A DNA stretch of 64,000 bases from Actinomycetaceae bacterium (GCA_030537735.1 JAUNVG010000009.1:1-64000), one strand, 5' to 3'. Positions 1-64,000 are shown, counted from the stretch's first letter. Numbers and translations are program-made. Notes: generated by a model from the letters alone, not told the origin.

Positions 1-16
1 GCCCGGGGGAAGAAGC

Positions 17-41
17 GCGCCTCGCCGCGGGGGCGAGGCGC
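17..41 (-). terminator. Hairpin after the response regulator gene
   Basis: A perfect 10-bp inverted repeat (GCGCCTCGCC at 17-26, GGCGAGGCGC at 32-41, 5-base loop) starts 17 bases past the response regulator stop codon. On the minus strand it is followed by a pyrimidine-rich CTTCTTCCCCC rather than a clean T run. Its position suggests a terminator. Confidence 0.55.
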
Positions 42-57
42 TTAACTGGCTTAGAGA

Positions 58-735
58 TTAAGGCTGAGAAGTAGGCGCCTGATTACGCCACGCGGCAGCT
101 CGCTGCCCCGCAACCCAAGCCGCCACCTGCGTGCGACGCTGCAACCCCATCTTCGAAAGCAACGAAGTAATGTGGTTCTTCACGGTTTTTTCCGCCACAC
201 CCAACTTATCGCCAATCTCGCGGTTAGAAAGCCCATCCCCGATCAGCTCCAACACGCGACGCTCCGAAGGCGTCAAATCCGCCGTCGGATCACCGTGGTC
301 AGCTCGGCGCCGAGTCACTGTGCGCTCATCAAGCAGCACGCGACCATCAGCCACTGCCTTGATCACATCGGTAATCTCCGCTCCCCGCACGGTTTTAAGC
401 ACGTAAGCTAACGCCCCGGCCTCCAAAGCCTCCGAAAGCGCGGAATCATCGTCAAACGAAGTCAGCACAATGGGGCGGATCTGCGGTTTCGTCTCCCGCA
501 GCCGGCGCATAATGTCAATGCCCGTGCCGTCAGGTAACTGCAAATCCACCAAAATCACGTCCGGGACCACCAGTTCGGCGCGACGAATCGCATCAGTCAC
601 CGAACCAGCTTCAGCCACCACTTCCAAAGTGTCGGCGCGGTCAACAATTTCAGCAATGCCCCGGCGGACAATCTCATGATCGTCAACGATCATAACCCGC
701 GTCAGGGGGTTCTTATTCTCTGCGTTGGCTACCAC
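58..735 (-). CDS. NarL/FixJ response regulator, DevR/DosR-like
   Basis: This 225-residue two-component response regulator has an N-terminal receiver domain (about residues 13-130) and a C-terminal LuxR-type helix-turn-helix (about 152-212). The acidic pair D18/D19, the probable phospho-acceptor D64 in VDLQLPDGTG, T92 and K114 are all visible. The output domain carries LTPSERRVLELIGDGLSNRE and AEKTVKNHITSLLSKMGL, and the overall wording is very close to mycobacterial DevR (DosR). It should bind DNA as a phosphorylated dimer; its regulon here is unknown. No histidine kinase is adjacent inside the window, though one could lie to the left. The start is GTG with a TANNNT box six bases upstream overlapping the mutM stop codon, so it probably has its own leaderless promoter. 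Confidence 0.9.
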   Translation of the reverse strand: MVANAENKNPLTRVMIVDDHEIVRRGIAEIVDRADTLEVVAEAGSVTDAIRRAELVVPDVILVDLQLPDGTGIDIMRRLRETKPQIRPIVLTSFDDDSALSEALEAGALAYVLKTVRGAEITDVIKAVADGRVLLDERTVTRRRADHGDPTADLTPSERRVLELIGDGLSNREIGDKLGVAEKTVKNHITSLLSKMGLQRRTQVAAWVAGQRAAAWRNQAPTSQP

Positions 736-741
736 AGTTGC

Positions 742-747
742 ATTCTA
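742..747 (-). promoter_or_regulatory. Leaderless-type -10 box of the response regulator
   Basis: On the minus strand TAGAAT is followed by six bases and the GTG start at 735. The spacing fits a -10 hexamer whose transcript begins at the start codon. No Shine-Dalgarno sequence is present. Confidence 0.5.
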
Positions 748-1677
748 TCCCAATGCCGGTAAAGACGGACAATGCCCAACCGGTCGCGGCTTAGAACGCG
801 GCTGACACACCGGGCAAAACACGTGCGAACGCCCAGCCACCACCGTGGTTTGCAGCTGCTGACCGCACCCCAAACAAGGTTCCCCGCCGCGCCCGTAAGC
901 CACCAGGGAATGAGCGAAATACCCCGGCTCACCACTGACATCAACATAAAGCGCGTCAAAGGAAGTGCCACCTTCACTAATGGCCTTACGCATCACCTTC
1001 TGCGCAGTTTCCAAAAGCGACAGGCACTCCCACACACGCAAGTTACGTCCTCGTCGCGCCCCATGCACCCCACAACGATGCAGCGACTCATCTGCATAAA
1101 TGTTGCCAATGCCAGAAACCAGCCCCTGATTCAACAACCCCGCCTTAATCGGGGCCTGCGAGGCCCGCCAACGCGCAGCCACCGCCTCCGGGGTGAACGC
1201 CTCCTCCAGCGGGTCAGGAGCAATATGGGTCAAACTACGCGGAATCGGGATCGGACCACCCCACGGGTCAGCAATCGTAGGGACCACCTGCAAATGCCCG
1301 AAGGTGCGCTGATCAACGAACGAAACCACGCTGCCGCCCTCCAGCAGCAAACGCACGTGCTCGTGGGGACGCCGCCCCAGCCTCGCGTCCTCCTCACCCG
1401 CGTTTGAAACGTAGATCTGCCCGCTCATACCCAGGTGAATCACCAAGGCTAAATCCTCGCTAGCACCCGGGCGGTCCAGTTCGAACCACATGAACTTACC
1501 GCGCCGGCGCACCTGGGTAAAACGCGAAGCCGAAAGCAGCTGCATGAAAGTTTCCGCCCCACCGCTTTGGCGCCGGGTGGAACGCGGATGCCAAGTGCGA
1601 ACCTCACGCACCTTTTCCCCAAGGACGTGGGCGGCTAAGCCACGGGCAATCGTCTCAACTTCAGGAAGTTCAGGCAT
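745..1677 (-). CDS. mutM: Formamidopyrimidine-DNA glycosylase
   Basis: This base-excision repair enzyme removes 8-oxoguanine and formamidopyrimidines and cleaves the abasic site. The protein (310 residues) starts with MPELPEVETIARGL: the proline exposed after Met removal is the Schiff-base nucleophile and the next glutamate is the general acid. RRRGKFMWFEL contains the conserved lysine, and QGLVSGIGNIYADE is the helix-two-turn-helix region. A C-terminal zinc finger is formed by CLGC and CPVC separated by 16 residues. It overlaps the end of rnc by 8 bases, so the two are translationally coupled. The rnc-mutM pairing is standard in actinobacteria. Confidence 0.96.
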   Translation of the reverse strand: MPELPEVETIARGLAAHVLGEKVREVRTWHPRSTRRQSGGAETFMQLLSASRFTQVRRRGKFMWFELDRPGASEDLALVIHLGMSGQIYVSNAGEEDARLGRRPHEHVRLLLEGGSVVSFVDQRTFGHLQVVPTIADPWGGPIPIPRSLTHIAPDPLEEAFTPEAVAARWRASQAPIKAGLLNQGLVSGIGNIYADESLHRCGVHGARRGRNLRVWECLSLLETAQKVMRKAISEGGTSFDALYVDVSGEPGYFAHSLVAYGRGGEPCLGCGQQLQTTVVAGRSHVFCPVCQPRSKPRPVGHCPSLPALG

Positions 1678-2458
1678 CGTCTTCGGCTGGCGCCGGATCT
1701 TCTAAGAACTGGGCGTTAGCCGCCACCGGGTCAGCGTCATTAGCTTGCAAAGCGGCGTAAGCCACCCCCGCAGCTAGTGACTTCGCCTGCTTCTTTGACG
1801 AGGCACGCCCCGCCCCCACGACCAGGTCACCAACCGAGACCGTGGCTACGAAAACCCGCTCATGGTCCGGGCCGAAACCTTCATCAGTGTAAACCGGCTC
1901 CCCCAGCTCGTACTGGGAACAATACTCTTGCAAAGTCGTCTTGTAATCCGCGGACAGTTCCAGTTCCTGGGCGTTCAGCAACGGTTCATTCAAGTGGTGT
2001 TCGACAATCGAACGCGTCGTTTCCAACCCGAAACTCAAGTAGGTAGCGCCGATTAAAGCTTCGAAAGTATCGCACAGGATCGAATCGCGCTCCCTACCGC
2101 CGGTGAGGTTCTCCCCCCGACCCAGCAAAATGAAGCTACCCAAATCCAAGTTCCGAGCCGCCTGCGCTAAAGTACGCTCCGACACAATCGCCCCGCGCAT
2201 ACGTGAAAGACTGGCTTCGCTCACATGCGGATAAGTGCGGAACAGCTTTTCCGTCACAATAATGGAAAGCACCGAGTCCCCCAGGAACTCCAAGCGCTCA
2301 TTGTGGGGCAACCCGCCGTTTTCAAACGCAAAAGACCGATGCGTTAAAGCAGTAACCGCCAGTTCCGGGTCCAAACTAATGCGCCAACGTCCCCACAGCT
2401 GGTTGACATCACTTTGCGGCGCGGCCGGCTCCTGCTTGCGACGTTTACGCCGCGCCAT
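1670..2458 (-). CDS. rnc: Ribonuclease III
   Basis: This double-strand-specific endoribonuclease processes rRNA precursors and structured mRNAs. It has 262 residues, with a basic N-terminus, the family signature ERLEFLGDSVLS (about 54-65, including catalytic D61), the second metal-binding segment CDTFEALIGATYL (D130, E133), and a C-terminal double-stranded RNA binding domain (about 165-235) ending in the KKQAKSLAAGVAYAAL helix. An acidic, Pro/Ala-rich tail follows. Its ATG overlaps the stop of the DUF177 gene (TAATG). In many relatives rpmF (ribosomal protein L32) sits between these two genes; here there is no room for it. Confidence 0.96.
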   Translation of the reverse strand: MARRKRRKQEPAAPQSDVNQLWGRWRISLDPELAVTALTHRSFAFENGGLPHNERLEFLGDSVLSIIVTEKLFRTYPHVSEASLSRMRGAIVSERTLAQAARNLDLGSFILLGRGENLTGGRERDSILCDTFEALIGATYLSFGLETTRSIVEHHLNEPLLNAQELELSADYKTTLQEYCSQYELGEPVYTDEGFGPDHERVFVATVSVGDLVVGAGRASSKKQAKSLAAGVAYAALQANDADPVAANAQFLEDPAPAEDDA

Positions 2459-3042
2459 TACTCCTCACCTTCCGACTGCCCCGGCTGCGGGTCCAACAAA
2501 GCCGCCAGTTTCGCTAGGCGCGGGTCGATTTCTTCATGCTGGTGATCGGCTGGAAGCTGCGACCAAGGTTGACCGCAACGGTCACACAGCCCCTGGCAAT
2601 CCTCACTGCACACCGGAGCATACGGCATGGCAGTTACCAAGGAATCACGCAGCATCTCCTCCAACGGCAGCTCATCACTGTCCAACACCCGCAAGTCCGC
2701 CACCGCTTCTTCACCGGACTCCTTACGGATCCGAGCAATCGCCTCCGGAGTGAAGAACATTTCATGCAGATTCAGATTCAACGGAACCTGCACCGGCTCC
2801 AAACAGCGCGAACACTCCGCTTCCCCGCGGGCGTTAACCTGGGCGCTAAACATCACACCATCAGCTAGTGAAGTAACACTAGCCTCCACCGCGATACGCT
2901 GACCCGCAGGGATCTGCACCACCGCGGTGCCCAGATCCTGGGGAGCAATCAACTCCAGATCATAGGTGCGGATGTGATTCGGCCCAGTAGGCAGGTCCAG
3001 GATAGAGAGCACTGCCCCTTCAAAATCACGTACTTCGCTCAT
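2458..3042 (-). CDS. DUF177 (YceD-like) protein
   Basis: This 194-residue protein of the DUF177/YceD family lies just before rnc, as in mycobacteria and streptomycetes. It carries a CSRC pair near the middle (following GEAE) and CSEDCQGLCDRCG near the C-terminus, a likely metal-binding cysteine cluster seen in this family. Family members are linked by gene order to large-subunit ribosome biogenesis and 23S rRNA accumulation; the biochemical role is not shown by the sequence. The C-terminus is hydrophilic and acidic. Confidence 0.85.
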   Translation of the reverse strand: MSEVRDFEGAVLSILDLPTGPNHIRTYDLELIAPQDLGTAVVQIPAGQRIAVEASVTSLADGVMFSAQVNARGEAECSRCLEPVQVPLNLNLHEMFFTPEAIARIRKESGEEAVADLRVLDSDELPLEEMLRDSLVTAMPYAPVCSEDCQGLCDRCGQPWSQLPADHQHEEIDPRLAKLAALLDPQPGQSEGEE

Positions 3043-3093
3043 TTTATTTAACTGAAAAACCTCCGGGGAAACCCCATAAAAACCACGAACTAA

Positions 3094-3834
3094 CTAGTCA
3101 GTGCCATAACGCTGCGACTTGCGCTGAGCAATGCTGTCATACCCAGCCTTCGTCTGGTGCGCGATACGCTCCAGGGACTTTTGTAAAGTCTGCAGCGAAT
3201 CCATGCAATACTGGTCAGCTCCATCAGCCAGTTCAATCGCATCGTTTTCAGCCTCAGTGACAATGCGACGAGCCTCTTCCTTCGCCCGCACCGTGACTTC
3301 TTCCTGGCTGATCAAACGCTGCGCCTCCAAACGGGCAGCCTCCACAGTTTCCTCAGCTTCCTGGCGGGCCTGCGCCACGATCTGAGCTGCTTCCTCCCCC
3401 GCCTGGTCGCGGCGAGCCTCAGCTTCCTCCCGCGCCCGCGAAGTCATCTGCTCCGCCTGGGAACGGGCATCTTCCAACAGAGCCTCCGCCCGCGCATTAG
3501 CTTCATTCATCGTGTTCTCAGCGACATCGTCAGCGCGCCCAATCAAAGCATCAGCATCCGCGACCACCGCATCCGCCGCTACCAAGTCCTGCGGTAACGC
3601 CTCCCGCGCCTGATCCAACAGGTCAAGAATCTCAGCCTTATTAATCAAAACCGACGCACTCATCGGTAAGGCGCGTGCCGCCTCCACCAAGTCATCAATC
3701 TGATCAAGGGCAGCAATCACCGTGGAAGGACCGTACACGTCCTCGACCGGAGCCTGCGGAGCCGGCATATACGCCTCATCTTCCCCGTCGGCATAAAACT
3801 CATCATATTCAGGGTTGTCAGGAGTATGGCTCAT
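3094..3834 (-). CDS. SepIVA-like DivIVA-domain coiled-coil protein
   Basis: This is a 246-residue, mostly helical protein. Residues 1-30 are acidic and disordered. A segment near residues 36-75 (STVIAALDQIDDLVEAARAL) resembles the short DivIVA-type start, and residues about 85-215 form a long coiled coil rich in AR/EA repeats. It lies between coaD and DUF177-rnc. The mycobacterial equivalent next to DUF177-rnc is SepIVA (Rv2927c), a septal/polar growth factor. It was sometimes annotated as an ATP synthase subunit because of the coiled coil; no such function is supported here. RBS AAAGGA precedes the ATG by six bases. Confidence 0.75.
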   Translation of the reverse strand: MSHTPDNPEYDEFYADGEDEAYMPAPQAPVEDVYGPSTVIAALDQIDDLVEAARALPMSASVLINKAEILDLLDQAREALPQDLVAADAVVADADALIGRADDVAENTMNEANARAEALLEDARSQAEQMTSRAREEAEARRDQAGEEAAQIVAQARQEAEETVEAARLEAQRLISQEEVTVRAKEEARRIVTEAENDAIELADGADQYCMDSLQTLQKSLERIAHQTKAGYDSIAQRKSQRYGTD

Positions 3835-3836
3835 GA

Positions 3837-4328
3837 CTATTCCTTTCCCTCAGCAGGTGACACCAACTGCCACACAGCGTGAGCAACCGGGTCGGTAACC
3901 AGTGACGAAATATCGCCGCCGTAGCGGGCAACTTCCTTAACCATAGTGGACGAAACGTGGGCAAACACCGGCGCAGACGGCAACCACACCGTCTGCACCC
4001 CCGTCAGTTCACGATTCATCGTTGCTTGGGTGAGTTCATAGTCGAAATCCGCCGCCGAACGCACCCCTTTCACAATCACATCAACACCTTCATCCGCGCA
4101 CCAAGACGCCACCAAACCATCAATCTGCACCACTTTAACGTTACTTAAATGGCTAACGCATTCGCCTAGTAAACGCATCCGCTCAGCGCGCGAAAACCAA
4201 TAGTTCTTAGCGGAGTTATCCGCCACCGCGACCAGAACTTCAGAAAACAGGGCGCTACAACGATCTATTACCTCAAGATGGCCGCGCGTAGGTGGGTCAA
4301 AGGAGCCCGGAATCAGTGCGCGTGTCAT
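3837..4328 (-). CDS. coaD: Phosphopantetheine adenylyltransferase
   Basis: Fourth step of coenzyme A biosynthesis: transfers AMP from ATP to 4'-phosphopantetheine. The 163-residue length is typical. The nucleotidyltransferase motif is GSFDPPTRGH (TRGH at 14-17), followed by KGVRSAADFDYE, and SSTMVKEVARYGGD matches the ISSTxVRE C-terminal motif. It overlaps the 3' end of rsmD by four bases (ATGA). A TANNNT box also lies six bases upstream of the ATG, so it may have its own leaderless transcript in addition to read-through. Confidence 0.96.
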   Translation of the reverse strand: MTRALIPGSFDPPTRGHLEVIDRCSALFSEVLVAVADNSAKNYWFSRAERMRLLGECVSHLSNVKVVQIDGLVASWCADEGVDVIVKGVRSAADFDYELTQATMNRELTGVQTVWLPSAPVFAHVSSTMVKEVARYGGDISSLVTDPVAHAVWQLVSPAEGKE

Positions 4329-4897
4329 GCCTCTACGCTACCCTCAATTGGGTTAAAACCCACGAACCACACTCGTGTTTGCCCCCATTTACGTTCACTT
4401 TCCAACTCAAAACCAGCCGGAAGAGTGGGAAGCTGACTTTTACCTTCCACTTCCCACACCAAAAGCGCCTGCGGAGCCAAACTGGCAGATAAGAACTCCA
4501 AGTCGTCAGCCACCTGCTGAGGGTCGTCAGCATAAGGGGGATCTAAGAACACCAACGAAAACGGTACCGGCCACTGGCGGCGGCAAAAACTACCCGCCTT
4601 TGCGCGCACCACCTGCACCGCGCTTGTATCTAGGCGCGCCGCGTTCGCCCGGCACACCCGCACCGCGCCAGGAGCGTGGTCAACTAAAACAACGCTGGCA
4701 GCGCCGCGTGAAAGCGCCTCCAGCCCCAAAGCACCAGACCCCGCATACAGGTCCAGCACCACCGCATCTTCCAGCTCCCCCCAAGAATCTAAACGCGAAA
4801 ACAAAGCCTCACGTACCTTCCCGGAAGTCGGACGCGTCCCCTTATCGGGAACGTCCAAATGGTGCCCGCGGAAACGACCGGCAACGATTCTTGTCAT
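4325..4897 (-). CDS. rsmD: 16S rRNA (guanine966-N2)-methyltransferase
   Basis: This SAM-dependent methyltransferase modifies G966 of 16S rRNA in the assembling small subunit. Its 190 residues begin MTRIVAGRFRG and show PTSGKVREALFSRLDSW, the SAM-binding glycine motif VLDLYAGSGALGLEALSRGA and the catalytic LVFLDPPYADD (DPPY). The C-terminal strand LVWEVEGKS is shorter than in some relatives. rsmD-coaD adjacency is conserved widely. There is no clear ribosome binding site; TAGGGT stands six bases before the ATG, which suggests leaderless transcription starting here. Confidence 0.94.
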   Translation of the reverse strand: MTRIVAGRFRGHHLDVPDKGTRPTSGKVREALFSRLDSWGELEDAVVLDLYAGSGALGLEALSRGAASVVLVDHAPGAVRVCRANAARLDTSAVQVVRAKAGSFCRRQWPVPFSLVFLDPPYADDPQQVADDLEFLSASLAPQALLVWEVEGKSQLPTLPAGFELESERKWGQTRVWFVGFNPIEGSVEA

Positions 4898-4903
4898 GAC
4901 ACT

Positions 4904-4909
4904 ACCCTA
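4904..4909 (-). promoter_or_regulatory. Leaderless-type -10 box of rsmD
   Basis: TAGGGT on the minus strand is separated by AGTGTC (six bases) from the rsmD ATG at 4897. It lies in the short gap after the recG stop codon. No Shine-Dalgarno is visible. Confidence 0.45.
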
Positions 4910-4915
4910 AAGGAA

Positions 4916-7018
4916 TCACGTGCGAGACAGCCACTGCACCTGCTCACCCAAACGCTCCGCGCGACGGGCCAACTGCGGGTGAGAACGCAGATGCGGATCG
5001 TCAGCCAACAACGCCCGCACCTCCTTACGGGCCTGCTCAATCACCCGCCGGTCACGCAGCACCCGCAGCGCCTTCAAAGAAGTCGCCTTCCCCGACTGGC
5101 TCTGGCCCAACACGTCACCTTCACGACGCAACTCCAAATCCGCCTCCGCCAGTTCAAACCCGTCGCTCGAGGACGCAAACGCCTGCAAACGACGAATCGA
5201 ATCCTCCCCCACGTCGTGACGATGGATCGCCATGCAAACCGCAGGTTTGTCGCCACGCCCCACACGCCCTCGTAACTGATGCAACTGCGACAAACCAAAC
5301 TGCTGGGCATCTAAAATCACCATCATCGAAGCCTGGCGGATATCCACCCCCACTTCAATCACCGTGGTAGTAACCAGCAAACTCACCTGGCCGGAGTTGA
5401 AAGCCGCGATCGTAGTGGCCTTCTGCTCACTGCTCATACGCCCATGCAAAGCCGCTATCTCCGCCCCCTGCAGCGCAGGGCACTCACGCAGCTGCGTCAA
5501 CGTATCTTCCACCGACGCCAGCTCTTTTTCCTCCCCGGCCGTGGAATCAATGCGGGAAGTCACCACAAACACGCGCCCACCCGCGTCAATCTCCTCCCGC
5601 GCCCGCACCCACACGCGATCCACCCACGTGCGGCGCGCATCATCAACTAAGAACGTCTGCACCGGCTTACGCCCCGCAGGCAGCTCACCTACCACAGTCA
5701 CATCCAGGTCACCAAACACCGTCATCGCCACCGTACGCGGAATCGGAGTGGCCGTCATCGCCAGCAGGTGCGGGGTCTTACTGCCACCAGCCAACAAAGC
5801 ATCACGCTGCGCCACCCCGAAACGATGCTGCTCATCAACCACCACCAACGCCAAATGCGCCAGCTTTAAAGAATCCTCCAACAGGGCGTGCGTGCCCACG
5901 AAAATCGTCGGCTGGGCATTCGCCGCCAACTGATGCACCCGCGTGCGCACCGCCGCCGAACTAGAACCCGTCAGCAACTCCACCGGCACCGGAAGCAACG
6001 CCGACAAGCTACGCACGTGCTGCTCGGCCAACACCTCCGTAGGAGCCAACAAGGCACCTTGAAAACCAGCTTCCACCGCTGCCGTCAAAGCCAGCGCCGC
6101 CACCACTGTCTTACCGGCCCCCACATCAGCTTGTAACAACCGCTGCATCGGGTGAGCACAAGCCATATCAGACAAGATCTGCTCCAACGCCGCCTGCTGA
6201 CCACCGGTTAACTCAAACGGCAACGCCTGGCGAGCCTGATCCAACCAGCCACCCGGCTCAGTTTCCACCACCGGCGCCTGCAAAGAATCCGCCACCAACC
6301 GGCGCTGACCCAACGCGGTCTGCAGGTCCAACGCCTCCACCCAACGCACCGTGCGCAGAGCGCGTTGAAGCTCATCGTCACTAGTAGGCGTATGCACCTG
6401 CACTAGCGCCTCATGTAAAGGCAACAGGTCATACTTCGAGCGCATGCCATCAGTGAGGGGGTCGTCAACGTCCTGCGCCCGCAGCATCTGCGCCACCAAT
6501 GCGGTGGCGCGCGCAATCAGCCACGTCGGAACCGCCGAGGTAGCCGGGTAGATCGGAATCGGACGCGAAGCCCGCTCCTTCACCCCCGAAGCATCGTCGA
6601 ACTGTTCAAACTGCGGGTGAGTCAGTTGCAAGGACGAACGATACCGGCTGACTTTGCCCGCAAAAAGATGCTCACTGCCCGGCACCAACAACCGTTGGTG
6701 GACCGCTAACTTCCCCGGATGCTGAGCGAAAAACGTCGCGTCAATACTGCCCTGCCCGTCAGTTAGCTCCACCACCAGACGCACCCCGCGGCTACGATTA
6801 CGCACCAACTTCGCCTGCCGCACGCGGGCTAGGAGGGTTACGTCCTCGCCCTCCGACACCGAAACCAACGGGGTTAGACGCCCCCAATGAGCGTAGCGGC
6901 GCGGGAAATAACCCAGCAGGTCAGCGGTGGTTTCCAACCCCAACGACTTGAGCTTGCGGGCAGCATAGGAACCCACCACCCGGTCAAGAGCAGAATCCAA
7001 CAGTTGCGGAGCCGCCAT
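4916..7018 (-). CDS. recG: ATP-dependent DNA helicase RecG
   Basis: This branch-migration helicase acts on stalled forks and Holliday junctions. It is 700 residues long. The N-terminal wedge/OB domain includes GYFPRRYAHWGRL. The helicase core has Walker A ADVGAGKT, motif Ia LLAPTEVLAEQH, Walker B VVVDEQHRFGV (DEQH, typical of RecG), motif III AMTATPIPRT, motif V TTTVIEVGVD and motif VI QLRGRVGRG. The C-terminus has GFELAEADLELRREGDVLG. The ATG has RBS AAGGAG six bases upstream. It directly follows the FakA-like gene with one base between them. Confidence 0.96.
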   Translation of the reverse strand: MAAPQLLDSALDRVVGSYAARKLKSLGLETTADLLGYFPRRYAHWGRLTPLVSVSEGEDVTLLARVRQAKLVRNRSRGVRLVVELTDGQGSIDATFFAQHPGKLAVHQRLLVPGSEHLFAGKVSRYRSSLQLTHPQFEQFDDASGVKERASRPIPIYPATSAVPTWLIARATALVAQMLRAQDVDDPLTDGMRSKYDLLPLHEALVQVHTPTSDDELQRALRTVRWVEALDLQTALGQRRLVADSLQAPVVETEPGGWLDQARQALPFELTGGQQAALEQILSDMACAHPMQRLLQADVGAGKTVVAALALTAAVEAGFQGALLAPTEVLAEQHVRSLSALLPVPVELLTGSSSAAVRTRVHQLAANAQPTIFVGTHALLEDSLKLAHLALVVVDEQHRFGVAQRDALLAGGSKTPHLLAMTATPIPRTVAMTVFGDLDVTVVGELPAGRKPVQTFLVDDARRTWVDRVWVRAREEIDAGGRVFVVTSRIDSTAGEEKELASVEDTLTQLRECPALQGAEIAALHGRMSSEQKATTIAAFNSGQVSLLVTTTVIEVGVDIRQASMMVILDAQQFGLSQLHQLRGRVGRGDKPAVCMAIHRHDVGEDSIRRLQAFASSSDGFELAEADLELRREGDVLGQSQSGKATSLKALRVLRDRRVIEQARKEVRALLADDPHLRSHPQLARRAERLGEQVQWLSRT

Positions 7019-7019
7019 G

Positions 7020-8954
7020 CTAGTCTCCTTGCGCTTTCAAAAGATCCACCCCAAAGCGCTTAGAGACCATGAACTGCGCGCTCGCACGCCAGGAGCTGGC
7101 TGCCACCGCCGCAAACACTCGCTGGGCGAAACTGTGGTCGCGGTGGGGAGCATAAACCACCACGCGCTCCAAGTGTTCCGACTCCAGGGCCGCGCCTAAA
7201 GCCTGCAAACACTCCTCCGCCTCCGCGCTGGTATCAGCCGGCAGGTACAGCACCGTTAGCGCCGCCTCAGCTGCGCGGGAACTCAGCATCTGAGCGGCGA
7301 ACTTCTGATTACGGTGCGCCAGCGCAGGCATGAAAATACGGGCGCACTCCCCCGCCGCCATAATGGTAGCCAAAGTCGAAACCGTGGGGACTTCCACCAC
7401 TTCCACCTCTACCCCGCTTTCCGCAAGCAGGCTCTGGGCGCGCCGAGCCACCTCGAAATCACGTGGCCGATGCGCCACCACCACGCTCACTCCCGCGGGG
7501 GCAGACATCAGTAACTCCGCCACCACCGTGGCACTGCGCGAAGAAGGGTTGAACAAGACATGGGCGCCTGTGGCCACTGCTTCCGGCAGCCAGGAGGACT
7601 CATCTGTGAAGGCAATGACTCGCGCGGTGGCGGCGCGCTGCGTGGTGGGGCGAGTGAGGAAAACCACCCCGGAGGCGGCTTCACGTAAAGCCAGCTCGTC
7701 GAACCCAATGGAATCAGTGCCACGCGAATCCTTCAACACGCAGGTGTGCAGCGATCCGCAGGTGGGAAGCACCGACTCCGGCTGCTCCGTGTCGATGTGG
7801 AAGCGCCAAGTCTGCATACCAAAAGCGTCGGAGGTGCCCAGGTGGGAAAAACGCTTCGCCGCTGCCGCCGCGTTCTTGCCCGCGTCGGTTAGCTGCGTGA
7901 GGAACGATTCGACCTCGTCGCTAAAACCCTCAAGGACCAGGTCCACAGAAATGAAACTCGCGTCAGTGACGGTGGCGACGCTGGAGTGGGTAAGAGCCGA
8001 GCCGCCTTCTTCCCATAGAGAGCGCATCATATCTATGGTGGGGGGAAGCGAAGCCACTGTCCCTTCATATGCTGCGTGCATGGCTGCCACTGTAACTACC
8101 AGTAGGCAGGTACCAGGGTCCGGTGGGGAGTCGAAGTCCGCCAACTCTGAGAGCATCTCCATTGCCACCGCGCCGATCATAAGATGCGGGTGTTCTATCG
8201 GTTCAGCTACCTCCTGGGCAGCCTTCGCCATCGCGGCAAGTATGCGTTCCAAGCCAGCACTGAGGCTTGCTACTTCTGCCTCTGTCACAAGCGGTGAAGT
8301 ATCTTCCGGAGCTGGTAGCGGCGAGGATGGCGGCGGGTCAGGTACAAGGCTAAGGCCTTCAAACAGATCACCGCTTTCCCCCTGCCTGCCACCGGGTAGA
8401 AGCTGCATCCAAGAAGGGCCGCCGCCGTCCTCATGATCCTCACCAGAGTCTTCAGGGATGTTTGTGTCTGCACCGGGGGTGGCCAAGTCCGTGGCTGTCT
8501 TGGCAGATGTATCAGCGGCAAGCAGCGTATCGGGAGCCTGCTCAAGCGAAGTCACCACCTGGAAGGCAGCTTGTAGCTCATTACCGAGCTCTAAGCAGAA
8601 TCTGCGTAACTCCACCGGTCGCACCACCCCGGCGTGGGTGAACTTCGCAAGCGAACTAATCACCGAGGCAAGTAGCATTCCTGCGTGACCGATCGCCACC
8701 GTCCTCGCCGCCGACGCCCAAGTATCCAAATCCGGTTCCACCCCGGATCCACTCGCGCGCCGAACCACGGCTCGGATAGCGGTGATTGACCGCAACGCGT
8801 TGGAACCGGTATCGCCGTCGCCTCCATAGAGTTCATCGAGTTCGTCAAGTAGCGGAACAACACCCGTTATGTGGTCAATGAGCAGGTCGAACATCCGCGC
8901 CATCTGCGCGGGAGTGAACACCGTGCATTCACCGCTACTAAGCTGGCTCGACAT
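7020..8954 (-). CDS. Divergent FakA/DhaL-like two-domain protein
   Basis: This 644-residue protein has the architecture of DAK-phosphatase/FakA proteins. An N-terminal DhaL-like kinase domain (to about residue 155, and again about 225-330) retains the Mg-ATP motif GGDGDTGSN. The C-terminal half is EDD/DegV-like, with LKDSRGTDSIG, GAHVLFNPSSRSATVVAELL and a VPTVSTLATIM segment. FakA phosphorylates protein-bound fatty acids. Here the usual NVFPVPDGDTGTNM and GARGNSG motifs are degraded, and an acidic Ser/Pro-rich insert (about 155-225) splits the first domain. Kinase activity is therefore uncertain. The position next to recG matches mycobacterial Rv2974c. The gene is followed by recG and preceded by three YbjN-like genes with almost no gaps. 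Confidence 0.75.
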   Translation of the reverse strand: MSSQLSSGECTVFTPAQMARMFDLLIDHITGVVPLLDELDELYGGDGDTGSNALRSITAIRAVVRRASGSGVEPDLDTWASAARTVAIGHAGMLLASVISSLAKFTHAGVVRPVELRRFCLELGNELQAAFQVVTSLEQAPDTLLAADTSAKTATDLATPGADTNIPEDSGEDHEDGGGPSWMQLLPGGRQGESGDLFEGLSLVPDPPPSSPLPAPEDTSPLVTEAEVASLSAGLERILAAMAKAAQEVAEPIEHPHLMIGAVAMEMLSELADFDSPPDPGTCLLVVTVAAMHAAYEGTVASLPPTIDMMRSLWEEGGSALTHSSVATVTDASFISVDLVLEGFSDEVESFLTQLTDAGKNAAAAAKRFSHLGTSDAFGMQTWRFHIDTEQPESVLPTCGSLHTCVLKDSRGTDSIGFDELALREAASGVVFLTRPTTQRAATARVIAFTDESSWLPEAVATGAHVLFNPSSRSATVVAELLMSAPAGVSVVVAHRPRDFEVARRAQSLLAESGVEVEVVEVPTVSTLATIMAAGECARIFMPALAHRNQKFAAQMLSSRAAEAALTVLYLPADTSAEAEECLQALGAALESEHLERVVVYAPHRDHSFAQRVFAAVAASSWRASAQFMVSKRFGVDLLKAQGD

Positions 8955-8956
8955 TG

Positions 8957-9574
8957 CTAGTCTCCGAAATTCTCACCCCGATTATCTGGTTCCTCACCTT
9001 CGGAGCTAAAAATGTCCTCAAGCTGCTTGATCTCTTCACGAATGTGTTTGAACATGCGCGAACCAGAATGTAAGTACGATATTAGCGTCTCTTCCAACTG
9101 GCTGTTACTTAGCCCCTCACCAATCAACGCGGTGCAGCTGCCCGCAATCAGCAAACTGCCGTCTTCGTCTTCGATGCTATAGCAAGTTGGCCAGAACTCG
9201 TTTGAGTTCCAGCCGTTGGCGGCAATGTCTAAAATCAAGCGATCCATGGTCGGCGCCGGGGTAAACATAATCACCCGTAAAGCCATCGCGTCCGGTTCAA
9301 GATGAATGCTGACCGTGATGGGAGGGAACTGGTGAGCTTGGTCGCGGAAGCTCATCTCGAACTTGGAATAGTCCCTTTCAGGGTCATCCCAACGCCCGTA
9401 ACTCAGCTGGTGGTCCTCCAGCCAAGTTTGAATCCTCTGGGCGGTCACCTGCCTAACCAGGTGTCGATCTAAGAAAGACTCCTGCTGCGGTTGAAAATCT
9501 TCCATGTCTTTGCCTTCCTCATTGGGATCGCTACCACCAGCATCTTCATCGCGTTTTTTGTCCCACACCGTCAC
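8957..9574 (-). CDS. YbjN-like protein 1
   Basis: This 205-residue soluble acidic protein has an N-terminal disordered stretch (about 1-35) and a C-terminal disordered tail. The core carries features of the YbjN family (fold related to type III secretion chaperones): a helix RIQTWLEDHQLSYGRW, a strand-rich middle with NGWNSNEFWPTCYSIEDEDG, and a final helix. YbjN proteins are poorly understood and were once called sensory transduction regulators. It starts at GTG, overlapping the stop of the next upstream YbjN-like gene (GTGA), and is two bases from the FakA-like gene. A shared operon is clear; a shared function is inferred. Confidence 0.6.
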   Translation of the reverse strand: MTVWDKKRDEDAGGSDPNEEGKDMEDFQPQQESFLDRHLVRQVTAQRIQTWLEDHQLSYGRWDDPERDYSKFEMSFRDQAHQFPPITVSIHLEPDAMALRVIMFTPAPTMDRLILDIAANGWNSNEFWPTCYSIEDEDGSLLIAGSCTALIGEGLSNSQLEETLISYLHSGSRMFKHIREEIKQLEDIFSSEGEEPDNRGENFGD

Positions 9575-10059
9575 GCTTTTTCTCCTCCGGACGAAAGCGG
9601 ATAAAACTGCAAGGGCAACTCTTGTTCGAAGATATCCAGCATCTGAGAGATAATCGCCTCAATCATTGCCTCCATTATCTTCACCTGTGGACGGGTCACA
9701 GCCGGAGCCGTTGGAAACGCTACTCGAAACTCAGCTATGGCGGTCCCGTCGTCTTCAAAATCCAGGGTGCACTGAGCAATATTTAAAGAATTCACCTTGT
9801 TCACCGCTCTTCCCGCTGCGTTCACCAAAGTCCTCGGGATCTTAAACGGATACGATGCGTAGGCCATAAGAACAGCGTGATCACTACGACTAGCGGGGAA
9901 AGTTGCAAACACTATTGGGATCAAGTTAGTTAGAACTAGAATCCGCCCGTTAGCACTTGAAGAAAAAGGAGCCTGTGCCTCCACCAGTATTTCTTCCAGC
10001 AAGTCCAGGACTGGTGGCTGACTTCCCGGGTCGGCTATTAAATCATCAGCTTCAGGCAT
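9571..10059 (-). CDS. YbjN-like protein 2
   Basis: This 162-residue protein sits in the middle of three tandem genes. The segment AVNKVNSLNIAQCTLDFEDD with the following IAEFRVAFP resembles the YbjN core (an LN-rich helix followed by a D/G turn and strands), and a long helix lies at the C-terminus. There is no signal peptide, membrane segment or catalytic motif. It overlaps both neighbours by a few bases. The family assignment is by pattern only; an unrelated small alpha/beta protein is possible. Confidence 0.5.
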   Translation of the reverse strand: MPEADDLIADPGSQPPVLDLLEEILVEAQAPFSSSANGRILVLTNLIPIVFATFPASRSDHAVLMAYASYPFKIPRTLVNAAGRAVNKVNSLNIAQCTLDFEDDGTAIAEFRVAFPTAPAVTRPQVKIMEAMIEAIISQMLDIFEQELPLQFYPLSSGGEKA

Positions 10060-10519
10060 CTTCCCCCCAAATTAAATGCGAGTTGAAAACTGCTTCGAGG
10101 GCGGATGCGACCTTGTCTATTCCCTCCCGCAGCCAAAGTTCCAGTTGACTATCGGTGGCGGTAGTGGCGGGAAAAGATACTTCGCTACATACCATTACTC
10201 GCCCATCATCTAGACGGACTAAGAATAGGGCTACGTCATTTTCCAGGCGCGCCTTGCGCAAGAGGGCCTCTTCCGCTTGCACTAGATCACAGCCACGACT
10301 TAGCAGCATTTGTCCGCCGATATTTAAACACTTATAAGCGCCGTCGTCAGCTAGCCACACTTTCAGGCAAGAGTTGAGTTTCTTTGAGGCGTACAAGAAC
10401 TGGAAGGTACCTGTACTGCCTTCAACTGTGAACACGTCAAAAGCTGCCTGCTCTTTTAACTTAAGTAGTACCCTCAACGGGGTTAGCTCTTCAGCGATTC
10501 TTGCTTCGTTACTGTCCAT
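10052..10519 (-). CDS. YbjN-like protein 3
   Basis: This is the first of the three tandem YbjN-like genes (155 residues). It contains FQFLYASKKLNSCLKVWLAD, a following GAYKCLNIGGQMLL strand pair and a C-terminal helix, similar in pattern to YbjN. The chosen ATG at 10519 has CAGGA five bases upstream and overlaps the thiL stop by 11 bases. A longer frame opening at 10573 would add 18 residues and overlap thiL by 65 bases, which is less likely. No function can be read from the sequence. Confidence 0.55.
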   Translation of the reverse strand: MDSNEARIAEELTPLRVLLKLKEQAAFDVFTVEGSTGTFQFLYASKKLNSCLKVWLADDGAYKCLNIGGQMLLSRGCDLVQAEEALLRKARLENDVALFLVRLDDGRVMVCSEVSFPATTATDSQLELWLREGIDKVASALEAVFNSHLIWGEDA

Positions 10520-11507
10520 TATGATCCTGCCCATTTTGGTCAGAAGGACGAAGATGGTCCCAACCACCGGCACCGACTGCTACTCCGTCCAGCCGCAGCG
10601 GTTGGCTCGGCACCTTAGAAGTCACCCTGCCGATTGGGACAAAACCCGGCGGGAGCGTGGCTTGCGGTGGGAAAGTGGCAAGCATAGAGTGATCCTCCCC
10701 GCCATCTAGGATCCACTTCCACGCATCTGCTTTACACGCCATCGCCGGAGCGTTTAAGGCCGAAGCGAAACTATTTAGAAGCGTGTGATCTAAATCGATA
10801 GTCACGCCACTGGCTTTCGCCATGCGGGTAGCGTCAGTAGTTAGGCCATCGGATAAATCCATCATTGCGCTGGCTTTAGCTTTAGCCGCTTGCGGACCTG
10901 CTTCATAAGGTGGGTGAGGAGTGCGGAAAACCTCCACGAAAGGTTCCAGCTCCCCCAACGCGGAAGCAGCGTGAGGGTCGGTGGGAACGTGGCCGCCAGC
11001 AAGCAGCGCGTAACCGGCTGCGGAATATCCCAACGTCCCCGCTACCGTCACCGTGTCCCCGGGGCGAGCCCCACTACGTAAAACACCACCGTAGGGGCAA
11101 TAGCCCAAAGCCGTCACTGCGATGGTTAGCTGCTGACCGCCACTGAGGTCACCACCCACTACTCCGGCGCCGGTGGGAGCAACTTCCCCAGCGAAACCGC
11201 GCACCATCTGTAAAATCCACTGCAGGTCGAAGCCTTTAGGGATCGTGATAGAAACCACCAGCGCAGTAGGAAGACCCCCCTGGGAGGCGATATCAGCTAA
11301 GTTCTGAGCCGCAGCGCGCGCCCCCACCTGCGTTGCATCTGACCAGTCGCGACGAAAATGATAACCGTCAACGAGCACATCAGTAGTGATAATAGTGTGT
11401 CCTTCGGGAGTGGCGATCTGCGCGCAGTCATCACCGGACCACACTTCGGTTCGCTCCCCCACGGGTAGCACCTGTCGCATCTGGGCGATTAGTTCGTCCT
11501 CGTTCAT
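10509..11507 (-). CDS. thiL: Thiamine-monophosphate kinase
   Basis: Final step of thiamine pyrophosphate synthesis: phosphorylates TMP with ATP. The 332 residues show the PurM/ThiL superfamily motifs: WSGDDCAQI, ITTDVLVDGYHFRRDW (Mg-binding aspartates), QVGARAAAQNLADIASQGG, the GVVGGDLSGG turn and MMDLSDGLTTDA. The C-terminus is short and polar. No RBS is seen; TAGACT lies six bases before the ATG, and the gene is 47 bases from the upstream methyltransferase, so it probably begins a leaderless transcript that continues into the YbjN genes. Confidence 0.94.
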   Translation of the reverse strand: MNEDELIAQMRQVLPVGERTEVWSGDDCAQIATPEGHTIITTDVLVDGYHFRRDWSDATQVGARAAAQNLADIASQGGLPTALVVSITIPKGFDLQWILQMVRGFAGEVAPTGAGVVGGDLSGGQQLTIAVTALGYCPYGGVLRSGARPGDTVTVAGTLGYSAAGYALLAGGHVPTDPHAASALGELEPFVEVFRTPHPPYEAGPQAAKAKASAMMDLSDGLTTDATRMAKASGVTIDLDHTLLNSFASALNAPAMACKADAWKWILDGGEDHSMLATFPPQATLPPGFVPIGRVTSKVPSQPLRLDGVAVGAGGWDHLRPSDQNGQDHNGQ

Positions 11508-11513
11508 ATTCCC

Positions 11514-11519
11514 AGTCTA
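11514..11519 (-). promoter_or_regulatory. Leaderless-type -10 box of thiL
   Basis: TAGACT on the minus strand, then GGGAAT (six bases), then the thiL ATG at 11507. It is identical to the hexamer preceding dnaE. Confidence 0.5.
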
Positions 11520-11554
11520 CCCACTGGGTAGGACACTACTTTCGGAGCACTGTT

Positions 11555-12409
11555 TTATCTGCCCGCCTCGCCACTGCTGCGACGAGCTTTACTGGTAAGC
11601 ATCAACGCCACCGCCGCCGCTGCCGCTACGTTCAGCGACTCCGCGTGGCCGGAAAGTGGAATGGAAACCAGATCGTCAATACCTTCGGTACCCAACTGGT
11701 TGAAACCATGCGCCTCATTACCGAACACCCAGGCAATCGGGGCCGCCAGATCCAGCGGCTCCAACCCGTCTGCGGCAGCGAAAAGATCGATGGCGCCGTT
11801 CCCGTCCGCTCCCACGATCCGCATGCCCCGCGCACGCGCCCACTGGTAGGCATCCTCCGCACTCATCCCCACCACCGTTGGCAGGTGGAAAACTGAACCC
11901 GCGGAAGCTCGCACCACTTTCGGCGAGGTCGGATCGGCAGTGCCCGCGCACAGCAACAGGGCATCTGCTCCGGCAGCGTCAGCAATACGAATCAGTGTCC
12001 CCAAGTTACCGGGATCTTGAATCTGCGGGGCTATCACCACGAAGTTCCAGTCGATGCGCGGCAGCTCCAGGGTGCGGAAATCCTTCACCACCGCCGCTAC
12101 CCCCTGGCTGTCGGGGGAAATCGCGCGCGCTACTTCCGCGGTGACAGGATGCACCCAATGGGTGGCTTCCCGCGCCAGTTCCACCAGCTGCGGGTCACGT
12201 TCGAACACGTCCTCACTGAGGAAGACATCCACCAGGTCCGAGCCGCAGAACTTCAAGGCTTCACGGACCGCTTGGGGACCTTCAATCAGGACTAAACCAG
12301 TGCGCCGACGAACGCGACGCCCGGCCAGTGCGGCGACGTTGCGAATGCGATCAGCATTCGGGTTCGTCAGCACTGCCGGGCGCCGGCGCGGCGGATGCTT
12401 TTCCGCCAT
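11555..12409 (-). CDS. SpoU/TrmH-family rRNA 2'-O-methyltransferase
   Basis: This 284-residue SPOUT-fold methyltransferase has an N-terminal L30e-like substrate-binding domain (about 15-115, GLVLIEGPQAVREAL) and a C-terminal knotted SAM domain. Motif 1 is QDPGNLGTLIRIADAAGADA, motif 2 IAWVFGNEAHG and motif 3 SIPLSGHAESLNVAAAAAV. It follows rplT by six bases, so it is in the infC-rpmI-rplT operon, consistent with a ribosomal RNA target. Mycobacterial Rv1644 occupies the same place. The exact nucleotide modified cannot be told; TsnR- and RlmB-type substrates are both possible. Confidence 0.88.
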   Translation of the reverse strand: MAEKHPPRRRPAVLTNPNADRIRNVAALAGRRVRRRTGLVLIEGPQAVREALKFCGSDLVDVFLSEDVFERDPQLVELAREATHWVHPVTAEVARAISPDSQGVAAVVKDFRTLELPRIDWNFVVIAPQIQDPGNLGTLIRIADAAGADALLLCAGTADPTSPKVVRASAGSVFHLPTVVGMSAEDAYQWARARGMRIVGADGNGAIDLFAAADGLEPLDLAAPIAWVFGNEAHGFNQLGTEGIDDLVSIPLSGHAESLNVAAAAAVALMLTSKARRSSGEAGR

Positions 12410-12415
12410 TTAAGC

Positions 12416-12799
12416 TCACTTCTCGACGGGAGCGTTTACGTCCTCGGGAAGCGCCTTGCGGGCGGTTTCCACCAGGGCAGCAAACGCGGCACCATCATTC
12501 ACAGCGAGTTCAGCTAGCATACGGCGGTCAACCTCAACGCCAGCGGCCTGCAGGCCCTGGATGAAACGGTTGTAGGTCATGCCGTTAGCGCGCGCCGCAG
12601 CGTTAATACGCTGGATCCACAGGCGACGGAACTCGCGCTTACGGACCCGGCGGTCGCGGTAGGAGTACACCATTGAGTGGGTGACTTGCTCTTTCGCCTT
12701 GCGGTATAGGCGCGAACGCTGACCCCGGTATCCGGAGGCGCGTTCAAGTACTACGCGGCGCTTCTTCTGGGCGTTTACAGCCCTCTTGACACGTGCCAT
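12416..12799 (-). CDS. rplT: 50S ribosomal protein L20
   Basis: This 127-residue L20 has the typical basic N-terminus [15 protein letters not shown], the [16 protein letters not shown] segment, [19 protein letters not shown] and [23 protein letters not shown]. It is an early-assembling large-subunit protein. A short acidic tail follows the usual end. RBS GAGGA lies seven bases upstream. It is co-transcribed with infC and rpmI. Confidence 0.98.
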
Positions 12800-12831
12800 G
12801 AAAGTATCCTCTTAACTTAGATCAGGTGGGT

Positions 12832-13026
12832 TTACTTACCCAGCAGGCGACGGACGTTCTTGCTGTCGGCAGGAGCCACCACCGTGTCGCGAGAGAGGCG
12901 ACGAGTACGGGTGGAGGGCTTGTGCTCCAACAGGTGGCGCTTATTCGCCTTTTCCCTCATGAGCTTGCCGCTTCCGGTAACACGGAAACGCTTCTTGGCA
13001 CCAGAGTGCGTCTTGTTCTTCGGCAT
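12832..13026 (-). CDS. rpmI: 50S ribosomal protein L35
   Basis: L35, 64 residues, starting [21 protein letters not shown] and ending with [17 protein letters not shown]. Strongly basic and typical in length. RBS AAGGA precedes the ATG. Middle gene of the infC-rpmI-rplT operon. Confidence 0.98.
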
Positions 13027-13072
13027 TTTTCGATCCTTATATCTCGTGATCAGTCAAACCCGGCGAGGACGG

Positions 13073-13690
13073 TCAGTCCCCTTGCCGGCGGTTTTCCTTC
13101 GCTGATCGTTCGGCTTTGCGATCTCGCTTCGCCGCACGCTCGGCCTCACGGCGTTTGCGTTGTTCATTCCTTGCATCGGACTTCTTCCGCACGGGAGCAA
13201 GCACCATGGTCATATTGCGACCATCCTGACGGGGAACGGACTCCACCGTACCCAGTTCGATCACGTCCTCGGCCAGTCGCTGCAACAGGCGGATCCCCAT
13301 TTCGGGGCGGGACTGTTCGCGACCACGGAACATAATCATGACCTTGACCTTGTCGCCACCGCTGAGGAAACGTTCCACTCCACGTTTCTTAGTGTCGTAG
13401 TCGTGGTCATCAATCTTCAGGCGGAAACGCATCTCTTTCATATCCACGTTCGCCTGCTTGCGGCGCGCCTCACGGGCCTTTTGAGCGGCTTCGTACTTGT
13501 ACTTGCCGTAGTCCATGAGTTTCGCCACCGGGGGGCGGGCGTTGGGAGCTACCTCAACGAGGTCGAGGCCGGCCTCCTCCGCCAAGCGCAGGGCGTCTTC
13601 GACACGTACCACTCCAGCTTGTTCCCCATCGGGGCCTACCAGGCGTACCTCGGGGACTCGGATGCGGTCATTAACACGGGGCTCGCTGAT
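13073..13690 (-). CDS. infC: Translation initiation factor IF-3 (ATC start)
   Basis: IF-3 controls start-codon selection and subunit joining. The frame opens upstream of the first ATG/GTG/TTG: residues [19 protein letters not shown] followed by DGEQAG, which match the IF-3 N-terminus, are encoded at 13613-13687 before the GTG at 13612. The only sensible initiator is ATC at 13688-13690, six bases after a strong GAGGAG. This gives 205 residues. The N-domain ([20 protein letters not shown]) and C-domain ([18 protein letters not shown]) are intact, with a basic KRE-rich tail. Rare start codons in infC underlie IF-3 autoregulation in Escherichia coli; the same is likely here. Gene finders restricted to common starts would truncate it at 13612. 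Confidence 0.92.
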
Positions 13691-14099
13691 GAGCTGCTCC
13701 TCACTCTCGTAACGGTCCTCTTACAAAGAAAACCTCCGCTGTGCGAAGCGGAGGCAACCATCATCAGGTCACTGCCGATTGGCAGCGCCTGAAGTAACAA
13801 CCCGATTCCGGTGGGCCACTAAGGCTTTCCCTCCCCGTTTTACGAGGCGGTGGGAATACTAGGTGGGATTAAATCCGCTTCCCTGAACACTCGGTGTGTT
13901 CAATTCGCACCAAGTCGGCGCGAACACGTACCGTTCAACTATAGCAAAAGCATTACTACTGCTTCCACTTCCCCAGGCACGCCAGCTATGCTATCGGACA
14001 CATCTGAGGTCACTACCACCACCGCACTATCCCGCGCCACGCCCTTTTCCTGGCAATAGTGCGCGCGCCGCCAGTGGCACCGTCAAGCCACGCCAGTGG
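13691..14099. other. infC leader and upstream intergenic region
   Basis: This 409-base region has no gene that I can support. It holds the infC ribosome binding site, two hairpins, a TGAACAC palindrome (13884-13902), a possible -10 (TATAGT on minus, 13938-13943) and, near the end of the SseB-like gene, a direct repeat CGCCAGTGGC at 14069-14078 and 14091-14100. Short plus-strand frames here look accidental. Confidence 0.6.
13733..13754 (-). promoter_or_regulatory. Attenuator-like hairpin in the infC leader
   Basis: An 8-bp stem (13733-13740 with 13747-13754) is followed on the minus strand by TTTTCTTTG, the form of an intrinsic terminator, about 43 bases before the ATC start. A smaller hairpin (CTGCC/GGCAG, 13772-13785) precedes it. 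The arrangement suggests transcription attenuation of the infC operon. Confidence 0.6.
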
Positions 14100-14780
14100 C
14101 TAGGCCAAGTTAGCGACCACCGGCTGCAGTTCTATCTTCTCCCCTGCCTGCGTGAGCTGAGGGTCGGCAGCAAGCTTAGCTAGGGCTGACTCTACCTGCA
14201 GGCGGGTGCTACCGGCAGCTACCCCCACCCTCACTACCTGCACGCTGGAAGCAGTTGGCAATAAACGCAGGTACGCCACTGCCTCTCCGGCAACCGTGCA
14301 TAGATGGTTAACTAACTGTTTATCTTTCCAAGGGGGCACCCAGGTTAGGCCCTGCGCTAAAGCCACCACCGCGGCGCGCGGCAGGCGCACCAACCCGGGA
14401 GGGTCCAAACACATTCTGCCACCGGTGGTGAGTAAAGCGATCTGTGCCGCTTCAGCGGCTGAAACTGGCACCGGACGAGCGGTTTTGTCAAACCCTGCCA
14501 AGGTATCTGTACAGGTGAAAGCGGCGCTAACTGCCTCGCCGTCGGATTCAACCTGCGTAAGCCGATGGCAGGGTTGTCCCTGCTGCTGCGTGTCAGCCAC
14601 CTGCGCTGCCACCAGTACTCGTTCACTTCCCAGCGCTGTCACTAGCGCCTCCAAACGAGCTACCGTGTCAGTTAGTTCCAGCGCCGCGCGGGTAGCTGGT
14701 AGCTGCTGCCCGCGGTCGCTGGTATCGACCCGCCGCTGCAGGCGGGCTTGGATGGTGTCGAAAGAATGCGGCTCACTCAC
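14100..14780 (-). CDS. SseB-domain protein at the end of the his operon
   Basis: This 226-residue protein resembles the actinobacterial SseB-family proteins found next to hisA and infC. Visible SseB-like parts are [29 protein letters not shown] with the following [15 protein letters not shown], and [19 protein letters not shown], plus a C-terminal strand/helix domain. I place the start at GTG 14780, which overlaps the hisA stop by eight bases; a longer ATG start at 14825 would overlap hisA by 53 bases. No enzymatic motif is visible and the role is unknown. Confidence 0.7.
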
Positions 14781-15495
14781 CGCTGGCCACCGCCAGGGCC
14801 TGTTCCAAAGTGAACTGACCGGCATAGAGGGCTTTACCTACAATCACGCCTTCAACCCCGACACCAACTAGGGAGGCAACTGCGGCAATGTCATCTAGGG
14901 ACGAAATCCCCCCGGAGGCCACCACCGGGCGGTCGGTGTGCTGGCAAACTTGCCGCAACAGCTCCAGGTTTGGCCCTTCCAAAGTCCCATCGCGCTTAAC
15001 GTCAGTAACCACGTAGCGCGCGCACCCCACCGCGTCCAGGTGAGCAATCATGTCGAAGAGGTCTCCACCTTCACTGGTCCACCCGCGCCCGGCGAGGGTG
15101 TGGCCACGTACATCCAGACCAACGGCAATTCTGTCCCCGAAACGTTCAATCACTTGCGCGCACCAAGCGGGGTTCTCGATGGCAGCGGTGCCGATATTAA
15201 CCCTAGCTGCCCCCGCGTCCAAGACCCGCTCTAAGCTGGCGTCGTCGCGCAGGCCTCCACTGGCTTCAACTTGAATATCTACTTCACGCACAATGCGTTG
15301 GACCAGTTCAGCGTTGGATCCGCGTGAAAACGCTGCATCCAAATCCACCAGGTGTATCCATTTCGCTCCCCCTTCAGCGAAGGAATGCGCGATCTGCAGC
15401 GGGTCACCGTAAGCAGTTTCGGTTCCCGCTTCCCCCTGGTGTAGGCGCACCGCGCGCCCTCCAACTACGTCGATAGCGGGAAGTAGTTCAAGCAT
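14773..15495 (-). CDS. hisA: Phosphoribosyl isomerase HisA (PriA-like)
   Basis: This (beta/alpha)8 isomerase converts ProFAR to PRFAR in histidine synthesis. Its 240 residues include [21 protein letters not shown] with the first catalytic aspartate, [42 protein letters not shown] with the second aspartate, and [10 protein letters not shown] plus [12 protein letters not shown] phosphate sites. The wording is closest to actinobacterial PriA, which also isomerises phosphoribosylanthranilate for tryptophan synthesis (TrpF activity). Whether it is bifunctional depends on whether the genome lacks trpF. A 48-base gap separates it from hisH. Confidence 0.93.
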
Positions 15496-15543
15496 GGTTT
15501 CACTTTCTTGTAGTCGTTGCGCAAGCTGGAAGGAAGCAACCTG

Positions 15544-16173
15544 TCAGCTGAGCATGTGTTTCCAGTTAGACAGTAGCTCCATGCCGGCATCACCGGACTT
15601 TTCCGGATGGAACTGGGTGGCACTCAAGGCCCCATTTTCATACGCCGCAACGAAGTCACCTTGGTAGTTCGCCCAGGAAGCGATCGGGGCCGGCAGCGGC
15701 CCAGCTTCCCATTCGGCTGGCTCCAACAGGGCGTAGGAGTGCACGAAGTAGAATCGCTGCCCATCCAAACCCTGCAGCAGCTGACTGTTTTCCCCAGCAT
15801 GCACTTGGCTCCACCCAATGTGGGGAACCACTTTCGCAGGTAGACGACGCACATGTCCGGGCCACTGCCCCAGGCCGGGAGTGAGTTCGTGTTCGTCGGA
15901 GTCGGTGAACATTATCTGCATTCCCACGCAGATACCCAGCACCGCTCGTCCCCCAGCTAAACGCTGGTCGATCAGCTGTGGTGCTCCCACGGCTTCAAGC
16001 TGTGACATAACCGCGGCGAAAGCCCCTACCCCGGGCACTACCAGTCCGTCGGCGTTGAGTACTTGCTGGGGATCTGCGCTTAACTGCGCATCCAGGCCCA
16101 CCCGCTGGCAGGCACGTAGTGCCGAACGCACGTTACCGGAGCCGTAGTCCAGTACGACCACACTTTTTGTCAT
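15544..16173 (-). CDS. hisH: Imidazole glycerol phosphate synthase, HisH subunit
   Basis: Glutaminase subunit that supplies ammonia to HisF. The 209 residues start VVVLDYGSGNVRSA. The class I glutamine amidotransferase triad is visible: the nucleophile Cys in LGICVGMQIMF, and His and Glu in ATQFHPEKSG. The oxyanion segment PGVGAF is present. hisF is not in the window and must lie elsewhere. Confidence 0.96.
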   Translation of the reverse strand: MTKSVVVLDYGSGNVRSALRACQRVGLDAQLSADPQQVLNADGLVVPGVGAFAAVMSQLEAVGAPQLIDQRLAGGRAVLGICVGMQIMFTDSDEHELTPGLGQWPGHVRRLPAKVVPHIGWSQVHAGENSQLLQGLDGQRFYFVHSYALLEPAEWEAGPLPAPIASWANYQGDFVAAYENGALSATQFHPEKSGDAGMELLSNWKHMLS

Positions 16174-16179
16174 AAATGT

Positions 16180-16914
16180 TTACTTTCCGAATCTGAAAGG
16201 ACGCCCGAATCGGTTTTGCGGCTCGGGTCGTTCGGTGGGGTGAACCGCATCAGGGTAGTCAGCTGGGCTGGTGCGCCCAAGCAGTAAGTCTTCTACCCGC
16301 TGAACGGAGCCATTTAATATTAGCCCCGCGGGCACATTGTCCTGGGGCTCCCCCGCCAGGTACCGCCTACCCATGACGTTACCGTTGGTGGAGTTTTCGT
16401 CCTCTTGTAGTTGGGACACCAGCGCTACTGCCCCGTGTTTAGTTAGGCGCGATAGCGTGCGGGCGAAGCGGTCACATTCTTCCGGCATGGGCCGGTCTTC
16501 CCCCAGCAGTATGTCGAAGTCGTCTTCTTCACTGCCATCTAGTTCCAGCCACACTCCGCTGGGCCCGCCAACGGGTACCACCCATCTTGATATGCCGTAG
16601 AACCCAAGCATTTTTGACAGTTCCACCGCGGGCGCTACCGGCACTAGGATTAGTGCGATATGCCGGCTACGTGCGGGCGCGTGGGTGGCGGGCATCGTAC
16701 TATCATCCGAGGACGTGGCGGGCTCGGCGTTGTCACCGCCGCCCGCGGGCGTCGTGGTTTCGAGTGTTTCGTCTTCCCCCTGGTCGCGGTCTGCGCGCTC
16801 TTGCGGCGCAGTCTTTTGCGCGGGGTCTTTTCCTTCGGGCGCCGAGTTATAGGGCACGTGCGGGCTTTTCAGCCCGGCGATAATCTCTTCGAATTCGTCG
16901 TCAATGGAACTCAC
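16180..16914 (-). CDS. Unknown protein between hisB and hisH
   Basis: This 244-residue protein is not recognised with certainty. Residues about 20-80 are low-complexity, rich in Glu, Asp, Thr and Pro. The folded part (about 84-215) begins [20 protein letters not shown], contains [20 protein letters not shown] and ends with a segment around [20 protein letters not shown]. There is no membrane segment or signal peptide. It overlaps hisB by four bases and is followed by hisH after six, so it is a true operon member. Its function in or beside histidine synthesis is unknown. Confidence 0.65.
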
Positions 16915-17516
16915 AGCGCACCCTTCGTGGAGGGGATGCCGTCAACACGCGGGTCTATTTCCAGCGCTACTCGAAGTGCCCGCGCTAAGGCTTTGAACTG
17001 CGCTTCTACGATGTGGTGGGGGTCGCGCCCGCGGATGACATCCACGTGCAGGCAGATCCCGGCATTGAGGGCGAAGGATTCAAAAACGTGCCGAGTCATG
17101 GAGCCGGTAAAGTGGCCACCGATCAGGTGGTACTGCTGTCCTTCGGGCTCGCCTTCGTGTACTACGTAGGGCCTTCCCGCTAGGTCCACTACGGCGCGCG
17201 CCAGGGCTTCATCCAGTGGCACGGTGGCGTCGGCGTAACGGGTGAGTCCGCGTTTATCCCCCATCGCTTTAGCCAGGGCTTGCCCCAGGCAGATGGCGGT
17301 GTCTTCCACCGTGTGGTGTACGTCGATGTCTATGTCTCCGCGTGCCTTGACGGTGATGTCCATTAGGGAGTGCTTGGCGAGGGCGTTGAGCATGTGATCG
17401 TAGAACGGCACCGAAGTATCAATGTCGGCTTGGCCACTTCCATCTAGGTTGATGGTCACGGTGATGGTGGATTCACTGGTTGTGCGTTCCACTTTGGCGG
17501 TGCGGTCTCCACTCAT
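16911..17516 (-). CDS. hisB: Imidazoleglycerol-phosphate dehydratase
   Basis: Sixth step of histidine synthesis. This monofunctional HisB (201 residues) has the two metal-binding HHxxE motifs: [17 protein letters not shown] and [19 protein letters not shown]. It begins [13 protein letters not shown] and contains [18 protein letters not shown]. Four-base overlaps link it to hisC upstream and to the unknown gene downstream. Confidence 0.97.
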
Positions 17517-18628
17517 CGGGTGATCTCCTTTAACGCTGCACGCAGGCGTGCGTCTTCACTTTCAGTACCAACACTAGCGCGTAGCCAGCCTTCTGGCCCC
17601 ACTACACGTATGAGGATACCTTTAGCCAGTAGTTGTTGGAACACGTCCTCGCGATTGGCGAAGGGGCCGAAGAGGACGAAGTTGGCGTCGGATTCAGCTA
17701 CCGTGAAGCCTTCTTCGCGTAGCCACTGCACCAGGTCGTCACGTCGTTGCCGCAGCTGATCCACTGCTGCCAGCAGCTGGTCACTGTGCGCCAGGGCGGC
17801 ACGCGCGCACGCCTGGGTAACTGCCGACAGGTGGTAGGGCAGGCGCACGGTTTGCAGGTGCCGAATAATGGTCGGGTCGCCAGCGCAGTATCCCAGGCGC
17901 AGTCCCGCTAGGGAGAACGCTTTGGACATGGTGCGTGAGACCACGAGGTGCGGGTGGTCCGCCAGCAGGGTGAGGGCGCTGGGCACGTTGGGGCGTCGAA
18001 ATTCTGCGTACGCTTCGTCTATCACCACGACGGTGGCGGTGTCTGCGCCATCTATTTGCGGGCCGGTGGTTGCGCACATCCTTAGGATCTGGCGCACTTG
18101 CGTAAGTGGCAGGGCGGTTCCGGTGGGGTTGTTGGGAGAGGCCAGCAGCAGCAGCGAGGGGCGGTGCTGGTGGAGGGCTTGTTCTAGTTTTCCCAGGTCT
18201 AAGGTGAAGTCATCGGTGCGTTCGACGGTGGCCCAGGCGGTTCCGGTGTCGCGCGCGTACTCGTGGTACATGGAGTAGGTTGGGATAGCTGATAACGCTA
18301 CTCTTCCGGCTCCCCCGTAGGCTTGGAAGAGGTGGAGCATGACTTCGTTGGACCCGTTCGCCGCCCATATTTGGTCAGGTTCTAGGGTGACGCTGCTTTC
18401 CTTTTTCAGGTAGGCCGCCAGGTCGGCACGCAGTTCGCTGGCGTCGCGGTCCGCATACCGGTTCAGTCCCGGCGCTATTTCTTCCAGTGCCTTCACCATG
18501 GTCTGCACTACCTGGTCAGGTACCGGATAGGGGTTTTCGTTGACGTTCAGCCGCACGGGCACCGGGTCTTGGGGCGCGCCGTAGGGTTCGGCGCCGCGCA
18601 GTTCTTCACGTAGGGGAAGATTCACCAT
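17513..18628 (-). CDS. hisC: Histidinol-phosphate aminotransferase
   Basis: This fold-type I PLP enzyme (371 residues) converts imidazole-acetol phosphate to histidinol phosphate. Features: [15 protein letters not shown] at the N-terminus, [42 protein letters not shown], and the PLP lysine in [20 protein letters not shown]. The C-terminal domain has [10 protein letters not shown]. Its ATG overlaps the hisD stop (TAATG). Confidence 0.96.
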
Positions 18629-20025
18629 TACTGCCCCACCTCCGTTTCCGTTGCGCGGTTAGAGCTCTGCCCTGTTCCCTCTAGGTTTGTTTCCGCTGCT
18701 AGTTCCCCACTGTCACTGGCGCGGGCGTTAACGGCGTCGGCGTGTGCCGGTAGGTCCTCGGCTCGGGCCAGGTCACTTAGTGGCTGTGCCAGCTGCGCTA
18801 GGGCTTGGCGCGTATAGTTGACCTCTTGCACAGATTTTATGAAGGCATGCACGTTTAGCCCAGAGGCGTAGCGGGCGGTCCCCCCGGTGGGGAGCACGTG
18901 ATTGGAACCCCCCAGGTAATCCCCCAGCGGCACCGGTGAATACGGTCCGAGGAAAATAGCGCCCGCATTGTAAATCTGCTCACTGACTTCTTCCGGGTTG
19001 CGGGTTTGAATCTCTAGGTGTTCAGCCCCGTAAGTGTTTGCCACTTCCACACTGTGCTGCAGGTCGCGGGTGAGGATGATTCCGGACTGCGGTCCGCTCA
19101 GCGCGGTTCGCACTCGCTGCGCGTGGGTGGTTTGCGCAGCAAACTGAGTGATTCTTTCGTTCACTTTTGCCGCCAGCTCCTCACTGTCGGTGATCAGTAC
19201 CGAAGCAGCTGCCGGGTCGTGCTCGGCTTGGGAGATGAGGTCGCGCGCCAGGTAGGCGGGATTAGCTTCACCGTCGGCAATAATGGCGATTTCGGTGGTG
19301 CCGGCTTCGGCGTCGATTCCGCAAACCGCCTGCACTGCGCGTTTAGCGGCAGCCACGTAAATATTCCCCGGCCCGGTTACCACGTCCACGGGAGCGCAGC
19401 TTTCACCTTCGGAAGTGGTGAATCCGTAGGCGAAGGCGCCGATGGCTTGGGCTCCTCCCATGGCGTAGATTTCATTTACGCCCAGCAGTTCACAGGCAGC
19501 CAAGATGGTGGGGTGTACTTGCCCGTCGAAGGCGGCTTGCGGCGGGGATGCCACGGCGATGCTTTCGACTCCAGCAACTTGCGCTGCTACTACGTTCATC
19601 ACCACGGAGGACGGGTAGACCGCAAGCCCGCCGGGGACGTAGAGCCCAACTCTTTTAACTGGTATCCAGCGTTGTTTCACGATTCCACCGGGGATGATGG
19701 TGGTGGTCGCCGGTTGCGGCAGTTGCGCGCGGTGTCCGGCGCGAGCGTTGGTAATGGCGATTTCCAGTGCGCGGCGCACCTTGGGGTCTAGTTGCGCAAG
19801 TGCTTCTTCCCGGGCGGCTTGACTTACCCGCAGCCTGGGTGGGCGGCAGCGGTCGAATTTCTCGCTCCACTCGATTATGGCCTGTTCTCCGCGGGTGGCG
19901 ACGTCAGCGAGCACTGGTTCAACGGCTTTCAGTGCGGCTTCAACGTCGATTTCGGCGCGTGGGAGCAGGGTGTTTAGTTCCCGGGCAGTTAGTTCGCGGG
20001 CGCGTAGGTCAAGCAGGTTCAGCAT
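18628..20025 (-). CDS. hisD: Histidinol dehydrogenase
   Basis: Last two steps of histidine synthesis: NAD-dependent oxidation of histidinol to histidine at a Zn site. The 465-residue protein has GLYVPGGLAVYPSSVVMNVV, MGGAQAIGAFAYG, VDVVTGPGNIYVAAAKR, LISQAEHDPAAASVLIT, the catalytic EH in TYGAEHLEIQ, the Zn region GGSNHVLPTGGTARYASGLN and FIKSVQEVNYT. A 28-residue polar tail beyond the usual end is probably disordered. It is the first gene of the his operon. Ten bases before the ATG stands TAATAT (20036-20041, minus), a plausible -10 giving a very short leader. No ribosome binding site is evident. Confidence 0.96.
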   Translation of the reverse strand: MLNLLDLRARELTARELNTLLPRAEIDVEAALKAVEPVLADVATRGEQAIIEWSEKFDRCRPPRLRVSQAAREEALAQLDPKVRRALEIAITNARAGHRAQLPQPATTTIIPGGIVKQRWIPVKRVGLYVPGGLAVYPSSVVMNVVAAQVAGVESIAVASPPQAAFDGQVHPTILAACELLGVNEIYAMGGAQAIGAFAYGFTTSEGESCAPVDVVTGPGNIYVAAAKRAVQAVCGIDAEAGTTEIAIIADGEANPAYLARDLISQAEHDPAAASVLITDSEELAAKVNERITQFAAQTTHAQRVRTALSGPQSGIILTRDLQHSVEVANTYGAEHLEIQTRNPEEVSEQIYNAGAIFLGPYSPVPLGDYLGGSNHVLPTGGTARYASGLNVHAFIKSVQEVNYTRQALAQLAQPLSDLARAEDLPAHADAVNARASDSGELAAETNLEGTGQSSNRATETEVGQ

Positions 20026-20285
20026 AGTTTCAAGGATATTAGCCTATTGCCGAGGGCGGGGGGTGTCTCTCACTGTGGACGTTCCTTTCCCAGTGGGGCG
20101 GTGGGTTTGCACTTTTTGTGGCGGGCGCGATCGTCTTTTCCCTGCCCCGCTTACTGCGGTTGGGGGCTCTTGGGTGGCTGCCCCTTGGGGGTTAGGTAAA
20201 TCGGTGCAGTTGGGAGTTAGATTACTTTTTTATCTGCCGTGGGTGGCGACTATTGTTTGATGGCTGACCTGGCAAAATAGTTCCC

Positions 20286-20741
20286 ATGATGCATTCTTCT
20301 TCGCCGCGCCGGGCCCTACCTTCACATTTTTGGTCTTGGCGTTGGTTACTGGTGGCGGGCGTGATTTTCCTGCTGCAACTTTGGATGCTGTATTCGCCGG
20401 CCTCGTCTTCTTCGGTGGGGTCGGTTTCAGCCACCTTAGATGCTTTACTGCGCCCTTTGCCTGGCCCTTCTTCTCCTTCTGAACCGGGTTTCGACAAGAT
20501 AGTGCATCTGTCGAGTTTCGCACTGGTGTGCGCGGCCCTGTTGGCCGCTCGCCTTCCCGCAGTCTGGGCGGTTGGTTTAAACGTGCTACACGCAGGGGTT
20601 TCTGAACTAGTGCAGTGGCTTTGGATTCCTGGGCGCTCTGGTGATTGGCGCGATTTCTTGGCGGACTGTTTCGGAGTGTTGATAGCGTGGTTGGTGTTCG
20701 CGGTTTTCTTCTCTACCGGGAGGCTAGACGACAATGAGTGA
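20286..20741 (+). CDS. VanZ-like membrane protein
   Basis: This 151-residue protein has about four membrane segments (about 20-38, 72-88, 90-108 and 124-142). The VanZ-like signature is visible: DKIVHLSSFALVCAALL with the conserved DK.xH, and ELVQ followed by RSGDWRDFLADCFGV. VanZ family proteins include teicoplanin-resistance VanZ, but most members have no known function, so no resistance is implied. It overlaps the S4-domain gene by eight bases. Confidence 0.8.
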   Translation: MMHSSSPRRALPSHFWSWRWLLVAGVIFLLQLWMLYSPASSSSVGSVSATLDALLRPLPGPSSPSEPGFDKIVHLSSFALVCAALLAARLPAVWAVGLNVLHAGVSELVQWLWIPGRSGDWRDFLADCFGVLIAWLVFAVFFSTGRLDDNE

Positions 20742-21009
20742 TTCTTGGCTGAAACGCATCCCTGAACCTGTTGCGGTCGCGGTTCGCGCGCCGATCAAAC
20801 TGGGCCAGTTCTTGAAACTGGCGAATGTGGTCATGGACGGGGTGCACGCGCGCGAAGTGATCGCCTCCGGTTTGGTTACCGTAGATGGCGAGTTGGAAAC
20901 CCGCCGTGGCCGCCAGCTGCAAGCCGGCTCGGTAGTGTTAGTCACTCCCGGCGAGCCCTACCACGGGATCGAAGCCCCGGTTGCGCTTCGCGTTACTTCC
21001 CGCGACTAA
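20734..21009 (+). CDS. Small S4-domain RNA-binding protein
   Basis: This 91-residue protein consists of one S4 domain of the YbcJ type: PIKLGQFLKLANVVMDGVHA, REVIASGLVTVDGELETRRG and RQLQAGSVVLVTPGE. Such small proteins bind structured RNA, probably ribosomal, but their precise role is not established. It shares an operon with the VanZ-like gene. Confidence 0.85.
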   Translation: MSDSWLKRIPEPVAVAVRAPIKLGQFLKLANVVMDGVHAREVIASGLVTVDGELETRRGRQLQAGSVVLVTPGEPYHGIEAPVALRVTSRD

Positions 21010-21028
21010 CTACCCCCGCTTCTTTTCT

Positions 21029-21092
21029 GGGCGCGGTCGCGCCTTTCCTCGGGGCGCGATGGCACCTTTCCTCGGGGGCGCGGTCGCGCCGA
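21029..21092 (+). repeat. Tandem GC-rich repeat with terminator-like hairpins
   Basis: A 23-24 base unit, GCGCGGTCGCGCCTTTCCTC plus GGG, is repeated about two and a half times starting at 21031, 21054 and 21078; the middle copy is degenerate. Copies one and three form GGCGC/GCGCC hairpins (21030-21043 and 21077-21090). The first is followed by TTTCCTC. It lies between convergent genes, so it may serve as a terminator for the plus-strand pair. Confidence 0.6.
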
Positions 21093-21099
21093 TCCCCGG

Positions 21100-24000
21100 T
21101 CACACCACGCTAGCTCCCAGTGCGGCTTTGATGTCGGAGTAGAACGCGGAGGTGGCGTTCACTTGGTACTTCGGCCCCAGGTCAACTTCCCAGAGTTTTT
21201 CTTGCGCGCTACTGACATGCAGCAGCACCGGGGACGGACCGGGGTGGCTGAGCAAGATCGAACGCAGCTGTTCCATGTTTTCTTCCGTGCACCGATGGTG
21301 CGCCAAACGAAGCACGATCGGCACCGACCCGTCGTCGCGCAGGTCGAGGACGGTCAGTGATTGACCTGCCACCATCAGTTCCCCATCGCGTTGCTTTATC
21401 CGGCCTTGCACCTGCACTACCGAGTCGGTAGTGAGTATGTGGGAGATAGATTCATACGTCCGCGGGAAGAACAGGATATCGATGGAGGCTGTGAGGTCTT
21501 CCAGGGTAACAATCGCCCACAGCTCACCTTTCTTAGTGGTCTTCATGGCGATGCCAGTGACCAGTCCGGCAAGTTTGACGCTGGCTTCCGAAGGCGGGTT
21601 CTCCGCTCCGATAAGGGATGCTACCGACTGTTCCTGGTAGCGTTCCAGGGCGTGCCCGATTCCAGACAGTGGGTGGTCAGATACGTACAGTCCCAGCATG
21701 TCGCGTTCAAAGGCTAGCTTTTCCCGCTTCGGCCATTCGGGGATGGAGGGAATGTCTACCGCCATCGCTTCAGTATCTGAAGAGAACACTTCACCAAACA
21801 GGTCGTATTGACCTTCAGCTTCGTTACGTTTAACTTTCACCACGGAGTTAACGGCCTCTTCGTGCACCGCTACCAGGGCGCGTCGGCACGAGTGCATGGT
21901 GTCGAAAGCTCCCGCTTTCATGAGGGATTCTATGGTGCGTTTATTACATACATGCACCGGGACTTTACTGAGGAAGTCGTGCAAAGAGGTGAACTTGCCT
22001 TTTTCTTCGCGCGCCTGGCAAATACCTTCAACCACGTTAACCCCGACGTTACGGATAGCAGCCAACCCGAAACGTATGTCGTTACCGGCGGCGGTGAAGT
22101 TCGCGACCGACACGTTAACATCCGGTGGCAGCACCGTGATCCCTAGGCGCCGGCACTCTGCTAAGTACAGCGAGAGCTTATCCTTATTGTCTTTTTGGGA
22201 CGTCAGTAGTGCCGCCATGTATTCCGCTGGATAGTTAGCTTTCAGCCAAGCGGTCCAGTAGGACACTAGCCCGTAGGCAGCGGAGTGGGACTTGTTGAAG
22301 GCGTAGTCGGAGAAAGGAACCAGGATGTCCCACAGGGTTTTCACCGCGTGTTCAGAGTACCCGTTAGCTACCATTCCGTCACGGAACGGGCCGTATTCGT
22401 TGTCGAGGATTTCTTTCTTCTTCTTCCCCATGGCGCGGCGCAGCATGTCTGCTTTACCCAGGGTGTATCCGGCTAGTTTTTGGGCGATCGCCATTACCTG
22501 CTCCTGGTAGACGATAAGCCCATAAGTACCGCCGAGGATGTCCTCTAATGGTTCTGCTAGTTCGGGGTGGATGGGTTCAATGGTGGCGCGACCGTTTTTG
22601 CGGTCGGCGTACTTGTTGTGTGAATCCGCGCCCATCGGTCCGGGCCGGTAGAGCGCACCCACCGCGGAGATGTCTTCGAAGTTATCGGGGTGCATGCGTT
22701 TTAGTAGTTTTTGCATGCCTGAACCATCAAGCTGGAATACGCCCAGGGTTTCCCCGGCGGAGAGCATTTCGTAGGTCTTGGGGTCATCGAGCCCAATATT
22801 GTCCAGGTCGGGGCGTTCTTTACCGTTGCGTTCGATATTGTCCAACGCATCCGAAATCACGGTGAGGTTACGCAACCCCAGGAAGTCCATTTTCAACAGT
22901 CCCAAGGTTTCACAGGTGGGATAGTCGAATTGGGTGATGATAGCCCCGTCCTGGGGGCGTTTCATCACGGGGATAATCTCTTGCAACGGGTGGGAGGACA
23001 TGATCACAGCGCAGGCGTGTACGCCCCACTGTCGGGTAATATCTTCTAACCCCTTAGCCATTTCCACAACCGGGTGCAGGTCGGGTTCTTCGTCGTAGAG
23101 GCGGCGGAACTCGGTGGCTTCGGCGTAGCGTTTGTGTTTGGGGTCGAAGATCCCCGAAACCGGGATGTCTTTGCCCATCACCGTGGGAGGCATGGCTTTA
23201 GTTAGCTTCTCCCCCACCGCGTAGGGTTTGCCCAGCACTCGACTGGAGTCTTTAAGGGCTTGCTTGGCTTTGATCTTGCCGTAGGTAACTACCTGCGCCA
23301 CCCGGTCGTCACCGTATTTGTCCACCACGTAGTCGATCACTTCCCCACGCCGGCGTTCGTCGAAGTCAACGTCGAAGTCCGGCATGGAAACACGCTCAGG
23401 GTTGAGGAAGCGTTCGAATAGTAGCCCGTGCTCCATGGGGTTGAGGTCGGTGATGTGCATGGCGTAGGCAACCATGGAGCCGGCGCCAGAGCCACGCCCG
23501 GGACCTACCCGGATGCCGCGGTCTTTGGCCCAGCGGATGAAGTCCGACACCACCAGGAAGTATCCGGGGAAGCCCATTCCGGTGATGACTTCAACTTCGT
23601 ATTCTGCTTGTTTACGCACCGCGTCGGGTACGCCTTGGGGGAAGCGCTCGCTAAGCCCGCGTTCTACTTCACGTACGAACCAGGACGTTTCGTCCTCGCC
23701 CGCTGGCACGGGGAAGCGCGGCATGTAGTTAGCGCCTTCTTTGGTGGTGCGGAACTCTACGTTGCACCGTTCCGCGATGGCGAGGGTGTTGTCGCAGGCG
23801 CCGGGTAGGTCCTCCCAGTCGGCGCGCATAGATTCAGCGGAGCGAATGTAGTACCCGGTGCCATCGAATTTGAACCGTCCGGGGGTGTCCAGGGTGACTC
23901 CGGAGTTAATGCACAGCAGCGCATCTTGGATGGGAGCGTCTTCGGCGCGCACGTAGTGGGCATCGTTGGTAACTACCAGGGGCGCGCCCATGTGTTTAGC

Positions 24001-24633
24001 GAGTTTCACCAGGTCGGCGCGCGTGCGTTTTTCGATTTCGATCCCGTGGTCCATAAGTTCCACGTAGAAGTTTTCTTTACCGAAAATATCTTGCAAACGC
24101 CCGGCGGCGGCAACCGCTTCGTCCCACTGCCCCAGGCGTAGGCGTACTTGGATTTCCGAGGACGGGCACCCGGTTAGCACGATCATACCTTCGTGATAGC
24201 GCTGCAGCAGTTCCATGTCTGCGCGCGGCCACTTCCCTAGTTGCCCTTCCAAGGAAGCTAGTGACCCGAGGCGGAAGAGGTTGTGCATTCCGGTGGTGTT
24301 TTCCGCCAGTAGCGTCAGGTGGGTGTATGCGCCGCGCGCTGACACGTCGTCGCTGGCTTGCCAGTCTTCCCCCCAGCGGACGCGGTTTTGGTCAAAACGC
24401 GAGGTTCCCGGCGTCATGTAGGCTTCCAACCCGATGATGGGTTTGACTCCGTGTTTCTTGGCGGCGGCGTAGAACTCGTAGGCGCCGAAAAGATACCCGT
24501 GGTCGGTTATGGAGATGGCGGGTTGGTTTAATCTGGCGGCTTCTTCCACCATGGGCACGATTTTGGATGCCCCATCCAGCATGGAGTATTCGGTGTGGTT
24601 GTGCAGGTGTACAAATTGATCCGTCAGCGCCAT
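21100..24633 (-). CDS. dnaE: DNA polymerase III subunit alpha
   Basis: The replicative polymerase catalytic subunit, 1177 residues with the chosen start. Domain order: PHP domain at the N-terminus (FVHLHNHTEYSMLDGASKIV), polymerase core with GPGRGSGAGSMVAYAM and the catalytic aspartates in MPDFDVDFDERRRGEVIDYV, finger region with DMLRRAMGKKKKE and FNKSHSAAYGLVSYWTAWLK, tandem helix-hairpin-helix (NVGVNVVEGI), and an OB fold (VKLAGLVTGIAMKTTKKGELWA). The family DnaE1, rather than the mutagenic DnaE2/ImuC, is indicated by the full-length PHP and OB regions. A GTG eight codons upstream is possible, but a TAGACT box seven bases before the ATG at 24633 favours this start. Confidence 0.95.
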   Translation of the reverse strand: MALTDQFVHLHNHTEYSMLDGASKIVPMVEEAARLNQPAISITDHGYLFGAYEFYAAAKKHGVKPIIGLEAYMTPGTSRFDQNRVRWGEDWQASDDVSARGAYTHLTLLAENTTGMHNLFRLGSLASLEGQLGKWPRADMELLQRYHEGMIVLTGCPSSEIQVRLRLGQWDEAVAAAGRLQDIFGKENFYVELMDHGIEIEKRTRADLVKLAKHMGAPLVVTNDAHYVRAEDAPIQDALLCINSGVTLDTPGRFKFDGTGYYIRSAESMRADWEDLPGACDNTLAIAERCNVEFRTTKEGANYMPRFPVPAGEDETSWFVREVERGLSERFPQGVPDAVRKQAEYEVEVITGMGFPGYFLVVSDFIRWAKDRGIRVGPGRGSGAGSMVAYAMHITDLNPMEHGLLFERFLNPERVSMPDFDVDFDERRRGEVIDYVVDKYGDDRVAQVVTYGKIKAKQALKDSSRVLGKPYAVGEKLTKAMPPTVMGKDIPVSGIFDPKHKRYAEATEFRRLYDEEPDLHPVVEMAKGLEDITRQWGVHACAVIMSSHPLQEIIPVMKRPQDGAIITQFDYPTCETLGLLKMDFLGLRNLTVISDALDNIERNGKERPDLDNIGLDDPKTYEMLSAGETLGVFQLDGSGMQKLLKRMHPDNFEDISAVGALYRPGPMGADSHNKYADRKNGRATIEPIHPELAEPLEDILGGTYGLIVYQEQVMAIAQKLAGYTLGKADMLRRAMGKKKKEILDNEYGPFRDGMVANGYSEHAVKTLWDILVPFSDYAFNKSHSAAYGLVSYWTAWLKANYPAEYMAALLTSQKDNKDKLSLYLAECRRLGITVLPPDVNVSVANFTAAGNDIRFGLAAIRNVGVNVVEGICQAREEKGKFTSLHDFLSKVPVHVCNKRTIESLMKAGAFDTMHSCRRALVAVHEEAVNSVVKVKRNEAEGQYDLFGEVFSSDTEAMAVDIPSIPEWPKREKLAFERDMLGLYVSDHPLSGIGHALERYQEQSVASLIGAENPPSEASVKLAGLVTGIAMKTTKKGELWAIVTLEDLTASIDILFFPRTYESISHILTTDSVVQVQGRIKQRDGELMVAGQSLTVLDLRDDGSVPIVLRLAHHRCTEENMEQLRSILLSHPGPSPVLLHVSSAQEKLWEVDLGPKYQVNATSAFYSDIKAALGASVV

Positions 24634-24640
24634 GGTTCCT

Positions 24641-24646
24641 AGTCTA
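24641..24646 (-). promoter_or_regulatory. Leaderless-type -10 box of dnaE
   Basis: TAGACT on the minus strand, then AGGAACC (seven bases), then ATG at 24633. The AGGA inside the spacer is too close to the ATG to be a normal ribosome binding site. Confidence 0.5.
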
Positions 24647-24685
24647 GCTTCCCCCACGGACTATTCCGACTTTGCGTGCGGCCAG

Positions 24686-25600
24686 CTACCTACACTCACG
24701 TAGTATTTCCAGCGCTGTTTCCAGGTCCTGACTGTAGGGGGCTTTAACGGTGGTGGGAATGCCGGTGCGGGGGTGTTGGAACCGCAGTTCAGTGGCGTGC
24801 AGCCATTGGCGCTGTAGCCCGAGCCGCTGCGCTTGGTCACTGTCTGCTCCGTAGAACACGTCCCCTACGCAGGGCATCGCCAGGTGGGCGAAATGCACGC
24901 GGATTTGGTGGGTGCGACCGGTTTCCAACTCCACTTCCACTAACGCTGCCCCCGGGAGTAGTTCCAGGGTGCGGTAGTGGGTGATGGCGCGCCTACCGGA
25001 GGCCAGTACGCTCATGCGCCATTCCTTCGAGGGGTGGCGCCCGATGGGGGCGTCGATGGTGCCGCGCGCCGGGTCAGGGTGGGCACTCACCACCGCGTGG
25101 TAGGTTTTACCCACTTGCCGGTGTTTGAATGCGTATTTGAGTTTGGTGTATGCCAGTTCCGATTTCGCTACCGCCATGGCGCCGGAGGTGCCCACATCCA
25201 GGCGGTGGACGATCCCTTGGCGTTCGGGGGGTCCGGAAGTAGAAATGCGGTACCCGCCGGCTTCTAAGGATCCGAGGACGGTTGGCCCGTCCCACCCCGG
25301 ACCGGTGTGCGCGGCGACTCCTACGGGTTTGTTCACCACCACCACGTCCTCGTCGTCATAGAGGATATCCATACCAACGATGGGTGCGGGTGCGGTTTCT
25401 ATTTCGGGTGTTTCTACTTCAATAATGTCGCTAAGGCTTAGTTTGTCGCTCTTTTGGCAAGGGATCCCATTTATCCGCACGTGTCCTTCACCGATGAGGG
25501 TCGCAGCTGCGGTCCGCGACAGACCCAGCATCCGGGTAAGTGCCAGGTCGATGCGTTCGCCTTCGAGGGCGTCTGGTACGGGCAGGTATCGGCTAGTCAT
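24686..25600 (-). CDS. RluD-family 23S rRNA pseudouridine synthase
   Basis: RluA/RluD-type pseudouridine synthase (304 residues) with an N-terminal S4 domain (ERIDLALTRMLGLSRTAAAT) and the catalytic aspartate in GIVHRLDVGTSGAMAVAKS. Also visible: VVVNKPVGVAAHTG, TGRTHQIRVHFAHL and CVGDVFYGA. The likely target is helix 69 of 23S rRNA as for RluD, by family and by conserved linkage to lspA. Its start overlaps the lspA stop by eight bases. Confidence 0.9.
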   Translation of the reverse strand: MTSRYLPVPDALEGERIDLALTRMLGLSRTAAATLIGEGHVRINGIPCQKSDKLSLSDIIEVETPEIETAPAPIVGMDILYDDEDVVVVNKPVGVAAHTGPGWDGPTVLGSLEAGGYRISTSGPPERQGIVHRLDVGTSGAMAVAKSELAYTKLKYAFKHRQVGKTYHAVVSAHPDPARGTIDAPIGRHPSKEWRMSVLASGRRAITHYRTLELLPGAALVEVELETGRTHQIRVHFAHLAMPCVGDVFYGADSDQAQRLGLQRQWLHATELRFQHPRTGIPTTVKAPYSQDLETALEILRECR

Positions 25601-26102
25601 GTTTGGTTTTGGGTTCGGTGGCGGAGATGTTGAATGCGGTCAGCAGGAATATAGCTGCGGCTCCCCCCACGATCCAGATGTCGGCGATGTTGCCGATGAA
25701 CCACCCGTTCCAGTTGAGGAAGTCAACTACGTGTCCTTGCCCCACTGCGGGAGGACGGATGAGGCGGTCGATCAGGTTACCGACGGCTCCACCGAGGATT
25801 AACCCTAGGACAATGCCCCACAGCCAGGAGCGTACGCGCGGCAGGTACCACAGTATGGCAATCGTAATGATGATGGAAATGGCTGTGAAGATCCAGGTTG
25901 AGTGCGCCAGGAAGGAGAATGCAGCTCCGGGGTTGAACACCAGTTGCAGGCTAATGAAGTTGCCTATCAGGGGGCGCACTTGGCCGGGTTGTAATGCGTG
26001 CAACGCCCACATTTTAGTGCCTTGGTCGGTGATTAAGGCCAAGATCGCGGTCAGTAGCGCTAGTGTTAGGTAGCCGCGGTGGGTGGTTGCTTTAGGGGAC
26101 AC
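25593..26102 (-). CDS. lspA: Lipoprotein signal peptidase
   Basis: This inner-membrane aspartyl peptidase (169 residues) removes signal peptides from diacylglyceryl-prolipoproteins. There are four predicted membrane segments. The two conserved aspartate regions are GGAVGNLIDRLIRPP and GHVVDFLNWNGW, with LVFNPGAAFSFLAHS before them. lspA-rluD-dnaE downstream of wag31 is the usual actinobacterial order. Confidence 0.95.
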   Translation of the reverse strand: MSPKATTHRGYLTLALLTAILALITDQGTKMWALHALQPGQVRPLIGNFISLQLVFNPGAAFSFLAHSTWIFTAISIIITIAILWYLPRVRSWLWGIVLGLILGGAVGNLIDRLIRPPAVGQGHVVDFLNWNGWFIGNIADIWIVGGAAAIFLLTAFNISATEPKTKHD

Positions 26103-26136
26103 TAAGCCTCCTTGTGGAAGGTGTTTATACGGTGCG

Positions 26137-26162
26137 GGGGCGGCACCTGTTGGTACCGCCCC
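26137..26162. terminator. Hairpin between wag31 and lspA
   Basis: GGGGCGG (26137-26143) pairs with CCGCCCC (26156-26162), with an inner ACC/GGT pairing and a TGTT loop. It lies 42 bases past the wag31 stop. The T-tail (TTTG) is on the plus side, so on the minus strand it is a strong hairpin without a U run. Confidence 0.45.
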
Positions 26163-26203
26163 TTTGAGTCACCGGTTCTAACTACCGTTAGGCAGTTAAC
26201 GAA

Positions 26204-26806
26204 TCAGTTGGCGTCGTTGCTGACTTCGTGCAGAAGTCCTTGCAGGTGCTCGCGGATCTTGCCGCGGTAGTCAGCTTCGAAGGTCTTGAGTTCGTTGATC
26301 TTGTTTTCCAGTAGGGAGCGCTCCGACTCCATCTGGCTGAGGATGGAATCGTGCTTGTTACGCGCTTCGGAGATAATGGCTTCGCCTTCTTGGCGGGCTT
26401 CCCCGATAATGCGTTCGGCTTCTTCGCGTCCGTCGCGCACGTATTCGTCGTGTACGCGCTGGGCCAGAGCCAGCATGGAGGTTGCGTCTTCGGGAGCGCT
26501 GCTTGCCGGCACCGCGGCCACTGCCTGCGGTTGGGGTTCGGGTTCGGGCTCTGGTTCCGGCTCGGGCTGGGGTTCTTCCACAGGTACTGGCGCGCTGGTA
26601 GCGGGCACTCCTGTTTGCAGCTCTTCCACCCGGCGTTCTGAGGCTTCCAACTTCTGCTTGAGCTCAGTGTTCTCAACTTGCAGGGCGTAGATGGTTTCCA
26701 CCACCTTGTCGAGGAACTCATCAACCTCGAGTTGTTCGTAGCCCTCGCGGAACTTAACAGTGTTGAAGGTCTTATTTAAGACATCCTCGGTTGTTAGCAG
26801 TGCCAT
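26204..26806 (-). CDS. wag31: DivIVA/Wag31 polar growth protein
   Basis: This 200-residue coiled-coil protein organises polar cell-wall growth and division in actinobacteria. The N-terminal membrane-binding DivIVA domain reads LTTEDVLNKTFNTVKFREGY and EQLEVDEFLDKVVETI, followed by a first coiled coil (about 42-65), a flexible linker (about 68-108) with an alternating Pro-Glu run, and a second coiled coil (about 112-195). RBS GAGGTG lies five bases before the ATG. A 134-base gap upstream suggests its own promoter. Confidence 0.94.
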   Translation of the reverse strand: MALLTTEDVLNKTFNTVKFREGYEQLEVDEFLDKVVETIYALQVENTELKQKLEASERRVEELQTGVPATSAPVPVEEPQPEPEPEPEPEPQPQAVAAVPASSAPEDATSMLALAQRVHDEYVRDGREEAERIIGEARQEGEAIISEARNKHDSILSQMESERSLLENKINELKTFEADYRGKIREHLQGLLHEVSNDAN

Positions 26807-26940
26807 TTGTTCACCTCAGTATCTAGGTTGAAGTTGCCGCCACTTTCTTCCACAGGCAGAGACGTCAACTTCCTTGCATCGGTAGTCAGAACAATTTCAT
26901 CTTAGTCACTAAATAGCGATTTATCACTTCAGTTTGCAAC

Positions 26941-27228
26941 CTACATGAGGTAAGTCGCAAATTTACCCACCATCAAAACTGCGATGAATAGGATCATGAA
27001 GCCCACATCTAGGGAAACCGCCCCCAAGTTTAGGGGTTTGATACGGGCCCGCAGCCAACGCAAGGGAGGCTCGGTTAACGCCCACACCAGGTTGGCTATA
27101 ACCAGGAAAGGACCACGCGGATTCCACTGCGGCACAAAGAATTCTATGTACGACAATGCTAGGCGCGCCAGTAACACCAACGTGTACAAGAATGCCAGTA
27201 ACTGCAGGGAGTACCCCAGGTAGTACAT
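26941..27228 (-). CDS. YggT family membrane protein
   Basis: This 95-residue protein has two membrane segments (about 5-28 and 70-92) flanking the conserved WNPRGPFLVIANLVWALTEP and following PLRWLR motif. It lies between sepF and wag31, where YggT proteins are found in most Gram-positives. Its function in division or osmotic tolerance is not resolved. Confidence 0.88.
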   Translation of the reverse strand: MYYLGYSLQLLAFLYTLVLLARLALSYIEFFVPQWNPRGPFLVIANLVWALTEPPLRWLRARIKPLNLGAVSLDVGFMILFIAVLMVGKFATYLM

Positions 27229-27255
27229 GGGTTAGTTTTTCCTATCGCTGATTGC

Positions 27256-27702
27256 TCACAACGGGGCGTTTTCGGACAGGGAAGTAGTTTTGCCTCCCTG
27301 CACCTTCACGCTGCGCGGGGACAGAAGGAGTACTTGATCAGTTACGTACTCGATCTCCCCTTCGAGGCCGAAGGTCAGTCCCACACAGAAATCAACGATG
27401 CGGAAAGCGATTTTGTTGTCAAGATGAGTCAGGTTGACGATTACCGGCACGCCCTCGCGGAAGGCCTCCCCTATCTGCCGGGTGTCTGACTTGCCCCGCG
27501 GATGTACCGTGACAATGCGCGATAGATCGTAGGGTTCGTTGCGGCTGACAATTTTTGGCTGGTCAATGCGCGCTATTGCCGCCAGCGGAGCGGGTTCGAC
27601 CTCGTTCTGATAATCATCGAAGTAGCTATCCTCGAAGGCATCTTCCTGGTCTTGTCTGGCGTTGAATTTAGACCAGCCCAGCTTTTCAATGAAGGCAGAC
27701 AT
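27256..27702 (-). CDS. sepF: Cell division protein SepF
   Basis: This membrane-associated FtsZ-binding protein forms rings and serves as FtsZ anchor in actinobacteria, which lack FtsA. Of its 148 residues, the N-terminal amphipathic helix is MSAFIEKLGWSKFNA, then an acidic linker, then the core domain (about 60-140) with IVTVHPRGKSDTRQIGEAFR, VPVIVNLTHLDNKIAFRIVD and CVGLTFGLEGEIEYV. A 114-base gap follows pgeF. Confidence 0.94.
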   Translation of the reverse strand: MSAFIEKLGWSKFNARQDQEDAFEDSYFDDYQNEVEPAPLAAIARIDQPKIVSRNEPYDLSRIVTVHPRGKSDTRQIGEAFREGVPVIVNLTHLDNKIAFRIVDFCVGLTFGLEGEIEYVTDQVLLLSPRSVKVQGGKTTSLSENAPL

Positions 27703-27816
27703 TTGTGGCGATCCTCTCCGGAAAATATAGGTTGCGTCTACAACGGTAGTGGAAACACTTTTGTTGTACTTGTCTCCTTCACGGCGTGTCGATATTACCG
27801 CCTCGGAAGCTAGCTA

Positions 27817-28563
27817 TCAGGGGATAATCCAGGCAGCATTTCGCCCACTTGTGTTCCCTTGCCTCCGGTACGAATGCAGGTTGGGGGTTTCGTAGGTGCA
27901 CGCTAGGTCTTTGACCGCCACCTTCACCCCCGCTTCCTGCAGTTGCTTCAAGGCTGCTCGCGTTTGGTCTAAGGCCAGTGTCCCCCAGGAGGTTTTCCCC
28001 GCCATCACCGGATGCTTACTTACGCAGCGCGCATAGGTAGTTTCGTCCACTTCATAGCAACGGCCACAAATATGCGGCCCCACTGCCGCTTGTAGCTGGT
28101 GCGGGCCGACCCCAAGTCCTTGGAAGCGTTCCACGGTGGCGCCGATGATTCCAGCTTCGAGTCCGGCTCTTCCAGCGTGGATCCCGCAGCGCCAGTGCCC
28201 GCTTTCTTCTGCGATGAGGACGGGAACGCAGTCCGCTACTTGAATCGCCACCCCCACCTGTGCGCTGACGATGAGGGCGTCTGCGCGCAAAGCGTTTCGC
28301 CCCTGTTCAATATCGGTGCGCAAGGTGGTTTGGGTCAGTTCCTTGCCAGTTAGCACCTCAACCTGCCGGGAGTGGTACTGTTCGAGCCAGATCAGTGGCT
28401 TCCCAACGCGCTGGGATAGGTCTTTGCGGTCTTGTTGTACGGCGCTGATTTCATCCCCGGTGGCAAGCCCGAAGTTGGGTCTTTGGTAGGCGCCCGCGGG
28501 GTGGGGCTGGCTGCGGGTGAATCCTATGCGCGCTGGCCCTAGGTGCATGGTTTCAAGTGTCAT
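27817..28563 (-). CDS. pgeF: Polyphenol oxidase/purine nucleoside phosphorylase family (PgeF/YfiH)
   Basis: This multicopper-oxidoreductase-like Zn protein (248 residues) of the PgeF/YfiH family sits next to ftsZ in many bacteria. The family has purine nucleoside phosphorylase/adenosine deaminase activity and a peptidoglycan-editing role in E. coli. Visible residues are the CVPVLIAEESGHWRCGIHAG metal-site region (Cys and His), VGPHICGRCYEVD, and SYRRQGNTSGRNAAWI. The ATG at 28563 has GGAG six bases upstream; a start four codons earlier is less likely. It starts just after the ftsZ terminator hairpin. Confidence 0.88.
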   Translation of the reverse strand: MTLETMHLGPARIGFTRSQPHPAGAYQRPNFGLATGDEISAVQQDRKDLSQRVGKPLIWLEQYHSRQVEVLTGKELTQTTLRTDIEQGRNALRADALIVSAQVGVAIQVADCVPVLIAEESGHWRCGIHAGRAGLEAGIIGATVERFQGLGVGPHQLQAAVGPHICGRCYEVDETTYARCVSKHPVMAGKTSWGTLALDQTRAALKQLQEAGVKVAVKDLACTYETPNLHSYRRQGNTSGRNAAWIIP

Positions 28564-28581
28564 TTGGCGCTCCAACTGAAA

Positions 28582-28616
28582 ATGCCCGCACCGGGTTGGT
28601 TCCTCGATGCGGGCAT
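28582..28616 (-). terminator. Intrinsic terminator after ftsZ
   Basis: ATGCCCGCA (28582-28590) pairs with TGCGGGCAT (28608-28616) over a 17-base loop; on the minus strand it is followed by TTTTC. It lies 17 bases past the ftsZ stop codon and only about 20 bases before the pgeF start, so it should limit read-through into pgeF. Confidence 0.7.
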
Positions 28617-28633
28617 ATCAGGCTAGGTGTGTT

Positions 28634-29917
28634 TTACAGGAGGAAGTCAGGCAGGTCTAACTTCTCTGGTTCTTCCTCGTCGTAGACGCGAGGTACTTCG
28701 AAGGAACGATCTTTTTCGCGTTTGAAGTCGCTGTCGTTGCTTCCTTGGGCAGACAAAGCGGAGGGGAAGCCACTTTGTCGGCGCGGGGTGGGGGCAGTGG
28801 CGCGGTTGGAGCGTCGCCCTCCCGGTAGGGTGCCTAGCGGGCGAGGACGTTCCTCATAGTAGCGTTCGCTGCTTGCCACGCTGGTTTCTTCCTGGTAACT
28901 GGGACGCACCGGTTCCGGCTTGTTTTCCGCCAGTGTTTCCCTGGTCAGTTCCTGGGGGCAATCTTCTTCTACGTTGTTGGCGTCCATCCCGGCGGCGATC
29001 ACCGTGATTCGGCATTCGTCACCGAATTCTTCGGAAGCATCGAAACCGAAGATGATATTGGCATCGGGGTGTACGGACTCGCGCACCATCTGCGCAGCTT
29101 CGGTGACTTCGTGCAGGCCGATGTCTGTCCCACCTTGGACGAATATGAGCACCCCGTGGGCTCCTTCGATGGTGGCTTCCAGCAAGGGGGAGGCGATGGC
29201 GGCTTCAGCGGCTTGGACGGCGCGGCCTTCACCACTGGCAGAACCGATTCCCATCAGGGCAGAGCCAGCATTTTCCATAACGGAACGCACGTCTTCGAAG
29301 TCGACGTTTTGAATGGCGGGGGTGGTAATCAAGTCGGTGATACCTTGCACGCCAGAACGCAGCACGTCATCGGCCATCTCGAAGGCATTGAGGTAGGAGA
29401 TCTTCTTATCGGCGATCGCTAGTAGCCGGTCGTTGGGGATCACGATCAGGGTGTCTACTTCTTTGCGTAGCTCTTCCACCCCGATCTCAGCTTGGTTGCG
29501 TCGCAGGTTGCCTTCGAAGCTGAAGGGACGGGTCACAACCCCCACGGTTAGCGCACCGAGTTCGCGTGCTACACGTGCCACTACCGGCGCTGCACCGGTA
29601 CCGGTTCCACCACCTTCACCGGCGGTGACGAACACCATTTGAGCCCCTTCGAGGGCTTCACGGATGGTTTCGATGCAGTGCTCGGCCGCTTCTTTTCCGA
29701 CGTTGGGGTCGGCGCCAGCCCCCAGTCCGGAGCGATTTTCGGTATTTAGGTCGATCTTGGTTTCGGCGTCGTTCTTCACCAGTGCTTGGCTGTCTGTGTT
29801 CATGGCGATGAACTCCACGCCCCGCAGACCAGCTGCAATCATTCGGTTTACGGCGTTGCTACCACCGCCGCCTACGCCCACGACTTTAATCATCGCTTGC
29901 TCTGGCTGAATGTCCAT
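28634..29917 (-). CDS. ftsZ: Cell division protein FtsZ
   Basis: Tubulin-like GTPase that forms the Z ring. 427 residues from the ATG at 29917: the family N-terminus, [18 protein letters not shown], follows directly; an upstream TTG would add ten untypical residues. The GTP signature is [17 protein letters not shown], and the T7 loop is FADVRSVM-like ([15 protein letters not shown]). The C-terminal linker is about 110 residues and ends in a conserved tail, [18 protein letters not shown], for partner binding (SepF, FtsW). A good promoter and a terminator frame the gene, so it can be expressed separately from the rest of the cluster. Confidence 0.97.
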
Positions 29918-29990
29918 GTTTCCCCCGAAGCGGTTAGAAACCCTCAACCTAAAGTCGAAGGTTTAGGATTTTGCTGTCCGTTGCGTGCTG

Positions 29991-30019
29991 AAGCTACGTG
30001 TGAACGTAACTAAGTTCAA
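29991..30019 (-). promoter_or_regulatory. ftsZ promoter
   Basis: On the minus strand TTGAAC (30014-30019) and TAGCTT (29991-29996) are separated by exactly 17 bases, a good housekeeping-sigma promoter. It lies about 75 bases before the ftsZ ATG in the 160-base ftsQ-ftsZ gap. Confidence 0.65.
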
Positions 30020-30077
30020 CCATTTCGTGGGCGTGTCGGAACACTAAGAAATTTTAATCCCAGGCCGGCCCGGAGCC

Positions 30078-31166
30078 CTACGAGGTAACTGGTCGAGTGG
30101 GGGTAGAAACGTCGTAAACCTGAGCGGGACGCTGCTGCATCAAAATCAAAGCCACTTCCGACTTGAACTGCGATTCTTCGGGGCTGCCCCACTTAACCAC
30201 CGGCCCATTAACGGTGCGGATCTGCACTGTCACTCCGTCAGAAACAACCGTGTCGATCAGTTCCTTAAACTCCGGTTGCACGTGGTCAATGACCTTCACA
30301 ATCATTTCCACCCCGCGTTTACGGTTTTCATCTTCAGCGTTGTTCAGATCCGCTTTCATAACACCTGGCGGTACTTGCGCTGCTGTTTCAAGCTCTACTG
30401 CCTCTGCGTCCAGTAGCTTCCACTGGTCACCTTCGGGGACCGCCAACGCGGGTTGACGCACCGTGATAGCGACCTCGATGCCGCGCGGCCACTGCCGGGT
30501 GACGTTGGCACTTTTAACCTGGGTTATTTTCTCCACTTGCCCGCGCACCGAAGCTATATCTAACCGCGGCAGCGGAACCTGGTGGTAGGGAGTCAGCGCC
30601 GCCAGCACTTGTTCTTGGGAAACCTTCTGCCCAGTTCCCGAAACCCGAATTTTGGAAGCATCGAGGGCAAATAAGGGCGATAGGAAAGCCACTGCCACTA
30701 GCGACACCATAGTTGCAATCACCGCCAGTGAGATGCCAACGTAGCGAGCGATTCTCCACCGGTTAGCGCGTTTTATCTGCTGGCGTTTCAAGTCCAGTTC
30801 GTTGGCGGAGTTCTTCCTCTTGTGCTTGCGCCACCGGGATTTGGGTGAGGTATCCTCAACTTCCCCCACCTGCAGCTGCCGCTCAGGCTGCGCAGCTGGT
30901 TGCGCGCCCCGGTTTCGCGGTCGAGTCCGGTATCGGCTGGCAACTACGTCTTTACCTTCGGCTTCGCGCGCGCTGGAGCCGAAAACTTCACTGGCCCGCG
31001 TGGAGGGATAGTAGCGTTTTTCGTTTCCGTCTTCCCTGCTGGCGGCGGGCCGATGCTGGTAGCTTTGGCCCGCCGCTTGAGAGCGCTCCACTGGAGTCGA
31101 CTGCCGTGGTGGCGTCGACTTAGGTCCAGGAAGGTTGCGGGTCTGCGGGCGGGGTGGACGTTTCAT
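30078..31166 (-). CDS. ftsQ: Cell division protein FtsQ
   Basis: Bitopic septal protein that links early and late divisome parts. 362 residues: a long basic, disordered cytoplasmic region (about 1-140), one membrane segment (about 143-168, IARYVGISLAVIATMVSLVA), then the POTRA domain (ALDASKIRVSGTGQKVSQEQ, with following VLAAL) and the beta domain (NVTRQWPRGIEVAITVRQPA). I choose ATG 31166, which overlaps the murC stop as ATGA; a GTG five codons earlier is possible. Confidence 0.9.
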   Translation of the reverse strand: MKRPPRPQTRNLPGPKSTPPRQSTPVERSQAAGQSYQHRPAASREDGNEKRYYPSTRASEVFGSSAREAEGKDVVASRYRTRPRNRGAQPAAQPERQLQVGEVEDTSPKSRWRKHKRKNSANELDLKRQQIKRANRWRIARYVGISLAVIATMVSLVAVAFLSPLFALDASKIRVSGTGQKVSQEQVLAALTPYHQVPLPRLDIASVRGQVEKITQVKSANVTRQWPRGIEVAITVRQPALAVPEGDQWKLLDAEAVELETAAQVPPGVMKADLNNAEDENRKRGVEMIVKVIDHVQPEFKELIDTVVSDGVTVQIRTVNGPVVKWGSPEESQFKSEVALILMQQRPAQVYDVSTPTRPVTS

Positions 31167-32575
31167 GGTTGAGCGTGCCACACCTTTTCAAACTCACTGC
31201 TGCATTCGGTGACGTTGCCCGCTCCCATGGTTACGCACACGTCGTGGGACTGGGCACTTTCAGCCAGTGCACGCGCGGCGCGGTAGCGGTCGGCAATCAC
31301 CGTTGCTCCGGGCAGCTGGGCGGCGATTAGTTCACTGCTAACCCCGGCAATGGGGTCTTCTCTGGCGCCGTAGATGTCGGTGAGTATTACTTGGTCGGCA
31401 CCGCTCAGAGCCTGCGCGAAACGTCCCGCAAAGTTGCGGGTGCGCGAATATAGGTGCGGTTGGAAAAGGATGCGCACTTTCCCTGCACCGGCCACTAACC
31501 GGGCTTGGGCCACGGCGGCTTCCACTTCTGAGGGGTGGTGAGCATAGTCGTCGAAAAGACGCTTATTTTCGTGTTCTAGTCGCAGCTCGAAGCGCCTTCC
31601 GGTGCCGGTGAACTTCCCCAGCGAGGTCGCCATTTGCTCACTTTCCACCTGCAGTTCTCGTCCTGCTAGGTAGGCGGCGGTGGCGTTGAGTAGGTTGTGT
31701 ACGCCCGTTACCCCTAACTTCAGTGGTTGCGTTTGCCCACCTGTTTCCTCCCCCACCTGCAAGGTCGCTTCGATACCTTCGGCTCTGGCGTTGGGGGTGA
31801 GTATTTGCGTGTGGGTCAGTGGCGGCACCTGTGCTTGCTGCGCGCTTTCCAGCCCGTAGGTCCACACCCGAAGGCGACCTTGACAGGCCAGTGCCAGGCG
31901 CCTGGCTCCGGGGTCATCACTGCAGGCAATCAATAGTCCGCCATCCTTGATACGGTCAGCGAACTTTGCGAAGGCTTCCTCGAAGGCTTCCACGCTGCCG
32001 TAGTGATCCAGGTGGTCGGGTTCGACATTGGTCACAATGGCGATACGTGGCTGGTAGTTGAGGAAAGAACCATCCGATTCATCTGCTTCCGCCACGAATG
32101 CACTCCCCTGCCCCAGGTGGGCTCCGGTGGCGAACCCCAGGACCACTCCCCCTACGGCGAAGGATGGATCTAACCCGGCGTCAGTCAAAGCGCTCGCAAG
32201 CATTCCACTGGTGGTGGTTTTACCGTGGGCTCCCGCTACTGCAATGAAGTCTTTGCCTTCTGCCGCGTAGGCTAACGCTTGGGAGCGGTGCCACACTTGT
32301 TGGCTTCGCTGCCGCGCTATTTTCAGCTCCGGGTTAGTCTCCCGCACCGCGGAAGAAACCACCACAATCGCGTCGGCGGGAACATTGTTGTCTTGATGAC
32401 CGCTCACCGCGTTTATGCCTTTGCCTCGCAGTGCGGCAAGGGTCTTCGAATCGCTTTGGTCAGAGCCACTAACCTGATGCCCCGAGGAAGCTAGAAGCTG
32501 AGCCACCACCGACATCCCGGCACCGCCGATACCAATAAGGTGGAACTTCTTAGTGCCATTGGTATTTACGCTCAT
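31163..32575 (-). CDS. murC: UDP-N-acetylmuramate-L-alanine ligase
   Basis: Adds the first amino acid of the peptidoglycan stem. 470 residues: N-terminal Rossmann domain HLIGIGGAGMSVVAQLLASS, the central ATPase P-loop VAGAHGKTTTSGMLASAL, EADESDGSFLNYQPRIAIVT, NVEPDHLDHYGSVEAFEEAF, and the C-terminal FDDYAHHPSEVEAAVAQAR and FQPHLYSRT. The gene is three bases downstream of murG. Cytoplasmic. Confidence 0.97.
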   Translation of the reverse strand: MSVNTNGTKKFHLIGIGGAGMSVVAQLLASSGHQVSGSDQSDSKTLAALRGKGINAVSGHQDNNVPADAIVVVSSAVRETNPELKIARQRSQQVWHRSQALAYAAEGKDFIAVAGAHGKTTTSGMLASALTDAGLDPSFAVGGVVLGFATGAHLGQGSAFVAEADESDGSFLNYQPRIAIVTNVEPDHLDHYGSVEAFEEAFAKFADRIKDGGLLIACSDDPGARRLALACQGRLRVWTYGLESAQQAQVPPLTHTQILTPNARAEGIEATLQVGEETGGQTQPLKLGVTGVHNLLNATAAYLAGRELQVESEQMATSLGKFTGTGRRFELRLEHENKRLFDDYAHHPSEVEAAVAQARLVAGAGKVRILFQPHLYSRTRNFAGRFAQALSGADQVILTDIYGAREDPIAGVSSELIAAQLPGATVIADRYRAARALAESAQSHDVCVTMGAGNVTECSSEFEKVWHAQP

Positions 32576-32578
32576 CGC

Positions 32579-33712
32579 TTATGCCCCCTTACCTGCGGCT
32601 TCCATGCACAGTTTTGCGAACTCCTCGCTAGCATTCGACCCCCCTAGTTTGGCACTTTCTTGCCGCATAGATTCCAGCCGATGCGGATTTGCAATAATTC
32701 CGCAAATGGTTTCACCAGCTGTGGCGGCGTCAAAGTCACTGTTAGCAATCAGCGCCGCTCCCCCGCTGTCAACATGGCTGGCAGCATTGCGATGCTGCTC
32801 TCCGTTACCAATAGCCAAGGGCACGTACACTGCCGGTAGTCCAAGGGCACTGAGTTCAGCTACCGTGCCGGCACCGGCGCGGCAGATCACCAGGTCGGCG
32901 GCAGCGTAGGCACTTACCATGTCGTGACAGTACTCACGCACCACCCAGGGGTGGTCAAGTTCAACTTTGGAAAGCGCATCTTCCACAGCGGCGCTTTTGC
33001 CTTTCCCGGTTAAATGCAGCACTTGGGCGTGCGCGGTGATTTCACTGGCTGCGGCCGCCACGGATTCGTTTATGCGCTGCGCCCCCAGCGACCCTCCGGT
33101 TATCACCACCGTGGGCACGTGCGGGTCCAGTCCGAACTGCGCACGGGCCTGGGTTTGGCGTTCTTGGCGAACTGCCCGATCAGCCAACGCGAATTCTTCG
33201 ATTTCTTCCCGCAGAGGTAACCCGGTGGTGCAGGCGCGTCCTCGTTTGGCTTTAAGTGGCGTACCGGGGAAGGTAACGGCCACAGTCTGCGCCCAAAGCG
33301 CTCCCAGTTTGTTGGCCACCCCCGGGCGAGCATTTTGCTCATGTATCACTACCGGCAGTTGGTTTTGGCGTCCCACTAGGTATGCCGGGGCCGATACGTA
33401 TCCCCCGAACCCTACAATCACATCCGGCTGCAGCTCATCAACTATCTTCTTGGTCTGGGAAACCACGGTTTGCAGCCGCGCCGGGAACGTCAGCGCCTGT
33501 TTATTCAACTTCCGCGGCGCGCTAACTCTATCGATGGCGCGAAGCGGCAGGCCGGCTGCCGGCACTAGCTCATTTTCTAGCCCTTCGTGCGCCCCCAGCA
33601 CGCTCACGCGCCCACCCAGGTCTTGCAGTTTCTTCGCGGTGGCTAGCAGGGGGTTTACGTGTCCGGCAGTGCCGCCACCTGCCAGTAGGAAGTGCGGTGA
33701 TTGTGAGCTCAT
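32579..33712 (-). CDS. murG: MurG GlcNAc transferase
   Basis: Transfers GlcNAc from UDP-GlcNAc to lipid I to make lipid II at the inner membrane face. 377 residues, GT-B fold: glycine-rich FLLAGGGTAGHVNPLLATA, GFGGYVSAPAYLVGR, VVIHEQNARPGVANK, VVITGGSLGAQRINE, and the donor site ICRAGAGTVAELSALGLPAVYVPL with GNGEQHRNA. It overlaps ftsW (ATGA). Confidence 0.97.
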   Translation of the reverse strand: MSSQSPHFLLAGGGTAGHVNPLLATAKKLQDLGGRVSVLGAHEGLENELVPAAGLPLRAIDRVSAPRKLNKQALTFPARLQTVVSQTKKIVDELQPDVIVGFGGYVSAPAYLVGRQNQLPVVIHEQNARPGVANKLGALWAQTVAVTFPGTPLKAKRGRACTTGLPLREEIEEFALADRAVRQERQTQARAQFGLDPHVPTVVITGGSLGAQRINESVAAAASEITAHAQVLHLTGKGKSAAVEDALSKVELDHPWVVREYCHDMVSAYAAADLVICRAGAGTVAELSALGLPAVYVPLAIGNGEQHRNAASHVDSGGAALIANSDFDAATAGETICGIIANPHRLESMRQESAKLGGSNASEEFAKLCMEAAGKGA

Positions 33713-34950
33713 AGACTTTCCTTCAGTTGACGTGGGCGGGTCTGCGAAACTCGCGCCATTACTGCGCGCATCCCAAAGGCTTTTTCCATCCCCTCATCAT
33801 GGCGGGCGATGGACAACACCACAGCAAACGCCATGCAGGTAATGATGAAAGCAGTACCACCGGTAGATACCAGCGGTAGGGGCACTCCGATGACCGGGGT
33901 GAGGTCCACTACCATCCCCATATTCACTATTGCCTGTGACAGGATCCAGCCGCCGATGCCTGCGGAAACCACCCTCCCATACACGGAATGGTGGTAGACC
34001 GTTAAGCGGTAGAAACCGAAAGCTAACGCGGTGAAGCAGGCAACTACGAACAAGGTTCCAATTAGTCCCAGTTCTTCACCCAAAATGGCGAAAATGAAAT
34101 CGGTGGAGGCCGCGCTGAGGTAGTTCCATTTTTCGCGTGACGCTCCCGGCCCCAGCCCGGTGAGACCGCCAGCCCCTAAAGCCCACTTCGAGTGGTCGAT
34201 TTGTTCCGGGGCGGAGATGGAAGATGGCAGGCCGAAGCCGAGGGAATCAAGGATGCGCTCCATACGCGATGTTTTTGACACGGCGTAGTAGGCAAGGAAC
34301 GCCCCGGCAAATAGTCCCAGCACCCAATACCAGCGTCCGGGAATGTCTATCGCCAGCAGCACCGCGGTCGCTAAAGCCACGAAGATAAGGGCCGTTCCCA
34401 GGTCGTGTCCAAGCATCACCAGCCCCAAGCTACCAGCTACCGGCAGCCCTATATTCACTATTATGTGAATCGGATTAGTGCGATCAATACTGGCTTTAAC
34501 CACTACCCAGCCCAGGAATAGTATTAGCGCCAGTTTTAAGATTTCAGCGGGTTGGAATGGTGGCAGACCGGGTAGTTTTAGCCAGTTACGGTTACCGCCG
34601 ATCTCTATACCGAGCGAGGTCGGGACCAGCATTTGCAATCCAGCTGAGATAGCAAGCACCGGAACCGCTATGCGCTGCCAGAAAATCGGTGGCAGGAGCA
34701 TCCCTATGCTCATGCCCACTACTCCCACCGACATAATAGCCAGGTTCCGAAGGTAGGCCTTGTAGGGGTTCAGGCCGCGGGCAATGTCGGTGACAACGGA
34801 GGCGGAGAAAACCATTATCAGCCCCACCAGGATCAGGCACACTACCGGCACCAAGATCAGGTAGTAGGTGGTTACAGCCGAAGGCTTACGCGCCTGTCTA
34901 CCGTCGTTTTCCCAAACGAAAGCAGGTAGCCGAGGGATCCGCAGGCGCAT
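33709..34950 (-). CDS. ftsW: SEDS glycosyltransferase FtsW
   Basis: Septal peptidoglycan polymerase working with the FtsI transpeptidase. 413 residues with about ten membrane segments. The SEDS signatures are GNRNWLKLPGLPPFQPAEIL, LVMLGHDLGTALIF, and NMGMVVDLTPVIGVPLPLVS with the following TGGTAF. The family aspartate is within the DLTPVIGVPLP-type region and the large extracytoplasmic loop contains EELGLIG. It overlaps the murD stop by one base. Confidence 0.95.
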   Translation of the reverse strand: MRLRIPRLPAFVWENDGRQARKPSAVTTYYLILVPVVCLILVGLIMVFSASVVTDIARGLNPYKAYLRNLAIMSVGVVGMSIGMLLPPIFWQRIAVPVLAISAGLQMLVPTSLGIEIGGNRNWLKLPGLPPFQPAEILKLALILFLGWVVVKASIDRTNPIHIIVNIGLPVAGSLGLVMLGHDLGTALIFVALATAVLLAIDIPGRWYWVLGLFAGAFLAYYAVSKTSRMERILDSLGFGLPSSISAPEQIDHSKWALGAGGLTGLGPGASREKWNYLSAASTDFIFAILGEELGLIGTLFVVACFTALAFGFYRLTVYHHSVYGRVVSAGIGGWILSQAIVNMGMVVDLTPVIGVPLPLVSTGGTAFIITCMAFAVVLSIARHDEGMEKAFGMRAVMARVSQTRPRQLKESL

Positions 34951-36494
34951 TAGGACTCCTTAGTTTGTGGCTCTCCAGTATCTTTGCTTTCGAGCGTACC
35001 CGCCTGCGCCCAGGCTTCTTTGAGGCGCGCCACTGCTTCCTTAAACACTTCCCCACGCTCGGCGTAGCTGTTGAATTGATCCCAGGAAGCACACGCGGGC
35101 GCAAGCACCACGTGGTCCCCTGGACGCGAAAGCGCAACTGCCTCATTAACCACTGAATACATGAAGTCTTCGTGCCCATCCACTACCACGTAAGGGACGG
35201 TGGCGGCGTGTGCTTCCAAGGCTTTCACCATCGGGGTGGGGTCGGCTCCGATCACCACAACGCCACGTAGCTGGGACTGTACTTTTTGCACTAGTTCACT
35301 GAAATCTTGCCCCTTGGTGTCGCCGCCAGCTATCCAGATCACGGAGCCAGATGGGAACCCGCGCAGTGACGCCATGGCGGCGTGAGCGTTGGTGGCTTTA
35401 GAATCATCTATCCACGTCATATCCGCAGCTTCGCCTACGATTTCGCGTCGGTGCGGGGCAGGTCGGAAATTCTGCAACCCAGCTCTAATAGCTTCCGGGC
35501 TTAGCTCTTTGGCTCGCACCAACGCGATCGCTGCTAAAACGTCGCTAAGTACCGCCGGTGAAGGGGTTTTCCCAGCGAAGGTCTGCACGTCTTCAAGGGT
35601 GGCTACGGCGGTGGCTTCTTCCCAGTATTTTTCCCCGTAGGCGCGATCAACCAGGTAGTTTTCCACGATTCCGATTTCACCACGAGCGGGTATGTCCGCC
35701 CGGTACCCAATCGCCCTCGCACCTTCAATCACGTCCGCCTCAGCGACCATTTTGATTATCTGCGCATCCAACGCATCGTACACGCAGGCGATTTCGGTGT
35801 TGGAGTAGACCCTGGCTTTGTCTGCGGCGTAGGCCTCACTGGTGCCGTGCCAGTCCAAGTGGTCGGCGTCTACGTTCAAGCACACCGAGGCCACCGGCTG
35901 CACGCTGTAGGTGTTGTGCAGTTGGAAGCTGGACATTTCCACCGCTAGGGCTTTGACGTCCTGGTGGGCGATTACCTCTACAATGGAGCGCCCCACGTTG
36001 CCCACTACCGCATTGGGAATGCCGGCGGCGGTGAGCATGGCTCCCACCAGTGACACGGTGGTGGTTTTCCCGTTCGTGCCGGTGACGGTGTACCAGTCGA
36101 TGTCCTTGCCGAGGTGTTCAGCCAGGTGCCACGCCAGTTCCATTTCGCTCCACAGCGGTCCGATACCGTGGTCTTCGGCGTAGGTGGCGCCAGCTTGGTA
36201 CAGGGGGTTACTGGGACTGATTCCGGGGGAGGTGATGATCACCTGGTATTGATTTTCCTGCAGGTGGGCGAGGACGTATTCGATTTGCCCGTTTATCACC
36301 GTTTCCCCGTGGCGGCTTTCTTCCCCGGTTTGGGTGGGCTGGGTTTGGTCGTTTTCGGGCTTGCCGTCGGTGTTGGGAGTCGTGGTGTAGATAGTTACTG
36401 AAGCACCGAGTTCACGCAGCACTGAGCTTACTGCGCGTCCGGTGACTCCATGGCCCAGTACGGCGACGTTTTGTAAGAATTTCGGCGTTGTCAT
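34950..36494 (-). CDS. murD: UDP-N-acetylmuramoyl-L-alanine-D-glutamate ligase
   Basis: Adds D-glutamate to UDP-MurNAc-L-Ala. At 514 residues it is somewhat longer than usual because of an acidic/Thr-rich insert (about 41-64) after the first strand-helix unit and a polar C-terminal tail. The N-terminal domain has VAVLGHGVTGRAVSSVLREL, the P-loop is TVTGTNGKTTTVSLVGAML, followed by VVGNVGRSIVE, AVEMSSFQLH and CLNVDADHLDWHGT, and the C-terminal domain has TWIDDSKATNAHAAMASLR. murE does not follow in this cluster. Confidence 0.95.
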   Translation of the reverse strand: MTTPKFLQNVAVLGHGVTGRAVSSVLRELGASVTIYTTTPNTDGKPENDQTQPTQTGEESRHGETVINGQIEYVLAHLQENQYQVIITSPGISPSNPLYQAGATYAEDHGIGPLWSEMELAWHLAEHLGKDIDWYTVTGTNGKTTTVSLVGAMLTAAGIPNAVVGNVGRSIVEVIAHQDVKALAVEMSSFQLHNTYSVQPVASVCLNVDADHLDWHGTSEAYAADKARVYSNTEIACVYDALDAQIIKMVAEADVIEGARAIGYRADIPARGEIGIVENYLVDRAYGEKYWEEATAVATLEDVQTFAGKTPSPAVLSDVLAAIALVRAKELSPEAIRAGLQNFRPAPHRREIVGEAADMTWIDDSKATNAHAAMASLRGFPSGSVIWIAGGDTKGQDFSELVQKVQSQLRGVVVIGADPTPMVKALEAHAATVPYVVVDGHEDFMYSVVNEAVALSRPGDHVVLAPACASWDQFNSYAERGEVFKEAVARLKEAWAQAGTLESKDTGEPQTKES

Positions 36495-36563
36495 GGTCGG
36501 TACCTAGTTGTTTGGCGTGTAACTTGGTTTAGTTCGGTTCAAGGCAGCTGCGTGGCTGTTGCC

Positions 36564-37652
36564 TTAGAGTTTGGCTACCCATTCGGCGTAGAACAGCGCC
36601 AGGCCCATAATGGCGCACAGGCCGGCGATGATCCAGAAGCGCACGACGATGGTGATTTCTTTCCAGCCGAGTAGTTCGAAGTGGTGGTGAAGCGGGGCCA
36701 TGCGGAAGACGCGTTTGCGGGTGAGTTTGAAAACTCCGATTTGAATCAGGTCAGAAAAGACGATGATTACGAACAGGCCACCGAGTATCACAGCCAGGAA
36801 TTCGGTGCGCGTGAGTATTGACAGTCCGGCCACTGCCCCACCCAGGGCGAGGGAGCCGGTGTCCCCCATGAAGATCTGTGCGGGGGCGGCGTTCCACCAC
36901 AGGAACCCGAAGCAGGCTCCCACTATGGCGGAGGCTACTATGGCTAGCCCCAGGGAGTCGCGTGTTTCGTAGCAGACGCTGACGTTTATTACCTGCACGG
37001 CGCAGGATTGGTAGTGTTGCCATACGGCGATAATGGTGTAGGCACCGAATACGAACATTGAGGCGCCGGTGGCTAGCCCGTCCAGGCCGTCAGTTAGGTT
37101 CACCGCATTGGACCAGGCGGTGACCAGGAAGTTAGCCCACAGTATGAATAGGATTACTCCTACCGCGATCCCGGCGCGCGCCAGGTTTAGCTGGGGGATG
37201 TCACGCACGATCGACAGGTTTAAGGATGCGGGTGTGACGCCGCGTTCGTTGGGGAAAGATAGGGCTACGGCGGCGAATACGGTTCCGATGATTAGCTGGC
37301 CTAAGATTTTCGCTGCCGGGTTTAACCCTAGTGAACGCTGTCGGGAGATTTTGATGTAGTCGTCGGCGAAGCCCACGGCTCCCAGCCCTACGAAGAGGAA
37401 TATAAGCAGGGTGGAAGACAGGTCGGGGAATCGTTGGATGGAGATGTTTCCAACCAGCCATCCGATGAGGGCGGAGAAGATGATCACTACCCCACCCATG
37501 GTGGGGGTGCCGCGTTTGGTGAAGTGCGCGGTGGGGCCGTCTTGGCGTATGAACTGGCCGTATTCACGTCTGATGAGGAAACGAATGAATACTTTCGTTC
37601 CCAGCAGCGCGATCGTTAGTGATACTGCGCAGGCTACGACGATGGCTACCAC
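36564..37652 (-). CDS. mraY: Phospho-MurNAc-pentapeptide transferase MraY
   Basis: Integral membrane enzyme that forms lipid I on undecaprenyl phosphate. 362 residues and about ten membrane segments. Motifs: DGPTAHFTKRGTPTMGGVVI, VGFADDYIKISR (catalytic aspartate pair), NAVNLTDGLDGLATG, and FMGDTGSLALGG with the C-terminal APLHHHFELLGWKE. GTG start at 37652. Confidence 0.97.
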   Translation of the reverse strand: MVAIVVACAVSLTIALLGTKVFIRFLIRREYGQFIRQDGPTAHFTKRGTPTMGGVVIIFSALIGWLVGNISIQRFPDLSSTLLIFLFVGLGAVGFADDYIKISRQRSLGLNPAAKILGQLIIGTVFAAVALSFPNERGVTPASLNLSIVRDIPQLNLARAGIAVGVILFILWANFLVTAWSNAVNLTDGLDGLATGASMFVFGAYTIIAVWQHYQSCAVQVINVSVCYETRDSLGLAIVASAIVGACFGFLWWNAAPAQIFMGDTGSLALGGAVAGLSILTRTEFLAVILGGLFVIIVFSDLIQIGVFKLTRKRVFRMAPLHHHFELLGWKEITIVVRFWIIAGLCAIMGLALFYAEWVAKL

Positions 37653-37673
37653 GTGTAGTGTTCCTCTCCCGTT

Positions 37674-39062
37674 TTATTCTCGCCCAATGAGGGTGTCAGC
37701 GATCTTCCATACCCCAGACCCGTTTGAGCCCTTGAGGAATACTACGTCTCCTTCGCGTAGATTTTCTTCTAGCCAGGCGCTGGCATCCTCGTATTGGTCG
37801 AAGTGTTCACATTGGGCGCGCCCGAGTATCGGCGGGGTGATTGCTTTGGCTCCTTCACCCACGCTCACCAGTAGGTTTACGTCCACGTCAGCGGCTTGCT
37901 GGCCGGCTTCGCGGTGCAGGGCGTCACTGCTGGGGCCCAGTTCGAGCATTTCTCCCAGGACCGCTACCCGTCGCGGTGCGCGTTCCCCGATTCTTCCCAG
38001 CACTTCCAGACCGGCACGCATGGAGTCGGGGTTGGCGTTGTAGGAGTCGTCTATGTAGGTCACTCCCGCGCGGGTTACCACATGCATGCGGTGGGGGCTG
38101 GTGGCGCTCACACCGTTGATGGCGGTAACGATGGTTTCGGGGTTGAGTCCGGCGCGCAGGCTGGCTGCGATGGCTGCTAGCGCGTTGCTGACCTGGTGTC
38201 GACCCACCAGCCCTAGCCGTACGCGTTTGAGGACGTCGCCGGCTTCCAAGTCGAAGTGCGGGCAGGAGTTTTCGTCTAGTTTGACGTGGGTGGCGCGGAT
38301 TTGCGCGTTGTGGGAGCCTTTGGCGGAGTAGTAGACAACTTTTCCGCCCTTTACGAGTTCACTCATGGAAGCTACGTTGGCGTCGTCGCGGTTGAGGATC
38401 GCGCACCCGCCTTTAACCAGGCCTTCAACCAGTTCGGCTTTGGCGCGGGCGAGGGCGTCGACGTTGCCAAATCCGCCCAGGTGGGCTTTACCGACTGCTA
38501 GTTCTACCGCTATGTCCAGTGGTGCGATGCGCGTGAGGTACTGCAGGTGTCCGCGTCCGGAGGCTCCCATTTCGAGCACTAGATAGCGGGTGCTGTCGTC
38601 TGCCCGTAGCACTGTCAGTGGCATTCCGACTTCGTTGTTGTATGACTTTTCCGACCCCACGGTGGGGGCGGCGGTTGAAAGTATGGACACCAGTAGATCT
38701 TTGGTGGTGGTTTTACCGACCGACCCGGTTATCCCTATCACGGTGAGGTCGCCTTGTTCACGCAGGCGTTTTAGGTGGGCGGCGGCGATCTTACCTAGGG
38801 CTTCGGTGGTGTCGGCCACGATTATGCTTGATACCGCGTCGCGTTCGGGTTGTGGTTTGGATGCGAGGATGCATACAGCGCCGTTTTCAATGGCGGAGTC
38901 AATGTATTCGTGCCCGTCGGCGTTTTCCCCTATGCGCGCTACGTAGAGGCTTCCGGGGCGGCATTGCCGGGAGTCAGTGTGGATACCTCCGGTGATGGTT
39001 TGTTCCTCACCAACTAGGTGCGTTTGGAGTGCTTGCGCAATCCATTTAGCGCTGTAGGTCAT
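37674..39062 (-). CDS. murF: UDP-MurNAc-tripeptide-D-Ala-D-Ala ligase
   Basis: Completes the UDP-MurNAc-pentapeptide. 462 residues from ATG 39062, which has AGGGA six bases upstream; an ATG 17 codons earlier lacks a proper site. Features: IHTDSRQCRPGSLYVA, P-loop IGITGSVGKTTTKDLLVSIL, YNNEVGMPLTVLRAD, EMGASGRGHLQYLTRIAPLD, and C-terminal YIDDSYNANPDSMRAGLEVL. Cytoplasmic. Confidence 0.95.
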   Translation of the reverse strand: MTYSAKWIAQALQTHLVGEEQTITGGIHTDSRQCRPGSLYVARIGENADGHEYIDSAIENGAVCILASKPQPERDAVSSIIVADTTEALGKIAAAHLKRLREQGDLTVIGITGSVGKTTTKDLLVSILSTAAPTVGSEKSYNNEVGMPLTVLRADDSTRYLVLEMGASGRGHLQYLTRIAPLDIAVELAVGKAHLGGFGNVDALARAKAELVEGLVKGGCAILNRDDANVASMSELVKGGKVVYYSAKGSHNAQIRATHVKLDENSCPHFDLEAGDVLKRVRLGLVGRHQVSNALAAIAASLRAGLNPETIVTAINGVSATSPHRMHVVTRAGVTYIDDSYNANPDSMRAGLEVLGRIGERAPRRVAVLGEMLELGPSSDALHREAGQQAADVDVNLLVSVGEGAKAITPPILGRAQCEHFDQYEDASAWLEENLREGDVVFLKGSNGSGVWKIADTLIGRE

Positions 39063-39150
39063 GGTTTTTCCCTTTTTATCCTCACTCGCCCACTGAGTTG
39101 CAGGCTTTACCATCTTCCCATGTTTTCACTGCTAACTGTAACCGCATGGG

Positions 39151-39243
39151 TTAGTCCTTCAGCGTGGCATTGGGCACCATGTGGGTGAGTTTTCTACCTG
39201 GGCCTGGCTTGACTGCACGCCGCGGTATTTTAGTGATTTCCAT
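39151..39243 (-). CDS. Possible 30-residue peptide between ftsI and murF
   Basis: An open frame of 30 codons starts ATG 39243, five bases after AAGGA, which overlaps the ftsI stop codon (TAAGGAACATAATG). It encodes a basic, proline-containing peptide (MEITKIPRRAVKPGPGRK then LTHMVPNATLKD). It resembles no protein I know. It occupies the spot where murE usually stands. It may be a real small protein, a coupling/leader peptide, or chance. Confidence 0.3.
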   Translation of the reverse strand: MEITKIPRRAVKPGPGRKLTHMVPNATLKD

Positions 39244-39251
39244 TATGTTCC

Positions 39252-41018
39252 TTACGGCTGCGTGGGGAATAGCTTGGCTTTTTCGGCCGACGGCGCAATC
39301 CCCAGGTGGTGCACGGTGTGCAGTGCGACATCGTGAAATAGCGGGCCGGCGGAGGCGGCGGCGTAGGAGCCTTTACGAGGACGGTACAGCAGTACCGATA
39401 TCGCCGCGGTGGGATTGTCGGCGGGGATGATACCGGCGATGGTGGCGCCGGTTCCGATTACGGTGGCGCCTTCGAACAGTTCGGCGGTACCGGTTTTAGA
39501 TGCCACCCGGTAGCCTTCGACGGCGTAGCTGGTGCCGGTGCCTTCACTGTCGGCGGTGATGGATTCCATCATGGTGAGCAGGGTTTGGGATACTTCTTTG
39601 CTGATCGCCTGCACTGGTTGCGCCGGTGGTGCGGGTTCGTACCTGCCGTCTGGCTTAGTCCAGCCTTCGATTAGGCGCGGTGGCTGGTAGACCCCGCCGT
39701 TTCCGATGACACTTAACATCCCGGCTTGCTGCAGTTGGGTTACGGAGTAGCCTTGGCCGAACATGGTGGTGTATTTTTGCCTGCCGTCCCATTCTTCCGG
39801 GGTGGCCAGGAGGCCGGCCGATTCCCCGGGTAGGGGTATTCCGGTGAGGCTGCCTAAGCCTACTCTGCGAAACAGGTCGTAGCGGTCTTGGTCTTTGATT
39901 TTCTGCCCGATTTGCACGGTACCGGTGTTTGATGATTCGGCCAGTACACCGGTGACGGTGCGCACGTAGGTGGGGTGCCCGTGGGAGTCAAGGAAGTGCT
40001 GACCGTCCTCGGTGACGTATTCATCTGGCACTGTGATGGGCGTGAGCGGGGTGACTGCCCCGGTTTCTAAGGCTGAGGCTACGGTGAGGATTTTCCCCAC
40101 GGATCCGGGTTCTACCGCGTATTGCACCGCCCGCACGGTTTGGGGGTTGTGGTCGATTTCGTGGTTGCCTGAATCAGCCATGGCAAGGATTTTGCCGGTG
40201 GAGATTTCTTGCACCACTACTGCTCCCCAGTCGGCGGCGTGGCGTTCCACGGCGGCGTTGAGTGTTTGTTCGATGGCGTATTGCAGGTCCAGACGCAAGG
40301 TGGTGTGCACGGTGGAGCCGTCGCGGGAGTTGGCTATCACTTCCCTACCGCCGGGAATCACTTCCCCGGTGGTGCCGATTTCGTAGGATTCTTCGCCGTC
40401 TTCCCCTGCGAGCACTTCGTCTTGGGTGGCTTCGAGGCCGGCCACGCCCTTTCCTTCGGCATCGAGCGTGCCCAGTACGGGGGCGGCGATGGAGCCGTTG
40501 GGGTAGGACCGTTTCGAGGCCGCTTCCCATTCCAGTCCGAAGATGTCGAGGGCGCGCACTTGCCTCCACACTTGGGGCGAGACGTTCTTTTTCAAGTACT
40601 GGTAGGTGGAGTCCCCCACCATGAGTCCGCCTAGTTCAACCGGGTCCATCTCTAGGATGGGGGCAAGTTTTTTGGCTGCCGCTGCCGGCCCTACCGAGCT
40701 GCAGTCGCGTTCGTCTTCGTCGTCGGCTTCGGGGTTTTCGCAGACGCGGGCGTTGGCGATGTGTTTTTGGTTCACCGCGATGTGGTAGGTGGCTATGGAT
40801 TCGGCCAGCACTGCGCCGTTGGCGTCGACTATGGATCCGCGTTCGGCGGGGATGTTCACTGAGTAGGTTCGCACTAGCCGGCCTTGGGCGGCTAGTTCTG
40901 GTCCGCGAACTATTTGTAGCCACAGCAGCGATAGGCTGATGGCTACGAGCGCGCCCAGGATTACCATAAGTTGCACGCGCGGTCCGCGTGGTCGTCGAGG
41001 CGCCGATGCCTTCTTCAT
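39252..41018 (-). CDS. ftsI: Septal class B penicillin-binding protein FtsI
   Basis: Transpeptidase that crosslinks septal peptidoglycan with FtsW. 588 residues: cytoplasmic basic tail, one membrane segment (about 15-36), the PBP dimerisation domain (PAERGSIVDANGAVLAES), and the transpeptidase domain with SxxK in VEPGSVGKILTVASALE, SxN in LAESSNTGTVQIG and KTG in VASKTGTAEL. No PASTA domain is present. RBS AAGGAGG precedes the ATG. It is the first of the cluster's two septal synthases in reading order after ftsL. Confidence 0.95.
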   Translation of the reverse strand: MKKASAPRRPRGPRVQLMVILGALVAISLSLLWLQIVRGPELAAQGRLVRTYSVNIPAERGSIVDANGAVLAESIATYHIAVNQKHIANARVCENPEADDEDERDCSSVGPAAAAKKLAPILEMDPVELGGLMVGDSTYQYLKKNVSPQVWRQVRALDIFGLEWEAASKRSYPNGSIAAPVLGTLDAEGKGVAGLEATQDEVLAGEDGEESYEIGTTGEVIPGGREVIANSRDGSTVHTTLRLDLQYAIEQTLNAAVERHAADWGAVVVQEISTGKILAMADSGNHEIDHNPQTVRAVQYAVEPGSVGKILTVASALETGAVTPLTPITVPDEYVTEDGQHFLDSHGHPTYVRTVTGVLAESSNTGTVQIGQKIKDQDRYDLFRRVGLGSLTGIPLPGESAGLLATPEEWDGRQKYTTMFGQGYSVTQLQQAGMLSVIGNGGVYQPPRLIEGWTKPDGRYEPAPPAQPVQAISKEVSQTLLTMMESITADSEGTGTSYAVEGYRVASKTGTAELFEGATVIGTGATIAGIIPADNPTAAISVLLYRPRKGSYAAASAGPLFHDVALHTVHHLGIAPSAEKAKLFPTQP

Positions 41019-41029
41019 CGTGCCTCCTT

Positions 41030-41431
41030 CTATCGGTGAGCGGGGGTGCCGCCTTCTACGGTTCTTTCAGCTATGCTAATCAATCCGGTGGTCCCTGCAG
41101 GCACCATACCGTGGGCGTGTGCTGCTTCTCGCAAAGCGGTGGGGGCAGATACCTTTTGCAGGGCTTGTTCTAATCCTTGGGTTTCTTCCTGTAGGCGGAT
41201 TAGTTCGATTTCGCTTTTGCGAATGTCGTAGGCGGTTTGCACCATTTGGGTGTTGAGGTACAAGTTGCCAGCGAGTATGCCCAGCAGTGTAATCACTATC
41301 AGGATCAGGTATTTCACTCCTGCCCGGTTGTTGGAGGCTGTTCCCACTACCCGTAGAGGAGCGGGCGCGTTGCGTGTGTGTAGTCGCGGGGTGGACAGTG
41401 GGCGGGTGTGAGATACCGCGGCGGAACTCAT
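41030..41431 (-). CDS. ftsL: FtsL-like septum formation protein
   Basis: A 133-residue bitopic protein: a disordered N-terminus (1-38), one membrane segment (KYLILIVITLLGILAGNLYL, about 40-59) and a leucine-zipper coiled coil (about 72-95). It sits between rsmH and ftsI, the standard FtsL place; sequence conservation of FtsL is low, so the call rests on topology and position. It overlaps rsmH by four bases. Confidence 0.85.
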   Translation of the reverse strand: MSSAAVSHTRPLSTPRLHTRNAPAPLRVVGTASNNRAGVKYLILIVITLLGILAGNLYLNTQMVQTAYDIRKSEIELIRLQEETQGLEQALQKVSAPTALREAAHAHGMVPAGTTGLISIAERTVEGGTPAHR

Positions 41432-42447
41432 CGCTTCTTCCTCCTTACTGGGTAGTTATTTTCCGGTTCTGGCTGTGGGTAGGTTTTTTGTAGCTGCACG
41501 GCCCGCAGCCTGACTGACTGTGCTCGCGGGTTGGTGGCGATTTCCTCAGCGTCGGCTTTTATGGGTTTTCGCGTCAGCAGTTTCAGCGGGGGCGAGTCCT
41601 GCTCCAGTGGCACGGGTAGCCCCAGCGGGGTTTCGTCTTGGCTGCCGGCGACGAATAGTTGTTTCACTATCCGGTCTTCGAGGGAGTGGTAGGACTCAAC
41701 CAGCAGGCGCCCGCCTATCTTTAGGCTTCCCAGCGCGGCGGGCAGGGCGCGTTCTAAGATGGTGAGTTCTTCGTTTACGGCTATGCGCAGTGCTTGGAAG
41801 GTGCGTTTGGCGGGGTGTCCTCCGTGGCGCCGGGTGGCTGCGGGGATGGCCTCGCGCACCAGTTCCGCTAGCTGTTGGGAGTTCTCGATCGGCTGGTGGG
41901 CGCGTTCACGCACGATGGCTTGGGCGATGCGGCGGGCGAATCGTTCTTCTCCCCACTGACGCAGGATGCGGGTTAGTTCGTCTTCGCTGGCTTGGTTTAC
42001 CAGGTCGGCGGCGGTGGTGGTGGCGGTGGTGTCCATCCGCATGTCCAAGGCCGCGGGCCGGGAGTAGGAAAAGCCGCGTTCGTCCTCGTCTAGTTGCAGG
42101 GAGGACACCCCCAGGTCCATAAGGATTGCGTCTACTGGCTGATCGCTGACGGTGTCGATGCGGTCGTAGGTGGTGTGGACGCAGCGGAAGCGGTCGGCGA
42201 ACGGGGCGAGGCGTTGGCTGGCTAGTTGCAGCGCCTGCGGGTCGCGGTCGATGCCGATTACCTGCGCGTTGGGGAAGGCACTTAGGATGGCGTGGCTGTG
42301 CCCGCCCATTCCTAAGGTGGCGTCGATGACGGTGGTGGGTTGTTCGCCTTCGAGGACGGGGCTGAGTAGCTGCAGGATTTGCGCGGTTAGTACCGGGGTG
42401 TGGAGGGTTGCGATGTGGTCGCTGGTGACTGCGGTGTGGTCGGTCAT
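41428..42447 (-). CDS. rsmH: 16S rRNA (cytosine1402-N4)-methyltransferase
   Basis: Methylates C1402 in the ribosomal P site. 339 residues: VIDATLGMGGHSHAILSAFP (SAM site), VIGIDRDPQALQLASQRL, ILMDLGVSSLQLDEDERGFS, DMRMD, GHPAKRTFQALRIAVNEEL, and a SYHSLEDRIVKQLF motif near the end. RBS AAGGAGG is three to five bases from the ATG. It stands in the dcw cluster after mraZ, as in most bacteria. Confidence 0.97.
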   Translation of the reverse strand: MTDHTAVTSDHIATLHTPVLTAQILQLLSPVLEGEQPTTVIDATLGMGGHSHAILSAFPNAQVIGIDRDPQALQLASQRLAPFADRFRCVHTTYDRIDTVSDQPVDAILMDLGVSSLQLDEDERGFSYSRPAALDMRMDTTATTTAADLVNQASEDELTRILRQWGEERFARRIAQAIVRERAHQPIENSQQLAELVREAIPAATRRHGGHPAKRTFQALRIAVNEELTILERALPAALGSLKIGGRLLVESYHSLEDRIVKQLFVAGSQDETPLGLPVPLEQDSPPLKLLTRKPIKADAEEIATNPRAQSVRLRAVQLQKTYPQPEPENNYPVRRKKR

Positions 42448-42576
42448 CGTCCCTCCTTCTTGTCGGTGTATTTTGTGCCTGTTTGTGGTGGTTTCGGTCC
42501 ACTTGGACTCCCACCGTTGGTTCCGCCGCCGGGGAAGTGGCTTCGGAGGCTCGGTAAGAGACCACGTGGACCGGTT

Positions 42577-43008
42577 CTAGAACATGCCGGGAATGATTTC
42601 TTCTGCCGTTTGGGAGAACACTTCTTCTTGCTGGGTGAGGTAGTTTTCCCATTCGGTGGCGTTCCAGATTTCCACTCGCGTTCCCGCGCCGATGACGGCG
42701 AGGTCGCGCTCTAGTGATGCGTAGCTGCGGAGGTTCGCGGGGATAGTGATTCGTCCTTGCTTGTCGGGGATTTCGTCGCATGCCCCCGAGAGCATGACGC
42801 GCACGTAGTCGCGAGCTTGCTTCGAACTAAGTGGTGCTTGTCGCAGCTGGTTGAACATCTGTTGGAACTCTTGGCTGGGGAAAGCGTAGAGACAGCGGTC
42901 CTGGCCGCGGGTTATTACCACTCCGTTGGCGAGCTGATCACGGTACTTAGCGGGCAGGATGAGGCGTCCTTTGTCGTCGAGTTTTGGCTCGTACGTCCCT
43001 AGGAACAC
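42577..43008 (-). CDS. mraZ: Transcriptional regulator MraZ
   Basis: AbrB-like DNA-binding regulator of the dcw cluster, 143 residues with two MraZ repeats: [20 protein letters not shown] and [21 protein letters not shown] choose GTG 43008 because the family begins directly with this [11 protein letters not shown] sequence, and GGGGG lies eight bases upstream; a GTG three codons earlier has no suitable site. It should bind the repeats just upstream and repress its own operon. Confidence 0.94.
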
Positions 43009-43050
43009 CGTTTTCACCCCCAGCTGATTCCGTCACCGGCATCACGTATC

Positions 43051-43080
43051 CCCCACTTTACTCCACTTCCCTCCACTTCG
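43051..43080 (-). promoter_or_regulatory. Triple MraZ operator repeat
   Basis: On the minus strand three adjacent 10-base repeats read GAAGTGGAGG, GAAGTGGAGT and AAAGTGGGGG, 43-72 bases before the mraZ start. Direct repeats with an AAAGTG-type core spaced 10 bases apart are the known MraZ box arrangement. Confidence 0.7.
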
Positions 43081-43300
43081 TCACTATTTTGCTTATTTTA
43101 GCTCCCGTGTGTCGCTGCCCAGCCTTGAAATATCAAGGATTTTTTCAAGTGGAGGGTTTTGCCACATTAACTGCCCTTGCATGGCCGCCTCAGCCCGCGT
43201 TATGCCCGCAGCCCACCCGGTTCGACCTCGCCCGGAAAGGGGCCGGAAATAGTCGCGCCACGGTCATTTAGAGCGCGGCAAATGACATAGCTGCATACAG

Positions 43301-43336
43301 TAAGTGCCCGGGAACCAAAAAGTTCCCGGGCACTTA
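43301..43336. terminator. Perfect 15-bp hairpin downstream of the Asp23 operon
   Basis: TAAGTGCCCGGGAAC (43301-43315) and its exact reverse complement (43322-43336) enclose a CAAAAA loop. It starts 17 bases past the last gene of the Asp23 operon. Neither side has a U tract after the stem. A terminator or 3'-end stabiliser is likely. Confidence 0.6.
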
Positions 43337-43353
43337 GAAGCCGACAGTGGGGG

Positions 43354-43965
43354 TTAGTGGTTGACCACGTGCACGGCAGTTATTTCCACCGCTGGGTCTT
43401 GCCAGCCAGCTTGCTGCAGGCATGCTCGGCTACGTTGGCTTACCTCTTGCAAGACTTCTTTAACCAACCGATCGGGGTTAATTGCCAGGCGTATCTTGCA
43501 TTCTGCGCGTTTGGCATCAAGTTTGATGTAGTCGCCTTCTTCTTTTTCTTGTCCGAACAGATTCGCCAAGGCACTGGCTTGGTAGAGTTTCACCACTCCT
43601 TCCACTGCCAACACCGCATCTGCTACTTCCTGGGCTAGGCCTTCAGGTACGGGCGCTACAGTGGCAGCGGGGTTTGCCTGGCTGAGTTCGACCTCGCCCT
43701 GGGGCTGGCCGGTTTCCGACGCCTCCGTAGCGGCGGCTTTCTTCCCCGCATCCTCACTGGGGGCAGGCGGTTTAGGTTCATGCTCTTCGGGACCGCGCTC
43801 CCCCACTTCCCCACTGGAAGTAGCCTCATCAGGGGCAATATGAGTGGGTAGCTCGTTTTCGTCTTGCGGTGTCGCTCCCGGCAAGTACAGGTGCATTCCA
43901 GGCTTGGGAATGGGCGCCTCACTGGCACCGGAGCCAGCATTAGTGTCAGATTTGCGCGGGTTCAT
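43354..43965 (-). CDS. Asp23-like protein with disordered N-terminus
   Basis: A 203-residue protein. Residues 1-105 are low-complexity (Pro, Glu, Ala, Ser). The folded C-terminus (about 108-203) has the Asp23/Gls24 pattern: LAQEVADAVLAVEGVVKLYQ, CKIRLAINPDRLVKEVLQEV and VEITAVHVV. Asp23 proteins are envelope-stress proteins attached to the membrane through AmaP. The ATG at 43965 has AAGGA five bases upstream; the frame overlaps the preceding gene by 20 bases. It is the last gene of the operon. Confidence 0.65.
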   Translation of the reverse strand: MNPRKSDTNAGSGASEAPIPKPGMHLYLPGATPQDENELPTHIAPDEATSSGEVGERGPEEHEPKPPAPSEDAGKKAAATEASETGQPQGEVELSQANPAATVAPVPEGLAQEVADAVLAVEGVVKLYQASALANLFGQEKEEGDYIKLDAKRAECKIRLAINPDRLVKEVLQEVSQRSRACLQQAGWQDPAVEITAVHVVNH

Positions 43966-44554
43966 GCTCATCCTTAAAAACGTCGATCACGTCAATATTG
44001 ACCAGCGGAACTTCCACGCCAGTTTGTTCAAAAACTAAGTCGCACACACGCTCGCGCAACCCCTCCATTGCCGGAGGAATCTCACAACCGTACTTAACGG
44101 CGACTTCACAATCCAATTCCAGGGCAGAAGCCAATTCACCATCGGTATGCGCACTGTCCGTATCGAGGCTCGGACGTATCTTCGACCCCAGCACGAAAAC
44201 CGCATCCGTGGAACAACGGTTACGGATCAAGGACCGCAAGAGCGCTTCGGTTACTCCCAAATGGTTGCCACCGTCCTCGGCAATAACCAAGGTCTTACCC
44301 TCGCGCACCGGCAAGGAAAGCCGGGAGAGGATCTCACTGGCCCAGTTCGGGTCTGCAGGAGTGTCATCGGTGTCTTGCCGCAAGGTACCGGCCCAGGCTC
44401 CCACCGCCTCCACACTCGCCAACACGTTTTGGCAGTGCTCGCACTTTTGCACGTGCCGATGCAGTGCAGGTTTTTCTTCTTCACGTTTTTCTGGCGGCAC
44501 ATCCGCGTAGGCAGATATCCGCGACAGGGGCGTGCCGCAGTTAAGGATATTCAT
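43946..44554 (-). CDS. Zinc-finger (anti-sigma type) and Asp23-like fusion protein
   Basis: A 202-residue protein right after an ECF-type sigma gene. Residues about 6-50 look like a zf-HC2 anti-sigma zinc finger: C6, ISAYADVPPEKREEE, then H34-x3-C38-x2-C41 (HVQKCEHC). Residues about 95-195 look Asp23-like: GELASALELDCEVAVKYGCE, LRERVCDLVFEQTGVEVPLV and NIDVIDVF. No membrane segment is seen. The ATG at 44554 overlaps the sigma stop (ATGA), the coupling typical of sigma/anti-sigma pairs. It is inferred to hold the sigma factor inactive; that an Asp23-type domain senses the envelope signal is a hypothesis. Confidence 0.65.
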   Translation of the reverse strand: MNILNCGTPLSRISAYADVPPEKREEEKPALHRHVQKCEHCQNVLASVEAVGAWAGTLRQDTDDTPADPNWASEILSRLSLPVREGKTLVIAEDGGNHLGVTEALLRSLIRNRCSTDAVFVLGSKIRPSLDTDSAHTDGELASALELDCEVAVKYGCEIPPAMEGLRERVCDLVFEQTGVEVPLVNIDVIDVFKDEHEPAQI

Positions 44555-45105
44555 CGCCACTCTCCCATCTTCTGTGCAATATTTTTTCGCGCTCGCGCCA
44601 GGCGTCCTCGCACCGTTGCTTCACTGATTCCGCAGTCGCGGGCAATTTCTTCGTAGTTCATTTGTCCGATTTCACGCAGCACCCACACTTGGCGCTGGTT
44701 GGAGGGGATTTCACGCAACACCCGCTGCAGCTGCTCCAGGGTCTGAGACTGGGCAACTTCTTCTTGCGGGGTAGGAAAACTGCCTGCGATTTGCAGGTCT
44801 TCTATGGGTTGGCTGGGGCGGCGCGCCCGCATTTGGTCTATCGCCTTACGGGCGGTTATGCGCATCAGCCAAGATCTCACCGCGTCGCGGTTACGCAGGG
44901 TTTCAATGGTTTGCCAGGCGGTTATCAAAGCTTCTTGAACAGCTTCGTCGGCATCGGTTTGCGAGGACGTTAAGTAGGTTGCGTATCGACTCATCGCGGG
45001 CGCGTGGCGGGCAACCAGCTCCGTGAAAGCTGCATCGTCCCCATCCACGGTGAGCGCAACTAAGGCTGCGTCACCGAGTTTGCTCGGCGCCATACCGGTT
45101 TGCAT
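44551..45105 (-). CDS. ECF-type RNA polymerase sigma factor
   Basis: 184 residues with sigma region 2 (about 22-95: FTELVARHAPAMSRYATYLT, ADEAVQEALITAWQ, RSWLMRITARKAIDQMR) and region 4 (about 125-180: LREIPSNQRQVWVLREIGQM, YEEIARDCGISEATVRGRLA). Region 3 is missing, as in the ECF group. ATG 45105 is chosen with GGAAG eight bases upstream; a TTG two codons earlier is too close to that site. It probably directs transcription of the Asp23 operon. Confidence 0.88.
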   Translation of the reverse strand: MQTGMAPSKLGDAALVALTVDGDDAAFTELVARHAPAMSRYATYLTSSQTDADEAVQEALITAWQTIETLRNRDAVRSWLMRITARKAIDQMRARRPSQPIEDLQIAGSFPTPQEEVAQSQTLEQLQRVLREIPSNQRQVWVLREIGQMNYEEIARDCGISEATVRGRLARARKNIAQKMGEWR

Positions 45106-45185
45106 TTGCAACGCTTCCTTCTTTCCACCAAGGGGCGCGGCAGCGAATGCTACAGCGCCCCTATGGTTTCACCATAACTAGTGCC

Positions 45186-45210
45186 CGGAGGCGGCTTGGC
45201 TACGCCTCCG
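45186..45210. terminator. Hairpin after the CsbD-like gene
   Basis: CGGAGGCG (45186-45193) pairs with CGCCTCCG (45203-45210). It starts 11 bases past the CsbD-like stop. A second stem, AGGGGCGC/GCGCCCCT (45131-45162), follows before the sigma gene. Neither has a U run; partial termination is possible. Confidence 0.45.
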
Positions 45211-45220
45211 ACGCAGGTAC

Positions 45221-45535
45221 TTAGTTACGGAAGCTATCGATAATCTGGCTGGCTGCGTCTTTAACGTTGCCGGCGATCTCGCTGGCTTCTTCCTTGGCGC
45301 GTTCGCCCAGTTCGGAAGCCTTCTCCCCCAGGTCGCTACCAGCGGCCTTGAGCTTGTCAGACAGTTCCCCGCCCGACTTTTCCGCCTTGTCTTTGAGCTC
45401 GTTAAGTTTTTCGCTCACATCAGCTTTCACCTGCTGTGCTTTACCTTCGAGCTCAGTGGACTTGTCGTCGGTGGCGGCGCCACCCATTTCTTTTACCTTG
45501 CCTTCGACTTTATCGGCCAAGTTATCCATCTGCAT
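45221..45535 (-). CDS. CsbD/LEA-like stress protein
   Basis: A 104-residue, highly charged helical protein rich in Lys, Glu, Ala and Ser without cysteine. The start, MQMDNLADKVEGKVKEMGG, matches CsbD-like proteins, and the rest carries 11-residue-type amphipathic repeats (KADVSEKLNELKDKAEKSGG) like LEA proteins. Such proteins are general-stress induced; no biochemical role is known. The ATG at 45535 is chosen because the family begins here; the RBS is weak. Hairpins on both sides may let it accumulate separately from the rest of the operon. Confidence 0.75.
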   Translation of the reverse strand: MQMDNLADKVEGKVKEMGGAATDDKSTELEGKAQQVKADVSEKLNELKDKAEKSGGELSDKLKAAGSDLGEKASELGERAKEEASEIAGNVKDAASQIIDSFRN

Positions 45536-45574
45536 GTTTTTCTTCTTTCTTGTTGAACTATCTGCGTCCACTCA

Positions 45575-45596
45575 CGGGTGCCGAACCTGGCACCCG
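45575..45596. terminator. Hairpin before the CsbD-like gene
   Basis: CGGGTGCC (45575-45582) pairs with GGCACCCG (45589-45596) over a six-base loop, between the AmaP-like stop and the CsbD-like start. No U run follows. It may be an attenuator or an RNA processing site. Confidence 0.4.
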
Positions 45597-45615
45597 CGAG
45601 TATGGCGCGGAGGGT

Positions 45616-46221
45616 TTATTTAACGCGCTTGCGGTTAGCTATCGCCGTTTGCCAGTTGCTTCCGACGTGGACGTGGACGGGGATCTGACGTCCCAAGATG
45701 TTGTCCAGGTCGCTAACCATCTTGCGCACTAGTTGTGCCATTTCTTCTGGTGGCGCACCTTTGAAGGTCGCTACCGAAATGGACAGCTGCGGTTGCCCGC
45801 GGTGTTCAAAAGAGCGGGTGCTTAGGGAGTGGACCCACGGTGAGTCGCTGGCGTGGGTTGACAGCAGGTCGTTGATGAATCCAACTTCCGCCACCGTGTT
45901 CCCGTACTCGTCAGCGTGCGGGTCGTCCAGGTTCTTGGTGCGTCCCCCGCCTTGGGCTAGCAGCAGGGACAGCAGCAGTATGATTGCCAGTATTCCCACT
46001 GCCAGTACCGCTACTGTCAGCCAGGAAACGTCGGTTCCGATTACCACTGCTGAGCGCGATATGCGTGCCCATTGTGTTTGTAACCATGTCCCTTGGGTTT
46101 CCCATAGCTGTTGGACTTGGGGGGAGATCGCGGCGGCGAGGACGAATCCTCCTACCGCGGTCAACACCAGTCCCAGCACGGTGAGGAAGAAGCGGTTTAG
46201 TTTGCGCGGGTAGTGTTTCAC
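45616..46221 (-). CDS. AmaP-like Asp23 membrane anchor
   Basis: A 201-residue protein with two membrane segments (about 11-32 and 66-88) and a cytosolic C-terminal domain (about 100-195) having the strand/helix pattern of AmaP, including PQLSISVATFKGAPPEEMAQ and LGRQIPVHVHVG. AmaP tethers Asp23 to the membrane in staphylococci. The gene overlaps the DUF6286-like gene by four bases. The call rests on topology, domain pattern and its Asp23 neighbours. Confidence 0.7.
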   Translation of the reverse strand: MKHYPRKLNRFFLTVLGLVLTAVGGFVLAAAISPQVQQLWETQGTWLQTQWARISRSAVVIGTDVSWLTVAVLAVGILAIILLLSLLLAQGGGRTKNLDDPHADEYGNTVAEVGFINDLLSTHASDSPWVHSLSTRSFEHRGQPQLSISVATFKGAPPEEMAQLVRKMVSDLDNILGRQIPVHVHVGSNWQTAIANRKRVK

Positions 46222-46796
46222 TGCGCTACCTTTCCTTCCTTCGCTAGGTTCACACGGGTCTTCACCTGTGGCTCCAGGTGGTAGCTGTCTACCACTTTTT
46301 CCAAAGAGGCAGCTATCTGCGCCTGGTCCAGTTCAGCTCCCGAGGTGGGGGTAATGTGTACGTCTAAGTTGCGCGCCCCCACAGAGGTGGATACTTGCGA
46401 ACTATCGAGTCCGCATCCGCGGCGCATGGCGGCGGAGGTTCCTGCCGCAATCACGGAGTCATCCATGACCATAGCGATGCGCTCATCGCGGATCGCGTGC
46501 CGACTGAGCCTGCCGGGGGCGAAGGCTTTAACCAGTAGGAACACTCCCACTAGTAGCGTGATCGCTCCCACGGGGGCGAGGATCTGCACCTGTTGGGTGC
46601 CTACCAGGGCGTAGTGCCACAGCTGGGAGGCGGGTACAAGCAGGTGTTTACCTGACATGGCGGCGATTATTTCAGCGCACAGGTATCCGATGCCGGCGAC
46701 TACCAGCAGTATCACCACGGAGGTGATGGCGGCGCGGGAGGAGTGTGTTTCACGGCGGATGATGGCCGCGTTGGTGCGGGTTAGATCATTGCTCAC
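46218..46796 (-). CDS. DUF6286-like membrane protein
   Basis: A 192-residue protein with two membrane segments (about 23-45 and 72-92) and a soluble C-terminal domain (about 100-185) containing DSVIAAGTSAAMRRGCGLDS and ARNLDVHITPTSGAELDQAQ. It is a standard companion of Asp23 genes in actinobacteria. Its fold and topology resemble the AmaP-like neighbour, hinting at common ancestry. Confidence 0.65.
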   Translation of the reverse strand: MSNDLTRTNAAIIRRETHSSRAAITSVVILLVVAGIGYLCAEIIAAMSGKHLLVPASQLWHYALVGTQQVQILAPVGAITLLVGVFLLVKAFAPGRLSRHAIRDERIAMVMDDSVIAAGTSAAMRRGCGLDSSQVSTSVGARNLDVHITPTSGAELDQAQIAASLEKVVDSYHLEPQVKTRVNLAKEGKVAQ

Positions 46797-46798
46797 CG

Positions 46799-47143
46799 CT
46801 ACTTCACTCTCCTTTCGTCTTCTTTGGGGGTGGTGATCCCGGTGAGGATCAAGTTAACTCCGCTGACATTCATGCCGCTGAGCGCACTGAAGCGTTCGGT
46901 TACCCGTTGGCGAACTTGTTTCATTTCGGCGTAGACGGTGTTCGTTTCGCTGTTGCGGCAGCGTTCAATGGCTTTGGAGTTGATCGGGGTGCGAGCTTCT
47001 ATTTCCAAGTCAGTTTCGCGATCGTGGAGGGCGGTTTGCACTTGTGTGTGTTGAATGTGCATTGCCTCGGCGGTCACCGCCTGCGCGAGAGTGTGGAGTG
47101 CTTGCCCCCGAATGCGGGTACGTCCACGGAATTCAGCTGTCAC
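46799..47143 (-). CDS. Short Asp23-like protein
   Basis: A 114-residue protein beginning RIRGQALHTLAQAVTAEAMH, followed by a strand pair (DRETDLEIEARTPI) and a helix with a final strand (VSGVNLILTGITT). This is the Asp23 strand-helix order, but the middle is diverged. It is two bases from each neighbour in the operon. Confidence 0.6.
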   Translation of the reverse strand: MTAEFRGRTRIRGQALHTLAQAVTAEAMHIQHTQVQTALHDRETDLEIEARTPINSKAIERCRNSETNTVYAEMKQVRQRVTERFSALSGMNVSGVNLILTGITTPKEDERRVK

Positions 47144-47145
47144 TG

Positions 47146-47343
47146 TTAATCCGAGGTGGTTGAGTTCTGCCCCATGATGGTCTTCCCGACTCCACGCAGG
47201 TCGAGTTTGCCTTCTGCAGCGCGACCGAGGACGGCTCCCACCAGCATGAACATGGCTGCTCCGAGGAAGCCGCTGAACCCGTGTTCAATGGCGAAGAACG
47301 CCAGTATCGCGGCGATTAAGATTCCTTGGGTGGTGCGGCTCAT
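47146..47343 (-). CDS. Small membrane protein, DUF2273-like
   Basis: A 65-residue protein with two membrane segments (about 8-22 and 26-42) joined by a short glycine turn (EHGFSGFLGAAMFMLVGAVL), then a charged tail. Small proteins like this are found beside Asp23 genes (DUF2273 family). It overlaps the Asp23 gene by four bases. Confidence 0.65.
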   Translation of the reverse strand: MSRTTQGILIAAILAFFAIEHGFSGFLGAAMFMLVGAVLGRAAEGKLDLRGVGKTIMGQNSTTSD

Positions 47344-47816
47344 TTAACGCGACCTTCACTTTCGGAAGATTTGTTTTCTTTGCTTTCGAGTTCTTTTTCG
47401 GTAACTACGTGCACGTCGGTGATGTCGATGTTGACTTCCTTAACGTCCAGTCCAACTAGGCCTTCAACGGCTTCGAAGACGGCGTCGCGGACCTGGTCTG
47501 CGACCTCGTGCACCGGGTGCGGGTATTCGACGATGAGCTTGATATCAACTGCAGCTTCGATCTCCCCTACTTCTACGCTCACGCCCTGGGTGATGTCTTT
47601 GGAGGCACCCACAGCTTCACGCATGGAGCCAATGGCGCGAGACATGGTGCCACCGAGGGAGTAAACGCCGGGGATGTTCTCAATCGCGAGGCCCGCGATC
47701 TTCGCCACCACGGAATCCTGAATGGTGGTTACCCCGCGGCCCTGATCGGCACCAACGTTGGTTTCCGGCTTCGCGGGTACGGGCAGGTTTTCGTTGTTTA
47801 CGTTCTTCTCAGCCAT
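47340..47816 (-). CDS. Asp23/Gls24 family envelope stress protein
   Basis: A 158-residue protein and the clearest Asp23 member here: TTIQDSVVAKIAGLAIENIP, GVYSLGG, VSVEVGEIEAAVDIKLIVEY, VHEVADQVRDAVFEAVEGLV, and LDVKEVNIDITDVHVV. The N-terminus is short and polar. RBS AAAGG precedes the ATG by eight bases. It is the first gene of a nine-gene operon. Confidence 0.88.
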   Translation of the reverse strand: MAEKNVNNENLPVPAKPETNVGADQGRGVTTIQDSVVAKIAGLAIENIPGVYSLGGTMSRAIGSMREAVGASKDITQGVSVEVGEIEAAVDIKLIVEYPHPVHEVADQVRDAVFEAVEGLVGLDVKEVNIDITDVHVVTEKELESKENKSSESEGRVK

Positions 47817-47843
47817 GGTTCATACCTTTCGTGTAGCTGTGAT

Positions 47844-47867
47844 GACTGTCGATAGTAAGACGTTCCC
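47844..47867 (-). promoter_or_regulatory. Possible ECF-sigma promoter of the Asp23 operon
   Basis: On the minus strand GGGAAC (47862-47867) is followed after 15 bases by GTC (47844-47846), about 27 bases before the Asp23 ATG. GGAAC and GTC-type elements are typical of ECF promoters, although the usual spacer is 16-18 bases. Confidence 0.35.
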
Positions 47868-48007
47868 AGCCGGGAATTCCTCACGCTCCAATGTTAGTGA
47901 TTTAACTCACCCCTGTCCTGGGCAGGGGGAAATAGCAGGCGCGGGCTGGACAAACGCCAGCTAAAGGCCGCCGCGAGTGAGCACGCCGCGCGCTGCCCCA
48001 GCGCCAG

Positions 48008-48502
48008 CTAGCGGCGAGCGGGAGTGATAAGCGTATTCACCCACTGAGCCTGCCCCCAGTCATCCGCTCCCTCTTCGTCGGTGGGAACCGAAAACACGAA
48101 GGCCGTGGCAGTGGGGCAACCTTGGGAACTAACTTTTTCAGCCACCTGGGGGCTAATGCGACTAGCGCAGTCAATAGCAGCGTAGGCAATCACCGGGGCG
48201 TGCCCAACTACCACCACGTCACCGGCGCCGATGGTGGCAGCTATCACCTCGTCCTCGCCACCGACATATAACTCACTGCGCGATTCCACCTCACTGCCGA
48301 TCTGCTGGGCGATCGCGTGGGCGGTTTCTTGGGTGCGGCGAGCGGAGGACGCAACCACGCGGGCGCCGGGGGTAAGGTAGGTCGCTAGTTTAGTGGCGGC
48401 CTCCTGGGCTTGGTCACGACCGGCGGTGGTGAGGGAGCGGGAGTGGTCGCGCAGCCCGGGGCCGGCTTGGGCGTGGCGGATGAAAACAATCGTTCGACTC
48501 AT
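48008..48502 (-). CDS. SixA-type phosphohistidine phosphatase
   Basis: Histidine phosphatase superfamily, 164 residues. The RHG motif is TIVFIRHAQAGPG; the second arginine is in VVASSARRTQETAHAIAQQI; and DVVVVGHAPVIAYAA holds the second histidine. SixA dephosphorylates phosphohistidine on signalling proteins; the substrate here is unknown. Met 48502 is chosen over a frame start 15 codons upstream because the motif begins four residues later and a TAGGCT box lies seven bases before it. Confidence 0.85.
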   Translation of the reverse strand: MSRTIVFIRHAQAGPGLRDHSRSLTTAGRDQAQEAATKLATYLTPGARVVASSARRTQETAHAIAQQIGSEVESRSELYVGGEDEVIAATIGAGDVVVVGHAPVIAYAAIDCASRISPQVAEKVSSQGCPTATAFVFSVPTDEEGADDWGQAQWVNTLITPARR

Positions 48503-48509
48503 AGGGTTT

Positions 48510-48515
48510 AGCCTA
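48510..48515 (-). promoter_or_regulatory. Leaderless-type -10 box of the SixA gene
   Basis: TAGGCT on the minus strand, then AAACCCT (seven bases), then ATG at 48502. The divergent gene at 48606 has the same hexamer and the same spacing. Confidence 0.55.
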
Positions 48516-48592
48516 GCGCGGGCGGGGTGGCTCGACACCCCGGACACAGCTGCGTTTACCGGTAGGGGCTGGGACAGTGGTGGGTTATGGCA

Positions 48593-48598
48593 TAGGCT
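48593..48598 (+). promoter_or_regulatory. Leaderless-type -10 box of the 48606 gene
   Basis: TAGGCT, then TTAGCTT (seven bases), then GTG at 48606. There is no Shine-Dalgarno sequence. Confidence 0.55.
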
Positions 48599-48605
48599 TT
48601 AGCTT

Positions 48606-48908
48606 GTGAGTGAAGAAAACATTGACACCACCGGCTTGTATGTATGCTCCGCACGCCAGTGCACTGAAGTGGCGCGCTGGGCGGTGGTGTGGTCGAATCC
48701 TAAGATCCACTTCGGGCGGGAAAAGACCTGGTTGGCTTGCGATGGGCACCGCGAGTTCTTAGAGCAGTTCGTGGCGCTTCGACAGTTCCCGCACCGAGTG
48801 ATAGCGGTAGCGGACCTACCGGCTGCGCAAAGTCCTTCCCCCAAAGCTGTGGATCCGGCTTCACTCACCGCGGCCGAACGCGAACAGCGACGCCGCCCCA
48901 GTAACTAA
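48606..48908 (+). CDS. Small conserved Cys/His actinobacterial protein
   Basis: A 100-residue protein with the pattern C-x4-C (CSARQC), W-x3-W, NPKIHFGREKTWLACDGH: two cysteines, then Cys and His later, consistent with a single zinc site. Similar small actinobacterial proteins are sometimes labelled acetone carboxylase, which nothing in this sequence supports. The C-terminal 30 residues are disordered and basic. GTG start with a leaderless-type box. Function unknown. Confidence 0.65.
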   Translation: MSEENIDTTGLYVCSARQCTEVARWAVVWSNPKIHFGREKTWLACDGHREFLEQFVALRQFPHRVIAVADLPAAQSPSPKAVDPASLTAAEREQRRRPSN

Positions 48909-48920
48909 CGCCCGCGCCTG

Positions 48921-50531
48921 TCAGGTTAAGGTCACTAACTCCAGGTAGCTTTCGTCCCACAGGTCCTCATCCCCGTCGGGAAGTAGTAGCACCCTGTCTG
49001 GGTCCAGGGCCTGGACCGCACCCGGGTCGTGAGTTACTAAAACCACTGCCCCTTGGTAGCGGCGCAGCGCGCTCAAGACTTCTTCACGCGAAGCCGGGTC
49101 AAGGTTATTGGTCGGCTCATCTAGCAACAGCACGTTCGCCGCTGACACCACCAAGGTCGCCAACGCTAAGCGCGTGCGTTCGCCACCGGACAGGACGCGG
49201 GTAGGTTTGTGTACGTCCTCGCCAGTGAATAGGAACTGCCCCAACACGTTTCGCACGTGGGTGTCGTCAAGGGCGGGAGCGGCATCAACCATGTTCTCCA
49301 GCACGGTTTTTTCCCCGTCCAAAGTCTCATGCTCCTGGGCGTAGTAACCCAGGCGCGCCCCGTGCCCCAACTCCACCTTCCCGGTGTCGGGTGTCAGCTG
49401 CCCCGCCAAGATCTTCAATAGGGTGGTCTTCCCTGCCCCGTTAAGCCCTAGAACCACCACTTTGGCGCCGCGATCAATCGCCAGATCCACGCCGGAGAAC
49501 ACTTCTAAAGACCCGTAGAACTTAGACAGCTCGTGCCCCTCCAGAGGAACCTTCCCGCAGGGGGCCGGTTCGGGGAAACGCAGCCTCGCAACCTTTTCTT
49601 CCACTTTCGGGCCGGACACGGATGCTTCCAGTTCCTCGGCTCGTCGCAACATCTGCTGCGCCGCCACGGCTTTGGTGGCTTTCGCCCGCATCTTCTCCCC
49701 CTGGGCGCGCAGGGTCTGGGCTTTTTTCAAAGCGTTAGCGCGCTCTCGCCGCACCCGGGCTTCGTCGTCTGCCCGCTGCTTCAAATACCCATCCCACCCC
49801 AGGTGGTAGGTGTCGATCTGCGACCGATCCGCATCCAGGTGGTAAACGTAGTTCACGGTATCGCGCAGCAACGCCACGTCGTGAGAAATCACCATGAAAC
49901 CACCCGAGTAGGAACGCAGGAAGTCACGCAGCCAAATCAAGGAGTCATGGTCAAGGTGGTTGGTGGGCTCATCCAGCAGTAGTACGTCAGCTTCAGAAAA
50001 TAAGGTGCGAGCCAGTTCCACGCGCCGACGCTGCCCACCCGATAGGGTCGCCAGCGGCTGTTGCAATAGTTCGCCGTCAAGCCCCAACGCGGCCGCTATC
50101 TGGCTGGCGTGAGCGTTCGCCGCCCACCCTCCCTGCTGGGTGAACTCGTGATCTAGGCGCACGTAGCGCTCCATCGCTTTGGTTTGCCGCGCTCCCGTGG
50201 TGGTTCCCATTTCCAGCTCCGCCTTACGGATCCTGGCAATGGTTTTATCAATCCCCCGCACCGACACGATCCGCTGGTGGGCGCTCATCTGTGCCTCCCC
50301 CACCCGGGTTTCCTGGCTGAGGTACCCCACGCTGCCGCGGCGAGTGATCTGTCCTTGCAGCTGCGCCTGCCCGCGGTCGCTCTCTCCCGCTAGGAAGCGC
50401 ATAAGAGTGGTTTTCCCAGCGCCGTTGCGCCCCACCATACCGATGCGCATTCCCTTATCGATACGAAAGTTCGCCCCTTGGAAAAGGCAGCGTCCACCGA
50501 TATGCACGCCCAGGTCACTGACATTAATCAC
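48921..50531 (-). CDS. ABC-F family ATPase
   Basis: Soluble protein with two ABC ATPase domains and no membrane segments (536 residues). First domain: GRNGAGKTTLMRFLAGES, LATLSGGQRRRVELARTL, DVLLLDEPTNHLDHDSL. Linker (about 240-310) is Lys/Arg-rich and coiled. Second domain: GLNGAGKTTLLKILAGQL, VLSGGERTRLALATLV, NVLLLDEPTNNLDP. ABC-F proteins act on the ribosome as translation factors; some give antibiotic resistance, but this type is a housekeeping form. GTG 50531 is chosen since VINVSDLGVHIGGR is the domain start and TAAACT stands seven bases upstream. Confidence 0.93.
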   Translation of the reverse strand: MINVSDLGVHIGGRCLFQGANFRIDKGMRIGMVGRNGAGKTTLMRFLAGESDRGQAQLQGQITRRGSVGYLSQETRVGEAQMSAHQRIVSVRGIDKTIARIRKAELEMGTTTGARQTKAMERYVRLDHEFTQQGGWAANAHASQIAAALGLDGELLQQPLATLSGGQRRRVELARTLFSEADVLLLDEPTNHLDHDSLIWLRDFLRSYSGGFMVISHDVALLRDTVNYVYHLDADRSQIDTYHLGWDGYLKQRADDEARVRRERANALKKAQTLRAQGEKMRAKATKAVAAQQMLRRAEELEASVSGPKVEEKVARLRFPEPAPCGKVPLEGHELSKFYGSLEVFSGVDLAIDRGAKVVVLGLNGAGKTTLLKILAGQLTPDTGKVELGHGARLGYYAQEHETLDGEKTVLENMVDAAPALDDTHVRNVLGQFLFTGEDVHKPTRVLSGGERTRLALATLVVSAANVLLLDEPTNNLDPASREEVLSALRRYQGAVVLVTHDPGAVQALDPDRVLLLPDGDEDLWDESYLELVTLT

Positions 50532-50538
50532 GCCCCAC

Positions 50539-50544
50539 AGTTTA
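50539..50544 (-). promoter_or_regulatory. Leaderless-type -10 box of the ABC-F gene
   Basis: TAAACT on the minus strand, then GTGGGGC (seven bases), then GTG at 50531. Confidence 0.5.
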
Positions 50545-50631
50545 GCGCCTCTATCCCCGCCGCCGCCCACCGCGTCCGCCCGGCCCCGCCCGCTACGCCC
50601 CGCCAAATAGTGCGTTTATGAGGGCGTTTGG

Positions 50632-50637
50632 TAAGTT
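50632..50637 (+). promoter_or_regulatory. Leaderless-type -10 box of the YhhQ-like gene
   Basis: TAAGTT, then ATCAGCT (seven bases), then GTG at 50645. An in-frame ATG at 50618 lies upstream of this box and would be left out of such a transcript. Confidence 0.45.
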
Positions 50638-50644
50638 ATCAGCT

Positions 50645-51325
50645 GTGACAGACACTCATCCGCAAAGCCGTAAACCAGCGCACTTCTACGACGTGATAGC
50701 AGTGGCGTTCGTGGCGTTCTTACTGATTTCCAATATCGCCGCCACCAAACTCATCGCCATTAACGTTGGTTTCACTTCCCTGATTTTCGACGGGGGCGCA
50801 ATCCTATTCCCCCTCACCTACATCCTGGGAGACGTGCTGGCGGAAGTGTACGGTTTCCCCAAAGCCCGCCGCGCCATCTTAATGGGGTTCATCTTCTCCA
50901 TCTTGGCCTCCCTCATTTTCCTCATAGTTGGCGCCGCCCCACCCGCCGCCGACTACCTCCACCAAGACGCCTTCGTTGCCGTGCTCGGCTTCGTTCCGCG
51001 CATCGTGGCGGCATCAGTGCTGGGATACCTGGCTGGGCAACTACTCAACGCTTGGATCCTGGTGCGGATCAAACAGCGTTTCGGCGCTGAACGCCTGTGG
51101 GTGCGCCTAATCGGATCCACCCTGGTGGGGGAACTAGCCGACACCTTAATCTTTTGCACCATCGCCTTCTACGGGGTGATAACGGGCGCGCAGTTCCTCA
51201 ACTACGTGCTGGTTGGCTACTTCTACAAAGTAGCGGTGGAGGTCCTGGCGTTGCCGGTCACCTACCCCACCCTCGCCCTCGTCAAACGTCTTGAAGCCCG
51301 CGGCTCTTACCGGGAGGTAGCGTGA
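50645..51325 (+). CDS. YhhQ-type queuosine precursor transporter
   Basis: A 226-residue membrane protein with about six segments. Family motifs: FLLISNIAATKLIAI, ILFPLTYILGDVLAEVYGFP and a final PVTYPTLALVKRLE. YhhQ (DUF165) proteins import 7-deazaguanine precursors (preQ0, preQ1). The tgt gene follows, overlapping as GTGA, which supports queuosine salvage. GTG 50645 is preferred on the -10 box; ATG 50618 would add nine residues. Confidence 0.88.
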   Translation: MTDTHPQSRKPAHFYDVIAVAFVAFLLISNIAATKLIAINVGFTSLIFDGGAILFPLTYILGDVLAEVYGFPKARRAILMGFIFSILASLIFLIVGAAPPAADYLHQDAFVAVLGFVPRIVAASVLGYLAGQLLNAWILVRIKQRFGAERLWVRLIGSTLVGELADTLIFCTIAFYGVITGAQFLNYVLVGYFYKVAVEVLALPVTYPTLALVKRLEARGSYREVA

Positions 51326-52638
51326 AAATGACCAGTGAAGTACCCGACCGCGGTTTCGAAGTTGCCGCCCAACTGCAGCATGTGACTTTCCCCGCCGACG
51401 TGAACGAGGACGGCTCCCCCGCTGGTTGTGAACGCATCCCCCTGGGGCGGGCCGGAACCATCCACACTGCGCACGGCGTGATCGAAACCCCCGCGTTCAT
51501 CCCGGTGGGAACACTAGCGAACGTCAAAGGCGTAGTGCCGGAAATGATGGCGGACCTGGGGGCGCAAGCACTGCTAGCCAACGCCTATCACCTGTACCTA
51601 CTGCCCGGACCGCAGATCGTGGAAACCGCCGGCGGCTTGGGAAAGTTCATGAACTGGCCAGGCCCGACGTTCACCGATTCAGGGGGATTCCAAGTCCTGT
51701 CCTTGGGGTCTAACTATAAGAAGGTGCTATCTCAACAGTTCGCCGGAACTGTCCCCACCGAGCAGCAGCAGGCCGCGGAAGCGGTGCGCCGCAACCGGGC
51801 AGCGGTGGATGAAGATGGAGTGGTTTTCCGCTCCCACATTGACGGCACTCAGCATCGTTTCAACCCCGAAATTTCCATTGGTATTCAACACCAGTTGGGC
51901 GCTGACATTATCTTCGCTTTCGACGAACTCACTTCCCTGCTGCATCCTTATGATTACCAGGTGGAATCCTTGGCGCGCACCCATCGGTGGGCGCAACGCA
52001 GTTTGGATGCGCACCGGCAGTTAACTAACGACCACCCCGACCGGCCCTACCAGCAGTTGTTCGGCGTGCTGCAGGGAGCGAACTACCCGGATTTGCGGCG
52101 CGAAGCTGCGATCACTTTGGCGAATATGGAAAGCGACGGTCACGGATTCGACGGTTTCGGCCTGGGTGGGGCGTTGGAAAAAGAAAATCTAGGCACCATT
52201 GTATCGTGGATGACTGCGCACCTGCCTCAAGATAAGCCTCGTCACCTACTGGGGATATCGGAGCCGGATGATTTCTTCCGCGCGGTTGAAGCCGGGGCAG
52301 ATACGTTTGACTGCGTTAATCCCTCGCGAGTGGCGCGCAACAGTGCGATCTACACCCCCTACGGGCGGGTCAACCTCACTAATGCGCGTTTCAAACGGGA
52401 CTTCCGGCCACTGGTGGAAGGCTGCGAGTGCTACACGTGCACTCACTACACTCGCGCCTACGTCCACCACCTGTATAAAGCCCATGAGATTTTAGCTGCC
52501 ACCTTAGGTACCATTCACAATGAGTGGTTCACCGTTAACTTAGTTAAAGACATTCGCCGTTCCATACTTGATGGCACCTATCTTGAACTCAAGGAACAGA
52601 CTCTGGGGCGCTTCTACGGTGATGCTGCGCTCCCCTAG
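51322..52638 (+). CDS. tgt: tRNA-guanine transglycosylase
   Basis: Exchanges guanine-34 of tRNAs (Asp, Asn, His, Tyr) for preQ1 in queuosine formation. 438 residues: TPAFIPVGTLANVKGVVPEM, FTDSGGFQVLSLG with the catalytic-region aspartate, AFDELTSL, GLGGALEKENLG, FDCVNPSRVARNSAIYT, and the zinc site CECYTCTHYTRAYVHHL. GTG 51322 has GGGAGG four bases upstream; ATG 51328 is an alternative. A 30-residue N-terminal extension before the core is present. Confidence 0.95.
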   Translation: MKMTSEVPDRGFEVAAQLQHVTFPADVNEDGSPAGCERIPLGRAGTIHTAHGVIETPAFIPVGTLANVKGVVPEMMADLGAQALLANAYHLYLLPGPQIVETAGGLGKFMNWPGPTFTDSGGFQVLSLGSNYKKVLSQQFAGTVPTEQQQAAEAVRRNRAAVDEDGVVFRSHIDGTQHRFNPEISIGIQHQLGADIIFAFDELTSLLHPYDYQVESLARTHRWAQRSLDAHRQLTNDHPDRPYQQLFGVLQGANYPDLRREAAITLANMESDGHGFDGFGLGGALEKENLGTIVSWMTAHLPQDKPRHLLGISEPDDFFRAVEAGADTFDCVNPSRVARNSAIYTPYGRVNLTNARFKRDFRPLVEGCECYTCTHYTRAYVHHLYKAHEILAATLGTIHNEWFTVNLVKDIRRSILDGTYLELKEQTLGRFYGDAALP

Positions 52639-52729
52639 TGAGCTTTCCCCTGCCCCGCCCATTTCGCCCCCCTGTCTTCACCCCGATAAAAAACTTAAGG
52701 ATCGTAACTTCCAGTTTTAAGGAGCTAAC

Positions 52730-53815
52730 GTGTTCTTCCTCCCCCACGCTCTACCGTCGCAACCAGCGGAGTACCACAAACTCGGCTCCGGCACCGATAA
52801 GCGCTGGTGGCGGGTGCTACTGGGGTTCTTAGCGCTGGTGGTAGCCAGCCTGATCCTGATGACCCTAGTTACCCTGGTGCCGTTCCTGCTCGACCCGATG
52901 GGGGCTCTTAAATCATTCGATGCCATTAGTTCAGGGCAGGTGGACTTAAACGACCTGTTCTTCTTCTCGGTGCTAATGCTTAGCCTCATCGTCCTCATTC
53001 CGGTGGCTTTCTTGGCAACTATCTTGGGGTTGCGTATCCGCCCCGGATACCTGCTGTCAGTGGCAGACAAAATGCGCTGGGGATGGTTAGCTCAATGCGT
53101 GCTACTGGCTTCGGTGGTGTTCGTTCCCTTCATGCTGCTATCGACGTTCGTGTTAGAAGAATCAACCATCAACCCGGTTAACAACCTTGGTCTTGCCCTG
53201 GTACTGGTAGTGGTATTAGTGCCTTTACAGTCAGCGGCTGAAGAACTGGTTTTCCGCGGCTACCTAGCCCAAACTGTGGGGGCGTTAATCCCCGGAAGAG
53301 TCGTATCTTTAGTGGTTGCCACGGTGGCTTCCACCCTGCTTTTCGCCGCCGCCCACGGTTCCTTCCATTTGACGACTTTCGCCGCCCTGGGGGCGATGGC
53401 GTTCTTCAGTATGCTACTAACCTGGTACACCGGTGGTTTGGAAGGAGCTATCGCCATCCACGCGGTAAATAACACCACCATTTTCGTGATGGCTGCATTA
53501 ACTGGGCCGCTCGATGCGCTGGTGACGGAAGGCACTGACGTTGGCCCCGCTGCTTTCCTGGTAGCGATGGCCCTGGATGGGGGTTCGGCCGCCCTAATCG
53601 CCTGGTCCGCTAAACGTCGCGGCCTCGTTCGCCACCACGACCCGAAGCGCAATCCGCAGCCGAATCTGGCATATTTGGTAAAGGAATACGGCCGAGGACG
53701 GGTCTACCCCCAACACCGCGAGCTCTACCCACCGCAGTGGCAGGCCGCGCTTTGGGGTAGTGCGATCCGCGCGGAGGAAAACATCGAAAGTCAGGCAAGG
53801 TCCAATGAGTTTTAA
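52730..53815 (+). CDS. CPBP family intramembrane glutamic protease
   Basis: A 361-residue membrane protein with about eight segments. The CPBP (Abi/CAAX protease) motifs are present: EExxxR in QSAAEELVFRGYLAQ, FxxxH in LLFAAAHGSFHL and HAVNNTT in the last motif. Catalytic Glu and His are conserved. The C-terminal 60 residues are cytosolic, with TyrPro-containing tail. GTG 52730 has AAGGAG five bases upstream. Substrate unknown. It overlaps the metallopeptidase gene by 11 bases. Confidence 0.88.
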   Translation: MFFLPHALPSQPAEYHKLGSGTDKRWWRVLLGFLALVVASLILMTLVTLVPFLLDPMGALKSFDAISSGQVDLNDLFFFSVLMLSLIVLIPVAFLATILGLRIRPGYLLSVADKMRWGWLAQCVLLASVVFVPFMLLSTFVLEESTINPVNNLGLALVLVVVLVPLQSAAEELVFRGYLAQTVGALIPGRVVSLVVATVASTLLFAAAHGSFHLTTFAALGAMAFFSMLLTWYTGGLEGAIAIHAVNNTTIFVMAALTGPLDALVTEGTDVGPAAFLVAMALDGGSAALIAWSAKRRGLVRHHDPKRNPQPNLAYLVKEYGRGRVYPQHRELYPPQWQAALWGSAIRAEENIESQARSNEF

Positions 53816-54695
53816 CGAAAACATTCGCACCAACCCGGGACGGGCCCGTTCCGGTGGTCGCGGCGCCGCCGTCGTCGGGGGCACCTCCGTCCTCGGGCTG
53901 CTACTGGCCTTCGCGGTCTACCAGTTCACCGGAGTGGACGTCACCCCACTGCTTGAGCAGCAACCTCAGCCGGCTTCCCAAAGCCAGCAGCAGGAAAACG
54001 CTTTCGCCCACTGCACGGACGGTAAAGCCGCGAACGAATACGACGACTGCCGCATGATTGCCACCATGGAATCCCTCGACGCCCTGTGGTCGCAACAGTT
54101 ACCAGTCCAAGGCCAAGCCGAATACTCCCAACCTGGCTTAGTGCTATTCGAACAAGCCGTTAACACCGGTTGCGGGCAGGCAACCTCCGCGGTCGGGCCG
54201 TTCTACTGCCCGCAAGACGCCACCATTTACATGGACACCACTTTCTTTTCCCTGTTGCGCTCCCAGTTCGGTGCCTCCGCTGGGCCGCTAGCCCAGTCCT
54301 ACGTCCTGGCTCACGAAACCGGTCACCACATTCAAAATATCCTCGGTGTTTTCCAGCGCCACAATACCCAGGAAAAAGGTGAACAAGGTGGGGGCGTGCG
54401 TTCGGAGTTGCAGGCTGACTGCTACGCCGGGGTGTGGATGCATTGCGCTTCTAAGACGGTGGACCCCGAGTCGGGGGAAACTTTCCTAAAGCCTCCCACC
54501 GATGCACAGATCCGTGATGCTTTGAATGCCGCTGAAGCTATTGGTGATGACCGCATTCAAGCCACGCAGGTAGGTCAGGTTCGTCCCGACACCTGGACCC
54601 ACGGTTCCTCCGAGCAGCGCATGCACTGGTTGAAGCTAGGTTTTGAGTCAGGCTCGCTGGCTCAGTGTGACACTTTCGCTGCAGAGCGCGTATAA
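53805..54695 (+). CDS. Neutral zinc metallopeptidase
   Basis: A 296-residue protein with an N-terminal membrane anchor (about 20-42; AAVVGGTSVLGLLLAFAVYQ) and a periplasm-type catalytic domain. The zinc motif is LAHETGHHIQN (HExxH), with a likely third ligand in SELQADCYAGVW. Several cysteines (e.g. FAHCTDGK, DDCRM, TGCGQA, FYCPQD) suggest disulfides outside the membrane. The family is the putative neutral zinc metallopeptidases (ypfJ-like). The ATG 53805 has AAGG four bases upstream. Confidence 0.87.
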   Translation: MSFNENIRTNPGRARSGGRGAAVVGGTSVLGLLLAFAVYQFTGVDVTPLLEQQPQPASQSQQQENAFAHCTDGKAANEYDDCRMIATMESLDALWSQQLPVQGQAEYSQPGLVLFEQAVNTGCGQATSAVGPFYCPQDATIYMDTTFFSLLRSQFGASAGPLAQSYVLAHETGHHIQNILGVFQRHNTQEKGEQGGGVRSELQADCYAGVWMHCASKTVDPESGETFLKPPTDAQIRDALNAAEAIGDDRIQATQVGQVRPDTWTHGSSEQRMHWLKLGFESGSLAQCDTFAAERV

Positions 54696-54786
54696 CTGTA
54701 AGTAAGAGGTTTTCACCCCCTAGCGGTGAGCCCAACACTTCTAGCCCATGAAACCGGGGACTGTCCCCGCGTAGAAAGCCACGCCG

Positions 54787-56469
54787 ATGTCGATAACCGC
54801 ACAAGCCCATAAGCATTACGAACCAGGGATTCCCTGGGAGGTTGAACTCCCCACTAAGTCGGTGTACTTCAACCTGGTGGAAGCCTCCCGCTTCTACGGT
54901 GACCGGCCGGCCATTAACTTCCTGGGCACAACCCTCAACTACCGCCAGTTCCACGCGCTGGTTGACCAAGCTGCCACGGTGTTCTACCGCGCCGGAGTGC
55001 GCCGCGGCGACGTGGTGGCCCTGTGCCTACCTAACTGCCCCCAACACCTGATCGCGTTCTACGCCCTGGCCCGCATCGGAGCGGTAGCGGCCGAACACAA
55101 CCCGCTCTCCCCGGCGGTGGAGATCGCCCAGCAGGTGCGTCGCCACGGCGGCCGAGTAGCGGTGGTGTGGGAAAAAACCGTGGATGCTTTCACGGGGGAA
55201 AACGACCTGGGGTTGGACATGGTTTTCACCGTGGACCTAACCCACCACATGCCGCGAGCGAAGAAAGCCCTGATGTCGCTGCCGGTGGCGAAGGCCCGCA
55301 AAATGCGCGAGCAGATGCGCGCCGAAGTACCTGCCTCCACCCGCTCATTCGATGAGGAAGTGGCTCGCGCTAGCCGTATTCGCGCCAATGTCGAGCACGC
55401 CCGGGTACAAGACATCGCGGTGATCCTGCACACCGGTGGCACTAACGGCATCCCCAAGTCGGTGCCGCTTTCCCACCTCAACATTGGAGCCAACGCCGCC
55501 CAGAACTTGGCGTGGGCACACCGGCTGCACGAAGGGGCGGAGACTTTCTTCTCCCTGCTTCCTTACTTCCACTCTTTTGGCCTGACCTTCTTCATGGTGT
55601 GTGCGGTGAAGATAGCTGCCCACCAGGTGGTGCTTCCGAAGTTCGACGTGAACCTGTGTTTGCAGATGCACCGCAAGGATCCGGTTACCTTCTTCGTGGG
55701 AGTGCCCGCGATGTTCTCCCGCATTGCGAAGGCAGCGCGCGAACAAAAAGTGGACATCACTTCCATTCGCTACGCCATTTCCGGAGCCATGTCGCTGCCC
55801 GATGAGGTGGCCGCCCAGTGGGAGGAACAAACCAAGGGCATTATTGTGGAGGGCTACGGCATGACGGAAACCTCCCCCACCATGACGGGTTCTCCGATTA
55901 ACGCTTCGCGCCGCCACGGCACCTTGGGAGTGCCGTTCCCTTCAACTCTGATGCGTTTGGGAGATCTAGACGATCCCGACAAGGAGCCTCCTGCCGGTGA
56001 GATCGGGGAAATCCTGGTGAAGGGACCGCAGGTGTTCTCCGGCTACCTGGATGCGCCGGAAGAAACCGCGGCGGCGTTTACTTCCGATGGTTACTTCCGC
56101 ACCGGTGACATTGGCCGGGTTGATGATGGTTTCATCATTTTGGCTGACCGGCGTAAAGAGTTGATTCTTTCGGGCGGGTTCAACGTCTACCCTTCGCAGG
56201 TGGAAGCCGCGATTCGTTCCATGCCGCAGGTGGAGGACGTGGCGGTAGTGGGCGTTCCCACTTCCGATAGCGAGGACGTGGTGGCAGCAGTGGTTTCAGC
56301 TGACCCCACGCGCCCGCCGACGTTGGAGCAGGTGCGGGCGTGGGCGCAAAAGGAGCTTCCCCACTACGCGTTGCCGCGCCGCCTGGAGATTATTGACCGC
56401 CTGCCTCATTCGCAGATCGGAAAAGTAATGCGCCGCGCGGTGCGCGAGCGCATTATGAAGTCGAAGTAG
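54787..56469 (+). CDS. Long-chain acyl-CoA synthetase (FadD-like)
   Basis: AMP-binding adenylating enzyme, 560 residues, fitting fatty acid-CoA ligases. Core motifs: phosphate-binding LHTGGTNGIPKSVPLSH (Thr-Asn in place of the more common Thr-Thr), GYGMTETSPTMTG, DGYFRTGDIGRVDDGFIILA, RRKELILSGGFNVYPSQVEA, and the A10 lysine in PHSQIGKVMRRAVRE. No carrier domain is present. It stands alone on plus between the metallopeptidase and the convergent suf operon. Chain-length preference cannot be read. Confidence 0.88.
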   Translation: MSITAQAHKHYEPGIPWEVELPTKSVYFNLVEASRFYGDRPAINFLGTTLNYRQFHALVDQAATVFYRAGVRRGDVVALCLPNCPQHLIAFYALARIGAVAAEHNPLSPAVEIAQQVRRHGGRVAVVWEKTVDAFTGENDLGLDMVFTVDLTHHMPRAKKALMSLPVAKARKMREQMRAEVPASTRSFDEEVARASRIRANVEHARVQDIAVILHTGGTNGIPKSVPLSHLNIGANAAQNLAWAHRLHEGAETFFSLLPYFHSFGLTFFMVCAVKIAAHQVVLPKFDVNLCLQMHRKDPVTFFVGVPAMFSRIAKAAREQKVDITSIRYAISGAMSLPDEVAAQWEEQTKGIIVEGYGMTETSPTMTGSPINASRRHGTLGVPFPSTLMRLGDLDDPDKEPPAGEIGEILVKGPQVFSGYLDAPEETAAAFTSDGYFRTGDIGRVDDGFIILADRRKELILSGGFNVYPSQVEAAIRSMPQVEDVAVVGVPTSDSEDVVAAVVSADPTRPPTLEQVRAWAQKELPHYALPRRLEIIDRLPHSQIGKVMRRAVRERIMKSK

Positions 56470-56472
56470 AGA

Positions 56473-56517
56473 CGGCGTGTAACCACCCCGGCACCTGGCC
56501 GAGCCGGCTACACGCCG
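56473..56517. terminator. Hairpin between the convergent fadD-like gene and suf operon
   Basis: CGGCGTGTA (56473-56481) pairs with TACACGCCG (56509-56517) with an additional inner GC-rich pairing. It starts three bases past the acyl-CoA ligase stop and could serve both convergent transcripts. No U run. Confidence 0.45.
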
Positions 56518-56606
56518 CGCGTTTACGTTTTACGATGACCAGTTTCACTGAGCGCTGACGCTTGCGTGTGATCCTGCCGGCAGCGCCACGCCAGTCAGCC
56601 TCGTCG

Positions 56607-57017
56607 CTAGACGTTAAAGCCGATGGCGCGCAACTGTTCGCGCCCGTCGTCAGTAATGCGATCCGGGCCCCACGGCGGCATCCACACCCAGTTAATGATT
56701 AGCCCCGCCGCCACGTCGGAAGTCATGGCTTGCGCTTGGCTTTCAATCACATCGGTGAGGGGGCAAGCAGCTGAAGTCAAAGTCATATCGACGTGGGCGA
56801 TATTGTCTTCATCCACGGTAATGCCGTAAACCAGTCCCAGGTCAACGATATTGATCCCCAGTTCGGGGTCAATCACGTCTTTGAGGGCTTCTTCCACGTC
56901 CTCGGCACTGACGTCACCGCGCGATTCCAAGTCAACACCGGCCGGTGCCGGTTCTGGTGGTTGGTGGGCGCCGAAACGCTGCTCCACGGGTTCGGGGTTC
57001 GCCATCGGGTTATCCAT
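56607..57017 (-). CDS. sufT: SufT-like Fe-S assembly protein (MIP18/DUF59)
   Basis: A 136-residue protein: the DUF59 core holds EEALKDVIDPELGINIVDLG, VDMTLTSAACPLTDVIESQA with the reactive Cys, and VWMPPWGPDRIT. SufT proteins help mature Fe-S enzymes. ATG 57017 overlaps the sufU stop (TGATG) and has GAGGAG eight bases upstream; the longer frame to 57092 is rejected. A 40-residue polar N-terminus precedes the core. Last gene of the suf operon. Confidence 0.9.
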   Translation of the reverse strand: MDNPMANPEPVEQRFGAHQPPEPAPAGVDLESRGDVSAEDVEEALKDVIDPELGINIVDLGLVYGITVDEDNIAHVDMTLTSAACPLTDVIESQAQAMTSDVAAGLIINWVWMPPWGPDRITDDGREQLRAIGFNV

Positions 57018-57484
57018 CAGCGTTTCTCCTCCAGTTTGATTCCTGCTTGCGCCAGGGCGTCGCGCAGCGCGTACCACCCCAGCAGGGCGCATTTAATGCG
57101 GTTGGGGAACTTAGAGGTGCCCTCTAAGGCGGCACCGTCCTCGATCCGGTCAAGTAGTTCTTCATCCACGCCTTTGCCGCGCGAATGCATCATAGTTTCG
57201 AAATCATCATACAACTGCGCGATTTGCGACAGGTCTTTGCCGTCGATTAGCTCCGACATGATCGACAGTGAAGCCTGTGAAATGGAGCAGCCATCCCCGT
57301 CCCACATCACTTCCGTGAGGTTGCCGTCCTCGTCCACACGCACCCCCAGGGTGACTTCGTCCCCACACGTGGGGTTCACCTGGTAGGAGGATGCGGTTAC
57401 GTCCGCAGGCACCGGTGCACTTCCGGTGCGCTGACGGGAGTGGTCAAGAATTACCTGCTGGTAGAGGGTATCTAGTTCGGACAC
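57017..57484 (-). CDS. sufU: SufU-type scaffold/sulfur-transfer protein
   Basis: A 155-residue zinc-dependent sulfurtransferase partner of SufS. Conserved cysteines lie in YQVNPTCGDEVTLGV, WDGDGCSISQASLSIMSELI and FPNRIKCALLGWYAL, and an Asp in the first motif completes the zinc site. The insert of about 20 residues between the second and third motifs is typical of SufU rather than IscU. Four bases from sufS. Confidence 0.94.
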   Translation of the reverse strand: MSELDTLYQQVILDHSRQRTGSAPVPADVTASSYQVNPTCGDEVTLGVRVDEDGNLTEVMWDGDGCSISQASLSIMSELIDGKDLSQIAQLYDDFETMMHSRGKGVDEELLDRIEDGAALEGTSKFPNRIKCALLGWYALRDALAQAGIKLEEKR

Positions 57485-57488
57485 GTAG

Positions 57489-58781
57489 TTAAGCCTTTCC
57501 GAAGAATGAGCGGACCTTATCTAAGGCTACCCCTAGTTGCTCGATTTCCGCTGGCGTGGTGGTCAGTGCCACTGACGCGCGGGTGGAAGATCGCACTTGG
57601 AAGAAGGTGTGCAGGGGAATCGCGCAGTGATGCCCCACTCGCACGGCGATGGAGTCCGCGTCCAAGATCTGCCCCACATCGTGCGGGTGTACACCGTCCA
57701 CGGCGAAAGCCACCACTCCCAGGCGATCACTGTGGTCGGTGGGTCCGAGGACGCGCACGCCCTCGATGCTGGAAATGGTGTCCATCATGAGGGCGGTGAG
57801 TTCGCGTTCGTGGGCAGCGAAACGATCCATTCCCACTTCGGTGAGGAACTGCAGGGCCCGTGCCCACCCCACGGCTTGCGCTACCGGCTGGGAACCGGCC
57901 TCGAACCGCTGCGGCGAAGGCAGGTAGATAGCCTTTTCCATGGTCACATTCGCCACCATGGAACCGCCGGAGAGGAAGGCAGGCATGGCTTCCAACAGCT
58001 CGCGCCTACCCCACAGCGCCCCCACCCCGGTGGGCCCGCACATCTTATGGGAAGACATCACTAGGAAGTCCACATCCAGCTCACGCACGTCTATCGGCAG
58101 GTGCGCGGCCGACTGGCAGGTGTCAAGCAGCACCAGCGCCCCCACGGCGCGCGCGGCGGCGCGTATGGGTTCGACCGGTGAAATCGCCCCGGTGACGTTG
58201 GATACGTGGGTGAAAGCCACCAGCTTCGTGTTGGGGGTAATCACCGACAGGGTCTCTAGGTCGATGCGCCCATCGGCTGTTAAGTCCAGGTAGGCGAACT
58301 CCGCCCCGGTGCGGGCGCATAGTTCTTGCCAGGGAACAAGGTTGGCATGGTGTTCAGCGCGCGTGGCCACCACTTTATCTCCCGGTCCCAGGCGGAAGAT
58401 GTCAGCGGCTTTGCCACCGCGGCCGGCAGTAGCATTCGACATGGCGAAAGCCACCAGGTTAATGGCTTCAGTGGCGTTCTTCGTCCACACGATTTCATCG
58501 GGGTGAGCGCCAATGAAGTCCGCCACCGTGGCGCGGGCATCGGCGAAGGCGGCGGTGGATTCATCCCCCAACTGGTGGGTTCCTCGGCTCACAGCCCCGT
58601 TGGAGTGGGCGTAGAAGTCGGCCTCGGCGTCAATCACGCACTGGGGTTTTTGCGAAGTGGCGGAGGCATCCAGGTAGACGATTGGTCCCCCGCCGCGCCC
58701 GGTGCGCCCCAGGATTGGGAACTGGGCGCGCAGCTGGCTAACTTCCTGCGCGGTGAACGGTTTAGCCACCGATGTTGCCAT
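57489..58781 (-). CDS. sufS: Cysteine desulfurase SufS
   Basis: PLP enzyme that takes sulfur from cysteine for Fe-S assembly. 430 residues, group II. Features: VYLDASATSQKPQCVIDAEA, FVWTKNATEAINLVA-like segment (IVWTKNATEAINLVA), ATRAEHHANLVPW, the PLP lysine in FLVMSSHKMCGPTGVGALWG, and the active-site cysteine in VRVGHHCAIPLH. ATG 58781 matches the family start; a frame start 28 codons upstream has no support. GGAGG lies 12 bases upstream. Confidence 0.95.
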   Translation of the reverse strand: MATSVAKPFTAQEVSQLRAQFPILGRTGRGGGPIVYLDASATSQKPQCVIDAEADFYAHSNGAVSRGTHQLGDESTAAFADARATVADFIGAHPDEIVWTKNATEAINLVAFAMSNATAGRGGKAADIFRLGPGDKVVATRAEHHANLVPWQELCARTGAEFAYLDLTADGRIDLETLSVITPNTKLVAFTHVSNVTGAISPVEPIRAAARAVGALVLLDTCQSAAHLPIDVRELDVDFLVMSSHKMCGPTGVGALWGRRELLEAMPAFLSGGSMVANVTMEKAIYLPSPQRFEAGSQPVAQAVGWARALQFLTEVGMDRFAAHERELTALMMDTISSIEGVRVLGPTDHSDRLGVVAFAVDGVHPHDVGQILDADSIAVRVGHHCAIPLHTFFQVRSSTRASVALTTTPAEIEQLGVALDKVRSFFGKA

Positions 58782-58823
58782 GGGCGAGTGCCTCCTAAAA
58801 TTTAGCTGTCGCTTTATATGGTG

Positions 58824-58861
58824 GGCGCCGCGACCGTGTCCAAGGACGCGACCGCGGCGCC
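58824..58861. terminator. Hairpin between sufC and sufS
   Basis: GGCGCCGCG (58824-58832) pairs with CGCGGCGCC (58853-58861), with an inner GTCC/GGAC pairing. It lies in the 114-base sufC-sufS gap. With no U run, it may be an attenuator or mRNA-processing site that lowers sufS-sufU-sufT expression. Confidence 0.45.
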
Positions 58862-58895
58862 ACACCTGCAGACGGTATTGGCCTAGCTAGAAACT

Positions 58896-59645
58896 CTAGG
58901 CGAAGTAGCGGTCGTAGCCTTCTTCTTCCAGGCGGTCGGCTAGTTCGCGGCCACCGGAGTCAGCTACGCGACCATCTACGAATACGTGTACGTAGTCGGG
59001 CTTAATGTAGCGCAGGATACGAGTGTAGTGGGTAATCAGCAGCACTCCCAGGCCGGTGGTTTCGTGAGCGCGGTTCACGCCCTCGGACACCACGCGCAGC
59101 GCGTCCACGTCCAACCCGGAGTCGGTTTCGTCCAGCACCGCCATCTTCGGCTTGAGCAGTTCCATCTGCAAGATCTCCAGGCGCTTCTTCTCCCCGCCGG
59201 AGAATCCCACGTTCACGTCGCGGTCGGCGAAGCTCGGATCCATGCGCAAGTTATCCATAGCTTGACGCACGTCCTTAACCCAGGTGCGCAGTTTCGGAGC
59301 TTCACCGTCGATCGCGGTCTTCGCGGTACGCAGGAAGTTGGACACCGTTACGCCTGCTACCTCCACCGGGTACTGCATCGCTAGGAACAGGCCGGCGTGA
59401 GCACGCTCATCGGGTGACATCTCCAAGATGTCCTCCCCATCGAGCAGTGCCTGCCCGGAGTCAATGGTGTACTTCGGGTGGCCCGCCAAAGCGTATGCCA
59501 GGGTGGATTTGCCGGAACCGTTGGGGCCCATAATGGCGTGAATTTCACCGGAGTTAATGGTCAGGTTAACGCCTTTGAGGATGTGCTTCATCCCTTCGGG
59601 GGTTTCCACACTCACGTGCAGGTCTTTGATTTCAAGGGTAGTCAT
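58896..59645 (-). CDS. sufC: SufC ATPase
   Basis: ABC-type ATPase subunit of the SufBCD scaffold, 249 residues. Walker A IMGPNGSGKSTLAYALAGHP, Q-loop region LFLAMQYPVEVAGVT, signature NVGFSGGEKKRLEILQMELL, Walker B KMAVLDETDSGLDVDALRVV and switch His in LLITHYTRIL. No membrane segments; acts in the cytosol with SufB and SufD. Good RBS AAAAGGA. Confidence 0.97.
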   Translation of the reverse strand: MTTLEIKDLHVSVETPEGMKHILKGVNLTINSGEIHAIMGPNGSGKSTLAYALAGHPKYTIDSGQALLDGEDILEMSPDERAHAGLFLAMQYPVEVAGVTVSNFLRTAKTAIDGEAPKLRTWVKDVRQAMDNLRMDPSFADRDVNVGFSGGEKKRLEILQMELLKPKMAVLDETDSGLDVDALRVVSEGVNRAHETTGLGVLLITHYTRILRYIKPDYVHVFVDGRVADSGGRELADRLEEEGYDRYFA

Positions 59646-59657
59646 AGTTTGTTCCTT

Positions 59658-59981
59658 TTACGCATCTACGTCGATAAGGACGTTGCCGTTTTCTAACTGC
59701 AGGGGGTAAGTTTTCACGGGTTTGGGGGCAGGCAGCGTACCTTCCCCGGTTTCGAGGTCGAACTCGGCGCTGTGAGCCCAGCATTCGACGCAGCCTTCCC
59801 CAATGTCGCCTTCAGAAAGTGGTACGTCAGCGTGGGTGCAGGTGTCGTCAATCGCGTACCACTGCCCCACCTGGTCGCAAATCACTGCCACCAGGTGTTC
59901 ACTGCCACCACTGTCGGTAAGCGACACCGCCCGGGCACTGCCCGGTTCCAGGTCGGCTGCGCCAGCGTATTGCCAAGCCAT
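59658..59981 (-). CDS. Rieske-type ferredoxin of the suf operon
   Basis: A 107-residue non-haem iron oxygenase-type Rieske protein. The [2Fe-2S] ligands are visible: AIDDTCTHADVPLSEGD (Cys-x-His) and VECWAHSAEFDLETGEG (Cys-x2-His). It lies between sufC and sufD, its regular place in actinobacteria, and may donate electrons in cluster assembly; this role is inferred. Confidence 0.92.
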   Translation of the reverse strand: MAWQYAGAADLEPGSARAVSLTDSGGSEHLVAVICDQVGQWYAIDDTCTHADVPLSEGDIGEGCVECWAHSAEFDLETGEGTLPAPKPVKTYPLQLENGNVLIDVDA

Positions 59982-61187
59982 TTACTGGCCTGCTTCCGTC
60001 TCGAGGCCTTCGGACAGGACTCCGCCCGCTTCCAGCTCTGCTTCGATCGCTTCCATTAGGTGATCTTGCACCTGGGGGATACCGATTTCTTGGATGAGTT
60101 CAGCGAAGAAACCTCGCACCACCAGGCGGCGCGCATCCATTTCGGAAACGCCGCGTGACATCAGGTAGAACAGTTGCTCATCGTCGAAACGCCCGGTGGC
60201 TGAAGCGTGTCCGGCACCTTCGATTTCACCGTTTTCAATCTCCAGGTTCGGCACTGAATCGGCTTTCGCCCCTTCGGTTAGAACCAGGTTGCGGTTCAGC
60301 TCGTAAGTGTCCGTCCCGTCCGCGTCGCGTCCAATCAGGCAGTCCCCCACCCACACGGAGTGGGCGCTCTTACCTTGGAGGGCTCCCTTATAAGTGACGC
60401 GGGAGTAGCAGTTCGGCTGAGTGTGGGCAATGTAGGGACGGTGCTCTAAGTGTTGGCCTTCGTCCACGAAGTACAGGCCCAGCATCTCAATGTGACCGCG
60501 CGGGGAGGCGAACTCGGTGTCCGCGCAGATACGCACCAGGTCCCCACCTAAAGTGACCACGATGTGGCGCAGCTGGGTGTTAGCCCCAGCGCGCATGCGG
60601 TGGTTGGAGGCGTGCGTGGCATCATCGTCCCATTCGTGGACGCTCACCACGGTTAGTCGCGCCTCGTCGGCAGCGTCAATCTCCACCGTCTGGTTAAGTT
60701 TCGCTTTCCCCCGGTGGTTGATTAGCACCACGGCTTCAGCGTTTTCACCACAGCGCACGTAGATGCGTTGGCTGGTTACGTCCTCGCTGTCGGACTCCAC
60801 CTGCAACACGATCGGGTCGGCAACTTGCGCGCCGGCGGGAATGTCAACCAGGTGCACGCTGGTGGCGCGATCCCACGACACCACTGCGGTGCGGTCACCG
60901 GGGGCGAGGATCGGCTGGCAACGCTGGTCGTCCACGTCCACCACCTGGTAGGTGGCAGGCTGGGGTACTTCTGCCTTGACGGGTAGGTCTTGCCCACTGT
61001 AGTTCGCCGGGTCGAACAGGGCTTCGATCCGGCGCAGCGGGGTGAACCGCCAGTCCTCTTCCCGGCCGCCGGGGGTGGCAATCGCATTAACGTCGAAGGA
61101 AGTGGGTCGGTCCGCGCGTGAAGACAGGGTCTTTTGCGTGCCTGCGCCGTGTGAGTGGGCGCGGGACATGGTTTCGGTGACGCTCAT
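59982..61187 (-). CDS. sufD: SufD scaffold subunit
   Basis: A 401-residue beta-helix protein that forms the SufBCD complex with SufB. It begins with a polar N-terminus and [15 protein letters not shown]. The core has [20 protein letters not shown] with its conserved histidines, [20 protein letters not shown] and [20 protein letters not shown], then [20 protein letters not shown] with following GFF. It overlaps sufB by four bases. Confidence 0.95.
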
Positions 61188-62635
61188 CCCACCGATCCTT
61201 CCATTTGCAGCTCGATAAGTCGGTTAAGTTCCAGGGCGTATTCCATCGGCAGTTCGCGCGCGATGGGTTCAACGAAGCCGCGCACAATCATCGCCATTGC
61301 TTCGTTTTCTTCTAGCCCGCGTGACATCAGGTAGAACAGTTGGTCTTCGCTCACTTTCGAAACGGTGGCTTCGTGTCCCATTTCCACGTCATCGGTGCGC
61401 ACATCCACGTACGGGTAGGTGTCGGTGCGGGAGATCTTATCTACCAGCAGCGCGTCACACAGCACGTTGGACTTAGAGTGGCGTGCCTTTTCGTCGATCT
61501 CCACCAGACCGCGGTAGGAGGCGCGCCCGCCGTTGCGGGAGACGGATTTGGACACGATGGACGAGGACGTGTGGGGCGCCATGTGCACCATCTTCGCCCC
61601 GGTGTCCTGGTGTTGTCCTTCACCGGCGAAACCGATGGAAAGGGTTTCACCGCGAGCGTGTTCACCCATCAGGTAGCAGGCGGGGTACTTCATGGTGACT
61701 GCGGAACCGATGTTGCCATCGATCCATTCCATGGTGGCGCCTTCTTCCACGATGGCGCGCTGGGTCACCAGGTTCAGTACGTTGTTAGACCAGTTCTGGA
61801 TGGTGGTGTAGCGTACGCGCGCGTCTTTGAGGACGAAGATCTCCACGATTGCCGAGTGCAGGGAGTTGGTGTCGTAGATGGGTGCGGTGCATCCTTCCAC
61901 GTAGTGCACGTAAGAGCCTTCGTCCGCCACGATGAGGGTGCGTTCGAACTGCCCCATGGCTTCGGTGTTAATACGGAAGTATGCCTGCAGGGGGATTTCT
62001 ACGTGTACGCCCGGGGGGACGTAGACGAATGATCCACCCGACCAGGCGGCGGTGTTCAAGGCGGCGAACTTGTTGTCTCCTGCCGGTACGGCTTTGCCGA
62101 AGTATTTCTTGAAAATCTCCGGGTACTTCTTCAAGCCGGTGTCGGTGTCTAAGAACACTACGCCTTGGCGTTCTAGGTCTTCTTGGATCTGCTGGTAGAC
62201 CACTTCGGACTCGTACTGGGCGGCCACGCCCGCCACCAGGCGGTTACGTTCGGCTTCGGGGATTCCCAGGCGGTCGTAGGTGTTCTTGATTTCTTCAGGC
62301 AGGTCATCCCAGGACTGTGCGACCCGGTCGGTGGGGCGAACGTAGTACTTGAAGGAATCAAAATCGATATCGTCTAGGTCCGCACCCCACTTGGGTAGGG
62401 GTTTGCGTTCCCAGGCTTTGAGTCCTTTGAGGCGCCGCTGCAGCATCCATTCGGGTTCTTCTTTCACCGAAGAGATGTAGCGCACGACGTCCTCGTTAAG
62501 TCCACGTTCTACATTCAGACCGTAGTCATCACTGTCACGCCATCCGTACTCGTAGGCGCCAATGGAGTCGATGATTTCTTCATCGGTGCGCGGCTTTTTC
62601 GCCTCGCTTTCCACTGGGGGTATTGTTGTCGACAT
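61184..62635 (-). CDS. sufB: SufB scaffold subunit
   Basis: The main scaffold subunit of SufBCD, 483 residues. Family signatures: [60 protein letters not shown] with the cluster-region cysteine, [20 protein letters not shown], and [20 protein letters not shown]. The C-terminal motif [20 protein letters not shown] is shared with SufD. RBS AGGAAGGA; 15 bases after sufR. Confidence 0.96.
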
Positions 62636-62650
62636 TTAGTTCCTTCCTCA

Positions 62651-63361
62651 TCAGGCGCGGTCTTGCGCCCGGATCGAGCTGCGTTGCCGGCGAATTTTCT
62701 TCGTCAGGGACGCCACCGGAATGTGTGTGGTGCACACGTGTTCACCTCCGGCGAGGGTGGCTAGACGCTGTACGTGTACGTCTAGCAGCCGCGAGAATGC
62801 TTGCGTTTCCGCTTCGCATAGTTGCGGGAAGTCTTCTGCTACTTCAAGGATGGGGCAGTGCCCTTGGCATAGCTGCACCGCGAAGTTTCCGCCCCCGATG
62901 TCGCGCACGCTAGCGGCGTACCCATCTTGGGTGAGGGCGTCCGCCAGGGCTTGGGCGCGAGCGCGCGGCTCGTTCCCGGCTGCCTGCACGATGGGAGCGT
63001 ATTTGCGTTCGATTTCACGTGAACGCGAGGCGGCGAAACTTTCCACCGCGTCATCTCCTGCTACTTGCGCTAAGTAGGTCATGGCGCGGGTGGCGATTTC
63101 AGCGTAGGAGTCGTGTAGTCGGGCGTGTGCGGCGTCGGTAGCTACGTAGTGGCGGGCGGGGCGTCCGCGTCCGCGCGGCCCGGTTACCGCGATTTCGTGT
63201 TCGGTGATCTCCCCTTGTTCTTCCAAGGTGGTGATGTGGCGACGCACAGCGGCGGTAGTGAGTTTGAGGATACGGGCGATTACCGAGGCCGTGACCGGTC
63301 CTTTTTCCACCACCAGGTCGAGGACGAGTTGGCGGGTGCCGGGTTCATCTGCGGCTGCCAT
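62651..63361 (-). CDS. sufR: SufR iron-sulfur cluster regulator
   Basis: Winged-helix repressor of the suf operon, 236 residues. The N-terminal DNA-binding domain (about 8-75) has GPVTASVIARILKLTTAAVR and the wing TGPRGRGRPARHYV. The C-terminal cluster-binding cysteines are in LCQGHCPILEVAEDFPQLCE and GGEHVCTTHIPVA, four cysteines as in SufR from mycobacteria and streptomycetes. It is the first gene of the operon, so it controls itself. RBS GGAGG. Confidence 0.95.
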   Translation of the reverse strand: MAAADEPGTRQLVLDLVVEKGPVTASVIARILKLTTAAVRRHITTLEEQGEITEHEIAVTGPRGRGRPARHYVATDAAHARLHDSYAEIATRAMTYLAQVAGDDAVESFAASRSREIERKYAPIVQAAGNEPRARAQALADALTQDGYAASVRDIGGGNFAVQLCQGHCPILEVAEDFPQLCEAETQAFSRLLDVHVQRLATLAGGEHVCTTHIPVASLTKKIRRQRSSIRAQDRA

Positions 63362-63405
63362 TTTCTTCCTCCCTTCACTACGACCATCCCTGAGTCTATA
63401 GTCCT

Positions 63406-63434
63406 AACGTATCCAATCTACTACCTTTAGGCAA
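63406..63434 (-). promoter_or_regulatory. suf operon promoter
   Basis: On the minus strand TTGCCT (63429-63434) and TACGTT (63406-63411) are 17 bases apart, about 45 bases before the sufR ATG. An imperfect GCAA-N8-TTGC repeat (63431-63446) overlaps the -35 side and could be an operator. Confidence 0.45.
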
Positions 63435-63490
63435 CACAGGCATTGCGTAATAGATTGTTGAGGTACTGCTCACGCTCTTTGCCTGCCGCT

Positions 63491-63519
63491 TGACCCGGTT
63501 TCTCCCCTTCCATAGGATA
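63491..63519 (+). promoter_or_regulatory. Promoter of the Cys-rich small protein
   Basis: TTGACC (63491-63496) and TAGGAT (63514-63519) with a 17-base spacer form a strong housekeeping promoter. The transcript would have a leader of about 55 bases with a small GGGC/GCCC hairpin. Confidence 0.6.
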
Positions 63520-63581
63520 CCCCTAGAGGTATTTTTGGGGCGTTCGCCCCAGGCTTTGACTATTTAGGAAGGACCACCCAC

Positions 63582-63701
63582 ATGTGCTACCCAGTACAGT
63601 GCCCCCGCTGCCACAAAGTCACTTGGCAAGGCTGCGGCCAACACGTAGACGCGGTGAAGGCTTCCGTCAGCCCCGACCAGTGGTGCACCTGCCCGCGCTA
63701 A
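63582..63701 (+). CDS. Cysteine-rich 39-residue protein
   Basis: A very short gene, MCYPVQCPRCHKVTWQGCGQ followed by HVDAVKASVSPDQWCTCPR. Six cysteines (two CxxC/CxC-type pairs plus others) and two histidines suggest zinc binding. The RBS AGGAAGGA lies eight bases upstream, with a strong promoter and a terminator around it, so it is clearly a gene. It resembles a widespread family of tiny cysteine-rich proteins starting MCYPVxCxxCxKxTWxGCGxH. Function unknown. It is divergent from sufR. Confidence 0.8.
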   Translation: MCYPVQCPRCHKVTWQGCGQHVDAVKASVSPDQWCTCPR

Positions 63702-63724
63702 CCGCTCTAGCATAGAGTTCTATC

Positions 63725-63755
63725 CCGCTCCCGCGTCGCATAAGCGCGGGAGCGG
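63725..63755 (+). terminator. Terminator of the Cys-rich small protein
   Basis: CCGCTCCCGCG (63725-63735) pairs exactly with CGCGGGAGCGG (63745-63755), followed by TCTTTCC. It lies 23 bases after the stop codon. Confidence 0.7.
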
Positions 63756-63825
63756 TCTTTCCAGGCGCGGTAGGCGCGGACGCGGTCTTTCCAGGCACAG
63801 TAGGCGCAGGCACGGTAGGCGCGGC
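63753..63825. repeat. Tandem repeat of about 30 bases
   Basis: The unit CGGTCTTTCCAGGCGCGGTA plus GGCGCGGACG starts at 63753 and again at 63783 with a few changes, and a third partial copy CGGTAGGCGCGG begins at 63813. The first copy uses the tail of the terminator. Confidence 0.6.
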
Positions 63826-63845
63826 TTAACCGGTCTCTCACTCAG

Positions 63846-64000
63846 CTACCGTTCAGCGCGGTTCCAAGGCGAACGCATCCAAGCAGCGTCAGCCGGACGC
63901 AAAGGCTCCCACTGCTGAGCACGCGCACTGGCCGTTGCCAACACCCCCACTACCGCCGAAGGATTGTGCAGCTTCCCGGCGTGAATCGCTGCCACCGCCT
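63846..64000 (-). CDS. 3' end of an unknown gene
   Basis: An uninterrupted frame runs from the right edge to a TAG at 63846-63848, giving the last 50 residues, including GKLHNPSAVVGVLATASARA, QQWEPLRPADAAWMRSPWNR and a final AER. Its start is outside the window. Codon use looks like that of neighbours. I do not recognise it. Confidence 0.55.
   Translation of the reverse strand, partial: AVAAIHAGKLHNPSAVVGVLATASARAQQWEPLRPADAAWMRSPWNRAER

Follow-up and report, generated by a model that had tools for sequence, protein, structure and literature searches.

The window analysed here, a stretch of 64,000 nucleotides from an Actinomycetaceae bacterium, carries on its minus strand an Asp23 operon in which an ECF sigma factor gene overlaps the gene of a soluble protein that joins a putative zinc-binding anti-sigma module to an Asp23 domain, and which is preceded by an ECF-type promoter-like site. 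Gene order, domain composition, conservation of the sigma/fusion pair, and conservation of the promoter were all established by computation, and the gene pairing and the domain assignments are near certain. On this basis, it is probable, although well short of certain, that the locus is a sigma module for envelope stress that regulates itself, its anti-sigma factor being the cytoplasmic zinc-finger/Asp23 protein. In particular, the conserved promoter suggests control of the envelope-protein operon by the sigma factor encoded within it.

Organization of the Asp23 Operon

All nine minus-strand open reading frames that a sequence-only reading had placed at positions 43354-47816 were recovered. 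From the head of the operon, their order is Asp23a, DUF2273-like, Asp23b, DUF6286-like, AmaP-like, CsbD, ECF sigma factor, fusion protein, and Asp23c. The start codons of the CsbD, sigma, and fusion genes were refined by eye.

47340..47816, minus strand: Asp23a, Asp23/Gls24 family, 158 aa, first gene of the operon (PF03780, 87.2 bits)
47146..47343, minus strand: DUF2273-like small membrane protein, 65 aa (PF10031, 15.9 bits, below the cut-off of 25.4)
46799..47143, minus strand: Asp23b, small Asp23-like protein, 114 aa (profile-profile support)
46218..46796, minus strand: DUF6286-like protein, 192 aa, two hydrophobic segments (PF19803, 29.3 bits, cut-off 35)
45616..46221, minus strand: AmaP-like membrane anchor, 201 aa, two hydrophobic segments (NF033218, 41.4 bits)
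45570..45601, no strand assigned: GC-rich hairpin between the AmaP-like gene and csbD
45221..45535, minus strand: CsbD-like protein, 104 aa from the ATG at 45535 (PF05532, 53.1 bits, cut-off 40)
45131..45162, no strand assigned: GC-rich hairpin between csbD and the sigma gene, possible processing or attenuation site (no Rfam match)
44551..45105, minus strand: ECF sigma factor, 184 aa from the ATG at 45105 (PF04542, 58.5 bits; PF08281, 54.5 bits)
43946..44554, minus strand: zinc-finger/Asp23 fusion, predicted cytoplasmic anti-sigma factor, 202 aa (domain and profile comparison, model)
44432..44539, minus strand: zinc ligand stretch of the fusion, C6 ... H34-x3-C38-x2-C41 (invariant in the closest relatives)
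43973..44305, minus strand: Asp23 domain of the fusion, residues 84-194 (PF03780, profile-profile comparison, model fold 86-194)
43354..43971, minus strand: Asp23c, third gene, after the sigma/fusion pair, 205 aa, Asp23-like C-terminal part (profile-profile comparison)
43301..43336, no strand assigned: perfect 15-bp inverted repeat past the last gene, probable operon terminator (inverted-repeat search)

Four of the nine products had been read as Asp23-like, and Pfam or profile-profile comparison supports each of these calls. Asp23b and Asp23c have no Asp23 match in Pfam; the profile of the former aligns with Asp23a at 76% (E 2e-5) and with the C-terminal half of the fusion at 95.7%, and the profile of the latter, the third gene of the sigma triad, aligns with Asp23a at 96.6% (E 6.8e-10). 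The DUF2273, DUF6286, and AmaP scores all fall below their cut-offs, so the suffix "-like" attached to these three names is correct; the match of the anchor to NF033218 extends over the full length and does not reach the curated cut-off of 55, and the protein is therefore named AmaP-like only. These three neighbours contain membrane segments, including a single hydrophobic segment in the DUF2273-like protein, whose position is conserved among the loci of relatives, whereas segment prediction finds none in the fusion, as the sequence-only reading had held.

The sigma factor shows an ECF architecture, with regions 2 and 4 over the cut-off and with neither region 3 nor a C-terminal extension, and its ATG at 45105 is preceded by an AAGGAAG ribosome-binding site. 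The fusion begins at an ATG (44554) that overlaps the end of the sigma gene as ATGA, and both this overlap and the ligand pattern C6, H34, C38, and C41 are present exactly as had been claimed. Searches of the operon region for Rfam families and for sigma-70-type promoter-like sites found none. Downstream of the terminator-like hairpin lie mraZ and then an mraW-like gene.

An ECF-Type Promoter-Like Site Upstream of the Operon

47855..47884, minus strand: ECF-type promoter-like site GTGAGGAATTCCCGGCTGGGAACGTCTTAC, with a -35-like GTGA, an 18-nt gap, and a -10-like CGTC (zero mismatches)

This site is located on the strand of the operon, 39 bases before the Asp23a start codon. The span given in the sequence-only reading stops short of it. 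In the whole genome it is the sole match with fewer than two mismatches, the next best having two, and in several related genomes the strict promoter pattern likewise occurs once only, at the Asp23 operon. When the four-base dyads preceding Asp23a were counted blindly, GTGA-N18-CGTC (GTGAC-N17-CGTC) emerged in 50 of 95 loci. The expectation is 0.6 by shuffling and about 3 when taken from the rate within those loci, although the counts are not independent events because the loci are related. The signal is confined to a spacing of 18, other dyad spacings being found in at most 6 loci. The matrix of the upstream site, (C/T)GTGACGAAT-N13-CGTCTTA, has an ECF-type arrangement, and among 65 additional loci that lack the exact dyad, 29 carry a site at p<=0.02, compared with 1.3 expected. 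The spacer sequence differs among loci and both promoter elements are constant. Many Streptomyces, Nocardia, and presumed mycobacterial loci showed no clear promoter motif. Among Asp23 loci without a nearby sigma gene, the dyad is found in one of five, too few to separate a link to the sigma factor from shared ancestry.

The adjacent ECF sigma factor is the probable reader of the site at 47855-47884. Since the sigma and fusion genes themselves lie in the operon behind this putative promoter, the regulatory loop would be closed.

The Two Halves of the Fusion Protein

The C-terminal half of the fusion matches PF03780 at 28.2 bits, barely above the cut-off of 28 and over residues 146-194 only. 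Profile-profile comparison nevertheless aligns a whole Asp23 domain in this half with Asp23a (98.4%, E 4.6e-15), and 54 of 63 members of the fusion family match PF03780. An AlphaFold2 model of the fusion built from 63 sequences (mean pLDDT 87.6, pTM 0.64) places helices at residues 10-17, 21-27, 29-37, 39-62, and 69-79, followed by an alpha/beta domain at 88-193; all rows of the structure search with this model are confined to residues 86-194. Judged by sequence comparison, this half is thus a complete Asp23 domain. In Foldseek and VIA-align, the matches of the Asp23 half included the MamM C-terminal domain and ring proteins of type III secretion, with Z reaching 8.6 at most. This alpha/beta arrangement is common, and no functional conclusion was drawn from these matches.

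For the N-terminal half, the sequence-only reading had proposed a zf-HC2 domain. As a Pfam assignment this call did not hold, since zf-HC2 (PF13490) gave no match to the window protein at E<=1 and matched only 1 of 63 fusion relatives, at E 0.055; as a relationship to zinc anti-sigma factors it did. Compared profile to profile with RsrA-type proteins of the same bacterial family, this half scored 94.8% (E 5.5e-8) with C, H, C, and C aligned, whereas the maximum among 20 column-shuffled controls was 0.7%. The reference set behind the 94.8% leaves out the fusion relative L220 (a value of 97.3%, obtained with L220 included, was discarded), a protein of 224 aa from the same family, encoded directly after an ECF sigma gene, which itself passes Pfam zf-HC2 (23.0, over a cut-off of 22.2). 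The negative Pfam result, an outcome that the sequence-only reading had named as refuting, is overridden by the profile comparison because the 35-residue Pfam model is too weak to decide. The identification of the N-terminal half as an anti-sigma-type zinc module is therefore supported at the level of sequence profiles. A sequence profile search of the PDB returned mostly designed armadillo proteins on the helical residues 17-75, which were judged a composition artefact; far down the same list, at E 0.42, stands 3hug_B, the chain of the M. tuberculosis anti-sigma factor RslA.

Conservation and Variation of the Sigma/Fusion Pair

Sigma-orthologue loci were collected by scanning named genomes with the sigma alignment alone, so the sample is unbiased toward the partner gene. 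A search for the fusion in other genomes had been proposed, and in this sample its family recurs without exception: all 80 loci carry a fusion-family gene directly after the sigma gene, overlapping it in 77. The genera represented include Clavibacter, Microbacterium, Curtobacterium, Arthrobacter, Rothia, Promicromonospora, Brachybacterium, Nocardioides, Kineosporia, Lentzea, and Streptomyces. Full-length relatives of the fusion are spread across the order and the class, and a matching sigma factor is present in 38 of the 40 regions examined around relatives (11-12.5 kb each, one only 8.9 kb). The gene next after the pair is usually Asp23-like, 82 of 91 following ORFs tested belonging to the Asp23c family.

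The pair usually adjoins an Asp23/DUF2273/DUF6286/AmaP-like cluster, and for some pairs no such Asp23 cluster lies within 6 kb. Where both are present (93 loci), they are divergent in 50, on the same strand with sigma downstream in 33, which is the layout of the window, on the same strand with sigma upstream in 8, and convergent in 2. Since dozens of genomes share this gene order, the arrangement in the window goes beyond chance. Within the genus of the window, only 2 of 11 genomes contain the fusion or any Asp23 match at the threshold used; hence, the module appears to have been gained or lost there as a unit.

The zinc module, in turn, is variable. Of 37 aligned members, 26 retain all four ligands, as do 43 relatives in a wider set of 116 that is dominated by Microbacteriaceae. 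Most Microbacteriaceae show an eroded motif, for example DGH...SPGC. The partner in Nocardioides, in Aeromicrobium, and at two presumed mycobacterial loci (L105 and L107) is only 145-169 aa long and consists of the helix and the Asp23 domain alone, and its gene still overlaps the sigma gene. The most conserved columns of the family are those of this helix together with the Asp23 residues G86, E103, R111, and R167. As the zinc module is intact, eroded, or absent depending on the lineage, the helix and the Asp23 domain represent the constant part of the family, and the Nocardioides and presumed mycobacterial partners indicate that the zinc half is not the whole story. Therefore, the division of labour put forward in the sequence-only reading, in which the zinc half inhibits and the Asp23 half senses, is plausible for the lineage of the window and, given this variation, is not established for the family as a whole.

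This variation also bears on other explanations of the pair. It seems unlikely that the fusion is a redox or thiol switch, whose RsrA-like CHCC zinc site would release the sigma factor upon oxidation of its cysteines while the Asp23 half only positions the protein. The spacing C-x27-H-x3-C-x2-C does agree with the ligand pattern of RsrA, whose model TIGR03988 is the best named-family match of the N-terminal half (E 9.5e-5), and over a third of the wider set, as counted above, keeps the ligands; however, the TIGR03988 score is 22.4 against a cut-off of 62.5, the C..H..C..C arrangement is also frequent among zinc anti-sigma modules without a redox-switch function, and sister lineages with the same sigma factor, operon, and promoter have lost the ligands. 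It is likewise improbable that the Asp23 domain and the preceding helix form the true sigma-binding element and that the zinc module is an accessory that has been lost repeatedly. In known zinc anti-sigma factors, it is the helical module that makes the contact with sigma, and the short partners, whose persistent overlap and conserved columns speak for this alternative, may belong to lineages in which the sigma factor is controlled otherwise. Finally, a membrane adaptor or co-factor that localises or aids the sigma factor instead of inhibiting it is very unlikely, since the coupling of a sigma gene to that of a soluble partner and the anti-sigma relationship suit inhibition better and the prediction reported in PMC8999054 is likewise an anti-sigma factor, even though many members have lost the zinc ligands and inhibition is a prediction in every member.

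Proposed Mechanism and Significance

In the preferred reading, that of an autoregulated module with a cytoplasmic anti-sigma factor, the ECF sigma factor would recognise the GTGAC(G)-N16/17-CGTC promoter before the Asp23 operon, its only strong site in the genome, and in the layout of the window this promoter would also drive the sigma gene. The fusion, overlapping and presumably translationally coupled to sigma, would act as a soluble anti-sigma factor, its N-terminal helices (the zinc-binding anti-sigma module in the lineage of the window) holding the sigma factor together with the helix that follows. Through the C-terminal Asp23 domain, this inhibition would depend on the condition of the Asp23/AmaP-like layer on the inner face of the membrane, so that a disturbed layer would free the sigma factor and more of the module would be made. 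Inhibition of the sigma factor by the fusion is likely; transmission of the signal through contacts between Asp23 proteins or between Asp23 and AmaP is a guess. The interpretation offered in the sequence-only reading is thereby supported in part, its envelope sensing and its docking to the AmaP-like anchor being conjectural. Moreover, not every lineage has an intact form of the part presumed to hold the sigma factor, because the zinc module is eroded or absent in several of them.

A more specific version of this mechanism can be put forward only tentatively, and its full form is doubtful. The sigma factor would serve a single promoter and report on the assembly of the Asp23/AmaP layer through free Asp23-type subunits. 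These subunits and the layer would be competitors for the anti-sigma factor's Asp23 domain, the zinc part being optional. If this were true, the cell would match the supply of a membrane scaffold to the scaffold's own state of assembly.

Asp23 proteins are widespread and abundant. Across actinobacteria, the Asp23/AmaP layer is accompanied by its own sigma factor, a candidate anti-sigma factor, and a conserved promoter, the last of which is directly testable in tractable soil actinobacteria such as Arthrobacter, Microbacterium, and Streptomyces.

Comparison with Known Systems

The pairing and the anti-sigma idea are already in print in outline. As described in PMC8999054, which cites Casas-Pastor et al. 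2021, ECF286 and ECF292 sigma factors adjoin soluble Asp23-family proteins that are predicted to be anti-sigma factors, the model proteins being from Streptomyces rimosus and Mycolicibacterium cosmeticum. The resemblance lies in the architecture and the partner, namely an actinobacterial ECF sigma factor beside a soluble Asp23-family candidate anti-sigma factor, and such pairs were seen here in Streptomyces genomes and in the two presumed mycobacterial loci. In view of that prediction, the locus in the window is a member of the predicted kind. The literature search did not find ECF286 or ECF292 in this context beyond PMC8999054. Relative to that source, the survey of the zinc module and the conserved promoter are new, though they may already be contained in Casas-Pastor et al. 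The promoter, the domain boundaries, and the dispensable zinc site provide concrete evidence for the published ECF286/ECF292 prediction.

Zinc anti-sigma factors of the RsrA/ChrR/RslA type (zf-HC2, ZAS) share with the fusion the N-terminal helices, the C..H-x3-C-x2-C pattern, and a gene placed directly after that of an ECF sigma factor. In contrast to them, the output domain of the fusion is an Asp23 domain, and not a cupin, a membrane helix, or nothing, and the zinc ligands are dispensable across its family.

The Asp23-AmaP system of Staphylococcus aureus, like the operon in the window, brings Asp23 proteins together with CsbD and a membrane anchor of the AmaP type in a single operon. Its asp23 is a SigB-dependent gene, which is not known to have a dedicated ECF pair. 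In S. aureus, Asp23 forms filaments and is tethered to the membrane by AmaP, and the loss of either Asp23 or AmaP induces a cell wall stress response (PMC6954212). The operon in the window differs from that system in including a sigma factor and its candidate anti-sigma factor among its own genes.

Candidate Regulatory Signals around the Operon

The signals that may govern transcription of the Asp23 operon, together with the genes that follow it, are located as follows:

47855-47884, promoter-like site of the ECF type, preceding the operon
45570-45601 and 45131-45162, two GC-rich hairpins within the operon, one on each side of csbD
43301-43336, perfect inverted repeat (15 bp, 6-nt loop) in the gap that separates the operon from mraZ
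41428-43017, mraZ and an mraW-like gene, directly downstream of the operon

The promoter-like site lies beyond the limits of the sequence-only reading (43354-47816), and an ECF-type site is conserved upstream of Asp23a across many actinobacteria. At the other end, the inverted repeat is probably the operon terminator. The hairpins flanking csbD could set different transcript levels for this gene and for the sigma part. The cluster of cell wall and division genes begins with the adjoining mraZ and mraW-like genes.

Zinc Module and Distribution of the Fusion

In five loci from other genomes (L105, L107, L117, L133, and L170), the partner proteins are short (145-169 aa) and lack the zinc module, although their genes still overlap the sigma gene. 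Within the genus of the window, the fusion or any Asp23 match was found in only 2 of 11 genomes at the threshold used; the distribution of the module is patchy there. In a different genus of the same bacterial family, the fusion relative L220 scores above the Pfam zf-HC2 cut-off unaided.
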